Part shown: positions 1-39,059 of the stretch, piece by piece
Numbering within the stretch: the first letter of the stretch is position 1
Layout: each line of letters begins with the position of its first letter
From: a virus
Virus record (IMG/VR): IMGVR_UViG_3300045283_000258
Coordinates: 1-39,059 of that record
Strand: one strand, 5' to 3'
DNA: 39,059 nt
Notes under the pieces: model-generated
Seen by the model: only the letters and a program-made list of their open reading frames with translations
Told to the model about the DNA's origin: nothing
Databases searched by the model: none
Translations under genes and position numbers: made by a program

Positions 1-127
1 AGACCGAAGCCCATGCCCCAAGTATCCGACATGTCAGAGGTATTTGATGCATGCCCTACGATTTGTACCACCTTGGAGCCTGGTTCCCCTGTTTGACCCC
101 CCGGGGGGGTCGAGGTCGCGGGGCCCC
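1..127. repeat. Direct terminal repeat (left copy)
   Basis: This 127-bp segment is identical to 38933-39059. An exact end overlap of 127 bases is what a de Bruijn assembler with k=127 leaves on a circular contig, so it is most simply read as the closure point of a circular or circularly permuted 38,932-bp genome. A true terminal redundancy of the virion DNA cannot be excluded from sequence alone. No gene lies in it. Confidence 0.9.
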
Positions 128-138
128 CTCTCAGGGGG
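95..138. other. Paired GC-rich palindromes before the late operon
   Basis: There are two strong dyads. Positions 95-111 form an 8-1-8 perfect palindrome (GACCCCCC-G-GGGGGGTC). Positions 124-138 form a hairpin with arms CCCCCT and AGGGGG around CTC, with a GGGGCCCC palindrome at 120-127 between them. There is no T-tract after either, so they do not look like ordinary intrinsic terminators. They lie upstream of the terminase genes, where control or packaging-recognition sites are common. No function can be assigned. Confidence 0.5.
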
Positions 139-205
139 TGGCGACGCCTACCGCTTTCGAGGCTTGGATCGACCGTAAAGAATGATCGCTTTTGGAGAGG
201 CTCCG

Positions 206-403
206 ATGATTTCGTTTCCGAAGGATCGGTCTATGCTCCGAGGGGTAACGCGCTCGGATCGCTCGGCTGCTCGTGAGCGTGTGAAAGGGGCTTTTCGTCC
301 GTGGGCCCTCATTTGTTGCCCCCTAGCGCCGGCCCTAGGGCAAGCAGTCGAGGCCGGCTTGATCAGTGTGGAGCCAATCGGCTATTCCGTAGCCAGTGCC
401 TAA
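206..403 (+). CDS. Small hypothetical protein at head of late operon
   Basis: A 65-residue frame that I do not recognise. The ATG at 206 is chosen over an in-frame ATG at 182 because GGAGAGG sits about six bases before it, one of the clearer ribosome sites in this part. The product is basic in its first half (a cluster of Arg/Lys around residues 10-30) and hydrophobic-neutral after that, with no motif. Its stop overlaps the GTG start of the next gene (GTGCCTAA), consistent with coupling. It could be a leader peptide or non-coding. Confidence 0.4.
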   Translation: MISFPKDRSMLRGVTRSDRSAARERVKGAFRPWALICCPLAPALGQAVEAGLISVEPIGYSVASA

Positions 404-1001
404 GCTCCCACGGACGCCGCTCATTGCGCCGATCAGCGTGCCCCCGAAATACGTGAGCACGAAAGCGGGGCGGGAGGCGCTCCGGCTACTGCACGAGCAT
501 GCGCCCGAGCTCTGGAAGCCGATCGATCAGGCCTATCGCCGCGACTGGTTCCGCCATCGGATCCGCGAATACGTGCAGCACCATGGGCACGCCTCGGCCG
601 GCGTTTGCACGCTGTTAGAGAAAGCGGCCGCTGCGTTTGCCGATGCTGACTACATTCGAGGGCTCGGCGTGCGGGACGACGATCCGGGTACGATCATGCA
701 AGCGCATAAGCTGAATTTGATCGGCAAGGGGCTCGAAGCGGCCGCGCTCGCCCTGTGCAAGGAAGAGAAAGGGGCACGGCGCGAGATGCAGTCACTCACT
801 AGCGGCGGATCCTCGCTGGCCCTCGCCCTCACGGAGCCAGGCCGCGGGTTCGCCCCTGCGGGCGGTGGCGTGGTGCGCAGACCCCCGAAGGAAGCGTGTG
901 GCTTTGGCGGCTTGCCCGAGTCCGATCCGTGGCCAGGCGAAACGAACGATATCGATCGGCAAGCAAACGACGATGACCCCGAGGGGAGCGAGCCCACATG
1001 A
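396..1001 (+). CDS. Putative terminase small subunit
   Basis: A 201-aa protein placed as the second gene of the packaging/virion block, upstream of the large terminase. The body (residues about 20-130) is charged and helical, including an Arg-rich segment (YRRDWFRHRIREY) that could bind DNA, and it is followed by a low-complexity Gly/Pro/Asp tail. Size and position fit a small terminase, which recognises the packaging site and feeds DNA to the large subunit. There is no diagnostic motif, so the call is mostly by context. GTG start; the stop overlaps the next ATG (ATGA). Confidence 0.45.
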   Translation: MPKLPRTPLIAPISVPPKYVSTKAGREALRLLHEHAPELWKPIDQAYRRDWFRHRIREYVQHHGHASAGVCTLLEKAAAAFADADYIRGLGVRDDDPGTIMQAHKLNLIGKGLEAAALALCKEEKGARREMQSLTSGGSSLALALTEPGRGFAPAGGGVVRRPPKEACGFGGLPESDPWPGETNDIDRQANDDDPEGSEPT

Positions 1002-1189
1002 AAGCGCCGCCTCGCCCTCGTTGCTGGGTTCTGTTGGTCGCGTCCGTGACGGGGACGGACAAGCGTTGCCGTGAGCTAGCGGAGCCCGGTAACCCTGACG
1101 GGTTATGCTGGGTTCATGCGCGAGCCTATCGCGATTCTACTCGGAGGCTGAAACGAGCCCCCGCCGAAAAACCGAAGGAGAAACCCTAG
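998..1189 (+). CDS. Small Cys/His (zinc-finger-like) protein
   Basis: A 63-aa basic protein. Cys9, Cys24, Cys37 and His40 are arranged as C...TGTDKRC...GLCWVH, matching a short phage/plasmid protein type with spacing C-x(14)-C-x(12)-C-x2-H that probably binds one zinc ion. The C-terminus is a Lys/Arg/Pro tail. It starts by ATGA overlap with the preceding gene and ends directly before the next ATG. Role unknown; DNA or RNA binding is plausible. Confidence 0.6.
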   Translation: MKAPPRPRCWVLLVASVTGTDKRCRELAEPGNPDGLCWVHARAYRDSTRRLKRAPAEKPKEKP

Positions 1190-1405
1190 ATGCTGCTCAG
1201 CAAATTGCACTTGAAAGATATGGCGCATGTGAGCGGCTCGACCGTGAGCATGTTCACGAACGAAGCCGGCTGGAAGATCGAGCTCCATCCCGAGCTGGGC
1301 GGCGTCCTTTGCGAGAAGGACAAGCAGCGCGGCGGGGAAGTGATTTGGATCCCCTATGCTAATTGCCGCAACGGCTACCCGATCGCCGAAGGCAAGGGGC
1401 GATGA
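1190..1405 (+). CDS. Hypothetical protein
   Basis: A 71-aa product with a mixed beta-type sequence (SGSTVSMFTNEAGWKIELHPELGG) and no recognised family. The ATG directly follows the previous stop, with GAAGGAG about ten bases upstream as ribosome site. Similar short proteins sit before terminase genes in many phages. No function is inferred. Confidence 0.55.
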   Translation: MLLSKLHLKDMAHVSGSTVSMFTNEAGWKIELHPELGGVLCEKDKQRGGEVIWIPYANCRNGYPIAEGKGR

Positions 1406-1578
1406 GCCGCACCCTAGAGGCCGACTTCACGCGCTTGCAGCGCGCCTATGAAGAGGCTTTCGTGTCGCTCGCTCGACAGTCGCTCGCATGCATGCGGGAA
1501 CTAGGCGTTATGGACGAAGATTTCGTGTGTGCCCTGTGTCGATCCGGCTGCACGGGTCCGCATGGCGATCAAGCATGA
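1402..1578 (+). CDS. Hypothetical protein, helical with C-terminal Cys pair
   Basis: A 58-aa protein. The ATG at 1402 forms an ATGA overlap with the upstream stop and is preferred to an earlier ATG at 1363 lying deep inside the neighbour. The first 40 residues look like one amphipathic helix, and the end carries C-x2-C-x3-C (CALCRSGC). Function unknown. Confidence 0.5.
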   Translation: MSRTLEADFTRLQRAYEEAFVSLARQSLACMRELGVMDEDFVCALCRSGCTGPHGDQA

Positions 1579-2026
1579 GACGAACGATCCCGATCTCGAC
1601 AACATTGCGAAAGAAGTAAACGAAGACATTGCCAAGGGCGAGGGCGAGAAACACTTTCAAGATCTGTTTGACGAAGTAGCGAGCACTCAGGGCAACGCGC
1701 GGAGCAGGGAGATCCCGCCCGACCTGAGAGACAAACTCGAGAGATTCGCCCGGGCCTTTCGTGCAGGCCTCAGCGATCAGCTGAGAGGTAACGAACACGG
1801 CTTGCATTGCGTAGGCGTGAACCTCGATGGTTTTGGGCACGGGTTCGTGTGCAAGTTCAAGGATCGCGAGGGTCGGCCGTATACCGTGGGAGTTAGCTAC
1901 GAAGACGGGTTCGCTTCGGTTGCGAAGCACGGCGTGACTGAGATGGGGCGCGGCATGATGGACGTTGTCCTAGGGAAACTAGTGGCCGCGCGCGCGCTCT
2001 ATTTCGAGCGTATGGCGTCCTCGTGA
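1562..2026 (+). CDS. Hypothetical protein
   Basis: A 154-aa protein. The start at 1562 (MAIKHETND) overlaps the previous gene by 17 bases and is preferred to an upstream ATG that extends further into it. The acidic, helical N-terminal third is followed by an alpha/beta region (LHCVGVNLDGFGHGFVCKFKDREGRPYTVGVSYEDGF) that looks like a compact folded domain. I do not recognise a family. It is co-transcribed with the terminase genes. Confidence 0.6.
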   Translation: MAIKHETNDPDLDNIAKEVNEDIAKGEGEKHFQDLFDEVASTQGNARSREIPPDLRDKLERFARAFRAGLSDQLRGNEHGLHCVGVNLDGFGHGFVCKFKDREGRPYTVGVSYEDGFASVAKHGVTEMGRGMMDVVLGKLVAARALYFERMASS

Positions 2027-2027
2027 G

Positions 2028-2447
2028 ATGAAAGCGAAGCCCGATCGCCTGCTCTATCTGAAGCCGGCCACGCTCGACCGACTAGCGAGCGTGCTCGGCA
2101 TCCCTAACCCGCTCACGCCCGAGCGACGGGCGGAGCTGAAAAAAGAAGCGATCGCGCGGAACAAAAAAGCCTACCGCGCGAAGCACAAAAAAAAGATCTA
2201 TGCCGCGATCAAAAAGGAGCGATCGATCGCTACCGTCAAGCGGTCGATCGGGCGGGTCCCCGGCTGGGAATTCGTGCAGATGCTGGAGGATGTCGATCAG
2301 GCTCCGCCTGACAAGCTGAAGCAAATGCAGACATACCTACGGAAAAATGAGGACCGTTTTCGGCTGAGCCGCTTGCAGCGGACGCGGCTACTCATGCGCA
2401 TTTCTGCACGCCTGAGGCTGTGTTGGAAACGCGCTCTACTGGCTTAG
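2028..2447 (+). CDS. Hypothetical basic protein upstream of large terminase
   Basis: A 139-aa, very basic protein with a Lys-rich stretch around residues 38-66 (RNKKAYRAKHKKKIYAAIKKE), probably nucleic-acid binding. It ends 28 bases inside the large terminase frame. Its position makes it an alternative candidate for the small terminase or a packaging accessory factor. No motif settles this. Confidence 0.55.
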   Translation: MKAKPDRLLYLKPATLDRLASVLGIPNPLTPERRAELKKEAIARNKKAYRAKHKKKIYAAIKKERSIATVKRSIGRVPGWEFVQMLEDVDQAPPDKLKQMQTYLRKNEDRFRLSRLQRTRLLMRISARLRLCWKRALLA

Positions 2448-4000
2448 AGCGGCTCCGGCTAGAAGCCGTCCTTTGTAGCCCGCACGGCTTCGGGCTTCGC
2501 ACGGCAAGCCCCTTGCAGCGCGCGATCTGTCGCGTGAGTGATGGGCTACCCATCGGCGATCTCTGGGAGCACGATGAGGTCCGCGCCGCATTCGGAGGGG
2601 TGAAACCGCCCGAGGTAGCGCCCGAGCGGCTAGTGATATTGGCCGCGATCCGAACCGCGAAATCGATGATCGCAGCGGCTAAAGCCGTGCAGATCTCGCA
2701 AACGGTCGATCTCGACGTGCCCTATCTGTCGGCCGGCGATGAGCTCAGGATCCCGATCGTCTCGGTCGACAAAGACAAGGCGCGCGCGGTGTTCGCTCAC
2801 ATGCTCGGGCCGATCCTGGCGAGCCCGCATTTGCGTACGCTGCTCGTGGGCGAGCCGACGGCCGAGTCCTTCTGGCTTCGTCACCCTTCGGGCCGGGCGA
2901 TCGAAGTGTGCACTACCCCGCTAGCGAAGAGCGGATCGACGCTCGTAGCGCGATGGATGCCGGCCGTGATCTTCGATGAGGCACCGCTGATGGCGGGCGT
3001 GAGCGACGCGAAAAAGAACCTAGACGAAGCGCTCGGAGCGATCGCCGGCCGCGTGCTTCCGGGCGGGCAGATCCTCATGATTGGATCTCCGTGGGCGCCG
3101 TTCGGGCCAGTGTTCGATCTCGTTGCCGCCTACTTCGGCAAGCCGTGCCGTGAGGTGGTCGTGGTTCGTGCGCCCGGCCCGGCGATGAATCCCGTTTACT
3201 GGACTAAGCGCCGCTGCGCGAATCTGAAGCGCACGAACCCCACGCGATACCGCACGAACGTCCTAGCCGAATTCGCGGATATGGAAGACGGGATCTTCGC
3301 CTCGATCGAGATCGAAGCTCACACGCGCGAGGGCCCCGTTACTCGCCCGCGTGAGGCAAAGCACCACTACACGGCCGCGATGGATCCCGCGTTTCGCGGC
3401 AACGCTTGGACCCTGATCGTCATCGAATGCACGGGACTAGGCGGCCCGGGTGGCGTTCAGCCCATGTATTCCGTGGCGCTTGCTCGGCAGTGGATCGGCA
3501 GCAAGACAAGCCCACTGAAAGCGAGCGAGATCCTACGAGAGATCGCGGGCATCTGCGAAGAATACGGGATCGACACCGTCTATAGCGATCAGCACAATTT
3601 CGATACCATCGGCGAGTTCGCCGAAGTTCATGGCCTCAGCCTATTCGAGGTGAAAATCACGGCCGAAAACCGGCTCGAAATGGTGGAGCGCGTGGCTCAG
3701 ATCCTGAGCGATGGGCGCCTAGAATTGCCGCCCGATCGCCAGCTGGCGCAAGACATGAAAGCGGCGCGCAAGCGCGTGAGTCAGAACGGCGTGACTCTCG
3801 TGCTCCCGCGCTCGGGCGACGGCCGGCATTGCGATTATGTGCCCTCCCTTTCGCTCGCCCTGCACGATCCGCCCCCTCCGCCCGAGGGCCCCGATGCCCC
3901 CAAGCTGGACGAGCTCGAAGCGCTCAGGGAGCGGATAAATGAGCGGAATTCTGCCGATCATTGGACCAATGTCACCCGCACGATCGGCGGGGGCAGGTAG
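2420..4000 (+). CDS. terL: Terminase large subunit
   Basis: The ATP-driven DNA packaging motor and nuclease, 526 aa. A degenerate Walker A-like segment (AAIRTAKS, residues 75-82) replaces the usual GxGK[ST] loop but keeps Lys-Ser. Walker B is VIFDEA (183-188) with catalytic Glu. The C-terminal RNase H-like nuclease has the expected spaced acids: Asp322 (AAMDPAF), Asp390 (VYSDQHNFD) and Asp472/Asp483 (HCDYVPSLSLALHD). It starts at GTG 2420 with GAGG just upstream and overlaps the previous gene. A Pro-rich linker (DPPPPPEGPD) precedes the C-terminal helix. The protein is full length. Confidence 0.93.
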   Translation: MLETRSTGLERLRLEAVLCSPHGFGLRTASPLQRAICRVSDGLPIGDLWEHDEVRAAFGGVKPPEVAPERLVILAAIRTAKSMIAAAKAVQISQTVDLDVPYLSAGDELRIPIVSVDKDKARAVFAHMLGPILASPHLRTLLVGEPTAESFWLRHPSGRAIEVCTTPLAKSGSTLVARWMPAVIFDEAPLMAGVSDAKKNLDEALGAIAGRVLPGGQILMIGSPWAPFGPVFDLVAAYFGKPCREVVVVRAPGPAMNPVYWTKRRCANLKRTNPTRYRTNVLAEFADMEDGIFASIEIEAHTREGPVTRPREAKHHYTAAMDPAFRGNAWTLIVIECTGLGGPGGVQPMYSVALARQWIGSKTSPLKASEILREIAGICEEYGIDTVYSDQHNFDTIGEFAEVHGLSLFEVKITAENRLEMVERVAQILSDGRLELPPDRQLAQDMKAARKRVSQNGVTLVLPRSGDGRHCDYVPSLSLALHDPPPPPEGPDAPKLDELEALRERINERNSADHWTNVTRTIGGGR

Positions 4001-4008
4001 CACGATAT

Positions 4009-4272
4009 TTGACAATCGTGTCACGATCGGACAGTTCTTTTCCCGTGCAGGTCTCCCCTCTAGATCCGGACTCCGTTGTCCGCCTGATAGTAGCCCTCCG
4101 AGATGCTGGGGTTCGTCGATTTTCGTGGGGGGACCTGTCATTTGATTTCGCCGATCGCGTGAGTGACGTAGCGCCCGATGCTGAGCGCGACACGTTGCCC
4201 CCGGGCGGCCCTGAGGATGCCGTAATTACGGCTGCTCTTCGTCTCGCGAATCGCGGCCGCTCGGCTGCTTGA
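4009..4272 (+). CDS. Small hypothetical protein between terminase and portal
   Basis: About 87 aa, with the central sequence SVVRLIVALRDAGVRRFSWGDLSF that may form one helix-turn element. The start is uncertain: TTG 4009 has GGGGCAGG about 12 bases upstream, and GTG 4018 is also in frame. It ends with a TTGA overlap with the portal gene. It keeps its place in the head-gene order, as small linker proteins do, but no family is recognised. Confidence 0.5.
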   Translation: MTIVSRSDSSFPVQVSPLDPDSVVRLIVALRDAGVRRFSWGDLSFDFADRVSDVAPDAERDTLPPGGPEDAVITAALRLANRGRSAA

Positions 4273-6293
4273 TCACAAACGGATCACGATCGCCGAAGTG
4301 GTGGGACCGTGGAAACACGATCTATGATCCGGTCAGCGACACGACGCGGGCGGAGAACCCCGCGCTAGAGCTCGTGCGGCTGAGCCAACAGCTCTGGCAT
4401 CACTCGGGTTCGGAACGGCAAACGCTCGCCGAAGCGGCGCTCTGCCTTTACTTCGGCAACGATCGTCACTCACTGCGCGGCAACCGTTCAGGCACGCTCG
4501 ACGCTGAGGCCTTCGGCATGCCCTCGATCGAGCCGCCCGGATACAACGTTGTCCAGTCGTGCGTCGATACGAAAACGGCTCATATCGTGCGGAATAAGGT
4601 GCGCCCGATGTTTCTCACGGACGGGGGCGATCCCGATCTGCAAGAGAAAGCCAAGGGGATGCAGCGCGCGGTCGAGGCTGCATTTGATCAGGTCGGCATG
4701 TACGCGGACGAAGGGATGGCCGTCTGTAGAGACGGGAATCTCTTTGACGCCGGGTGCATGAAATTCTGCGTCGACTACGCGAACAATCGGATCCTAGGCG
4801 ATCGGATCTTCGCGCATGAGATCCTAGTTCCGGAGCGCGAAGCGCGCCTAGGCAAGCCTCGTCAGATCGGGCACCGGATGCTAGTGCCGCGTGACTCGCT
4901 GATCAATTTTTTCAGCGGCGAGAGCGAGGCCGATGAGCGAGCGCGCGAGGCTGTGCGCGCTGCCCCGCCTGCGAGCGGCGATGTTCTCGGCTCGGACATG
5001 GTCGAGAGCGGCACGATCAGCGACATGGTCGAGGCGTTCGAATGGTGGCACTTGCCGAGCGGCCGCGTTGATCTGAAAGAGCCGAAAAGCTTTGGTATCA
5101 ACGAAGACGGCGAATTCGATCCGAGCCTCGATCCAGGCCACGATGGGCGACACATCATCTGCATTGATGGCGTGGCCGGCGGGCAGGTTCTCAGCGATGA
5201 GCCCTGGCCGTTCCCCTACTTCCCGATCGCGTTTTTCAAGCCGATGAAAAACCCTGAGGGCTTCTGGTCGCGCGGCATTCCGGAAACGCTCGCAGGCGCT
5301 CAGCTCGCAATCACGCGCATGAATATCCGCGTGGACGGGATCATGAACCTGCACGCCGTGCCGCGCCTGATCATCGATCGCCGCGCGAAGCTGAACAAGT
5401 CGAAGCTCACGAACGGATGGGCCGATATACTCGAGTCATCGATCAGCCCGTCGCAAGCGGTCTACTGTTACAATCCGAACAGTGTACCCGCTGAGTTTTT
5501 GAATCAGATCGACAAGCTGATCGCGTGGGCAGAAAAGCAAGTCGGGCTAAGCGAGCTCAGCATCAGCGCGCAGAAACCGGCGGGCATCGAGCACGCGCCA
5601 GCGCTGCAATACTTGGGCGACGCTGAGAGCATTCGGCACACGACTAGTTTTCGATCATGGGAGCAATTCCACTTGGATTCGGCTCGAATCATGGTCGATG
5701 GCCTGCGCATGCTGGCCGAGCGTAACCCCGACTTCGAGATCATTTTCGGCGACGCGAAAGATCTCCAGCGCATCAAATGGAAGAGCGTCGATCTCGGCGC
5801 TGAAAAGTATCACCTCAAGATCTGGGCTACGAACTTGCTACCGCAAACGCCGGCCGCGAAGACCAGCCGGATCATGGACTACGTCCAGAGCGGCTTGCTA
5901 ACCGTGGGCGAGGGCCGCGCCCTGATGGAGTTCCCGGACATCGAAAGTGTGACGGGCGACGCGAACGCCGAAGAAGCGAACATCCTGCACAAGCTCGACG
6001 CGGCGATCCGTGGCGACATGACCGCGGCCACGCCGCACGCATACCTAAACCTCCCGCTAGCGATGAGCCTCGCCAAGCAGCGGATCAACAAACTCGAATC
6101 CGATGGCGTGAAAGAGGACGTGTGGGACCGCCTGATCGAGTTCTGGGAAATGTGTAACAAGATGAATTTGCAAGCGACGAACGAAGCTGCGCAGGCAGCG
6201 CAAGGACAGCTCCCGCCACCCGGAGGTGGAGCCCCTCCCCCGGGCAGTGCAGCTCCGCCCCCTAATGCCCTCCCGGCTCCCATGGCTGCCTAG
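4269..6293 (+). CDS. Portal protein
   Basis: The dodecameric vertex ring through which DNA enters and leaves the capsid. The 674-aa length and order (large terminase - portal - scaffold - capsid) fit a podovirus-type portal. The body shows the typical mix of long helices and a stem-like region (PETLAGAQLAITRMNIRVDGIMNLHAVPRL, near residues 335-365), and AEKQVGLSELSISAQKPAGIEHAPALQYL resembles the loop/wing region of such portals. The end is a Gly/Pro-rich tail. The start is TTG overlapping the previous stop (TTGA). No catalytic residues are expected. Confidence 0.88.
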   Translation: MITNGSRSPKWWDRGNTIYDPVSDTTRAENPALELVRLSQQLWHHSGSERQTLAEAALCLYFGNDRHSLRGNRSGTLDAEAFGMPSIEPPGYNVVQSCVDTKTAHIVRNKVRPMFLTDGGDPDLQEKAKGMQRAVEAAFDQVGMYADEGMAVCRDGNLFDAGCMKFCVDYANNRILGDRIFAHEILVPEREARLGKPRQIGHRMLVPRDSLINFFSGESEADERAREAVRAAPPASGDVLGSDMVESGTISDMVEAFEWWHLPSGRVDLKEPKSFGINEDGEFDPSLDPGHDGRHIICIDGVAGGQVLSDEPWPFPYFPIAFFKPMKNPEGFWSRGIPETLAGAQLAITRMNIRVDGIMNLHAVPRLIIDRRAKLNKSKLTNGWADILESSISPSQAVYCYNPNSVPAEFLNQIDKLIAWAEKQVGLSELSISAQKPAGIEHAPALQYLGDAESIRHTTSFRSWEQFHLDSARIMVDGLRMLAERNPDFEIIFGDAKDLQRIKWKSVDLGAEKYHLKIWATNLLPQTPAAKTSRIMDYVQSGLLTVGEGRALMEFPDIESVTGDANAEEANILHKLDAAIRGDMTAATPHAYLNLPLAMSLAKQRINKLESDGVKEDVWDRLIEFWEMCNKMNLQATNEAAQAAQGQLPPPGGGAPPPGSAAPPPNALPAPMAA

Positions 6294-7363
6294 TGGCCGC
6301 TGCACAAGTAGCCGGCACGCCCGCGCCCGTAGCGGCGCCAGCGGCGCCCGTTGCTGCGCCCGTTGCTGCGCCCGTTGCGCCTGCCCCCATCGGGCTGTCC
6401 GAGGCGCTAGACGGCCTATTGCCGCCCGACGAAACGGCACCCGAAGCGCCGGCCGAGGCAGCGGCGGAAGCGCCCGCCGAAGCGGCAACCCCGGCCCCGG
6501 GCGCCGCGGTCGATCCGCTGAGCGCTGAGGCGCTCGCAGCTCCGGGCGGGATCGAAAAAGCGCAAGCGTTCCTCCGTGAGAAACAGCAAGCGCACGATCG
6601 CGCGTATCTGAAGCTGGCCAAGCGCGAGCAGTCGCTGAAGCACGGGATCGAACGCTGGAAGCAAGAGCTAGGGCAGTCACGCGCCTACGTGCAAGCCGTG
6701 CAAGCGGACGTCTCTCTCTTGCAGAGCGGCACGGCCGATCAGAAGCTCGAAGCGCTCGGGCGCCTATCGCGACAAGACGCGCTCAAGGTGTGGGAAGAAA
6801 TCGCGATCAGCGCGGCGAGCGGCGGCAAGAAAGCCCCGGCTCCCGAGGTCGCTGAGCTCCGAGACGAAATCCGCAAGCTTCGCGAAGAGCGTGAGCAAGA
6901 GCGCGCGCAGGCGCACGAGCACGGGCAGCGCCAGCAATTGCAGGCAACGAAAGTTCGCCTAGTGCAGGGCGCGATCGAGGGGAAAGAAGCCTATCCGGCC
7001 CTAGCGGCGTTCGCGAATACGAAGCCGGCCGAGGTTGCCGAATACCTAACCACGATGATCGTCGAAGCCCACGAGGCAGGGCGGCCGATCACTTGGCAAG
7101 AGGCGTATACGCGAGTGAATCAAGAGCTCGCCCCCTACCATCAAACCGCGGCTAAACCCGCGGGCGTGAGTCAAATCACGGGAGGCTCAGGACCCTCCGA
7201 TGCGAGAGCATCAAAACCTGTGCAACCGACGCCGCGATCGCCGGGAAGGTCACTCAACCCAGGGCTCCAAACGCAGCAAGGCCAGGTCAGAGAAATGACC
7301 GAAGCCGAGCGGATCAACGAGCTCGCAAGCGACCCCACGTTTCTGCAATCGCTATTCGGTTAG
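6293..7363 (+). CDS. Capsid scaffolding-like protein
   Basis: A 356-aa protein between portal and major capsid, the usual place for a scaffold that guides procapsid assembly and then leaves. The N-terminal 85 residues are low-complexity Ala/Pro/Glu, including an APVA repeat encoded by three tandem 12-bp units at 6344-6379. Residues about 95-230 are strongly helical or coiled coil (EVAELRDEIRKLREEREQERAQ), and the short C-terminal helix ends in FLQSLFG, a plausible capsid-binding end. The GTG start overlaps the portal stop by one base (TAGTG). Confidence 0.78.
   Translation: MAAAQVAGTPAPVAAPAAPVAAPVAAPVAPAPIGLSEALDGLLPPDETAPEAPAEAAAEAPAEAATPAPGAAVDPLSAEALAAPGGIEKAQAFLREKQQAHDRAYLKLAKREQSLKHGIERWKQELGQSRAYVQAVQADVSLLQSGTADQKLEALGRLSRQDALKVWEEIAISAASGGKKAPAPEVAELRDEIRKLREEREQERAQAHEHGQRQQLQATKVRLVQGAIEGKEAYPALAAFANTKPAEVAEYLTTMIVEAHEAGRPITWQEAYTRVNQELAPYHQTAAKPAGVSQITGGSGPSDARASKPVQPTPRSPGRSLNPGLQTQQGQVREMTEAERINELASDPTFLQSLFG
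6344..6379 (+). repeat. 12-bp tandem repeat in scaffold gene
   Basis: Three head-to-tail copies of GCGCCCGTTGCT (last base G in the third) encode repeated Ala-Pro-Val-Ala in the disordered N-terminus of the scaffold-like protein. The unit keeps the frame, so copy number could vary without breaking the gene. Confidence 0.85.
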
Positions 7364-7390
7364 CAGCGCGCGGGGGTCGAAAGGCTTCCC

Positions 7391-8620
7391 ATGGCAGACG
7401 CAAATACTACAAACCAGCTCCCGCTGCTCAAGCGGCTTTGGGGCTCAAAAGTGGCGGACCCGCTCTATAAAGCGAGCCGCTTCGCATCCATGATCGGATC
7501 CGATACGAACTTTGGATCCGAAGGGCGCTACGTCAACGTGACGGTGGGCCCGACCGCGGGCGGATCTGCGAACTTCGCGGATGCTCTCGCTGCACAGGAC
7601 GCAACGAAAGAAATTCGTTTTTTCGTCTCGCACCGCAAGGAATACCAGGTCTTTCAGATCCAGGGCGATCTCATTGCGCGCTCTCGCGGCAACGCGAACG
7701 CGATGGTCGAGGCGGTCAAGCAACAGGCGGATAAGGCCCGCTACGCTTACGCGCGATCGGTCGCCCGTAAGCTCTGGGGCAACGGCGGCGGAGCACTCGG
7801 ACAGCTCGCAGCCACTACCGTGCTGGCTAGCCCTAATCTCGTGCTCCGATCACGGACGGACGTGGTCGGCTTCGAAGTCGGGATGCAACTCGAATTCGCG
7901 GTCGATGACGGATCGAGCGCGGCCCCCGCTGGACGGCGAGGCGCACCGGATCGCCTGACGATCCTGGCGATCAACCGTGACACGGGTACGCTCACGATGA
8001 GCGCGAACTTGAATACCGTGGCTCTGATCACGGTCAACGATTTCGTGTTTCGCCGTGGCGACTACGCGCAAGCCATGACCGGTATGCGCGGCTGGAATCC
8101 GGTCGTGGCTCCGACCGCGGGCGATTCGTTTTTCGGACTCGACCGCAGCACCACGGACGTGACTCGCGTCACTGGCGCGCGCGTGAACGGCGGCGGGAAG
8201 CCGAAAGAGGAAACGCTGATCGATGGCACTGCCGAAGCGCAGATCAACGGCATCACGGTCAATCAGTGCTTCGTGAACCCGCTCGATTACCGCGATCTCG
8301 TGAAAGAGATGGGCAGCAAGCGAGAGATCCAGGTCTCGGCCAAGCAAGCCGGAATGGGCTTTACCGCGCTCGAAGTGTACGGAGCCACTGGAACGATCCA
8401 GATCGTTTCTGAGGTAGACGTTCCGCGTGGCGTCGGGTGGGGCGTGGACACGGATCAAATCACGCTACGCACCGCGGGCGACGCGCCGATGATGCTCAAC
8501 GAAGACGGGATCGGAAAGCTCGTACGCTCGGCAAATGATGACGCCTACCAGGGGCGCATCGGTAGCTACGGGAACTTGTTCCAAGACAACCCCGGCAACG
8601 CCGTTATTTTCAGCTGGTAA
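7391..8620 (+). CDS. Major capsid protein
   Basis: The 409-aa shell subunit. It follows the scaffold, has its own ribosome site (AAAGG about eight bases upstream), and shows the features of HK97-fold capsid proteins of podoviruses: an N-terminal arm, an alpha-helical spine (MVEAVKQQADKARYAYARSVARKLW, residues about 99-123), a beta-rich insertion (LTILAINRDTGTLTMSANL) and a C-terminal P-domain ending GNLFQDNPGNAVIFSW. There is no protease gene and no long cleavable delta domain, consistent with a separate scaffold. Confidence 0.88.
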   Translation: MADANTTNQLPLLKRLWGSKVADPLYKASRFASMIGSDTNFGSEGRYVNVTVGPTAGGSANFADALAAQDATKEIRFFVSHRKEYQVFQIQGDLIARSRGNANAMVEAVKQQADKARYAYARSVARKLWGNGGGALGQLAATTVLASPNLVLRSRTDVVGFEVGMQLEFAVDDGSSAAPAGRRGAPDRLTILAINRDTGTLTMSANLNTVALITVNDFVFRRGDYAQAMTGMRGWNPVVAPTAGDSFFGLDRSTTDVTRVTGARVNGGGKPKEETLIDGTAEAQINGITVNQCFVNPLDYRDLVKEMGSKREIQVSAKQAGMGFTALEVYGATGTIQIVSEVDVPRGVGWGVDTDQITLRTAGDAPMMLNEDGIGKLVRSANDDAYQGRIGSYGNLFQDNPGNAVIFSW

Positions 8621-8635
8621 CCGGAGGCATAGCCG

Positions 8636-9052
8636 ATGGCATCACGCACTCTCAGTCTGCACAGCCGGCGCACGTTCGGGCTGAACGAGAAACAGCTCTC
8701 GTTTAGGATCCAAGCGCTCGCCGGCTCGTGGAATCCACCCGCCCTCGTAGGAGGGGGCGGGACGGGCGTTGCTCGGGGCGTTGCTAGCGTGGTTCGTATG
8801 GCCGCCGGCAAGTTTTTGATCACGCTCGAAGACGCGTACGCGAAGCTCTGCTCTGCACACTACTCATTCAGCACGTCAGATGACGCGGCGAACATGTATG
8901 CGCAGGGCGGGCTAGTTATGGCGGTAGGCACGAGCACGCCCGTCTCTCTCATCGTAAAGACGAAGGTCGCAGGCGCAAACACCGATCCGGCCTTGTTCGA
9001 CGGAGATACGCACATCGACGTCGATCTCGTTTTCGAAGATTCCGGAGCGTAA
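8636..9052 (+). CDS. Probable head structural/decoration protein
   Basis: A 138-aa protein directly after the capsid gene, with a GGAGG ribosome site. It is beta-rich, and the C-terminal part (TPVSLIVKTKVAGANTDPALFDGDTHIDVDLVFEDSGA) resembles small capsid-associated proteins found after the major capsid gene in podoviruses. Decoration or vertex binding is an inference from position; no motif proves it. Confidence 0.6.
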   Translation: MASRTLSLHSRRTFGLNEKQLSFRIQALAGSWNPPALVGGGGTGVARGVASVVRMAAGKFLITLEDAYAKLCSAHYSFSTSDDAANMYAQGGLVMAVGTSTPVSLIVKTKVAGANTDPALFDGDTHIDVDLVFEDSGA

Positions 9053-9055
9053 GCA

Positions 9056-9283
9056 ATGGCGAAACCAAGCGGGATCCTAGCGATTCTCGCCAAGGGGAAA
9101 CCCAAGGGCGATGACGAAGAGCCGGATGCTATGACCGAAGAGAGCCCCGAAAGCGGAGACGGCAACGTGGGCGAGCGAGCGTCACAAGACGCGATCGATG
9201 CCATCGAAGCCGGCGACGCAAAAGCGCTCTATGAGGCCATGGAGCGGATCGTGGCCGCTTGTCATGCGGGAGGAGAAGAGTAG
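9056..9283 (+). CDS. Small acidic hypothetical protein
   Basis: 75 aa, rich in Glu/Asp/Ser in the middle (DDEEPDAMTEESPESGDG) with a helical C-terminus (SQDAIDAIEAGDAKALYEAMERIVAA). GGAG lies shortly before the start. It stands between head and connector genes. Function unknown. Confidence 0.6.
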   Translation: MAKPSGILAILAKGKPKGDDEEPDAMTEESPESGDGNVGERASQDAIDAIEAGDAKALYEAMERIVAACHAGGEE

Positions 9284-9978
9284 TGAGCAAGCTTGTTCCG
9301 CTTTCGCAGCTGGTTAGCGATGCGTATCTGTACGCGGCACAAGTGCCGGGCGCGGGTGCGTTCGTTACCACTGCGCAAGCGGAACGGCTGGTCAATCTCG
9401 CGTGCGCCGAGTTCTACGATTTGATCGTCTCTGCTCGGGGGCACGAGCACTATATCGATGAGGTCGATCTGCCGATCGTGGCGGGCCAGTCGCTCTATGA
9501 CTTGCCGTCAAACTTTTACGAGGTTTTCGCCGTCACGATCATTTGGGGCCCGCAACAGATCGAAGATGTGCCGGCCTATGCGCACATTCGAGATCGCGTG
9601 CGGTACCAAAACGGGCTGCAATGGGCGAGGCAAGGGCTCAAGGCGTTTCGGTTGCGAGGGCAAGATGCGATCGAGCTATTGCCCGTTCCCTCGTCTGCAA
9701 CGGGCACCTTGCGTGTGCAATATCTGCCCGTTTTCTCCGATCTCACGGAAGGCCAATTTGACGGGATCAACGGGTGGGAACGGATGGTTTCGCTCCGCGC
9801 CGCGCTGGACATGTGCGCGATCGCTCAGCGCGATTCGAGTCAGCTAGCGAACCTCTACGCGCAAGAGCGCCAGCGCGTGATCGATATGGCAACCGAGCGC
9901 GCAGCAGAACACCCGAGCGCCATTCGCGAGACTTACCCCGAAGGTGCAGGCGGTTACCGCGGCCGCTTCCTGCCGTGA
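9283..9978 (+). CDS. Head-tail adaptor (connector) protein
   Basis: 231 aa. It probably attaches below the portal and forms the first ring of the short tail. The N-terminus is a helical domain (QAERLVNLACAEFYDLIV), followed by the beta element LYDLPSNFYEVFAVTI typical of adaptor proteins of P22/T7-like tails, and a helical C-terminus. The start is the GTG at 9283 overlapping the previous stop (TAGTG); an upstream frame extension is not needed. It is followed by a GTGA-coupled gene. Confidence 0.68.
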   Translation: MSKLVPLSQLVSDAYLYAAQVPGAGAFVTTAQAERLVNLACAEFYDLIVSARGHEHYIDEVDLPIVAGQSLYDLPSNFYEVFAVTIIWGPQQIEDVPAYAHIRDRVRYQNGLQWARQGLKAFRLRGQDAIELLPVPSSATGTLRVQYLPVFSDLTEGQFDGINGWERMVSLRAALDMCAIAQRDSSQLANLYAQERQRVIDMATERAAEHPSAIRETYPEGAGGYRGRFLP

Positions 9979-10379
9979 AAACGGTCGGTAGCTTCGAGAC
10001 GGGTAACGCGCTCCGTCTAATGGGCCAGCTCGATGAGCTGCAAAAAAACATCGTAGGCGAGACGAAAGCGATCCGCGCTTCGTTCATGCCGCAGCTACGC
10101 CCTACCCCGCTCAGCTTTATCCAGCTCGAAGCGTTCAGCACCGGGCAGATCGCGATCGTGGACTCGACCCTTGGGCTTGTGACGATCACGCTCTCCAAGC
10201 CAGATGGGCCAGGCTTCGCGGCGATCGCCAAGCAAGTGGCGGCTAACAGCGTGCTGGTCACTCCGGCGGGTAACAACGCGATCGGGCCCATCCTGATCAA
10301 CCAAGCGGCTAGCAAGAGCTACGCGGCGATCGGGCTCTATTGGCTCTTTTTCGATGGCCTCAATTGGATCGCGAGCTGA
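9975..10379 (+). CDS. Hypothetical virion-block protein
   Basis: 134 aa. The GTG at 9975 forms a GTGA overlap with the adaptor stop. A helical N-terminus (LRLMGQLDELQKNIVGETKAIRASF) precedes a beta-rich domain (IAIVDSTLGLVTITLSKP...). The setting between adaptor and nozzle suggests a structural role. Not recognised. Confidence 0.55.
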   Translation: MKTVGSFETGNALRLMGQLDELQKNIVGETKAIRASFMPQLRPTPLSFIQLEAFSTGQIAIVDSTLGLVTITLSKPDGPGFAAIAKQVAANSVLVTPAGNNAIGPILINQAASKSYAAIGLYWLFFDGLNWIAS

Positions 10380-13300
10380 TGCCTACGAAGATCGACGACA
10401 CGACGCTATCAGCGGGCCAAAACGAGGGGATCGAGCGCGCGATCCTCCCGCTGCCTCAGCTCGCCTTTGTGCTCAATGCAAGGCTTAGGAAGGCCGGCAG
10501 ATGGGGCAAGCGATGGGGCAAGCACACGATCCCGGCCGGCAAGCTCAGCGCCGATCCGGGTTTCCCCCGGTGCTTCGGCCCGGGCTTCGCGCTCGTGGAT
10601 GATCAGTGCAGCCTATACGATCAAACGGCCGGCGACTTCGTATCCCCCGCCGGGGCAGCTCAGCGGATCGATTGCGCGGCTAGCGGGTGGTTGCCCGAGC
10701 GCGCTTTCTTCCCGGCCGCCCCGCGCTCGATCCAGATCCAAACGGCTACACCTTGCGCAACTACGTTCGGGCTAGGCTACCTCTGGACAGCTGAGCAAAT
10801 CGGCGATCCCTTGGGCGCCGCTGGCGCTCAAATGCTGCGAATCACGGCAACCGAGCAGCACGATCAAACGGTTGTCTATTCTCTCGATCTGCGAGGGACC
10901 GGAGGCGGTCAAGGGATCCGCCGCCCTCGCCTAGTCATGGTCGGCGCGACCCTCCTACTCTTCTACATTGATGCGCCGTCGAGTGACACGACGCGCGGTC
11001 GCTCGCTCACAACCCTCGCGGGTGGTTTCGGCGCTGAGGTCGCGGTTACTGGCCCGGGCACGCTTGCCTTTGATGCCTCCCCCTATGATTCGGTCTCGTG
11101 CCTGTTCGCCGTCTCCTATTTGACCGCGGTGACTTCGGGGCGGCTCAATGCTGCATTCGGCCAGATCGGAACGGTCGACATTGCCGAGGTGAACCCGTGC
11201 ACATCCGTTTCGATCGTCGGAGCGCCCGGTACGCCTATTTATGTCGGCTACGGGATCCCCGCCACGCCCGCGTCCAGGGTGCGCGTGTACGCGGGGGCGG
11301 GCTCTGGCGTGGTCGTGGGCACGGTTACGCTCTCGACTACCGATGGGGCTCGCCCGTTGCTCGTGCCGCTGCAAGGCGGGGGGATCCGCGTGGTCTTTTC
11401 GGCGCGCGAGTTCTCAGGGTTCAACGCGCTACTAGTCGGCGCGTTCAGCGTCGCTGATATCAGCTCGACCGCTGTCCTAACCCCGGCGGTCGGGATCCGT
11501 CGCCAGTTTGGTGCGTACCCGATCTCCATGCCGTTTGCCGTGGGCAGCGACGTCTACATTTGGACGCAGCTCCTTTTGCAGCAACCGATCACGGGTGGCG
11601 GGGGCTTCCCTGTCTTGCTCCGCTTGCCTAGCCCCACGGCATACACCAATGCGACGATCTATTGCCCGATCGAGCTATCGGCCCAAGACTTCCTAACGGC
11701 CACGGGGCAAGGGCTCCGGGTAACGGAACTAAACGGGCTGCCCATCGTTTCGCAGATCGGATCGTCCGCTACGTGGGCGGCGCTCCACCCGATCCTGTTT
11801 CGTGCGCCGGCTAGTACGGCCGACATCATGATCGGCTTCCGTGTCGTGCAAGCCACGCACTACACCGATGAGCCGCAACGTCGAGGCCTCCGGAGCTTCC
11901 CTTGCGACAATTCGCACCTAATCCCGATGGGCGCACTCACGCGCGTCGATGCCTATGGGGCTGTTGAAACGGGGTTCGTGCACGCGCCCGCAATGACCTG
12001 CACGCCAGGCGCGGGCGGAGGTCTCACGGCATCGAAGACCTATTACTATTCGGCCGTTTTCACGAGCCGAAACGAGCTCGGGCGCGTGGAGCTCTCAGCC
12101 CCCGCAACGCCGGTTAAAGCTGTGCTCGCCGCGGGCCAGGGCACGGTAACGCTTTCGATCACTTGTCTTCTTTTGACCGCGAAGAAAGACACGCAGATCG
12201 AGATCTACCGCACGCTCGCCGATGGCCAGACTTTCTACCTAGTCGCAACGGCTAGCGCGGCGCCGTTCGGTAGCGGCCCCGAGCTCGTTTATACGGACGT
12301 GATCGCCGATACCGTGATCGCGGTGAATCCGGTTATCTACACGCAAGTAGGGCAGCAACTAGCCAACGGCTTCCCGCCCGCTTCGCGCTTCGGCTGCACG
12401 GGCGGAGGGCGCGCTTTCCTCGGGGGCTTGCTCCGTGGTGACACGGGGCGCGCCTCGAAATTGATCCTAGGCGATCAGCCCGCGACGTTCTGCGAATCGG
12501 ATGCGTTCGCGATCATTCTGCCGGCCGACATGACCGGGATCGCGTGGATGGACTCGCTCGTGACGTTCACGGCCGAAGGGATCTATGTGAGCTCAGGCGA
12601 GGGCCCGACGGACGATGGGCTAGGCGACTTCGGCACGCCATCGCGCCTCCCTTTCCCGATCGGGTGCATCGAACCGCGAAGCGTGATCACGGTTCCCGAG
12701 GGCACGTTTTTTCAGTCGAATCGCGGGCTCTATCTGTTGCCTCGTGGCTTCGGCGAACCGCTCGCCGCGGGCGATGTGGTGATGGATACGCTTTCCGACT
12801 TTCCGACGATCACGGGCGCGGTCGCCATGGTCAAGCCGACCGAGCAAACGATCCGCTGGACTTGCTTGGGCGAGGATGGCGAGCAGGGGCGCCAGATCGT
12901 TTACGATCTCGTCCACAAAGCATGGAGCATTGATCGCCATCAGGGCTCGCCCTCTGGCGATGTGTGCGCGGGGCAATGGCTCGATAACGAGATCATTAGC
13001 GCACCGCCAGAGATCGGTTTTGGCGCGCCTCGCGTCACGGACGGCACGTTCAGCGACAACGCCCAACCGATCCGAATGACGCTGAAAACGGGTGATATTC
13101 GCCCGTTTGGCACGCATTCGCGCGGCCCTGTGCAGCGGTTCGGGATCCTAAGTGAGCTTCGATCGCCGTGCACGCTGGAGGTCGATCAAGCCACCGATCG
13201 CGGGCAGCAACTAGCCGAGCGTGTGTTTACCGGGATCGCGCCTGACGATGAGGCGGGCGATCTGAACTATACCCAAGTGGACTTGGGCTCGCTCGAAATG

Positions 13301-13435
13301 CGATCGATCGCCGCGATCGCAATCGAGCTGAGCGAAGAGAGCGACGGGGAAGGGCTCGCGTTCATCGCACTGTCGATCGAGCGCGGAAGTAGTGACGGCT
13401 TGCGGCTGGAAAAACCAGCAGATCGGATCGTCTAA
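10379..13435 (+). CDS. Large tail nozzle-like protein
   Basis: A 1018-aa protein, almost wholly beta-structured, placed after the adaptor as the T7 gp12/P22 gp10 nozzle is. Blade-like repeats and a recognisable segment near residues 715-805 (GIAWMDSLVTFTAEGIYVSSG ... FFQSNRGLYLLPRGFG) resemble the beta-propeller part of podovirus nozzle proteins. It would form the tail tip that holds the genome in place. The ATG at 10379 overlaps the previous stop and is chosen over an earlier in-frame ATG. The next gene starts inside its stop (TAATG). Confidence 0.65.
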   Translation: MPTKIDDTTLSAGQNEGIERAILPLPQLAFVLNARLRKAGRWGKRWGKHTIPAGKLSADPGFPRCFGPGFALVDDQCSLYDQTAGDFVSPAGAAQRIDCAASGWLPERAFFPAAPRSIQIQTATPCATTFGLGYLWTAEQIGDPLGAAGAQMLRITATEQHDQTVVYSLDLRGTGGGQGIRRPRLVMVGATLLLFYIDAPSSDTTRGRSLTTLAGGFGAEVAVTGPGTLAFDASPYDSVSCLFAVSYLTAVTSGRLNAAFGQIGTVDIAEVNPCTSVSIVGAPGTPIYVGYGIPATPASRVRVYAGAGSGVVVGTVTLSTTDGARPLLVPLQGGGIRVVFSAREFSGFNALLVGAFSVADISSTAVLTPAVGIRRQFGAYPISMPFAVGSDVYIWTQLLLQQPITGGGGFPVLLRLPSPTAYTNATIYCPIELSAQDFLTATGQGLRVTELNGLPIVSQIGSSATWAALHPILFRAPASTADIMIGFRVVQATHYTDEPQRRGLRSFPCDNSHLIPMGALTRVDAYGAVETGFVHAPAMTCTPGAGGGLTASKTYYYSAVFTSRNELGRVELSAPATPVKAVLAAGQGTVTLSITCLLLTAKKDTQIEIYRTLADGQTFYLVATASAAPFGSGPELVYTDVIADTVIAVNPVIYTQVGQQLANGFPPASRFGCTGGGRAFLGGLLRGDTGRASKLILGDQPATFCESDAFAIILPADMTGIAWMDSLVTFTAEGIYVSSGEGPTDDGLGDFGTPSRLPFPIGCIEPRSVITVPEGTFFQSNRGLYLLPRGFGEPLAAGDVVMDTLSDFPTITGAVAMVKPTEQTIRWTCLGEDGEQGRQIVYDLVHKAWSIDRHQGSPSGDVCAGQWLDNEIISAPPEIGFGAPRVTDGTFSDNAQPIRMTLKTGDIRPFGTHSRGPVQRFGILSELRSPCTLEVDQATDRGQQLAERVFTGIAPDDEAGDLNYTQVDLGSLEMRSIAAIAIELSEESDGEGLAFIALSIERGSSDGLRLEKPADRIV

Positions 13436-16185
13436 TGGCTGTCGATTGGGGCAAGGTAGGAGCCGGAGCGGCTACGGGCGCGGGCGTCGGATCTGTTGCT
13501 GGCCCATGGGGCACGGCCGGAGGCGCGATCATTGGCGGGGGCGCCGCATTGCTAGACGGGCTCTTTGGCGATGATGACGAAGCGCCGCAAGCGGCTCCGG
13601 CCGAGTATGCCGCAGGCCAGGGCTCGGGCCTGACGAACCACCTAGCGGCCCTCGACTACGCCGAAGGGCTCACGCAACAGCAAGCGCAGAACGCACGAGA
13701 GGCGGGCTTCTATGGCCAAGCCCAGGGGGCTTTCGACATCGGCAACGCCGCACAGCTTCGCGATGCGCCGCAGATCGCCGCGAACTATGCCGATCAGCAA
13801 CGGCAGCTGGAGGCGCTCCTACGAACGAACCAAACGATCGGACAGGTCCAAAACACGGGCGATGCACTGAGCGTGCTTGGGCGCAAGCCCATGGGCGATA
13901 GCTATGCCGAGGCGCAGCTACGGCAAGGGCAAAACGCGGCGATGGCTCAGCAACTAGCGATGGCTCGATCGGGCCGATCGCTCGGCTCGGGGCAAGCCGC
14001 ACTAGCTAACGCTGCGTTCAATAACGCCGCGCTCAATCAGCAGACGAACCAAGCAGCGGCCGCGGCACGCATTCAAGAGCAGAACGCGTACAATCAATTT
14101 CAAGCGAACGCGCTCGGGCAAGCAGGGCAGCAATACGCGGCCGCGGGTGGTCTTACGGGCCAGGCGGGCGGGCAAGCGACCACGATCCGCGCTGGCAACG
14201 AAGGGTTGCAACAGCAGAACGCCGCACTCCAGCAAGGGCAGCAAGGGATCAACAATCAAACCACGGGTCTGTATAACAATCTCGGCGTAGCTCAGCAGGG
14301 CCTAGGCATGGATGCGAACCGGCTAGGCACCAATGCCTATCAATTCGGAGCCACGCAAGGCGCGAACAAGCAGCAAGGGCAGCTAAACGCGACCGTTGGG
14401 CAAACGAGCTCGCAGACCGCGACCAACCTAGCGAACGCTGAGGCCGATCGTGCGCGCGAAGCCGGGAACATGAACATGCTCGCAACGGGCGCGGGCGTAG
14501 TCGCCGATAACCTCGCAAACAGTGGAGGCGGGGGCAGTAGCGCGCCGAGCAACCCGAATGAGGCCTATAGGAACATCACGACCGCGAGCCATTCGCAGAG
14601 CCCGGCGAACCCCGGATCCGACGAAAAGAACAAGAAAAACATCAGGCCGATCGGGCTCACCTCGCCAAAGACGGACGCGGCGAATGCTGCGAAATATGCC
14701 GGCTTCAGCCCGGAAGATGCGGCCGCATACCGGGCTGCCGATGAGGCAGCGGCGAGGGGTGACGCGACCTATACCGCGAACGGCAAGACGCTCGAATTGC
14801 GCCCGCATGGCGACGCGCCGATGGATGATCAAGATCTCGGAAAGATCGCCGTCACTGGCGAGGGGGGAAATAATCCGAAGGTCGCAAGCTACCTCGAAAC
14901 GATCAACGCGCTCAATAATGCGTATCGCCCGAGCCAGTTCGCCCCCGCCGATATCCTGAACAATGTTCCGGGCGCTGGCGCGGGGCATAGCGCATCCCAA
15001 AACGCGGTCATCGATCGCATGATGGGCAGGCGCGCGCCCGAGGGCTACGAGCCGCCCCCCGCTGCAATGTTTAGCGGGCCTCGCTCGCTAGGAGCGGGAG
15101 CGTTCAAGGGCGGGCCCACGCTTCAACCAACCCCCGCGCCAGTCGCGGCGCCCGCGCGCAAGTGGAGCGATGTTTTCAACGCCCCGCAACTAGGCGAGCG
15201 CGTGAGTAACTATCTCTCGGGGGCTGATCAATACACGGCCCCGAGCGGGCCGATGCACTACGAGGGCGCGCCCAAAACTGTCACTCCCCCTCGCGGCAAC
15301 CCGAACGAATACCGCGGGAGTGAGAGCATGCCGATCGCCGTGCCGCAAACAACTAACCAATACCGCGGCGGTTCCGCTGAGAGAGACGGTGGAGGGCTCC
15401 CCTCTAACCAGGATCGCCGCTCGGACATTTTCGGAAAGAAAAACATCGCTCCGATCGGTTCCGACGATCGCAGCAAGAGCCGGATCCGCGAGCTCGAAAG
15501 TCAGCTAGACGCGCTAAACGCTGAGCCCCCGCCCCGCGATGGCGAGACCACGCGCCTACCTCCGGGGCGTGATCGCGACTTCGCGCAATGGCTCGGGCGC
15601 AACCGTGTAAGCGATCTGGACAACCCCGATAGCCATTACGATTATCGCGGCGCATACCTCGCGGGTGAGGGGCGCGGCGCCGGCTCGGGGCATTTCACCG
15701 ATCGGTTCAAGCAGCACGGGCACCCGTCGTTTTCGATCGAGTCTCAATACTCACGCGGCGCCAATGACGGCGGCACGTGGGAGGGCGAGCGCTACTCCCC
15801 CGCGGTACGCCCGACGATGCCGGATCTCGAAGCGCTGGACGCTGCCTATGCTCGCTCGCAGCGCCCCGAAGGCGTCGACTTCCGCAACGCCCACGGCTAC
15901 TCGTACGAATACAAACGCCCCAATGCCCCGGGCGCCGCTCCGGGCCGCCAAGTGGGCACGATGGCGCAAGAGCTCGAACAGACGGACGGCGCGCCATACG
16001 TGCACGACACGCCTAGCGGCAAGGTGGTCGATACGAGCCGGCTACCGCTCGCCCTGGCCCCCGCGGTCGGGCACACGCAACGCCGGGTCGATGATCTCGA
16101 ACGGCAGCTAGACGCACTCAAGCCCCCGAGCTTCGGCGCGTACCGGCCGGGGCTGTATCCGCAAGTCGGAGGGGGCGGCTACTAG
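13435..16185 (+). CDS. Internal virion/ejection-type protein with S74-like chaperone remnants
   Basis: 916 aa. Residues 9-45 are a glycine-zipper hydrophobic segment suited to membrane insertion. Residues about 60-345 are Gln/Ala-rich helical repeats. SDEKNKKNIRPIG (about 393) and KKNIAPIG...SDDRSKSRIRELESQ (about 668-690) look like the start of peptidase S74 intramolecular chaperones. A phage structural motif DYRGAY...HPSFSIESQY follows at about 737-775. The C-terminus (YSYEYKRP...GTMAQELEQ...VDTSRLPLALAP...DDLERQLDAL, 822-896) matches the S74 end. It lies with two other large ejection-type genes. Auto-cleavage is possible but unproven. Confidence 0.6.
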   Translation: MAVDWGKVGAGAATGAGVGSVAGPWGTAGGAIIGGGAALLDGLFGDDDEAPQAAPAEYAAGQGSGLTNHLAALDYAEGLTQQQAQNAREAGFYGQAQGAFDIGNAAQLRDAPQIAANYADQQRQLEALLRTNQTIGQVQNTGDALSVLGRKPMGDSYAEAQLRQGQNAAMAQQLAMARSGRSLGSGQAALANAAFNNAALNQQTNQAAAAARIQEQNAYNQFQANALGQAGQQYAAAGGLTGQAGGQATTIRAGNEGLQQQNAALQQGQQGINNQTTGLYNNLGVAQQGLGMDANRLGTNAYQFGATQGANKQQGQLNATVGQTSSQTATNLANAEADRAREAGNMNMLATGAGVVADNLANSGGGGSSAPSNPNEAYRNITTASHSQSPANPGSDEKNKKNIRPIGLTSPKTDAANAAKYAGFSPEDAAAYRAADEAAARGDATYTANGKTLELRPHGDAPMDDQDLGKIAVTGEGGNNPKVASYLETINALNNAYRPSQFAPADILNNVPGAGAGHSASQNAVIDRMMGRRAPEGYEPPPAAMFSGPRSLGAGAFKGGPTLQPTPAPVAAPARKWSDVFNAPQLGERVSNYLSGADQYTAPSGPMHYEGAPKTVTPPRGNPNEYRGSESMPIAVPQTTNQYRGGSAERDGGGLPSNQDRRSDIFGKKNIAPIGSDDRSKSRIRELESQLDALNAEPPPRDGETTRLPPGRDRDFAQWLGRNRVSDLDNPDSHYDYRGAYLAGEGRGAGSGHFTDRFKQHGHPSFSIESQYSRGANDGGTWEGERYSPAVRPTMPDLEALDAAYARSQRPEGVDFRNAHGYSYEYKRPNAPGAAPGRQVGTMAQELEQTDGAPYVHDTPSGKVVDTSRLPLALAPAVGHTQRRVDDLERQLDALKPPSFGAYRPGLYPQVGGGGY

Positions 16186-17936
16186 TGGCAACGTATCGGC
16201 CACGCTCCGACGGACTAGTGGACGTCGACCCGGGCGATGGGGGCCCTGTGCTGCCTATGAGCGAGACTCAAGCGCAGATGGGCGGAGCCACGCCCGAGCC
16301 CCCGCCTGCCCCGCCTGGCCCCCTTCCTAGCGCCGCAATGGGGCCCCCTGTCGTGGGGCCCGCCCCAATGCCCGCCCCACCTAGCGGCCCGAACCCGTAC
16401 AGCATGATCGGATCGGGCGAAGCCACGGCCGGCCTAGTGGACGCCACGAAAGCGGCGATGCGCGCGCGCAATGACGGATCGGCCGCAGCCGCTGAGCAAG
16501 CGCTCGCCCCTCCGCCCGCCCCGCCACCCGCGCTCGTGCTGCCCGAGCTCCCAAGCGGCAAGGCGCGCCCCGAGCTCGAAGCCGGGATCGCTCAGCTCAC
16601 GAACGAAGCGCCCAAGACCGTTCCGCCATCGACCGCGGGGCTCAGGGCGATCAGGCCTTCGGATAATCGAGAGGGGGGCTATCAGCTCGATCAGCCGCTG
16701 AGGATCACGGGCGGAGGTGTGCCCCTCGAATCGCGGATCGTGCGCCCGGGCGTCAAGGGTGAAGCTTCATTCAAACGGGTGATGAATGATCTCAGCCCCG
16801 AGGGGCAACGCGATCAGCATTTCGAGGGCGCGCAGAACGTCTACCTACAGCGCGAAAACGCGCTCGAAGCTGAGCGGCTAGCGAACGAATCGCACGCGCT
16901 CGACAACGAGGATCGCAAGGCAGAGATCGCGAGCCGTCGCGCGAAGCTGCAAGAGAAACAGGGCTACATCGAGCAACGCGAGCGCGAAGCGGCGGACGCT
17001 ACACCGCAAAGCCGCAACGAGATCCTAGCGAACCGCGGCACCATGTCCAAGATGATGGGCGCGCTTTCGATCATCATGGGCGCGCGATATCAGGGGATGA
17101 CCGGGCGCAATAACCCGGGGCTCGATCTGATCAACCAAACGATCGCACAAGAGATCGCCGATCAGCGTGCGAAGTATGAAGCGGCAAAAGACAAGGTCGG
17201 GATGGCGAATAACGACTACGCGAAAGCGATGCAGCTCTATGGCGATCCGAACGTAGCCGAAGCCGATCTCTACAATCGCAATCTCACGCTCGCCGCGAAT
17301 ATCGCCCAAAACCACTGGAAGCGTGCAGAGAATGAAGGCGAATACGCGAAGCAAAAGGAAGTCGCGCAAGCACTGATGGAGCAAGCGGCCGCTAAGAAGC
17401 AAGAGGCCTTTACGCTCTTGAACGGGCAAGTCTTGCAAGAAGTTTACAAGCGCGAAGAGCAAAAAGTCTCTGGCCTACTCGACGAAAAGCAACTCGCTCG
17501 ACAGGTATACATCCCCGGCTACGGCTACGGGTTCGTCACGAATGTCGCGCAGCAAAAGGACATCCAAGACCGTGCGACGTACGCGGGCAACGCGATCGAC
17601 CTGATCGCGGAGATGCGATCGCACATGCCCAAGAATGGCGGCCCGGTTACCGATCTCGGCGATCGCAAGGCAATCAAGGCTCTCAAGGTGCGTGTGCTCG
17701 CAGCGCTCAGCAAAGCGGAAGGGCAAGGCATCGTCACGGAAGCGGATGCGAAGAACGCAAAGGACGTCCTAGCCGACGAAAACGCGCTCTTCACGCGAGG
17801 CGATGAGGCACTAGGGGCGACTGAGATAGCGCTAGGCCTGAGCCTAGAGGGGGTCGTCAATAGCGTCTATTCAGACCCGAACGGGCGCACGCCGATGCGA
17901 AAGCGGCGCGCCCCCTCATTCAAGCCGGGGCTCTAG
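16185..17936 (+). CDS. Internal virion/ejection-type protein
   Basis: 583 aa, GTG start overlapping the previous stop (TAGTG). It has a Pro/Ala-rich disordered N-terminus (to about residue 150), then long helices and coiled coil (residues about 215-275 and 325-430; ENALEAERLANESHALDNEDRKAEIASRRAKLQ) and a helical C-terminal domain. Three large helical proteins after the nozzle gene is the usual arrangement for podovirus proteins ejected into the cell with the DNA. No enzymatic motif was seen. Confidence 0.55.
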   Translation: MATYRPRSDGLVDVDPGDGGPVLPMSETQAQMGGATPEPPPAPPGPLPSAAMGPPVVGPAPMPAPPSGPNPYSMIGSGEATAGLVDATKAAMRARNDGSAAAAEQALAPPPAPPPALVLPELPSGKARPELEAGIAQLTNEAPKTVPPSTAGLRAIRPSDNREGGYQLDQPLRITGGGVPLESRIVRPGVKGEASFKRVMNDLSPEGQRDQHFEGAQNVYLQRENALEAERLANESHALDNEDRKAEIASRRAKLQEKQGYIEQREREAADATPQSRNEILANRGTMSKMMGALSIIMGARYQGMTGRNNPGLDLINQTIAQEIADQRAKYEAAKDKVGMANNDYAKAMQLYGDPNVAEADLYNRNLTLAANIAQNHWKRAENEGEYAKQKEVAQALMEQAAAKKQEAFTLLNGQVLQEVYKREEQKVSGLLDEKQLARQVYIPGYGYGFVTNVAQQKDIQDRATYAGNAIDLIAEMRSHMPKNGGPVTDLGDRKAIKALKVRVLAALSKAEGQGIVTEADAKNAKDVLADENALFTRGDEALGATEIALGLSLEGVVNSVYSDPNGRTPMRKRRAPSFKPGL

Positions 17937-20324
17937 ATGCCGCAGATCTTTTACAAAGACGGCACGCCTGTTCCCGAGGGCAAGATCGCTGAAGCGGTCG
18001 CAACGGGCGAAGCTACGAGCCGAAGCGATCGGATCGCGGTCAAGGACGCAAAAGGCAACATCGGCACGATCGATGCGTCGGATCTCGGACACCCGGGCTA
18101 TTCGGTGCTTTCCGATCAAGAGATCGAGCATGAGAAAACGCGACAAGAGCGCGGCACGCTAGGCCAGCAAGGGATCACGGCTCTTGAGGGCGCGGCCCGT
18201 GGTGCTAGCGCGGGCTTGTCCGATGTCGCGCTGAGCGGCGTGCTAGGCGAGGATTACACGCGCGCCGCACGCGAGCGAAAGCAGATCAACCCGCTCACCT
18301 CTACGGGCTTCGAGATCGGAGGCTCGATCGCTCCGGCTCTGTTCACGGGTGGCGCGTCCGCTGAAGCCTCGCTAGCGGCACGAGCAGCCGGGATCGCCCG
18401 AGCAGGGGAAGGGCTTGGGCTAGCTCGGGCGATCCCGGCGAACCTGATCGCCCGAGCGGGCAGCTTTGCCGAGCGTGGAGCCGCTCGCCTCGTGGGCAGC
18501 GAAGCCGAGTCCGCGCTTGGGCGCATGGCTCAGCGCGCGATCGCGACGGGCGCGCAAGGGGCAGCAGAGGGCGGGCTCTATGGGGCCGGCATGGCGGCCA
18601 GCGAAGCGACGCTAAACGATGCGCCGATCACGGCTGAGAAGCTGCTAGCGGGCTTTGGGCATGGGGCCCTATTCGGCGGGGGCGCGGGGGCAGCGCTCGG
18701 GGCCGGCGGTAGCCTGCTCTCTAGCGGGCTCGGCAAGATCGTTGGCCCGCGTGGCGTGCAAGGGGGGGCCGAAGCGCTGGCCAACAAATCCGCGCTCGAA
18801 GCGGCGGGCTTCAGTGCTGGCGATCTCAAGCGCATCGCGAGCAAGACGGGGCGCACGACCGAGCAAGCAGCGGCCGATCTCGGCCCTGAGCTCCTTTCGT
18901 ACAAGTTCGAAACGGGGCCGCTAGCCGGGAAAAAACTGTTCACTGGCGCCAAGCGCGCCGAAGACTTCGTCGATGATCTCGCGCTCGCTCGGCAAGAAGT
19001 CGAGGGCAAGATCGGCGCGATGCGTGAGGGCGCTGAGCCCGATCTAAACGCCTATTTCCAGCGCGTAAACGATGAGGTGCTAGCCCCGCTCCGCGCGAGT
19101 GCTTCGGCTGAGGCGAGGCGCGAAGCCAAGCAAGTGGCGCGCGAGATCACGCCGCTACTCGACCGCGCTAGCACGCCCGGAGCGGCGCCCGTCACGATGG
19201 GCGAGCTCGAACAAGTAGCGCGAGATCTGAAAACCGCGCTACCCGAACGCGGCAAGCAAGCAGCATCGATCCTCGATCAGGAGATCGACGCGGCCGTTAC
19301 GCGCAATCTCGAGTCCAGAGGGGTCGACCCCGCGCAGTACACGCAACAGCGAAAGACCCTCGATGCTCTGACTGAGATCGAAGGGGTCGCGCAGAAAGCC
19401 AGCGAGGCGAAGAGCGTTAACCCGCAAGACGTCGCTACGGGCTTGCAGATGGCGATCGGTGCCATGCTCACCGGCAACGTGGGCGGGCTCGCACTCGGGG
19501 CAGCATCGGCCATGGCCCGCAAGCTCGTGAAAGAGCGCGGGCAAAGCGTGCTCGCGGTCATGGCTGACAACGTTGCGCGAATGGATGGGCGCATCACGGA
19601 AGCGGCCCAAGCGCTCGCGGGTGCGCCGCGCAAGGCGGCGATCGTAGGCCGCGCATCGCCCGATGTTGGGCGCTTCGATGAGACGGCCGAAGCCGTGCGC
19701 TCATTCGCGCAAGACCCCGTAGAGGGGCAAAAGCGGCTGGCTAAACCGGTCGAGCATATCGCCCCGGTGCACCCGCAACTAGCGGCCCAAATGCAGCAAA
19801 CGCTAGCCGGGGACTATGACTACCTAGCGAGCAAGCTTCCGCCGGTCATGACCCGGGCGGATAGCTCGCTCACGCCGCAGGTAGAAAAAGCGCGCGTGCC
19901 TCCTGCGCAGAAAGCCAAGTTCATGGAAGCCGTGCAGGCTCTGGAGAACCCGGCGGGCGTGATCGAGCGCGTTGCAAATGGCGAGCTCCCGCAAGCGCAG
20001 ATCGACGCGCTCAAAGTGAGGCGTCCACAGATCTATCAACAGATGCGAACCGAAGTGATCAAGGCGTTCAGCACCGCGCAAAAGCCGGCCTCGTTTCTAG
20101 AGCGTACGCGCGTATCACTCGCGTTCGATTTCAACGGCGATGCCTCGCTCGATCCGCAAACGCTCAAACAGATCCAGAGCACGAACCGCGATGCGACGCG
20201 CGCGCCCGATCAGCCAGCCACACCGCAGAACAAACCGCCCCCGGGCACTAGCCCGAAGAATCTGAATCAAGAGCTCGCTACGAGCATGATGTTACCCGCC
20301 GAAAAAGCGGCGGCTGGAGGCTGA
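17937..20324 (+). CDS. Large internal virion/ejection-type protein
   Basis: 795 aa. A short N-terminal domain (residues 1-65) precedes Gly/Ala-rich amphipathic or hydrophobic segments (GITALEGAARGASAGLSDVALSG; GHGALFGGGAGAALGAGGSLLSSGLGKIVG at about 235-270) that could cross membranes, then a long helical body (about 330-640) and a basic C-terminus. Such proteins are packaged and injected to build a DNA conduit. No lytic or other catalytic motif could be identified. The start directly follows the previous stop. Confidence 0.58.
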   Translation: MPQIFYKDGTPVPEGKIAEAVATGEATSRSDRIAVKDAKGNIGTIDASDLGHPGYSVLSDQEIEHEKTRQERGTLGQQGITALEGAARGASAGLSDVALSGVLGEDYTRAARERKQINPLTSTGFEIGGSIAPALFTGGASAEASLAARAAGIARAGEGLGLARAIPANLIARAGSFAERGAARLVGSEAESALGRMAQRAIATGAQGAAEGGLYGAGMAASEATLNDAPITAEKLLAGFGHGALFGGGAGAALGAGGSLLSSGLGKIVGPRGVQGGAEALANKSALEAAGFSAGDLKRIASKTGRTTEQAAADLGPELLSYKFETGPLAGKKLFTGAKRAEDFVDDLALARQEVEGKIGAMREGAEPDLNAYFQRVNDEVLAPLRASASAEARREAKQVAREITPLLDRASTPGAAPVTMGELEQVARDLKTALPERGKQAASILDQEIDAAVTRNLESRGVDPAQYTQQRKTLDALTEIEGVAQKASEAKSVNPQDVATGLQMAIGAMLTGNVGGLALGAASAMARKLVKERGQSVLAVMADNVARMDGRITEAAQALAGAPRKAAIVGRASPDVGRFDETAEAVRSFAQDPVEGQKRLAKPVEHIAPVHPQLAAQMQQTLAGDYDYLASKLPPVMTRADSSLTPQVEKARVPPAQKAKFMEAVQALENPAGVIERVANGELPQAQIDALKVRRPQIYQQMRTEVIKAFSTAQKPASFLERTRVSLAFDFNGDASLDPQTLKQIQSTNRDATRAPDQPATPQNKPPPGTSPKNLNQELATSMMLPAEKAAAGG

Positions 20325-20327
20325 AAA

Positions 20328-20732
20328 ATGAGCATTTCAAAAGCTGAGGATATCCTAGCCCCTTTCGGCGATGGGGTCGCAAATACGACCGTGCTTCGTT
20401 ACACGCTCGAAGTGGCGTCACGCGCCGATCCGATCCCGGCGGGATGGTACGGGCAATTTGTGCGGCTCCGCCCCTTGGGTGGAGATCTCTATTTCCTGTT
20501 CAGCAAAAACCCCGCTCAGGCCGTAACCAATGCAGCGGCCGCGAACGACGGCGGTCCGAGCGCCACGCGCGGCGAGCTCGTGCCGAGCGGCGAGCGCTTG
20601 GAGGTACAGATCCCCTATGCGAACGAAGGGGAAACGATCTACTTCGTTCGCCTCGGGGGCACGGCAGCCACGAGCGTCTATTTCAGCAAGGCCAGCGGGC
20701 AGCCGGGCAGCAACATCAAGGTGGGCGTCTAG
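20328..20732 (+). CDS. Small beta-rich virion protein
   Basis: 134 aa, with GGAGG before the ATG. The sequence is beta-strand rich (TVLRYTLEVASRADPIPAGWYGQFVRLRPLGGDLYFLFS) with a jelly-roll-like look, positioned after the ejection proteins and next to a lectin-like gene. It may be a tail or fibre accessory. Not a recognised family. Confidence 0.55.
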   Translation: MSISKAEDILAPFGDGVANTTVLRYTLEVASRADPIPAGWYGQFVRLRPLGGDLYFLFSKNPAQAVTNAAAANDGGPSATRGELVPSGERLEVQIPYANEGETIYFVRLGGTAATSVYFSKASGQPGSNIKVGV

Positions 20733-21484
20733 TGTTTCGCCGCGCTCGGGGCAACCGTCGGAACATCCCGCCACTAAGGCGATCCGGCGCAATCACGCCT
20801 CCGGCCATCATCACCTCGGTCGCGGTGACTCATTGGTTTCGCGCCGATCTCGGTGTTACTCTGAACGCCGGGAAAGTCAGCGCTTGGAATGATCAGGTCG
20901 GCGCGGCTCATTTCGTGCAAGCCACGCCCGCAAGCCAGCCGGTCTACACTGCGGCCGACGCTACGCTCGCAGGACTCGCAACGTTCACGGCTGATGGAGT
21001 CGATGACATATTGACCGCGCCTGCCCCATCCAACCCGCCCGGAACGGTTTTTATCGCTTGCGTCGTCAAGTTGATCGCCGCTGTGTCATCGGGGCCGTTC
21101 TACGGATCACAATTTGGCTTTGGCGGCGATGGGGATTATTTGCAGACTTTCTCGGGCAATATCTATCAATCGGGGCCGGCCGTGAACGCGAATTCAGACA
21201 ATGCAGTCGCGGCAATCATGGGCAATTGGGCCCGGTTCCAGGATCGCCGCCACAACAATACGCAAGATTACATCAAGATCGGCAATCGCCCGAAAGCGAC
21301 TGGCATTGCTTGCCCACTATCGGACGGCATTAGCGATTGGAGTGTCGCTGGCGTAACTGGCGCTCTCATTTATCAAAATTGCGCCTATCGCGAGATCGTT
21401 GTTTGCTCCGCTGAACCCACGCCTGCGGAGCTGTCCGCTTTGGACGCCTACTTTCTTGCTCAGGCGCCCGGGATCCTTGTTTGA
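20732..21484 (+). CDS. LamG/concanavalin-like tail or fibre protein
   Basis: 250 aa, GTG start overlapping the previous stop (TAGTG). After a basic N-terminus, the segment WFRADLGVTLNAGKVSAWNDQVGAAHFVQATPASQPVYTAAD (residues about 33-75) is characteristic of LamG-type lectin domains in phage and bacterial surface proteins, and the end (AYREIVVCSAEPTPAELSALDAYFLAQ) is the usual closing segment of that fold. A role in binding a surface glycan is inferred, making it the best receptor-binding candidate here. Confidence 0.68.
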   Translation: MFRRARGNRRNIPPLRRSGAITPPAIITSVAVTHWFRADLGVTLNAGKVSAWNDQVGAAHFVQATPASQPVYTAADATLAGLATFTADGVDDILTAPAPSNPPGTVFIACVVKLIAAVSSGPFYGSQFGFGGDGDYLQTFSGNIYQSGPAVNANSDNAVAAIMGNWARFQDRRHNNTQDYIKIGNRPKATGIACPLSDGISDWSVAGVTGALIYQNCAYREIVVCSAEPTPAELSALDAYFLAQAPGILV

Positions 21485-21672
21485 CTAGTCTCGTCGCCAG
21501 GGAGACGGCGATCGCGATCGTGCTTGGGCTCGCGCTGATCGGTTGCTCGATCGCGGCCGCGCACTGCTCGGCACAGTGCGCATGTGCAGAACCGAGCCCT
21601 AACAAAGGGTCGGCGTCCACACTGGCGGAGGGGGGATCCGGGGCAGCGGGACGCCGACAAGCGAAACCTTAG
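21481..21672 (+). CDS. Small lipoprotein, possible outer spanin
   Basis: 63 aa with a TTG start (TTGA overlap). Residues 9-21 form a hydrophobic signal ending in the lipobox L-I-G-C (Cys22), so the mature 42-residue product would be lipid-anchored. It is Cys/Ser/Pro-bearing and short, like Rz1-type outer spanins, but it is not nested in an Rz gene, so the lysis role is speculative. Its stop (TAG) overlaps the stop of the opposing SSB gene, closing the late block without space for a terminator. Confidence 0.5.
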   Translation: MTSLVARETAIAIVLGLALIGCSIAAAHCSAQCACAEPSPNKGSASTLAEGGSGAAGRRQAKP

Positions 21673-22079
21673 AATGGATCGGGGCCGAAGTCGCCCGAAT
21701 AATCTTCGCTCGCGTCCGATTGAGGCGCGCCCCCGCTCGACCCTTCCGAGCGCGGTCTAGCCCCGCCTAGGAGCACCACGCGCGAGGTGACGATCTCCAC
21801 TGTCCGCCGCTTGGCTCCGTCGCGATCGGTAAACTCGCGCTGCCGTAGTCGCCCCTCGATGAAGACCGGTTCGCCTTTTTGCAACAGCTTCGAAAGGCTC
21901 TCAGCTTGGTTGCCGAGCGTGACCACCTCATGCCAGGCCGTTTCGGTCTTCCGCTCTTTGGCGTTTGAATCGAAATAGCTTTCGTTCGTCGCCACGCTGA
22001 ACGCGAGCATCTTGCCCCGGAGCACGGGCGCCTTGCCCACGTTCCCGAGTAGCACCACGCGGTTATAACCCTCTCTCAT
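21669..22079 (-). CDS. ssb: Single-stranded DNA-binding protein
   Basis: 136 aa, one OB-fold. MREGYNRVVLLGNVGKAPVLR opens the protein as in bacterial SSBs, AWHEVVTLGNQAESLSKLLQKGEPVFIEGRLRQREFTDRDG is the family core, and the disordered acidic tail ends DFGPDPF, resembling the protein-interaction tip of bacterial SSBs. The ATG at 22079 overlaps the stop of the upstream gene. It is last in the leftward recombination operon, where it would coat DNA resected by the exonuclease and assist the RecT domain. Confidence 0.93.
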   Translation of the reverse strand: MREGYNRVVLLGNVGKAPVLRGKMLAFSVATNESYFDSNAKERKTETAWHEVVTLGNQAESLSKLLQKGEPVFIEGRLRQREFTDRDGAKRRTVEIVTSRVVLLGGARPRSEGSSGGAPQSDASEDYSGDFGPDPF

Positions 22080-23521
22080 GCTGCACCGTCCATTTCCTCT
22101 TGTGAATGCATGCCCTGTAGTGCGCCCGGCACGATGATCCGAGCGCATTGGACACCGGCCTCTTTCCTCAGCATTTGATCGGGGCGCTTGTCCCAAGCGC
22201 TGCCCGATTTGATCATACCCGCATCTTTCGCTTGCTCGATCGTGTAGCGGATCGTGACTTCCTTTTGCCCTTTCGCCTTGCCCCGCCATTCGGCGAAAGT
22301 CTCATCGCCGTCGACGAATTCGAGATAATCGCAATCGCGATGCGCGCGGGCGCGGGAGATCAGAAAGTGGGCCGTGGGGCACGGGCGCCCCTCGACGATA
22401 TTGAAGCAGTCGAGCGCAGTCAGCGCCCCTAGCCCGAGCTCACGCCCGCGAATGATCACAGCCCAGATCGCCGCGGGGTTTTTGAACTTTGCATAAAGGC
22501 CCGAGCCGTGGAGCCCTTGCGCCAGCTTGAACGCGGCCCCGAGTGACGTTGGCTCTAGCCCGAGTTCCCAGCTAGGCGCCGCTACGATTGCTTGCGAGCG
22601 ATCCGGGCTTTGGGCTTCGGCTCGATCGGGCTTGCCAGCTTCGCCCGGTGAGGCTTCGCTTTGAGGCTCGGGCGTTTCTTGTTCGTGTTCTGGACGATCG
22701 CTTTCGCTTGGTTCACGGTTTTCATGCACTGGATCCTCTTTAGGGGTTCTGGTCTCGTAGATCTGTCGGAAGCTGATCGGCGCATCAAAGCGCAGTGTCA
22801 CTAGTTGGATCGTCGTCGGGAGCCATGCGAGGGCAGCTTGCAACGCAGCTGACACCACGGGCGTTGCAACCTTGCCGGGGTTCGTTCGTACGGCATCCAT
22901 CACTTGCTCGATCGTCGCGTAGGCCGTTAGCAGCTTCGCGGCACCCTTCGGCCCGACCCCTTGCACGCCGGGGATATTGTCAGACTGATCGCCCACGATC
23001 GCGAGGTAATCGCGCATTTGCTCGGGCCAAACGCCGAACTTTTTCCGCACGCCATCGCGGTCCAAAAGCTCACCCGTCATCGGCGACGACCATTGGACGC
23101 CGAATTCTACGAGCTGAGTTAGATCTTTGTCCGCGCTGCAAACTAGCACCTCGTGATCGAGCTTAACCGCGGCACGGCAAGCGGTCGCTACGAGGTCGTC
23201 AGCCTCGAAGCCATCACACTCCCAGAGCAAGAGCCCCATGCGTTCTAGGGTGCGTTTCGTGCGCGCTAGTTGCTCGTAGGCGCTGATCGGGCGGAGCTCC
23301 CGGTTTGCCTTATACGCGGGATCGATCGCCTTCCGAAAGTTCCGGGGCGAATCGCAACAGATCGCGATCAGCTGATAGCCTTCGGAGATCTTCCGGATGT
23401 GATCGATCGATCGATCGTGCGCCTCGCAGATATCTTTCCCGGCGGTCGAGTGCCACGCAGGCCAGAAAATAGAGCCCAGATCGATCAGCACCACGGGCCC
23501 GCGGTCATCTGCTTCGCTCAC
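22076..23521 (-). CDS. Fusion of FEN/PolA-type 5'-3' exonuclease and RecT-type annealing protein
   Basis: 481 aa, uninterrupted. The N-terminal exonuclease (1-255) has metal ligands Asp14, Asp57, EADD (106-109), DKD (131-133) and GDQSDN (177-182), followed by the helix-hairpin-helix GVQGVGPKGAAKLL. Residues 256-316 are a charged Pro/Glu linker. The C-terminal part (319-478) matches RecT single-strand annealing proteins: AAIWAVIIRGRELGLGALTALDCFNIVEGRP, a T-x-E-x-A-K-D-A-G segment, and DQMLRKEAGVQCARIIVPGALQG. One chain thus carries end resection and annealing, next to an SSB. Recombination, and perhaps concatemer formation, are inferred. Start ATG overlaps the upstream stop. Confidence 0.9.
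   Translation of the reverse strand: MSEADDRGPVVLIDLGSIFWPAWHSTAGKDICEAHDRSIDHIRKISEGYQLIAICCDSPRNFRKAIDPAYKANRELRPISAYEQLARTKRTLERMGLLLWECDGFEADDLVATACRAAVKLDHEVLVCSADKDLTQLVEFGVQWSSPMTGELLDRDGVRKKFGVWPEQMRDYLAIVGDQSDNIPGVQGVGPKGAAKLLTAYATIEQVMDAVRTNPGKVATPVVSAALQAALAWLPTTIQLVTLRFDAPISFRQIYETRTPKEDPVHENREPSESDRPEHEQETPEPQSEASPGEAGKPDRAEAQSPDRSQAIVAAPSWELGLEPTSLGAAFKLAQGLHGSGLYAKFKNPAAIWAVIIRGRELGLGALTALDCFNIVEGRPCPTAHFLISRARAHRDCDYLEFVDGDETFAEWRGKAKGQKEVTIRYTIEQAKDAGMIKSGSAWDKRPDQMLRKEAGVQCARIIVPGALQGMHSQEEMDGAA
23401..23417. repeat. GATC tandem microsatellite
   Basis: Four head-to-tail GATC units (GATCGATCGATCGATCG) lie in the exonuclease part of the fusion gene, encoding around Asp-Arg-Ser-Ile-Asp-His on the minus strand. 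Such a run is slippage-prone and is an extreme case of the general GATC richness of the genome. Confidence 0.8.
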
Positions 23522-23766
23522 GGTTCGGGCCTTTCGTGGTCCACTTCCGTATCAGCGTCGAGCCAATTGCCCGCGGCTGCGCGCTCGTGCCGCAGGGCTA
23601 GATCCATCGTGCTAGCGGCCTGCTCTAGTAGGCTGCTTGCGAGCACTCGCAGCCGGTGTGCCGCGTCATCGTCTCCGAGTGACGCGATTCGCCCTAGCTC
23701 GCTTTCGCAGAAACCGAGCTGAGCTCTGATGCTGCCGATCAGTCGCAGCCGTTGACCCTCATCCAT
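23518..23766 (-). CDS. Hypothetical helical protein heading the recombination operon
   Basis: 82 aa, almost all helix (RLRLIGSIRAQLGFCESELGRIASLGDDDAAHRLRVLASSLLEQAAS). A GGAGG ribosome site precedes ATG 23766, and the stop overlaps the exo-RecT start. It is the first gene after the leftward promoter. Function unknown; a modulator of recombination is only a guess from place. Confidence 0.65.
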   Translation of the reverse strand: MDEGQRLRLIGSIRAQLGFCESELGRIASLGDDDAAHRLRVLASSLLEQAASTMDLALRHERAAAGNWLDADTEVDHERPEP

Positions 23767-23785
23767 GGTAGCGCCTCCGCCGCGA

Positions 23786-23815
23786 TCGATAGCCGATCGA
23801 CTCTAGCGGAGTCAA
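23786..23815 (-). promoter_or_regulatory. Promoter of the exo-RecT/SSB operon
   Basis: On the minus strand, -35 TTGACT (23815-23810), an 18-bp spacer and -10 TATCGA (23791-23786) lead to an expected start about 12 bases before the GGAGG-preceded ATG at 23766. The spacer holds the dyad GACTC-N5-GAGTC, which begins in the -35. The -35 lies within a 19-bp box that recurs at the Cro promoter. Confidence 0.55.
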
Positions 23816-23825
23816 TTGGCTACGG
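23807..23825 (-). promoter_or_regulatory. Shared 19-bp operator box, copy 1
   Basis: CGGAGTCAATTGGCTACGG on the plus strand. Its reverse complement is found unchanged at 24465-24483. In both places the box covers the -35 hexamer of a promoter reading away from the repressor gene, in the same orientation relative to that promoter. It is the best candidate binding site for the phage repressor. Confidence 0.6.
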
Positions 23826-23871
23826 ACGTTGTGTGTCAGCCCATCCCATCGGATTGCTGCAAAAATGAGGC

Positions 23872-23899
23872 TTGATCCCCTGGAGCGTGGACGTAGAGT
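23872..23899 (+). promoter_or_regulatory. Candidate promoter, leaderless
   Basis: TTGATC (23872-23877), a 16-bp spacer, and TAGAGT (23894-23899). The ATG at 23908 is eight bases beyond, so the transcript would begin at or next to the start codon. The stretch TAGAGTGCCCGGCTATG closely resembles the Cro promoter end TAGGGTGCCCCGCATG. Confidence 0.4.
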
Positions 23900-23907
23900 G
23901 CCCGGCT

Positions 23908-24120
23908 ATGATGGGGCTATTTTCCACAGTGGAGACCCGGGACGGCGTTCTACGCATCGAGGTGCGGCAACGCCGTGCGGACGGGACCACGGAGATCGTA
24001 GGGCTCTTAGCGTGCGCGCTTTCGGGTAACGGGCCGCGCGCGCTGGGAGAGCTCGCTCGCCTTGCTCTCGAAGATCAAGATCTCCCGCTCCCCAAGAGCG
24101 CGAGGGGCGGGCGCCGCTAG
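23908..24120 (+). CDS. Small hypothetical protein convergent with the repressor
   Basis: 70 aa (two adjacent ATG codons, 23908 and 23911). The N-terminal beta-type stretch FSTVETRDGVLRIEVRQRRADGTTEIVGLLA is followed by a helix and a basic tail. There is no ribosome site, but a promoter ending eight bases before the ATG suggests a leaderless message. Its last 114 bases overlap the 3' end of the opposing repressor gene, so the two transcripts would be antisense. It could be a small regulator of the switch; not recognised. Confidence 0.5.
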   Translation: MMGLFSTVETRDGVLRIEVRQRRADGTTEIVGLLACALSGNGPRALGELARLALEDQDLPLPKSARGGRR

Positions 24121-24408
24121 TTGTTTCGCTTTTTGGGGCGGGGGTCCGGGCGGAACAAGCCACGATGTTACGGGCCTAGGGCCCTCGTTGCGCCCGAGCC
24201 ATCCCGGGTCGCAATCGAGCGCCCTCGCCGCTTTCACGATCGTCGTGTAGCCGGGGCGCGGGGCCTTGCCCATGATCAGTTTTCGCAGCTGCGCGTGGCT
24301 CAAGTCGTGGTCTCGCTCCAAGTGGTTGATCGAGGGCGGCTGTCCTTTTTCGTTTCTGGGCAAACAGTGCCAAGCGAACCATGCGCGCTGTGCGATCGAC
24401 GAAAACAT
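24007..24408 (-). CDS. XRE-family repressor (CI-like)
   Basis: 133 aa from ATG 24408, which has AAGGGTG nearby and a promoter right upstream; a longer in-frame start at 24474 would swallow that promoter. Residues about 25-75 are a lambda-repressor-type HTH (HLERDHDLSHAQLRKLIMGKAPRPGYTTIVKAARALDCDPGWLGRNEGP). The basic, Pro-rich C-terminus has no LexA-like peptidase domain, so induction would need another route than RecA-stimulated self-cleavage. It is divergent from Cro and is probably the lysogeny repressor. Confidence 0.78.
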   Translation of the reverse strand: MFSSIAQRAWFAWHCLPRNEKGQPPSINHLERDHDLSHAQLRKLIMGKAPRPGYTTIVKAARALDCDPGWLGRNEGPRPVTSWLVPPGPPPQKAKQLAAPAPRALGEREILIFESKASELSQRARPVTRKRAR

Positions 24409-24415
24409 ATCCACA

Positions 24416-24444
24416 CCCTTAGCTGAATAGCTATTCGGCGACAA
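24416..24444 (-). promoter_or_regulatory. Repressor promoter with palindromic operator
   Basis: Minus strand: TTGTCG (24444-24439), a 17-bp spacer, TAAGGG (24421-24416), then seven bases to the repressor ATG, again a leaderless layout. The spacer contains the perfect 12-bp palindrome GAATAGCTATTC (24425-24436), a good site for Cro or for autoregulation. Confidence 0.45.
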
Positions 24445-24464
24445 TAGGCAGGGCTCCCCCGCGC

Positions 24465-24483
24465 CCGTAGCCAATTGACTCCG
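24465..24483 (+). promoter_or_regulatory. Shared 19-bp operator box, copy 2
   Basis: CCGTAGCCAATTGACTCCG, the exact reverse complement of 23807-23825. It covers the -35 of the Cro promoter. Just downstream, CTCC-GGC-GGAG forms a short dyad analogous to the one at copy 1. Confidence 0.6.
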
Positions 24484-24504
24484 GCGGAGCTAGTATCCTA
24501 GGGT
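24475..24504 (+). promoter_or_regulatory. Early rightward promoter (Cro operon), leaderless
   Basis: TTGACT (24475-24480), an 18-bp spacer, TAGGGT (24499-24504). The ATG at 24512 follows after seven bases, where transcription would be expected to start, so the first gene of the early operon is probably translated from a leaderless message. Confidence 0.55.
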
Positions 24505-24511
24505 GCCCCGC

Positions 24512-24748
24512 ATGGTCGCCAAGTTCCAAACGAGCCCGAGTAGCCGCGCTCTGGCCACACTGATGGAGCACCCGCTTTGGTGCGAGCGGTTACGGGAGAC
24601 AGGGATTCACAAAACGATGCTCTGGCGCTATTCGACGGGCCGGGGCAAACCGCGAGCCGTGCAAGCCGGCTTGATTCACAAGGCAACTAACGGACGCGTT
24701 TCCGCGCTCGGCTGGCAAACGGATCGCGTGGCAAAGGGGGCCGCGTGA
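24512..24748 (+). CDS. Cro-like regulator
   Basis: 78 aa with one HTH. The segment LRETGIHKTMLWRYSTGRGKPRAVQAGLIHKATNGRVSALGWQT has the look of Cro proteins (a recognition helix, then the characteristic ATxGRV-x4-W end). It is divergently paired with the XRE repressor. ATG 24512 is chosen because of the promoter spacing; a GTG at 24503 is in frame but overlaps the -10. First gene of the early operon, coupled by GTGA to the next. Confidence 0.75.
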   Translation: MVAKFQTSPSSRALATLMEHPLWCERLRETGIHKTMLWRYSTGRGKPRAVQAGLIHKATNGRVSALGWQTDRVAKGAA

Positions 24749-25308
24749 ACGCTGGCGATCGTGTCGGATGGGTGACGCTTGTCACGCTCGCCTTGTTCGC
24801 AATCGTGATGGCGATTGCCGCGCATTGCCGGGCCGATGGCGAGCGCTTGATCGATCGGCTGGTCACTGTGCAGCCGGCGCTTCAGTCGCGGCAAGACGAG
24901 CCCGTCGATGCTCGGGAACTAGCCGAGGCGATCGCCGCGATCCCCCGGGTCAATGCCTCGTGGGCCGCGCTCGTGCTCACGATCGCCGCGCATGAGTCCG
25001 CGCTGAGCGCCCGCATCGCGCGTGGTGAGTGCCGGCGCAACGAGTGCGACGGGGGCCGCGCTTCGGGCCTCTACCAGAGCCACCGGAACAAGCTGAACGC
25101 CGCTGCGTGGGGCTCGACCGACATCCGTGTGCAAACGCTCGAAGCGGCCCGAGCGCTTCGGAGCGCGTTCTACACGTGCAAGGCGAGCGCGGGCCCCGAT
25201 TGGGTACGGCTCACGATCAACGGCTATGCGGGCAAGCGTTGCGACGCGCAATGGCCAGGGCTCGATCAGCGGCTCGCTACCTACGAGCGGATCCGGGGGC
25301 GGCTTTGA
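24745..25308 (+). CDS. Membrane-anchored lysozyme/transglycosylase-like protein
   Basis: 187 aa, GTG start. Residues 9-27 form one weakly hydrophobic helix rich in Ala/Val/Ile (signal-anchor or SAR type). The catalytic core resembles lysozyme-like domains: ALVLTIAAHESALSARIARGEC with Glu84 as probable acid, then GGRASGLYQSH (103-113). Four Cys (95, 101, 144 and 166 by count) may form disulphides outside the membrane. Cleavage of peptidoglycan is inferred. It is odd that it lies between Cro and integrase in the early operon rather than in a late lysis cassette. Confidence 0.7.
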   Translation: MNAGDRVGWVTLVTLALFAIVMAIAAHCRADGERLIDRLVTVQPALQSRQDEPVDARELAEAIAAIPRVNASWAALVLTIAAHESALSARIARGECRRNECDGGRASGLYQSHRNKLNAAAWGSTDIRVQTLEAARALRSAFYTCKASAGPDWVRLTINGYAGKRCDAQWPGLDQRLATYERIRGRL

Positions 25309-25580
25309 CCGATCGCGCTAGTGGGCGCGTGTGCATGGCCAAGCTCGCCCGGATTAAACACCGGATCGCTGAGCTAGACGCCGAGCGCTCGCAGCTGAGC
25401 GCCGAAGAGAGCAAGATCTTTCACGAGCTAGCCGATGGCGAGATCGTGGATATGACAACGGGCAAACGGCTCTCGCGAGAGCGCCAGATCGTTTTCGATC
25501 AGCCCATCAACCCCGAGGCGGACGCCGAAGCGCGAGCCTCATTACACCGCAACGCACAAAGAAGAAGGATCCGAGCATGA
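25305..25580 (+). CDS. Small coiled-coil protein upstream of integrase
   Basis: 91 aa from the TTG that overlaps the previous stop (TTGA); ATG 25335 (MAKLARIKHRI) is a possible alternative. The first half is a coiled coil (RIKHRIAELDAERSQLSAEESKIFHEL). Then comes MTTGKRLSRERQIVFDQPINPEADAEARASL with a basic end. It ends in an ATGA overlap with int, the place where excisionases often lie, but there is no recognisable HTH. Confidence 0.55.
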   Translation: MTDRASGRVCMAKLARIKHRIAELDAERSQLSAEESKIFHELADGEIVDMTTGKRLSRERQIVFDQPINPEADAEARASLHRNAQRRRIRA

Positions 25581-27043
25581 AACTAGCAACCGTTACGCCG
25601 ATGCGCCTACCGCAGAACCGAACCGAGACCGAAGAGCCGAGGCCGATCTATAACGAGCCTCGCTTACTCGGGGGATCGGTCGAGACGGTTCGAAACAAGG
25701 CCGGGCAGATCATCGGCTACCAGGGCCGGCTACCGCGTAGCAAGAGCAAGGCGCCGAACGGCAAGAGCCGGGGCACGTTCCGCGAGCGCGTGGGGTCTCT
25801 GAAGGCCACGAGGGGCGCAGCGATCGAGGTAGTGAACGCCGCATTGAAGCGGATCCAGGCCGGCACACTCACGCAAGGCCAGACTTATAAGGACTGGCTC
25901 GACCACGAGATCAAGGTTCGCCATCAGGCTCACCTCACGGAAACCCGTGATGCTGTCTTGGCTGACAAGCGCGTAGGGATCTGGAGGTCCTGCCAGAAAA
26001 ACTGGCTCAGCACCGCGCCGTTTTACGAGTGGCCGATCAGCTCGATCAGCAATGACGATTGTCAGTCGTTCATCAATTCGATCGTGCACCGAAACGAGCT
26101 GAGCGGCGGATCGGTCCGCAACATCGCTCAAATGCTCAAGCTCGTTTTCAAGCGCGCGAAGGTCCGCCCGAACCCCGCGCATGAGCTGGACGTTCCCGAG
26201 CGCGGCGAGCCGAAGCTAGAGCACATGCGGCTAGCGGTTCAGCGTCGGTTTTTCAGCAACGAGGCGATCCCGATCGCCGATCGGATCATGGTCGGGTGCG
26301 GCATGGGTGCCGGGCTCCGGATCGGCGAGCTGCTTTCGCTTGAACCGCACCACATCGAATTCGATGGGGACAAGCGCGGCCGGCTAACGGTCGAGTATGG
26401 CGGAGACCGCCACGCGCAAACGAAGAGCGGGCGCACGCGGACCGTGGAGCTCTTCGAGCCGGGGTTAGGCTTTTTCAAGCTATGGATGCGCGACCACTAC
26501 ACGGGCGGCCCGCGTGTATTCGAGGGCCCGAAAGGCGGTTACCTCTCCACGTGGGGCGGGCAATTCAAGCAGTGGACAGGGACGATCGGGCAGCGTATGT
26601 TTTCACACCTCATGCGGCACTCGTACGCGATGGCGATGCTTAATGGTTGGTGGGGCTACGAGCTGAAGCCGCTCGGCTTTATCCAGGCTCAGCTAGGGCA
26701 CACGGAGATCAGCACCACGGAGCGTTACTATGCCCATTACATGCCCGGCACGTGGGCAGATGACGTCGATCGGATGACGGGGCACACGGCAAAAGCGCAA
26801 CGGCCGATCGTGACTGCTAGCGGCCTGTTGAGTGGCCTGGCAGATCCGCCGAAGGGTGGCACAAACCCCGGTAAAAACGGCAAGTCTGAGCCCGAGCGTG
26901 TTACTAGATGGTCACACACTACTTTCCCGGGAATTCCCGAGGGAAACGAGCAAAAAGCGGCCTGCGACGGGCCGCCCTGCCAGCTCGCAACACTAGGCCG
27001 TTTCCAGCCACGTAGACGCCGAAGAAACGGGGGCGTTGCGTGA
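25577..27043 (+). CDS. int: Tyrosine integrase
   Basis: A 488-aa site-specific recombinase that inserts and excises the phage genome. The catalytic set is visible: Arg248 (GLRIGELL), Lys283 (QTKSGRTR), His344/Arg347 (SHLMRHSY), His375 (QLGHTEIST) and the nucleophile Tyr385 (ERYYAHY). N-terminal residues 30-100 form the arm-binding-like part, and about 100-195 the SAM-like core-binding domain. About 90 residues follow the normal family end; this tail is low in motif and its DNA carries two strong dyads and a reverse-strand terminator. Coupled to the upstream gene by ATGA. Confidence 0.93.
   Translation: MKLATVTPMRLPQNRTETEEPRPIYNEPRLLGGSVETVRNKAGQIIGYQGRLPRSKSKAPNGKSRGTFRERVGSLKATRGAAIEVVNAALKRIQAGTLTQGQTYKDWLDHEIKVRHQAHLTETRDAVLADKRVGIWRSCQKNWLSTAPFYEWPISSISNDDCQSFINSIVHRNELSGGSVRNIAQMLKLVFKRAKVRPNPAHELDVPERGEPKLEHMRLAVQRRFFSNEAIPIADRIMVGCGMGAGLRIGELLSLEPHHIEFDGDKRGRLTVEYGGDRHAQTKSGRTRTVELFEPGLGFFKLWMRDHYTGGPRVFEGPKGGYLSTWGGQFKQWTGTIGQRMFSHLMRHSYAMAMLNGWWGYELKPLGFIQAQLGHTEISTTERYYAHYMPGTWADDVDRMTGHTAKAQRPIVTASGLLSGLADPPKGGTNPGKNGKSEPERVTRWSHTTFPGIPEGNEQKAACDGPPCQLATLGRFQPRRRRRNGGVA
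26923..26946. other. Dyad in int 3' tail, attP candidate
   Basis: TTTCCC (26923-26928) and GGGAAA (26941-26946) flank the perfect palindrome CGGGAATTCCCG (26928-26939). This lies in the extra C-terminal coding tail of the integrase, next to an inverted-strand terminator. Phages with attP inside int are known (for example Myxococcus phage Mx8). Here it is only a structural suggestion. Confidence 0.3.
26952..26975 (-). terminator. Intrinsic terminator, leftward, inside int
   Basis: Read on the minus strand: stem GCGGCC (26975-26970), loop of seven bases, GGCCGC (26962-26957), then TTTTTG (26956-26951). A stem with a U-run is a normal rho-independent terminator. It faces against the integrase gene, so it may stop antisense or host-derived transcription. 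Confidence 0.55.
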
Positions 27044-27267
27044 CGCGGCAGAGGGGGCCGCGCGTGATCGATCTGGCCGCTGAGAGGGCAGCCAGAGGGG
27101 CGATCCAGGCTGGCGCTATGTCGGCCTGGATCGAGGGGTCCGAAGTGGTCGTGCAGTTCCCCGGCGGGCAACGCCAGAGGCTAACGCCACATCACCTCCG
27201 GATCTGGCGTGACAATTTCGAAGCCCTGCTAGGCACGATCGAGGCGGCCGGGAGCCGGCGCAAATGA
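27040..27267 (+). CDS. Small hypothetical protein
   Basis: 75 aa, GTG start overlapping the integrase stop (GTGA). It is basic, with a helical N-terminus (VIDLAAERAARGAIQAG) and a beta strand (SEVVVQFPGGQRQRL). Not recognised. It sits between integrase and methyltransferase, coupled to both. Confidence 0.55.
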   Translation: MTRQRGPRVIDLAAERAARGAIQAGAMSAWIEGSEVVVQFPGGQRQRLTPHHLRIWRDNFEALLGTIEAAGSRRK

Positions 27268-28133
27268 TCGTGCACTCCGATCCGCTATCGGCTGTGCACG
27301 TTGCCGATTGCCTCAGCGTGGAAGCGGCGATCGAGGCCATGGCGGGGCAACGCGCCGATGCGCTGATCTTCGATGCGCCGTTTTCAGCGAAGACCCACGA
27401 GGGGCACAAGAGCGGCAAGCTAACCACGGAGCGGGCCGCGTCGTTTGCACGCGCTCAGCGCGCCCGGGGGCATGACTCGGCAGAGGTCCGCTACGCGAGC
27501 AAGAGCGGCGATGCGGCGATGCGGCGCGATATCGTCTACCCGCATTTCGACGATACGAAGATCGATCTCTTTTGCCGCGTGTGGCTCCCCCTTTGCAAAG
27601 GATGGGTGGTCAGCATCACGGACGATGTGCTGGCCCCGCAATGGGCCGCGTGCTTCGAGCAATCAGGGCTCTATGTGTTTGCGCCGCTCCCGCTAGTGGA
27701 GCTCGGCGGTCGGATCCGTGTGTGCGGCGATGGCCCTAGCTCGTGGACGTGCTGGATCGTGGTCGCTCGCCCGCGTGGTGCGCCATATTCGAAATGGGGC
27801 ACGCTGCCCGGTGCATACGTGCAAAGTGCAGAGCGCGATTTCAACCGTAAGGGTGGGTCTTCTCGGATCGTAGGCGGCAAGCCTTTTAAGGCCATGTGCG
27901 CGATCGTTGGCGACTACTCCCGCAGGGGTGATTTGATCGTCGATCCGTTCTGCGGCGGAGGCACCACGCTAGCCGCTGCGAAACACCTCGGGCGCCGCTC
28001 GATCGGGCTCGACCGGTCGGAGCTGCATGCCCGGATCTCAGCCAAGCGCGTGGGCAACATGCGCGAACAAATGAGCTTGTTCGAAACGTCACCCGATCGG
28101 GTGAGTCTCAAACAGATCGGGCTATTCAAATGA
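27264..28133 (+). CDS. DNA (N6-adenine/N4-cytosine) methyltransferase, beta class
   Basis: 289 aa. Catalytic motif IV is DAPFS (37-41), where the family usually has DPPY/F, and the SAM-binding motif DPFCGGGTT (227-235) comes later, the order of the beta class. The middle (GDGPSSWTCWIVVARPRG...YSKWGTLPGAY, about 156-185) is typical of a phage-borne methylase group. No partner endonuclease is nearby, so it is an orphan methylase that probably protects phage DNA. Target unknown; GATC is a guess because of its excess here. ATGA coupling on both sides. Confidence 0.87.
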   Translation: MIVHSDPLSAVHVADCLSVEAAIEAMAGQRADALIFDAPFSAKTHEGHKSGKLTTERAASFARAQRARGHDSAEVRYASKSGDAAMRRDIVYPHFDDTKIDLFCRVWLPLCKGWVVSITDDVLAPQWAACFEQSGLYVFAPLPLVELGGRIRVCGDGPSSWTCWIVVARPRGAPYSKWGTLPGAYVQSAERDFNRKGGSSRIVGGKPFKAMCAIVGDYSRRGDLIVDPFCGGGTTLAAAKHLGRRSIGLDRSELHARISAKRVGNMREQMSLFETSPDRVSLKQIGLFK

Positions 28134-28459
28134 GCGAAGCGATCTTCATCGAAGATGGGTTGTTTGACGCCGCTGGCCTCACGGACGATCTCACGCACGA
28201 GCCGGACGGAGGGCATGGGTTGCGCATCGCGAGGCGGATCCTAACGCTCGCTTGGCTCTATGCCGGAGGCACGGACGGCGGCCCGCTAGCGCCCGCCCTA
28301 CGCGCCGCGATCGCGTGGTGGGCAGAGCATCGACCGGAGCTCCGATCCTGGCGTCTAGCGACCCTGGGAGCCGTGCTCTTGCAGCTCGAAGCGCTCAGGG
28401 TGGTCGACACATTCAGCGAGTGCACGGGCGGATTTCACGTGAAACTTCGAGAGGGCTAA
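28130..28459 (+). CDS. Hypothetical protein
   Basis: 109 aa with an ATGA start overlap. It is helical, with a Trp-rich centre (ILTLAWLYAGGTDGGPLAPALRAAIAWWAEHRPELRSWRLATLGAVLLQLEALRVVD). No family is known to me. It sits between methyltransferase and replication initiator, so it belongs to the early replication operon. Confidence 0.6.
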   Translation: MSEAIFIEDGLFDAAGLTDDLTHEPDGGHGLRIARRILTLAWLYAGGTDGGPLAPALRAAIAWWAEHRPELRSWRLATLGAVLLQLEALRVVDTFSECTGGFHVKLREG

Positions 28460-28463
28460 CCCG

Positions 28464-29138
28464 ATGAAAATCGATCCGAACATTGCAGCAAAAGTACCAG
28501 CCGAAGATCTGCAAGCCCTGTTGCAAATCGCCTCTAGGCTAGCCGTGTCTGGTGTCGATTTGCGCCTCGCTGTTGCAAAAAGCGCAGTCCGATCCCGAGC
28601 CGGCAAGGCTAGCGCCGAGGCCCGGACCGCGAAATTCGGCTCAGCCGACCCCCGGAACAACGTGAACAAAACGGGAACAAGCGATCCGAAACAATGTGAA
28701 CAAAACGGGAACAGCCCACCCGTGAACATCGTGAACAAACGTGAACAAAACGTGAACAAAACGGGGGGGGTAGGGGGGGGATCTCTCTCTCTGATCTCAG
28801 ATCAGAGATCAGAAGATCAGAGAGAGAGCGCGCGCGAGGCCCGCGCCCAAAAGCCGAAAGCGCCGAAGGTAAAAGCGACCACTTGGCGCCGCGTGCCCGG
28901 CGACTGGCAGCCGACCGATCAGCACCGGCAGATCGCAACCGATTGTTGCGTTCCCTTTGACCTGGAACTGGCGAAATTCCGCGATCATGAGTTCAGCGTA
29001 CCGAAGCGCGATCCCGATGCCGCGTTCCGCAATTGGCTCCGGAACGCTCGCAAATCCACGCCCTTCCCTGTTGCTCCGCCCCGACCGGCATCACACGCCT
29101 CAAGGACCGACATTGATCGCATGTTGGGGCTGGCGTGA
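28464..29138 (+). CDS. Replication initiator/helicase loader (lambda O / DnaT-like)
   Basis: 224 aa. The C-terminal domain (about 138-195; RRVPGDWQPTDQHRQIATDCCVPFDLELAKFRDHEF...DPDAAFRNWLRNARK) is the DnaT/replication-protein C-domain that loads DnaB-type helicases. The N-terminal part (1-55) is helical. The middle (65-120) is low complexity because the DNA there holds an iteron array, as in lambda O. It has its own ribosome site (GAGAGGG) and is followed by the helicase with a GTGA overlap. It probably binds its own iterons and delivers the helicase. Confidence 0.78.
   Translation: MKIDPNIAAKVPAEDLQALLQIASRLAVSGVDLRLAVAKSAVRSRAGKASAEARTAKFGSADPRNNVNKTGTSDPKQCEQNGNSPPVNIVNKREQNVNKTGGVGGGSLSLISDQRSEDQRESAREARAQKPKAPKVKATTWRRVPGDWQPTDQHRQIATDCCVPFDLELAKFRDHEFSVPKRDPDAAFRNWLRNARKSTPFPVAPPRPASHASRTDIDRMLGLA
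28662..28766 (+). repeat. Iteron array: candidate replication origin
   Basis: GTGAACA occurs at 28662, 28696, 28722, 28731, 28741 and 28752. The 18-bp unit GTGAACAAAACGGGAACA is identical at 28662 and 28696, although the two copies are read in different frames of the initiator gene (V-N-K-T-G-T versus x-E-Q-N-G-N). The last four copies are spaced 9-11 bp, about one helical turn. It lies inside the initiator gene, as in lambda, and is AT-richer than its surroundings. Confidence 0.75.
28763..28828. repeat. G-tract and 15-bp inverted repeat beside the iterons
   Basis: Two runs of eight G separated by TA (28763-28780) are followed by a perfect inverted repeat, arms CTCTCTCTCTGATCT (28783-28797) and AGATCAGAGAGAGAG (28814-28828) with a 16-base loop containing two further GATCAGA units. 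It is still in frame (Ser-Leu-Ser-Leu...). The place directly after the iterons suggests a part of the origin (unwinding, cruciform or hairpin), although nothing proves it. Confidence 0.7.
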
Positions 29139-30460
29139 GCGAGGCTGCCCTAGACGGTATCCGCTTGGCAGAGCGGGTGCTATCCGCGTGGTTCTACGAT
29201 CAGCGGTTTAAAGCCGCCTGGAAGCCCGAGCCCGACCTATTTTTGCTGCCCGCCCATCGGGCCATGGCTGAGCTTATGGCAGCCCGCGGCCCGGCCCTCA
29301 CGGATACCGGCCTAACGCTCGAAATGCGCCGCATGGGGCAGCTAGAGCTATTCCCGGGGCTCGGGGCCGGCTCGGTGCAACAGGGGGCGAACGCGATCGC
29401 GGATATCGTGTATGGCTGCCCGGTCGTTCTCGACCCCTGGCAAGCGCTTGCTGAGCTCCGGGCGGACGTGGCGTATGGGCGGCTTCACAATGGCGTTTTA
29501 AACGCGCTCCGGGCGACGGCCGAGGCTCGGGCCCTCCCTGAGCTCAAAGCGGGCGTAATGGCCGCGCTAGGGGCCGCCGATGGGGTCGGCTCCGTGTCGG
29601 CTGAGCTCAGCTCCGAAGGGGCCGACGCTGAGCTAGCGCGTGTGTTCGGGGAGCCCCGGGTCTTTGGTTGCCCTACCGGCTCGGCTTCGCTCGACCGCAC
29701 CACGGGCGGGCTACGCCCCCTCGATGTGTGGGCGATCGGGGCCCCGACCAATTGGGGCAAGAGCTCGTATTTGTGTGCTCTGTATCGGCGCGCCATTGGC
29801 ACCGATCGGCGCGTGCTGATCGTGTCGGGCGAAGACCCTTTCGCCCTCTACATGCAACGCATTCTAGGCGGGCTCGCGGGCGTGAATGCGTGGCGCATGC
29901 GTGAGGCGCGCTTGCTGCCTTTCGAGCGTGAACGCGTGCGGGCGGCTCGCTTGCAGATCCCGACCCATCCGTTATTCGTGAACGGCATCGGTCGCGCCGT
30001 TGAGTCTCTAGCGGCGGACGTCCGGAGCACGCTGATCGCGAGTGACGTTCCGCCCGATCGCTGGATCGTGATGGTCGATTACCTGCAAGCGTTCCGCTCG
30101 GCACACAAGCATCAGGATCGGCGCGCCGAGATCATCTACGTTCAACGCCTATTCACCGATGCGATCAAGAGCGCGGGGGCGGCGGGCGTGCTCACTTCGC
30201 AGGTTACGCGCGGCCCTGATGGCAAGCTCAAGATGCGCGAAGCCGATGACATTATCCACGCGGCAGAGGTCGGTCTTTATGGCGAAGTGGAGGCGCGCGC
30301 CGAGCTCGATCACGATGGCCGCAAGCAAGTGGACGATCGGGCGCGGTCGTTCATGGTCGCGAAGATCAAGAATGGCCCGAGCGGGTTCAGTGCCCCGCTC
30401 AGTTGGGACGCGAACGCAGCAACGTTCCTAGATAACACCGACGGATTAGAGGCGGCATGA
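29135..30460 (+). CDS. DnaB-like replicative helicase
   Basis: 441 aa with a GTG start (GTGA overlap). The N-terminal helical domain (8-50) resembles DnaB-N. The RecA-like core has Walker A GAPTNWGKS (202-210), a Glu in SGED (233) as likely catalytic base, Walker B WIVMVDYLQAF (310-320), SQVTRG as the H3 segment and a terminal loop with FMVAKIKNGPSG. It unwinds the fork after loading by the upstream initiator. No primase is encoded, so host DnaG is expected. Confidence 0.9.
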   Translation: MSEAALDGIRLAERVLSAWFYDQRFKAAWKPEPDLFLLPAHRAMAELMAARGPALTDTGLTLEMRRMGQLELFPGLGAGSVQQGANAIADIVYGCPVVLDPWQALAELRADVAYGRLHNGVLNALRATAEARALPELKAGVMAALGAADGVGSVSAELSSEGADAELARVFGEPRVFGCPTGSASLDRTTGGLRPLDVWAIGAPTNWGKSSYLCALYRRAIGTDRRVLIVSGEDPFALYMQRILGGLAGVNAWRMREARLLPFERERVRAARLQIPTHPLFVNGIGRAVESLAADVRSTLIASDVPPDRWIVMVDYLQAFRSAHKHQDRRAEIIYVQRLFTDAIKSAGAAGVLTSQVTRGPDGKLKMREADDIIHAAEVGLYGEVEARAELDHDGRKQVDDRARSFMVAKIKNGPSGFSAPLSWDANAATFLDNTDGLEAA

Positions 30461-30540
30461 GCGCGGAAGATCTTGCCCTGTGTTTTGGGTTGCTGGCTGT
30501 TACCCTGCTCGCCATCACTCTCTTGGTTGGTCGATCGTGA
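30457..30540 (+). CDS. 27-aa membrane micropeptide
   Basis: ATG at 30457 overlaps the helicase stop (ATGA), and the stop at 30538-30540 overlaps the next GTG (GTGA). The product is M-S-A-E-D followed by an uninterrupted hydrophobic span of about 19 residues (residues 6-24: LALCFGLLAVTLLAITLLV) and G-R-S, a textbook single transmembrane helix. Without it there would be an unexplained 76-base gap in an otherwise gapless operon. Function unknown; small holin-like or membrane-tether roles are possible. Confidence 0.65.
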   Translation: MSAEDLALCFGLLAVTLLAITLLVGRS

Positions 30541-30929
30541 GTGAGACGGATCTCAGCAAGGCGATCCGCCAAGCGCTACGCGCCAAGGGCTGCAAAGTGA
30601 TCCGCATTCAGACCGGGATCATCCCGGCTCTGTACGGCTCCACGAAACGCTTTATCCACTGCGCGGAAAACGGCACGCCCGATTGGTTGGTTATCCGTGA
30701 GCCCGGCGTTTATACGTGGCTCGAAGTGAAGATCGAGGGAAAGAGGCTCAAGCCCGCGCAACAGGCTTGGCACGAATGGGCGGTTAGCGCAGGCCTCCGG
30801 GTCGCGGTCGTGCGGTCGGTCCAAGAAGCGATCGCCGCAGTGTTCGCCCCACGGATCCAGCCGATCCCGGCCCCCGTCGCTTCGTCCCTAGCGCGCTCTG
30901 TTTCTGCCCGGGCACGGCACGCGCGCTAG
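30537..30929 (+). CDS. VRR-NUC domain nuclease
   Basis: 130 aa with a GTG start overlapping the micropeptide stop. It shows the PD-(D/E)xK fold pattern of VRR-NUC proteins: an N-terminal helix (LSKAIRQALRAKGCKVIRIQTG), GTPDWLVI with the active Asp, YTWLEVKIEGKRLKPAQQAWHEW with Glu-x-Lys and the family Gln, and a final helix (VRSVQEAIAAVF). Related proteins cut branched DNA or flaps. It is the last gene of the early replication operon. Confidence 0.88.
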   Translation: MSETDLSKAIRQALRAKGCKVIRIQTGIIPALYGSTKRFIHCAENGTPDWLVIREPGVYTWLEVKIEGKRLKPAQQAWHEWAVSAGLRVAVVRSVQEAIAAVFAPRIQPIPAPVASSLARSVSARARHAR

Positions 30930-30986
30930 CCCCCTGTTGCGTGTTGCCTCCACAATTCGATCGGAGTGATCGCCCGTTCCCGTGGC

Positions 30987-31044
30987 GCAATTGTTGATTG
31001 CTTGTTTGACACAATCATCACGAACATAGTAGCCAGATAGCTAC
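30987..31044 (+). promoter_or_regulatory. Promoter/operator region of the second early operon
   Basis: The 151-base gap before 31081 contains three dyads: GCAAT-N5-ATTGC (30987-31001), TTGT-N5-ACAA just after it (31002-31014 or so), and GTAGC-N6-GCTAC (31029-31044). A consensus -35 TTGACA lies at 31006-31011. The -10 is unclear (TAGTAG at 31027 gives only 15 bp). A GAGGG ribosome site precedes the ATG at 31081. It is probably controlled by one or more of the HTH proteins. Confidence 0.45.
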
Positions 31045-31080
31045 GGGGCCAAGTGGACCCCAATACAAGAGGGAACTTTC

Positions 31081-32127
31081 ATGATGACAGCCGAGTTTCG
31101 AGGTGAGTCGAGTGAGCTAACGAACCAACAAAAGTTCCATAATCTTCGCCGGAAAATGATCATTGAAGTTCGCTTGATCAGCCATGCGGGGGCCGGTGAA
31201 AAGTGGCATGAGGCAGTGATCAAAGACACGAACAAGGAGGGGGCATACTGCCAGCTACTCAACAGCCCCGGGCAACGCTTCTGGCACTGGCGCGATGTCC
31301 GCCCCTGCATTCGAACCGAGCTCCCGCGCCAGACGGCAACGCTGGCCGAGGTTGCAGAGCTGCATAGCCCGCCGCCTGAGCTGCCCCGCCGTGAGCCCAT
31401 GCCGCCCCCTCCGGCGCTTACGGCCGCGATAGTCCCGAGGTCGGCCCCTCCGATCGTCACGCTTGTTCGCACGCCGCCACCGCCACCGCCCCCTCCTGTG
31501 CCGGGCGAGGACTTGCGGGACCGCCCGATCTACGCGAATCCAACAGAATCGGCCGTAGGCGGCTTAGTGCGGCCTGCTCGCCTTCGCGCGAATCTATCGC
31601 AGAGCGCGCTAGCTGAACGGGTGGCGAAAGCTGCCGACGATCCAGGCTTCACGAACAAGCGGCTAAGCAGCATCGAAACAGGTCTCAGGGCCCCAAGCGA
31701 AGCCGAGCAGCTTGCCCTGGTTGACGTGCTGCAGATCGATCTGACCGCGCTGATCGCCGCGTGCGGTGAGGACGAGCAACGGCGCGAACAAGAGAAAAAG
31801 AAGCAACGAGATCGCGCGAGGGCGCAAGCTCAGCGCCTTGAAAGGGCGGCGGAGCAGGGGCGGACGATCATCCCCCGCTCTTCGATCTATCGCCCTGCCG
31901 TGGCCGTAGCGCCCGAAGCTGCCCCCGAGGCAGTGGCACCCGCGCCAGCGCCAGCGCTGTCAGCCCCTCGGGTCTCGCGAGTAGCGCCACGCGGGCAGCG
32001 GATCGGATCGGTGGAGGACTTGGTCGAAGAATTGATCGGCATCGTCGCGTTGCCGGTAGACGCTGATATGCGCAGGGCATGGTTTCGCTGTGCGCGTGAG
32101 TTATTCCGTTTGTCTTGGGAAAAGTGA
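31081..32127 (+). CDS. HTH (XRE) regulator with three-part architecture
   Basis: 348 aa. Residues about 18-78 form a small beta-rich domain of SH3/Tudor type by look (MIIEVRLISHAGAGEKWHEAVIKDTNKEGAYCQLL...HWRDVRP). There is a Pro-rich linker with eight consecutive prolines (about 132-139), an XRE-type HTH (160-228; RPARLRANLSQSALAERVAKAADD...LSSIETGLRAPSEAEQLALVDVL), a charged helix, an Ala/Pro linker and a terminal motif (310-344) shared with the next gene. It is likely a DNA-binding regulator of this operon or of late genes. First gene, with its own promoter region. Confidence 0.7.
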   Translation: MMTAEFRGESSELTNQQKFHNLRRKMIIEVRLISHAGAGEKWHEAVIKDTNKEGAYCQLLNSPGQRFWHWRDVRPCIRTELPRQTATLAEVAELHSPPPELPRREPMPPPPALTAAIVPRSAPPIVTLVRTPPPPPPPPVPGEDLRDRPIYANPTESAVGGLVRPARLRANLSQSALAERVAKAADDPGFTNKRLSSIETGLRAPSEAEQLALVDVLQIDLTALIAACGEDEQRREQEKKKQRDRARAQAQRLERAAEQGRTIIPRSSIYRPAVAVAPEAAPEAVAPAPAPALSAPRVSRVAPRGQRIGSVEDLVEELIGIVALPVDADMRRAWFRCARELFRLSWEK

Positions 32128-32132
32128 ATAAA

Positions 32133-32684
32133 ATGGGTAGGCAAAAGAGAGCAAAAGCAGGCAAGCACTACGCGACGGATCTAGGGACTGTCATCCGGCG
32201 AGCGCGGGAAGAAAAGCAGGTTTCGCAGACCGCGATCGGCGAGATCTTCCGGCAGAAATTAGGCACTCCGAACGGCAACGCCCGTATTAGTTGCTTCGAG
32301 CTAGGCAAAGCGATCCCGACAGATGCCGAGGTAACGATCTTGGCTCAGTCGCTCGGGCTGAGCGTAGCGAGCTTGCGAGAAAAGCGAGACCTAGCCGCCA
32401 AGCAAGCCGAGGCGAGGCGCGCTGCCGGGCGTAAGCGCGGGGCAGAGAAGCTCCGGCAGATCCGAGCAGGCAAGCTAGCGCCGAAGACAGGGAAGAAAGC
32501 GGCGGCCCTCGTGGCGCAAGCGCCCGCTGCGAAGCGAGCCAAGCAAGCCCCCGCGGGGGCTCCGGCATTGGCTGATTTCGTGGAGCTGATCGATGAGGTA
32601 GCGCCGATGCCATCGGACAAAGAAGAGCGCCGGCTCTGGTTTGCCGCGACCATGGAGCTATTCAAGATCGGCCAGTCCGCATGA
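32133..32684 (+). CDS. HTH (XRE) regulator related to its upstream neighbour
   Basis: 183 aa from ATG 32133; a GTG at 32124 (GTGA overlap) is an alternative. The XRE HTH (residues about 15-70; LGTVIRRAREEKQVSQTAIGEIFRQKLG...RISCFELGKAIPTDAEVTILAQSLGL) is followed by a Lys/Arg/Ala-rich histone-like linker. The C-terminus (DFVELIDEVAPMPSDKEERRLWF...ELFKIG) aligns without gaps to the end of the previous protein. It probably arose by duplication of the C-terminal module, and may form a heteromer with its neighbour. Confidence 0.7.
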   Translation: MGRQKRAKAGKHYATDLGTVIRRAREEKQVSQTAIGEIFRQKLGTPNGNARISCFELGKAIPTDAEVTILAQSLGLSVASLREKRDLAAKQAEARRAAGRKRGAEKLRQIRAGKLAPKTGKKAAALVAQAPAAKRAKQAPAGAPALADFVELIDEVAPMPSDKEERRLWFAATMELFKIGQSA

Positions 32685-32839
32685 CCGCGCAGATCGTCCA
32701 CGTCCTAGAGGGCGGCTGCATATACGGGCCCGCGCTGCAGAACCCGGAGAATCTAGCCGCATTCATGCGTGCGGCCGGCCTGCCACCCGTCGCCCCGATC
32801 GTCGAGGGGATCCAAGCCGAGCAATTAGGGCGCGAATGA
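32681..32839 (+). CDS. Small hypothetical protein (52 aa)
   Basis: ATG 32681 overlaps the previous stop and the stop overlaps the next ATG, so the frame fills the interval exactly. The sequence (TAQIVHVLEGGCIYGPALQNPENLAAFMRAAGLPPV) contains one probable helix and no motif. Function unknown. Confidence 0.55.
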   Translation: MTAQIVHVLEGGCIYGPALQNPENLAAFMRAAGLPPVAPIVEGIQAEQLGRE

Positions 32840-33225
32840 TTGATCCAAATCTCAAGCCGTTCATCATTGGAGCCCCGGCGAAAGGCGTAGCTTTGCGCCC
32901 GTACCCGCCGGGTTCGCGCGTGATCGGCTGCGAGCTCTGTTTCGCCCCGACCCTGTTCGCGCCCTCATCGCTCACCCGTCCCGAGGCAGCGACCGCTCTC
33001 TTTGTTTGCATGGGTTGCGCGTTCAAACAAGCGAGCGAGGGCGGCGAGCCATTGGAGATCGCGCCGATCACGGACGAGCAAAAACGAGAGCTAGCGGCGT
33101 GCGGCTTGGACCTGGCCGACGTCGAAGCGGCGATCGATCAATTGCGAGGCGCGGCGAGGTGTCCGCAATGCCGGCAAGAGAGCCCGCACCACAAGATCGA
33201 CTGCGGATTGCGAGGGCGAGGATGA
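32836..33225 (+). CDS. Cys-rich zinc-binding protein
   Basis: 129 aa with an ATGA start. Cysteine pairs occur at CELC, CMGC and CPQC, plus a later His-His...C (ESPHHKIDC), fitting two zinc-ribbon-like sites. A helix (DEQKRELAACGLDLADVEAAIDQLR) lies between the second and third Cys pairs. It could bind DNA, RNA or a protein. First of a run of zinc-binding small proteins. Confidence 0.65.
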   Translation: MIDPNLKPFIIGAPAKGVALRPYPPGSRVIGCELCFAPTLFAPSSLTRPEAATALFVCMGCAFKQASEGGEPLEIAPITDEQKRELAACGLDLADVEAAIDQLRGAARCPQCRQESPHHKIDCGLRGRG

Positions 33226-33590
33226 TTACCGAAGCGGAACTGATCGACGTGCTCCCAATGACGGCCGAGTGGACACAAGAGCAACGGGCGAGCCTCGCCG
33301 CTGCAATCATGGTGTTGAACGGCGCGAAGATGGATAGCCCAGATGTGAGCGGCTACGCGGGGCTGATCATCGCGCGAGGTGATGTGCGCATAGTTGGCTG
33401 GTTCCCGATCGAGTGCATAGCGCAACAGGCGATGCCGTTCGTCGAGCTGGATCCCCAGTCAATCAAGGCGATCCATTCACCGGGGCCTCCCGATGCGATC
33501 GATATCGTTGCCGTGATCGATCAGTACGAGCTTGTTTTTTCACCGCCGATCGCGGTCGTGCGTGTCGTTCCGGGCGGCGAGAACAATTAA
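33222..33590 (+). CDS. Hypothetical protein
   Basis: 122 aa with an ATGA start. Helix (TQEQRASLAAAIMVLNGAK) and strands (ISGLIIARGDVRIVGW-like, DIVAVIDQYELVFSPPIAVVRVV) alternate, suggesting a compact alpha/beta domain. No recognised family. Confidence 0.6.
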   Translation: MITEAELIDVLPMTAEWTQEQRASLAAAIMVLNGAKMDSPDVSGYAGLIIARGDVRIVGWFPIECIAQQAMPFVELDPQSIKAIHSPGPPDAIDIVAVIDQYELVFSPPIAVVRVVPGGENN

Positions 33591-34144
33591 TGGCCAGCTT
33601 GCGCGTCAGGAAAAAGCGGTTCGCCCGGGAGCTCGGGCTCATGAAAAAGCGCACGCGCCAGATCCGTGGACACCATTGGTATTGGATGCACCGCGGCCAT
33701 GAAGCGCTCTATTTCTATGAGCCGCCCGAGCTCCCGCACGATCGCGGCGCTTGGGGGTCGGGGCCGTGGCAAGACGAACCCGATCGCGTTTGCTTCGAGC
33801 GCAACGGGATCCGGTGCCTGATCAAGCGCGTATCCACGGGGGCGCTATGCGGCTACGTGTCGATCCCCCCCGATCATCCGGCTCGCAAGCGCGAGGGGCT
33901 CTGGCCCGCTAATGAGTGCTTCGAGGTGCACGGGGGCGTCACGTTTGCCAAGCGCTTGGGGCGCGACTACTGGATCGGCTTCGATTGTGGGCACGCTGGC
34001 GACTACATGCCAGGGCATGCGACGTTCATGCGCTCGCTCGGGATAGACTGGCCCGGTGAGGGCGTGCGCTATCGCGATCTTTCCTACGTTCGCGCCGAAG
34101 TCGAGCGCTTAGCCGATCAAGTGATCGCCTCGTTGCCATCATGA
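33590..34144 (+). CDS. Conserved phage protein of unknown function
   Basis: 184 aa; the ATG overlaps the previous TAA by one base. The stretch LCGYVSIPPDHPARK...CFEVHGGVTFAKRLGRDYWIGFDCGHAGDYMPG (residues about 82-135) is a pattern I know from many actinophage and proteophage accessory genes (HGG-T ... GFDC-H-GD). The conserved His/Cys/Asp residues suggest metal binding or catalysis, but no activity is known to me. Confidence 0.68.
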   Translation: MASLRVRKKRFARELGLMKKRTRQIRGHHWYWMHRGHEALYFYEPPELPHDRGAWGSGPWQDEPDRVCFERNGIRCLIKRVSTGALCGYVSIPPDHPARKREGLWPANECFEVHGGVTFAKRLGRDYWIGFDCGHAGDYMPGHATFMRSLGIDWPGEGVRYRDLSYVRAEVERLADQVIASLPS

Positions 34145-34446
34145 TTAGCAAGCGCGTGGCCATCGTTGCGGGGGTCGTGTGCGTGCAAACGGTTGTCGCG
34201 TTCACGGGGCCGCCCTGGCTCCGTGCCGCGCTCGTGTGTCTGCAATGCGGGATCGTTGGCTACTCGCTCGGCTCACTAGCAGAGCACAAGCGGCGACTAG
34301 AGGATCACTTGCGCCATGTTCAGCAAGTGCAGGACATGGACGCGATCATGGGCAAACTGATCGAGCTCATGCGCTCGGCGGGATGGGACATTCCGAGCTG
34401 GCCCGGCTCCCCTCTTACGGATGAACAGAAAGCGGGGCTCAATTGA
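34141..34446 (+). CDS. Small membrane protein, possible holin-like
   Basis: 101 aa with an ATGA start. There are two hydrophobic segments (residues about 5-22 and 27-46), then a charged coiled coil (LAEHKRRLEDHLRHVQQVQDMDAIMGKLIELM). Two helices with a cytoplasmic tail would fit a class II holin, but no lysis gene lies nearby and the operon is early/accessory, so this is only a possibility. Confidence 0.55.
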   Translation: MISKRVAIVAGVVCVQTVVAFTGPPWLRAALVCLQCGIVGYSLGSLAEHKRRLEDHLRHVQQVQDMDAIMGKLIELMRSAGWDIPSWPGSPLTDEQKAGLN

Positions 34447-34685
34447 GCGAGCAAGACGTCTTTAGGATCCTTACGGTGTACGAAAACCCCTCAGATTACC
34501 CGGGAAAGATCGTGGTTCGCGTGGCCGTGATCACGGGTGGAGGGGCGCGCCCGATGCCGCTCCCGCTAGCCGTGTGTGACACGCTCGATGAAGCGCGAGC
34601 CTCAATCGAAGAGCATCACCCGGGGTTGATACGCATGCACCGGATGCCCGGCGATGACCCCGTGATCGTGGAGACTTGGTTATGA
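34443..34685 (+). CDS. Hypothetical protein
   Basis: 80 aa with a TTG start overlapping the previous stop (TTGA). FRILTVYENPSDYPGKIVVRVAVITGG...DTLDEARASIEEHHPGLIRM is a pattern of small phage proteins of about this size with a YPGK-V/F-V-R core. Function unknown. Confidence 0.6.
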   Translation: MSEQDVFRILTVYENPSDYPGKIVVRVAVITGGGARPMPLPLAVCDTLDEARASIEEHHPGLIRMHRMPGDDPVIVETWL

Positions 34686-34960
34686 GCTCCGACAAAAACG
34701 CCCCCGGCAAATATGACAACGAGTGCAACGCGCTACTAAAGCAGCTTGACGCAGAAATGATCCTAGTTGGGGTCGGAGGCGGGAGCCGGGGCAATGGCTT
34801 TTCGCTCAGCATCGATCGAGCCAAGTGCCCTTGCCCGGCTTGTGTGCTCGCCGCTCTCGCAGAGACGCTCCGATCGATCGCCGATCAGATAGAGGTCCAA
34901 TACAACCAGGCGCCGCATACGCACGCCCCGCCTAGCCAAGGGAGCACCAGTGCAAACTAG
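34682..34960 (+). CDS. Hypothetical protein with Cys-Pro motif
   Basis: 92 aa; ATG 34682 is chosen because it overlaps the previous stop (ATGA). There is a central CPCPAC motif (after residue 50), then the helix VLAALAETLRSIADQIEVQYNQ and a disordered His/Pro tail. The cysteines could bind metal. Confidence 0.55.
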   Translation: MSSDKNAPGKYDNECNALLKQLDAEMILVGVGGGSRGNGFSLSIDRAKCPCPACVLAALAETLRSIADQIEVQYNQAPHTHAPPSQGSTSAN

Positions 34961-35156
34961 CAACATGAAACTAGGGAAATGCCCATACTGCGGCGCCACG
35001 ACCGCACGGGATGACCTAGGGCTCTATCACGAGCAACCGACTTGCAAGGAGTGGAGCGCAGAAATGGCGAAGCAGCCGGTTAGGTACGCGGGCACGGTCA
35101 ACGCGATCGTGGTGCAAGTGTCAGAGAAGCCCAAGCCCGAGGGCAGCAGCAATTGA
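34950..35156 (+). CDS. Zinc-ribbon protein (paralogue of 36076 gene)
   Basis: 68 aa, GTG start with AAGGGAG five bases upstream. KCPYCGA...LYHEQPTCKEW gives C-x2-C ... H-x4-C zinc ligands. The whole protein follows the same plan as the gene at 36076 (KCPYCGA...IHHEVPACQEY and then a short beta segment), so the two are likely duplicates. Confidence 0.65.
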   Translation: MQTSNMKLGKCPYCGATTARDDLGLYHEQPTCKEWSAEMAKQPVRYAGTVNAIVVQVSEKPKPEGSSN

Positions 35157-35323
35157 GCCCCGGGCGTTACCCTTGGCTCGTGCTGCAAGGCCCGGGTGAG
35201 ATGATCTGCCGGCGCTGCGGCGCGACCTATCAGCCGGCGCTGCCCGCCCCGATCAACGTGTATCTAGCGATCTGCGACGCGTTCATTAGGGATCATCGCA
35301 AGTGCAGGGAGATCCAATCATGA
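35153..35323 (+). CDS. Small zinc-finger protein (56 aa)
   Basis: TTG start (TTGA) and a stop overlapping the next ATG (ATGA) define the frame exactly. MICRRCGATYQPALPAPINVYLAICDAFIRDHRKC is a known type of small phage protein with ligands C-x2-C ... H-x2-C and a PAPI-V-x-L hydrophobic core. Likely one zinc ion. Partner unknown. Confidence 0.7.
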   Translation: MSPGRYPWLVLQGPGEMICRRCGATYQPALPAPINVYLAICDAFIRDHRKCREIQS

Positions 35324-35643
35324 GTGACGAAGATGACGACGCATGCGCGTGTCCCGCATGCACTAGCGATCCCGTGGTGGCGCGCTTCCGCACGACCGCG
35401 GCCGACATCGCCGAATTGATTACCAATATACTGGGCTTCACGGAAGCAGGGGCACGCACGCCAGCGGAAACGCTCGTAGCGTTGCACATCGTAGAGGCGC
35501 ATTTCAGGCGGGCGATCAGCGACCATAGAAGCGATGCGCCTGAGCTATTCGCCGAAGCCGCCAAGCAGGCGGCTAGCTACGATCAGCACATAGCGAAGAT
35601 CGCTCAAATCAGGGGCAGCATTCACCGGAAAGACCTGCAATGA
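35320..35643 (+). CDS. Hypothetical protein
   Basis: 107 aa; ATG 35320 forms ATGA with the upstream gene and is preferred to an earlier ATG. An acidic start with Cys motif (DEDDDACACPACTSD) is followed by helices (FRTTAADIAELITNILGF; TLVALHIVEAHFRRAISDH). Not recognised. Confidence 0.6.
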   Translation: MSDEDDDACACPACTSDPVVARFRTTAADIAELITNILGFTEAGARTPAETLVALHIVEAHFRRAISDHRSDAPELFAEAAKQAASYDQHIAKIAQIRGSIHRKDLQ

Positions 35644-36089
35644 AATGGTTTGGCCAATCGTGGGGCGCCCACGTATGCGAGGGCGAGCACGTGGCAACGC
35701 CCGTAGGCGAGATCTGTTTCGGCTCGTGTGCTACGCCGATCGTAGAGGGCGATCGCGGCGTGCTGCTGCCCTTCCTAGGCTTCGAGGGCTCGACCGATAA
35801 CCCATGCCCGGAGGTGCCCTACCACCTAGCGTGCTTTATGCGCTCGGTCTTCGGGGTAGCTGAGCGCCCCAAACCTGAGCCCAAGCGCGAGCCAGAGAAG
35901 CGCCTCACGCGCAACGCCGTGCAATGCAAGCTGTGCAGCCAGACGATCGAATCGAAACACCGGCACGACTTCGTTACCTGCCCATGTGGCAATGTGAGCG
36001 TCGATGGCGGGCTAGACTACACTCGCCGAGCATTCCGCTCGCTCGACTGGATCGAGCTCAGCGAATGCGAGCCCAATGCGAACCCGTAG
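35640..36089 (+). CDS. Two-domain zinc protein with DUF7695-like end
   Basis: 149 aa with an ATGA start. The N-terminal half has Cys/His (VCEGEH...EICFGSCATPIVEGDRGVLLPF...YHLACFMRSVF) like a PARP/LIM-type finger. A Pro/Glu linker follows (residues about 80-95), then the C-terminal domain NAVQCKLCSQTIESKHRHDFVTCPCG...VDGGLDYTRRAF. This last pattern is a widespread small domain of unknown function in bacteria, usually a stand-alone protein; here it is fused to another metal site. Confidence 0.68.
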   Translation: MKWFGQSWGAHVCEGEHVATPVGEICFGSCATPIVEGDRGVLLPFLGFEGSTDNPCPEVPYHLACFMRSVFGVAERPKPEPKREPEKRLTRNAVQCKLCSQTIESKHRHDFVTCPCGNVSVDGGLDYTRRAFRSLDWIELSECEPNANP

Positions 36090-36327
36090 CTTTACAGGCC
36101 AGCTCGGCGGCATGCACGCAACGTTCGTCAAGCCGAGCGCTGAGACCACGCGGCATAAGTGCCCCTATTGCGGGGCTCTGGTCTTGATCGATCTGGCAAA
36201 CAAAAACATCCATCATGAGGTCCCCGCGTGCCAAGAGTACCTAGATCGGGTGGGCACACTTGGCGGCGATCCGTCTTATATCGGAGTGATCGACGCGCAA
36301 GATATGCCGAAGGAGCCGAGCAAGTGA
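36076..36327 (+). CDS. Zinc-ribbon protein (paralogue of 34950 gene)
   Basis: 83 aa from ATG 36076; ATG 36112 is possible. HKCPYCGALV...KNIHHEVPACQEYLDRVG carries zinc ligands C-x2-C ... H-x4-C and follows the plan of the 34950 product. It overlaps the preceding gene by 14 bases and is coupled by GTGA to the next. Confidence 0.62.
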   Translation: MRTRSFTGQLGGMHATFVKPSAETTRHKCPYCGALVLIDLANKNIHHEVPACQEYLDRVGTLGGDPSYIGVIDAQDMPKEPSK

Positions 36328-36782
36328 GCGCCACGCCCGAGCCGCTGATCGTCATCGTGTGTGGCTCGCGCGATTGGTCCGATCGGCTCGCGGTGTTCGG
36401 CGATCTCGACTGGCTGCTAAAGCGCTCCGAGGCGCTAGAGATCGCCCATGGCGCATGTAGCAAGGGGGCCGACCAAATAGCCGCGGAGTGGTGCGTCCTT
36501 CGGGGCGTAGTGCAACGGCGGTACCCCGCTAACTGGCTCAGGGGGCGATCGGCTGGCATGCAACGCAGTCGCATCATGGCCACGCAAAGCGGGGCTAGGC
36601 ATTGCCTCGCCTATTGGGACGGCCGAAGCCCCGGCACGCTGCATATGATCCAGCTTGCAACGCAAGCGGGTATCCACGTCACGGTAACGGCTCCCGTGTT
36701 GCCAGTGTGGGGAAGCCACGGGGGCGGGGATCTACGTACGCGCCAAGGATCTACCGTGCGGCGATGGGGGCCCGGTGCATGA
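36324..36782 (+). CDS. SLOG-family (DUF2493/YspA-like) nucleotide-binding protein
   Basis: 152 aa with a GTG start (GTGA). VIVCGSRDWSD opens a Rossmann-like SLOG fold, HGACSKGADQIAAEWC is the conserved middle, and GRSAGMQRSRIMA followed by AYWDGRSPGTLHMIQLA completes the DUF2493 pattern. Members of the superfamily bind nucleotides or ADP-ribose-type ligands; some are linked to phage-host conflict. The last 35 residues are disordered. Last gene of the rightward operon. Confidence 0.85.
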   Translation: MSATPEPLIVIVCGSRDWSDRLAVFGDLDWLLKRSEALEIAHGACSKGADQIAAEWCVLRGVVQRRYPANWLRGRSAGMQRSRIMATQSGARHCLAYWDGRSPGTLHMIQLATQAGIHVTVTAPVLPVWGSHGGGDLRTRQGSTVRRWGPGA

Positions 36783-36828
36783 GGATGACTAAAGCAAGAG
36801 GCACTAAAGTCCGGGCGAGGGCTCCAAC

Positions 36829-36870
36829 CTCCGGTTAATAGCCGGAGCGAACCCAGGCCCGGAGCTCCGG
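36829..36870. terminator. Hairpin cluster between convergent operons
   Basis: CTCCGG-TTAATAG-CCGGAG (36829-36847) makes a 6-bp stem with a 7-base loop, and CCGGAGCTCCGG (36859-36870) is a 12-bp palindrome. The same hexamer therefore occurs repeatedly and can pair in alternative ways. It lies between rightward and leftward operons, where transcripts end, but there is no U-run, so a Rho-independent terminator is not proven. Confidence 0.4.
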
Positions 36871-36883
36871 AATAGCCGATTAG

Positions 36884-37270
36884 CTACCGCCTTTCAATGG
36901 GCACGCGCCAGCGCTGCAAGCGGGGCAGTACCTCACGGAAGATCGATGCTGTGCCTACCGCTAGCGCCCCTTGCCGCTCGCTCAGCGGGAGCCGTGGGGC
37001 GCTGAGCCAGACCACCCGATCGACGGGCGGGCGCCCTTGCGGGTGCAAGCGGAACCACTTCCGAAGCGCTCGGACAGCGGCCACGCCCTCGATGACCCAA
37101 GGGCCGGGGCTGTCCAGCCAGAGGGCCGCCTGGTCGCTTGCCGTGTGCCACCCGTGCGGAATGAGATCATCCGTAGACCGGGGCGTGATGCCGGCGGGCG
37201 CCAGGCGAGCGGCTAGCGTGGTTTTCCCGGCCCGTGGCACGCCCAAGATAAGCACCCGCTCGGCTCCCAT
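36884..37270 (-). CDS. P-loop ATPase/kinase-like protein
   Basis: 128 aa. MGAERVLILGVPRAGKTTLAARLA has a Walker A loop (G-V-P-R-A-G-K-T-T, residues 10-18) as in small nucleoside/adenylate-type kinases and AAA-like proteins. VDRVVWLSAP (about 83-92) may be a Walker B-like strand, without clear Asp-Glu. It is shorter than true nucleotide kinases. Substrate unknown. Last gene of the leftward operon. Confidence 0.7.
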   Translation of the reverse strand: MGAERVLILGVPRAGKTTLAARLAPAGITPRSTDDLIPHGWHTASDQAALWLDSPGPWVIEGVAAVRALRKWFRLHPQGRPPVDRVVWLSAPRLPLSERQGALAVGTASIFREVLPRLQRWRVPIERR

Positions 37271-37313
37271 GGCTGAGAGCCTAGCGGGCGGCTTGCGCCT
37301 CGCCTAGGGGCTC

Positions 37314-37634
37314 CTACTCGCCGAGCTGGGCAACGCCCGCGACCCGGGCCCAAGCGCTGAAGCGGGTGGCCACGTCGCTTGCCTTGCTGGCGCACGCTAG
37401 GGTGCGCTCTGCGATAGCGCGCACATCGGCCGCTGCTTGGCGCAATTGGTCGCCCGAGGCGTTGAGTGGTAGGGCCATGTGTTCGTCCAGGGCATCGGCT
37501 AGCCCTCGCAGATCGTCCACGCTCTCGCTCAGCACGCCCAAATCCTGCCGTACGCGATCTCTAATGCAACCTCGCAGATCAGCGCGTAGAATTTGCCCCT
37601 CGGTGAGCGGATCGCTAGTGTCGATTTCAGCCAT
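37314..37634 (-). CDS. Helical hypothetical protein
   Basis: 106 aa; GGAG lies before the ATG. Nearly all helix, coiled-coil-like (LGVLSESVDDLRGLADALDEHMALPL...DQLRQAAADVRAIAERTLACASKASDVATRF). Unknown function. A 410-base non-coding gap with tandem hairpins lies upstream, probably its leader or control region. Confidence 0.6.
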   Translation of the reverse strand: MAEIDTSDPLTEGQILRADLRGCIRDRVRQDLGVLSESVDDLRGLADALDEHMALPLNASGDQLRQAAADVRAIAERTLACASKASDVATRFSAWARVAGVAQLGE

Positions 37635-37754
37635 TGGCGGAGCTCCGTTCCGTTAGTGGTTAGATCTCCGGGCGTGCGCAAACATGCCCGGGGATCGATT
37701 TGTGTGTGAGAGGGCGCCAGCCGTACCCAAAAGTAGTGACTAGCGCCCCTCACC

Positions 37755-37804
37755 TAATCAGGGCCGATGGCCCTTCATGTAATCAGGGCTGATCGCCCTT
37801 CACA
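37755..37804. repeat. Tandem 25-bp repeat, each unit a hairpin
   Basis: Two adjacent units begin TAATCAGGGC (37755 and 37780) and agree at 21 of 25 positions. Each contains an inverted repeat: AGGGCC-GAT-GGCCCT in the first and AGGGC-N5-GCCCT in the second. The differences between units fall in or next to the loop, leaving the stem possible in both. Candidate operators or RNA hairpins. Confidence 0.7.
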
Positions 37805-37920
37805 AAATGGGAGGGGCCGGCCCCCGATCGAGTCGGAGACAGGCCCCATGTGCCGGAACGCCCTTACGGGAGCGACGCGGCGAGGGCGACCCTAGCTCCA
37901 CCCGCGATCGCCAGTCAACC

Positions 37921-37955
37921 CACGAAACCGAGCCCCGTTCAGAGAGGGTTTCGTG
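37921..37955. repeat. Perfect 9-bp inverted repeat
   Basis: CACGAAACC (37921-37929) and GGTTTCGTG (37947-37955) flank a 17-base spacer. There is no T-run on either side. It lies in the non-coding gap of the leftward operon; it may be an RNA stem-loop or a protein-binding site. Confidence 0.6.
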
Positions 37956-38044
37956 TGCATGCACATCCGACGGGCGCCGTCCTTATCGCTGGGTGATAAC
38001 AGTGCGGTTCGGCTAGCGGGCCAGATAGAGGGGCCGTTGCGCGG

Positions 38045-38317
38045 CTAGCGTGCCCCGTTGTCGCAGATGACCGAATACTCGCCCGCGTCGTGCAGGCGGT
38101 CGCAAGTGGCCTTGAGAGCGCGCTTTTCCACGTCCAGGGCCCATCGCGCCTGCCTGAGGCTCGCCTCGGCTTCGGCTAGCCGGGTGTCGCACGTCACGGG
38201 CGGCACGGGTGCGATCGGCGCTTTTGGTTGCGCCGCACACGCGCGAGGGAGGTAGGCGCCAGCCAGAAAGCAAGCGAAGCCGAAGAGCAGGGCGAGAGCA
38301 GCACGAAGGGTGGTCAT
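38045..38317 (-). CDS. Membrane-anchored/exported small protein, possibly spanin-like
   Basis: 90 aa. Residues 5-24 are hydrophobic (RAALALLFGFACFLAGAYL), followed by a Pro/Ala hinge and a helical coiled coil (CDTRLAEAEASLRQARWALDVEKRALKATCDRLHD) with several Cys. The plan, a signal anchor followed by a periplasmic helix, is that of Rz-type inner spanins, but the operon context is not a lysis cassette. An exported accessory protein is an alternative. The start overlaps the previous stop (ATGA). Confidence 0.6.
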   Translation of the reverse strand: MTTLRAALALLFGFACFLAGAYLPRACAAQPKAPIAPVPPVTCDTRLAEAEASLRQARWALDVEKRALKATCDRLHDAGEYSVICDNGAR

Positions 38318-38538
38318 TGCCCGATCCCTTCGTCCGTGGCGGCTTCGCTCTGCAAAGCGTCGTAGTGCCAGCGTGGAACCGTGAGCGTTACCTTTTCGCG
38401 GCTCTCATCGGCCCAACGCGGCGCCAAATCCCAGCCGGCAAGGTCTGGATATTCTGCAATGTGGCGCGTGGCGGCTTCCGCCAGACAATCGTCGGCATCC
38501 GGGTTAGCGACTAGCGTGATCTCGAGTTTTCGTGGCAT
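38314..38538 (-). CDS. Small hypothetical protein heading the leftward operon
   Basis: 74 aa. LEITLVANPDADDCLAEAATRHIAEYPDLAG and EKVTLTVPRWHYDAL suggest a small alpha/beta domain. It is first in the leftward operon, downstream of the control region, and is coupled to the next gene by ATGA. Not recognised. Confidence 0.58.
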   Translation of the reverse strand: MPRKLEITLVANPDADDCLAEAATRHIAEYPDLAGWDLAPRWADESREKVTLTVPRWHYDALQSEAATDEGIGQ

Positions 38539-38642
38539 TGCCCTGAACGGTACGGCTCAGCGCCCGGACGACTGAAGCCCCAAGGTGAGAATCGACCCGT
38601 CTCAGCTGTCCAAGAAAGAGACTTGGACCTAGAAATGCAGTC

Positions 38643-38671
38643 TTGACAGCATTCTAGGTACTCTGTACATC
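38643..38671 (+). promoter_or_regulatory. Candidate rightward promoter
   Basis: Consensus -35 TTGACA (38643-38648), a 17-bp spacer and TACATC (38666-38671) as a weak -10. The -35 sits in the loop of an inverted repeat, and the dyad GTAC-TCT-GTAC overlaps the -10. It could drive the late block through the junction, about 500 bases upstream of the first gene. Confidence 0.4.
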
Positions 38672-38776
38672 AGAGGCGCTTCGCGCGCGGATCTCTCTGG
38701 AGCCCCATCTCTCCAGTGACGCGAGAGCGGCACTGTCACCACGGGCTCACGAGTGAGGCCGTGTCTTACTCGCTAG

Positions 38777-38806
38777 AGAATACCGTACACTGTACGGGAT
38801 TGTCTA
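38777..38806 (-). promoter_or_regulatory. Candidate leftward promoter with operator in spacer
   Basis: Minus strand: TAGACA (38806-38801), an 18-bp spacer, TATTCT (38782-38777). The perfect palindrome CCGTACA-C-TGTACGG (38783-38797) fills the spacer, so a bound protein would block RNA polymerase. It points to the leftward operon starting at 38538. Confidence 0.5.
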
Positions 38807-38932
38807 GCAGTCGCCCGATGCTGTAGGCAGACGATCTCTTGTCCGAAATGGGTTGCACTGATCGGGGTATCGTGCAGTGCCTGAACTTGGGGCGGGTGTT
38901 CGGAGAGGGGATGGGTGAAGGATCCCCCGAAG

Positions 38933-39059
38933 AGACCGAAGCCCATGCCCCAAGTATCCGACATGTCAGAGGTATTTGATGCATGCCCTACGATTTGTAC
39001 CACCTTGGAGCCTGGTTCCCCTGTTTGACCCCCCGGGGGGGTCGAGGTCGCGGGGCCCC
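38933..39059. repeat. Direct terminal repeat (right copy)
   Basis: Identical to bases 1-127, including the GC palindrome (here 39027-39043). One copy should be removed when the genome is drawn as a 38,932-bp circle. Confidence 0.9.

What the first reader, a model, noticed from the sequence alone, without database searches (positions are those of the whole stretch)
22076..23521. One polypeptide joins a FEN-type 5'-3' exonuclease to a RecT-type annealing protein, with SSB next in the operon
The frame runs without a break through exonuclease motifs (EADD 106-109, DKD 131-133, GDQSDN 177-182, HhH 185-198), a 60-residue charged linker, and a RecT pattern (319-478). Known phage recombination pairs use RecE, YqaJ or lambda-Exo type nucleases encoded as separate genes; a FEN/PolA-type nuclease physically tied to RecT is, as far as I know, not a described arrangement. 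With SSB coupled behind it this would be a compact resection-annealing-coating module.
Basis: partly seen in the sequence, partly recalled or inferred. Interest (0 to 1): 0.82.

Follow-up and report, generated by a model that had tools for sequence, protein, structure and literature searches.

The report
Phage nuclease fused to DNA-annealing protein
This temperate phage and at least 30 related uncultured phages make one protein that joins a DNA-trimming enzyme of the DNA-polymerase-I kind to a strand-annealing protein like phage lambda's Red-beta, a natural all-in-one recombination machine that I found described nowhere.

Summary
One uninterrupted 481-codon frame (minus strand, 23521-22076, GTG start) encodes a complete PolA-type FEN 5'-3' nuclease, a disordered acidic linker and a RecT/Red-beta annealing domain. 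The RecT half passes Pfam's cut-off; modelled alone, its best PDB match is Red-beta, then Listeria RecT. It is no frameshift or assembly artefact: 37 fusions (36 from other IMG/VR contigs; 33 after 90% clustering, down to about 31% identity) keep the architecture. All nine FEN carboxylates and the residues matching Red-beta's DNA-contacting W143 and R161 are invariant; both domains are under purifying selection. Where searched, these phages have no PolA, YqaJ or DUF3799 nuclease and no second RecT, so the FEN domain fills the exonuclease slot. Free-standing RecT relatives often sit beside a separate YqaJ or DUF3799 gene. The fused RecT ends at the annealing core, lacking the tail by which Red-beta holds lambda Exo. 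SSB behind the fusion is real here but occurs in only 4 of 37. No fusion turned up in 50,697 phage records, 72,556 plasmid records or about 960 prokaryote genomes; one UniProt protein (A0A6J5MUB0) resembles it along its whole length but is named only as a nuclease. The mechanism, a single-chain exonuclease-annealase, is inferred. New variant of a known kind.

The parts
22076..23521 (-). FEN-RecT fusion gene, 481 aa, GTG start, TGA stop
   Evidence: open frame; Pfam/PHROG/NCBIfam matches at both ends; 36 homologous fusions
22754..23521 (-). residues 1-256: PolA-type FEN 5'-3' nuclease domain with nine carboxylates (D14, D57, E106, D108, D109, D131, D133, D178, D181)
   Evidence: Taq Pol 2e-25; E. 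coli ExoIX TM 0.86 of target; all invariant
22568..22732 (-). residues 264-318: disordered acidic P/A/S/T-rich linker, variable in length between relatives
   Evidence: pLDDT below 50; linker lengths 48-136 in relatives; composition
22079..22567 (-). residues 319-481: RecT/Red-beta annealing core; no C-terminal partner-binding domain
   Evidence: ends at the annealing core
21669..22079 (-). SSB, 136 aa, start codon overlapping the fusion's stop (ATGA), acidic C-terminal end GPDPF
   Evidence: PF00436 2.6e-23; sequence
23518..23766 (-). 82-aa ORF directly upstream, stop overlapping the fusion's GTG (GTGA); no family match
   Evidence: sequence; no match; related ORF in L001
23790..23822 (.). 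operator-like dyad upstream of the operon (TAGCCAATTGACTC-CGCTA-GAGTCGATCGGCTA)
   Evidence: second exact half-site at 24468-24481 beside the repressor gene
24007..24474 (-). Cro/C1-type HTH protein, likely the phage repressor
   Evidence: PF13443 5.5e-5

Best explanation
A temperate phage's homologous recombinase made as one chain. The N-terminal FEN nuclease degrades or trims 5'-ended strands at DNA ends and ss/ds junctions; the tethered RecT/Red-beta core oligomerises on the exposed 3'-ended strand and anneals it to a complementary strand. The flexible linker replaces the Red-beta tail-lambda Exo contact of two-protein systems, keeping nuclease and annealase together 1:1. It most likely serves end repair, concatemer formation and exchange between phage genomes. 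Shown here: domain identities, intact catalytic and DNA-contact residues, joint conservation, and absence of the tested rival nucleases. Inferred: enzyme activities, oligomerisation, order of events and role in infection.
For: Domain profiles (33/33 members match exonuclease phrog_107, 32/33 match RecT phrog_4171); two confident domains joined by a disordered linker; nuclease fold like ExoIX, T5 FEN and Taq; RecT domain like Red-beta (Z 8.4), Listeria RecT (6.0) and RAD52 (5.5); all nine FEN carboxylates and the equivalents of Red-beta W143 and R161 invariant in all sequences covering them (contacts from PMC9512822); purifying selection on both domains in one frame; nuclease halves form one clade, support 100/100; no PolA in 7 records, no YqaJ or DUF3799 and a single RecT in 19 records; free-standing relatives neighbour separate YqaJ or DUF3799 exonucleases; fused RecT lacks the tail that in Red-beta binds lambda Exo.
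Against: No biochemical or genetic data. FEN enzymes mainly cut flaps and junctions, and some are weak on blunt duplex ends, so processive resection is not assured. Truncated Red-beta anneals but fails in recombination (PMC5052646), so whether a tethered core suffices is unknown. Other nucleases of these phages, such as the endonuclease-like gene at 30480-30929, could contribute.
Confidence: 0.6

Rival explanations
1. Anneal-then-trim: the RecT core first anneals a strand at a replication fork or overlapping end, and the FEN domain then cuts the 5' flaps left over so that ligase can seal. Resection is done by something else or is not needed.
For: FEN/PolA-type nucleases are classically flap endonucleases; the fold match to ExoIX and FENs fits flap cutting at least as well as end resection. 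Early Red models used Pol I flap activity to finish joints (PMC7496540).
Against: These records hold no YqaJ or DUF3799 resection nuclease, and the FEN domain occupies the place of the resection exonuclease in relatives.
Confidence: 0.28
2. Replication role: the nuclease removes RNA primers during phage lagging-strand synthesis, and the RecT domain only tethers it to ssDNA.
For: The phage carries DnaB-like helicase and initiator genes but the scan showed no polymerase; PolA N-domains remove primers in cells.
Against: The host's own Pol I should supply this; the RecT residues matching annealing contacts W143 and R161 are invariant.
Confidence: 0.09
3. Assembly error or chance read-through joining two unrelated genes.
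For: The linker in window and L001 has an unusual codon-position composition and a second open frame.
Against: 37 proteins from independent contigs keep one frame; both domains show purifying selection in that frame.
Confidence: 0.01

Closest known systems
Lambda Red (Exo + Red-beta) and Rac RecE/RecT, two-component exonuclease-annealase systems
   Same: A 5'-3' exonuclease paired with a RecT/Red-beta annealase; RecT domain with Red-beta fold
   Different: There two genes, a PD-(D/E)XK nuclease and a C-terminal domain on the annealase; here one chain, a FEN nuclease and no such domain
Phage RecT beside YqaJ or DUF3799 exonucleases
   Same: Nearest free-standing relatives of this RecT domain
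   Different: Nuclease of another fold, separate gene directly upstream
Phage T7 gp6 exonuclease with gp2.5 (my knowledge)
   Same: FEN-family 5'-3' exonuclease working with an annealing protein
   Different: Separate genes; gp2.5 is an OB-fold SSB, not RecT
E. coli ExoIX (Xni), phage T5 FEN, N-domain of DNA polymerase I
   Same: Fold and the full set of active-site carboxylates
   Different: No annealing domain; PolA carries a polymerase instead
UniProt A0A6J5MUB0 (uncultured Caudovirales phage, 462 aa)
   Same: Aligns over the whole fusion at 34% identity: very likely a deposited member
   Different: Named only 'PIN_53EXO domain containing protein'

Membership tests
FEN / PolA-type 5'-3' exonuclease | N-terminal and SAM-fold domain profiles | tested here: met
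   PF02739 88.2 bits (cut-off 34.3), PF01367 78.5 bits (cut-off 40); in 8/8 members scanned
FEN / PolA-type 5'-3' exonuclease | Active-site carboxylates | tested here: met
   D14, D57, E106, D108, D109, D131, D133, D178, D181 invariant in every sequence that covers them
FEN / PolA-type 5'-3' exonuclease | 5'-3' exonuclease or flap activity | not testable with these tools
   needs purified protein
RecT/Red-beta single-strand annealing proteins | Family profile over cut-off | tested here: met
   PF03837 26.2 bits against 24; phrog_4171 in 32/33 members, best 1.9e-20; profile finds Red-beta 7ujl in PDB, E 0.0011, sole hit
RecT/Red-beta single-strand annealing proteins | Annealing-core fold | tested here: met
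   Foldseek best hits 7ujl (2e-5) and 7ub2 (8e-3); Z 8.4 and 6.0
RecT/Red-beta single-strand annealing proteins | Residues contacting the template strand | tested here: inconclusive
   Equivalents of W143 and R161 invariant; K154 is R in most members but E454 here
RecT/Red-beta single-strand annealing proteins | Annealing activity and oligomers | not testable with these tools
   needs biochemistry or cryo-EM
Lambda Red / RecET two-component systems | Separate PD-(D/E)XK exonuclease gene | tested here: not met
   No YqaJ or DUF3799 in 19 records; nuclease is FEN-type and fused
Lambda Red / RecET two-component systems | Annealase C-terminal domain binding the exonuclease | tested here: not met
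   Fused RecT ends at the core with 0-15 further residues; Red-beta 178-261 binds Exo (PMC9512822)
DNA polymerase I | Polymerase domain | tested here: not met
   No PF00476 match in the protein or in 7 related records
SSB (downstream gene) | SSB OB-fold profile | tested here: met
   PF00436 82.5 bits, cut-off 26

The most novel reading that the evidence does not exclude
A third, independently assembled way of coupling nuclease to annealase: a flap endonuclease covalently linked to a Red-beta core, in which one chain resects, anneals and trims the flaps it creates, needing neither a PD-(D/E)XK exonuclease nor an Exo-binding tail.
Probability: 0.4. Interest if true: 0.78.

Novelty: new variant of a known kind. 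Interest (0 to 1): 0.64.

Why it matters
Phage exonuclease-annealase pairs underlie genome mosaicism and recombineering, and how the two activities are physically coupled is still studied. A natural single-chain version with a different nuclease class, kept in more than 30 divergent phages, allows a direct test of whether coupling alone is what the Red-beta tail provides. It also offers candidate one-gene recombineering tools.

Tried and rejected
Frameshift or assembly error: rejected, same frame in 37 proteins. Full PolA: rejected, no polymerase domain. Defence system: no PADLOC match. SSB as a fixed third part of the module: rejected. A member in annotated phages or plasmids: none covers 80% of the query. 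Host: the family was not found in about 960 sampled Myxococcota and Pseudomonadota genomes; the Myxococcota matches were short weak hits, so the host remains unknown. Single origin: supported for the nuclease domain (100/100), not rejected for RecT (p-AU 0.30), but that tree is weakly resolved. Expressed overlapping gene in the linker: open in window and L001 only, not kept in L002/L003, not pursued. Literature: searches found no description; Iyer 2002 is not held and subscription papers were not searched.

Full report
OBSERVATION. The coordinates are right but the gene is on the minus strand: 23521 to 22076, 481 aa, starting GTG. The stated motifs are at the stated residues. Pfam finds both parts of a PolA-type 5'-3' exonuclease (E 6e-25 and 5.5e-22) and RecT (6.7e-6, above Pfam's cut-off) in one chain. 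PHROGs and NCBIfam agree, with PolA N-domain, Xni and lambda Bet among the matches. The next gene, SSB, starts at 22079 with an ATGA overlap; the longer 206-aa ORF in the mechanical list is its over-extended version.

NOT AN ARTEFACT. Searches of IMG/VR gave 36 further contig proteins with both domains in a single frame, 33 clusters at 90% identity including the window, with identity to the window from 88% down to about 31%. L114 is cut at its start by the contig end; a few more contigs end inside the gene. No hit of the nuclease clade that is not cut by a contig end lacks the RecT half. Between window and L001, dN/dS is 0.07 in the nuclease, 0.13 in RecT and 0.51 in the linker.

ANATOMY. AlphaFold2 on the 33-row alignment gives two confident domains and a disordered linker at 264-318. 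The nuclease resembles E. coli ExoIX, a plastid exonuclease, T5 FEN and Taq polymerase's N-domain. The RecT half modelled alone (pLDDT 92) has Red-beta as its only Foldseek match with E below 0.001, followed by Listeria RecT; VIA-align gives Z 8.4, 6.0 and 5.5 for Red-beta, RecT and RAD52. A profile of the RecT halves finds just one PDB sequence, Red-beta. All nine FEN carboxylates are invariant, as are W443 and R461, which align with Red-beta W143 and R161 (alignment), two of the residues that hold the template strand (PMC9512822). One contact residue, K154, is arginine in most members but glutamate in the window.

WHY THE FEN DOMAIN IS PROBABLY THE EXONUCLEASE PARTNER. In 19 records searched whole there is no YqaJ or DUF3799 nuclease and exactly one RecT domain; in 7 there is no DNA polymerase A domain. 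Many of these records may be incomplete. Free-standing relatives of the RecT domain lie directly behind a separate YqaJ gene (L142, L143; weakly L125) or DUF3799 gene (L155, L157); for the others no nuclease was identified. In Red-beta, residues 178-261 bind lambda Exo and possibly SSB while 1-177 suffice for annealing (PMC9512822). The fused RecT stops at the annealing core, as expected if the covalent link replaces that contact; but two free-standing relatives (L155, L157; 199-208 aa) also lack a long tail, so tail loss is not unique to the fusion.

EVOLUTION. The nuclease halves form one clade against PolA and FEN homologues (support 100/100). The RecT tree neither shows nor rejects a single origin (p-AU 0.30). 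One old fusion is the simplest reading. It was not found in INPHARED or PLSDB or in about 960 sampled prokaryote genomes. One BFVD/UniProt entry, A0A6J5MUB0, matches over the whole length but is named only as a nuclease.

CONTEXT. The window is a virus record of a temperate phage with integrase, repressor-like protein, DnaB-like helicase, initiator-like gene and an endonuclease / Holliday-junction-resolvase-like gene. The 82-aa ORF, the fusion and SSB overlap end to start, suggesting one translationally coupled operon. An operator-like dyad precedes them, and an exact half-site lies beside the repressor gene, so the operon may be repressor-controlled (inference). SSB directly follows the fusion in window, L001, L009 and L044 only.

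MECHANISM. Best supported is a single-chain exonuclease-annealase: resection of 5' strands by the FEN domain and annealing by the RecT core. The main rival is annealing first and flap trimming after; the two are not exclusive and only biochemistry separates them. T7 gp6 with gp2.5 (my knowledge) shows that a FEN-family nuclease can partner an annealing protein, so the principle is not without precedent; the covalent FEN-RecT form appears undescribed in the searched literature.

Noticed in passing
genes directly behind the fusion in L008, L010, L033, L047, L113, L117, L120, L124: Small proteins with SSB-like acidic C-terminal ends (for example DDDIPF, DDDIKF, GQIKW) often follow the fusion; those of L008, L010, L047 and L117 had no family match where scanned. 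They may be SSB substitutes or mimics of the SSB tail.
   Followed up: partly
window 22582-22788, minus strand, +1 frame within the linker; same in L001: A basic, lysine-rich frame overlaps the linker; GC at third codon positions drops and synonymous change is low there. Not kept in L002/L003; it may be a recent insertion read in another frame.
   Followed up: partly
window 23790-23822 and 24468-24481: Two exact copies of GAGTCAATTGGCTA, one within an imperfect dyad, flank the repressor gene: likely operators.
   Followed up: partly
window 23518-23766, minus strand: 82-aa ORF of unknown function coupled to the fusion (GTGA overlap); a related ORF precedes the fusion in L001 and a similar-sized one in L003.
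   Followed up: no
window 27264-28133, plus strand: 289-aa protein whose C-terminal part matches DNA methyltransferase families (phrog_67 3e-15) over only about 75 residues, possibly a shared accessory domain; its homologues recur near the fusion in 10 loci.
   Followed up: no
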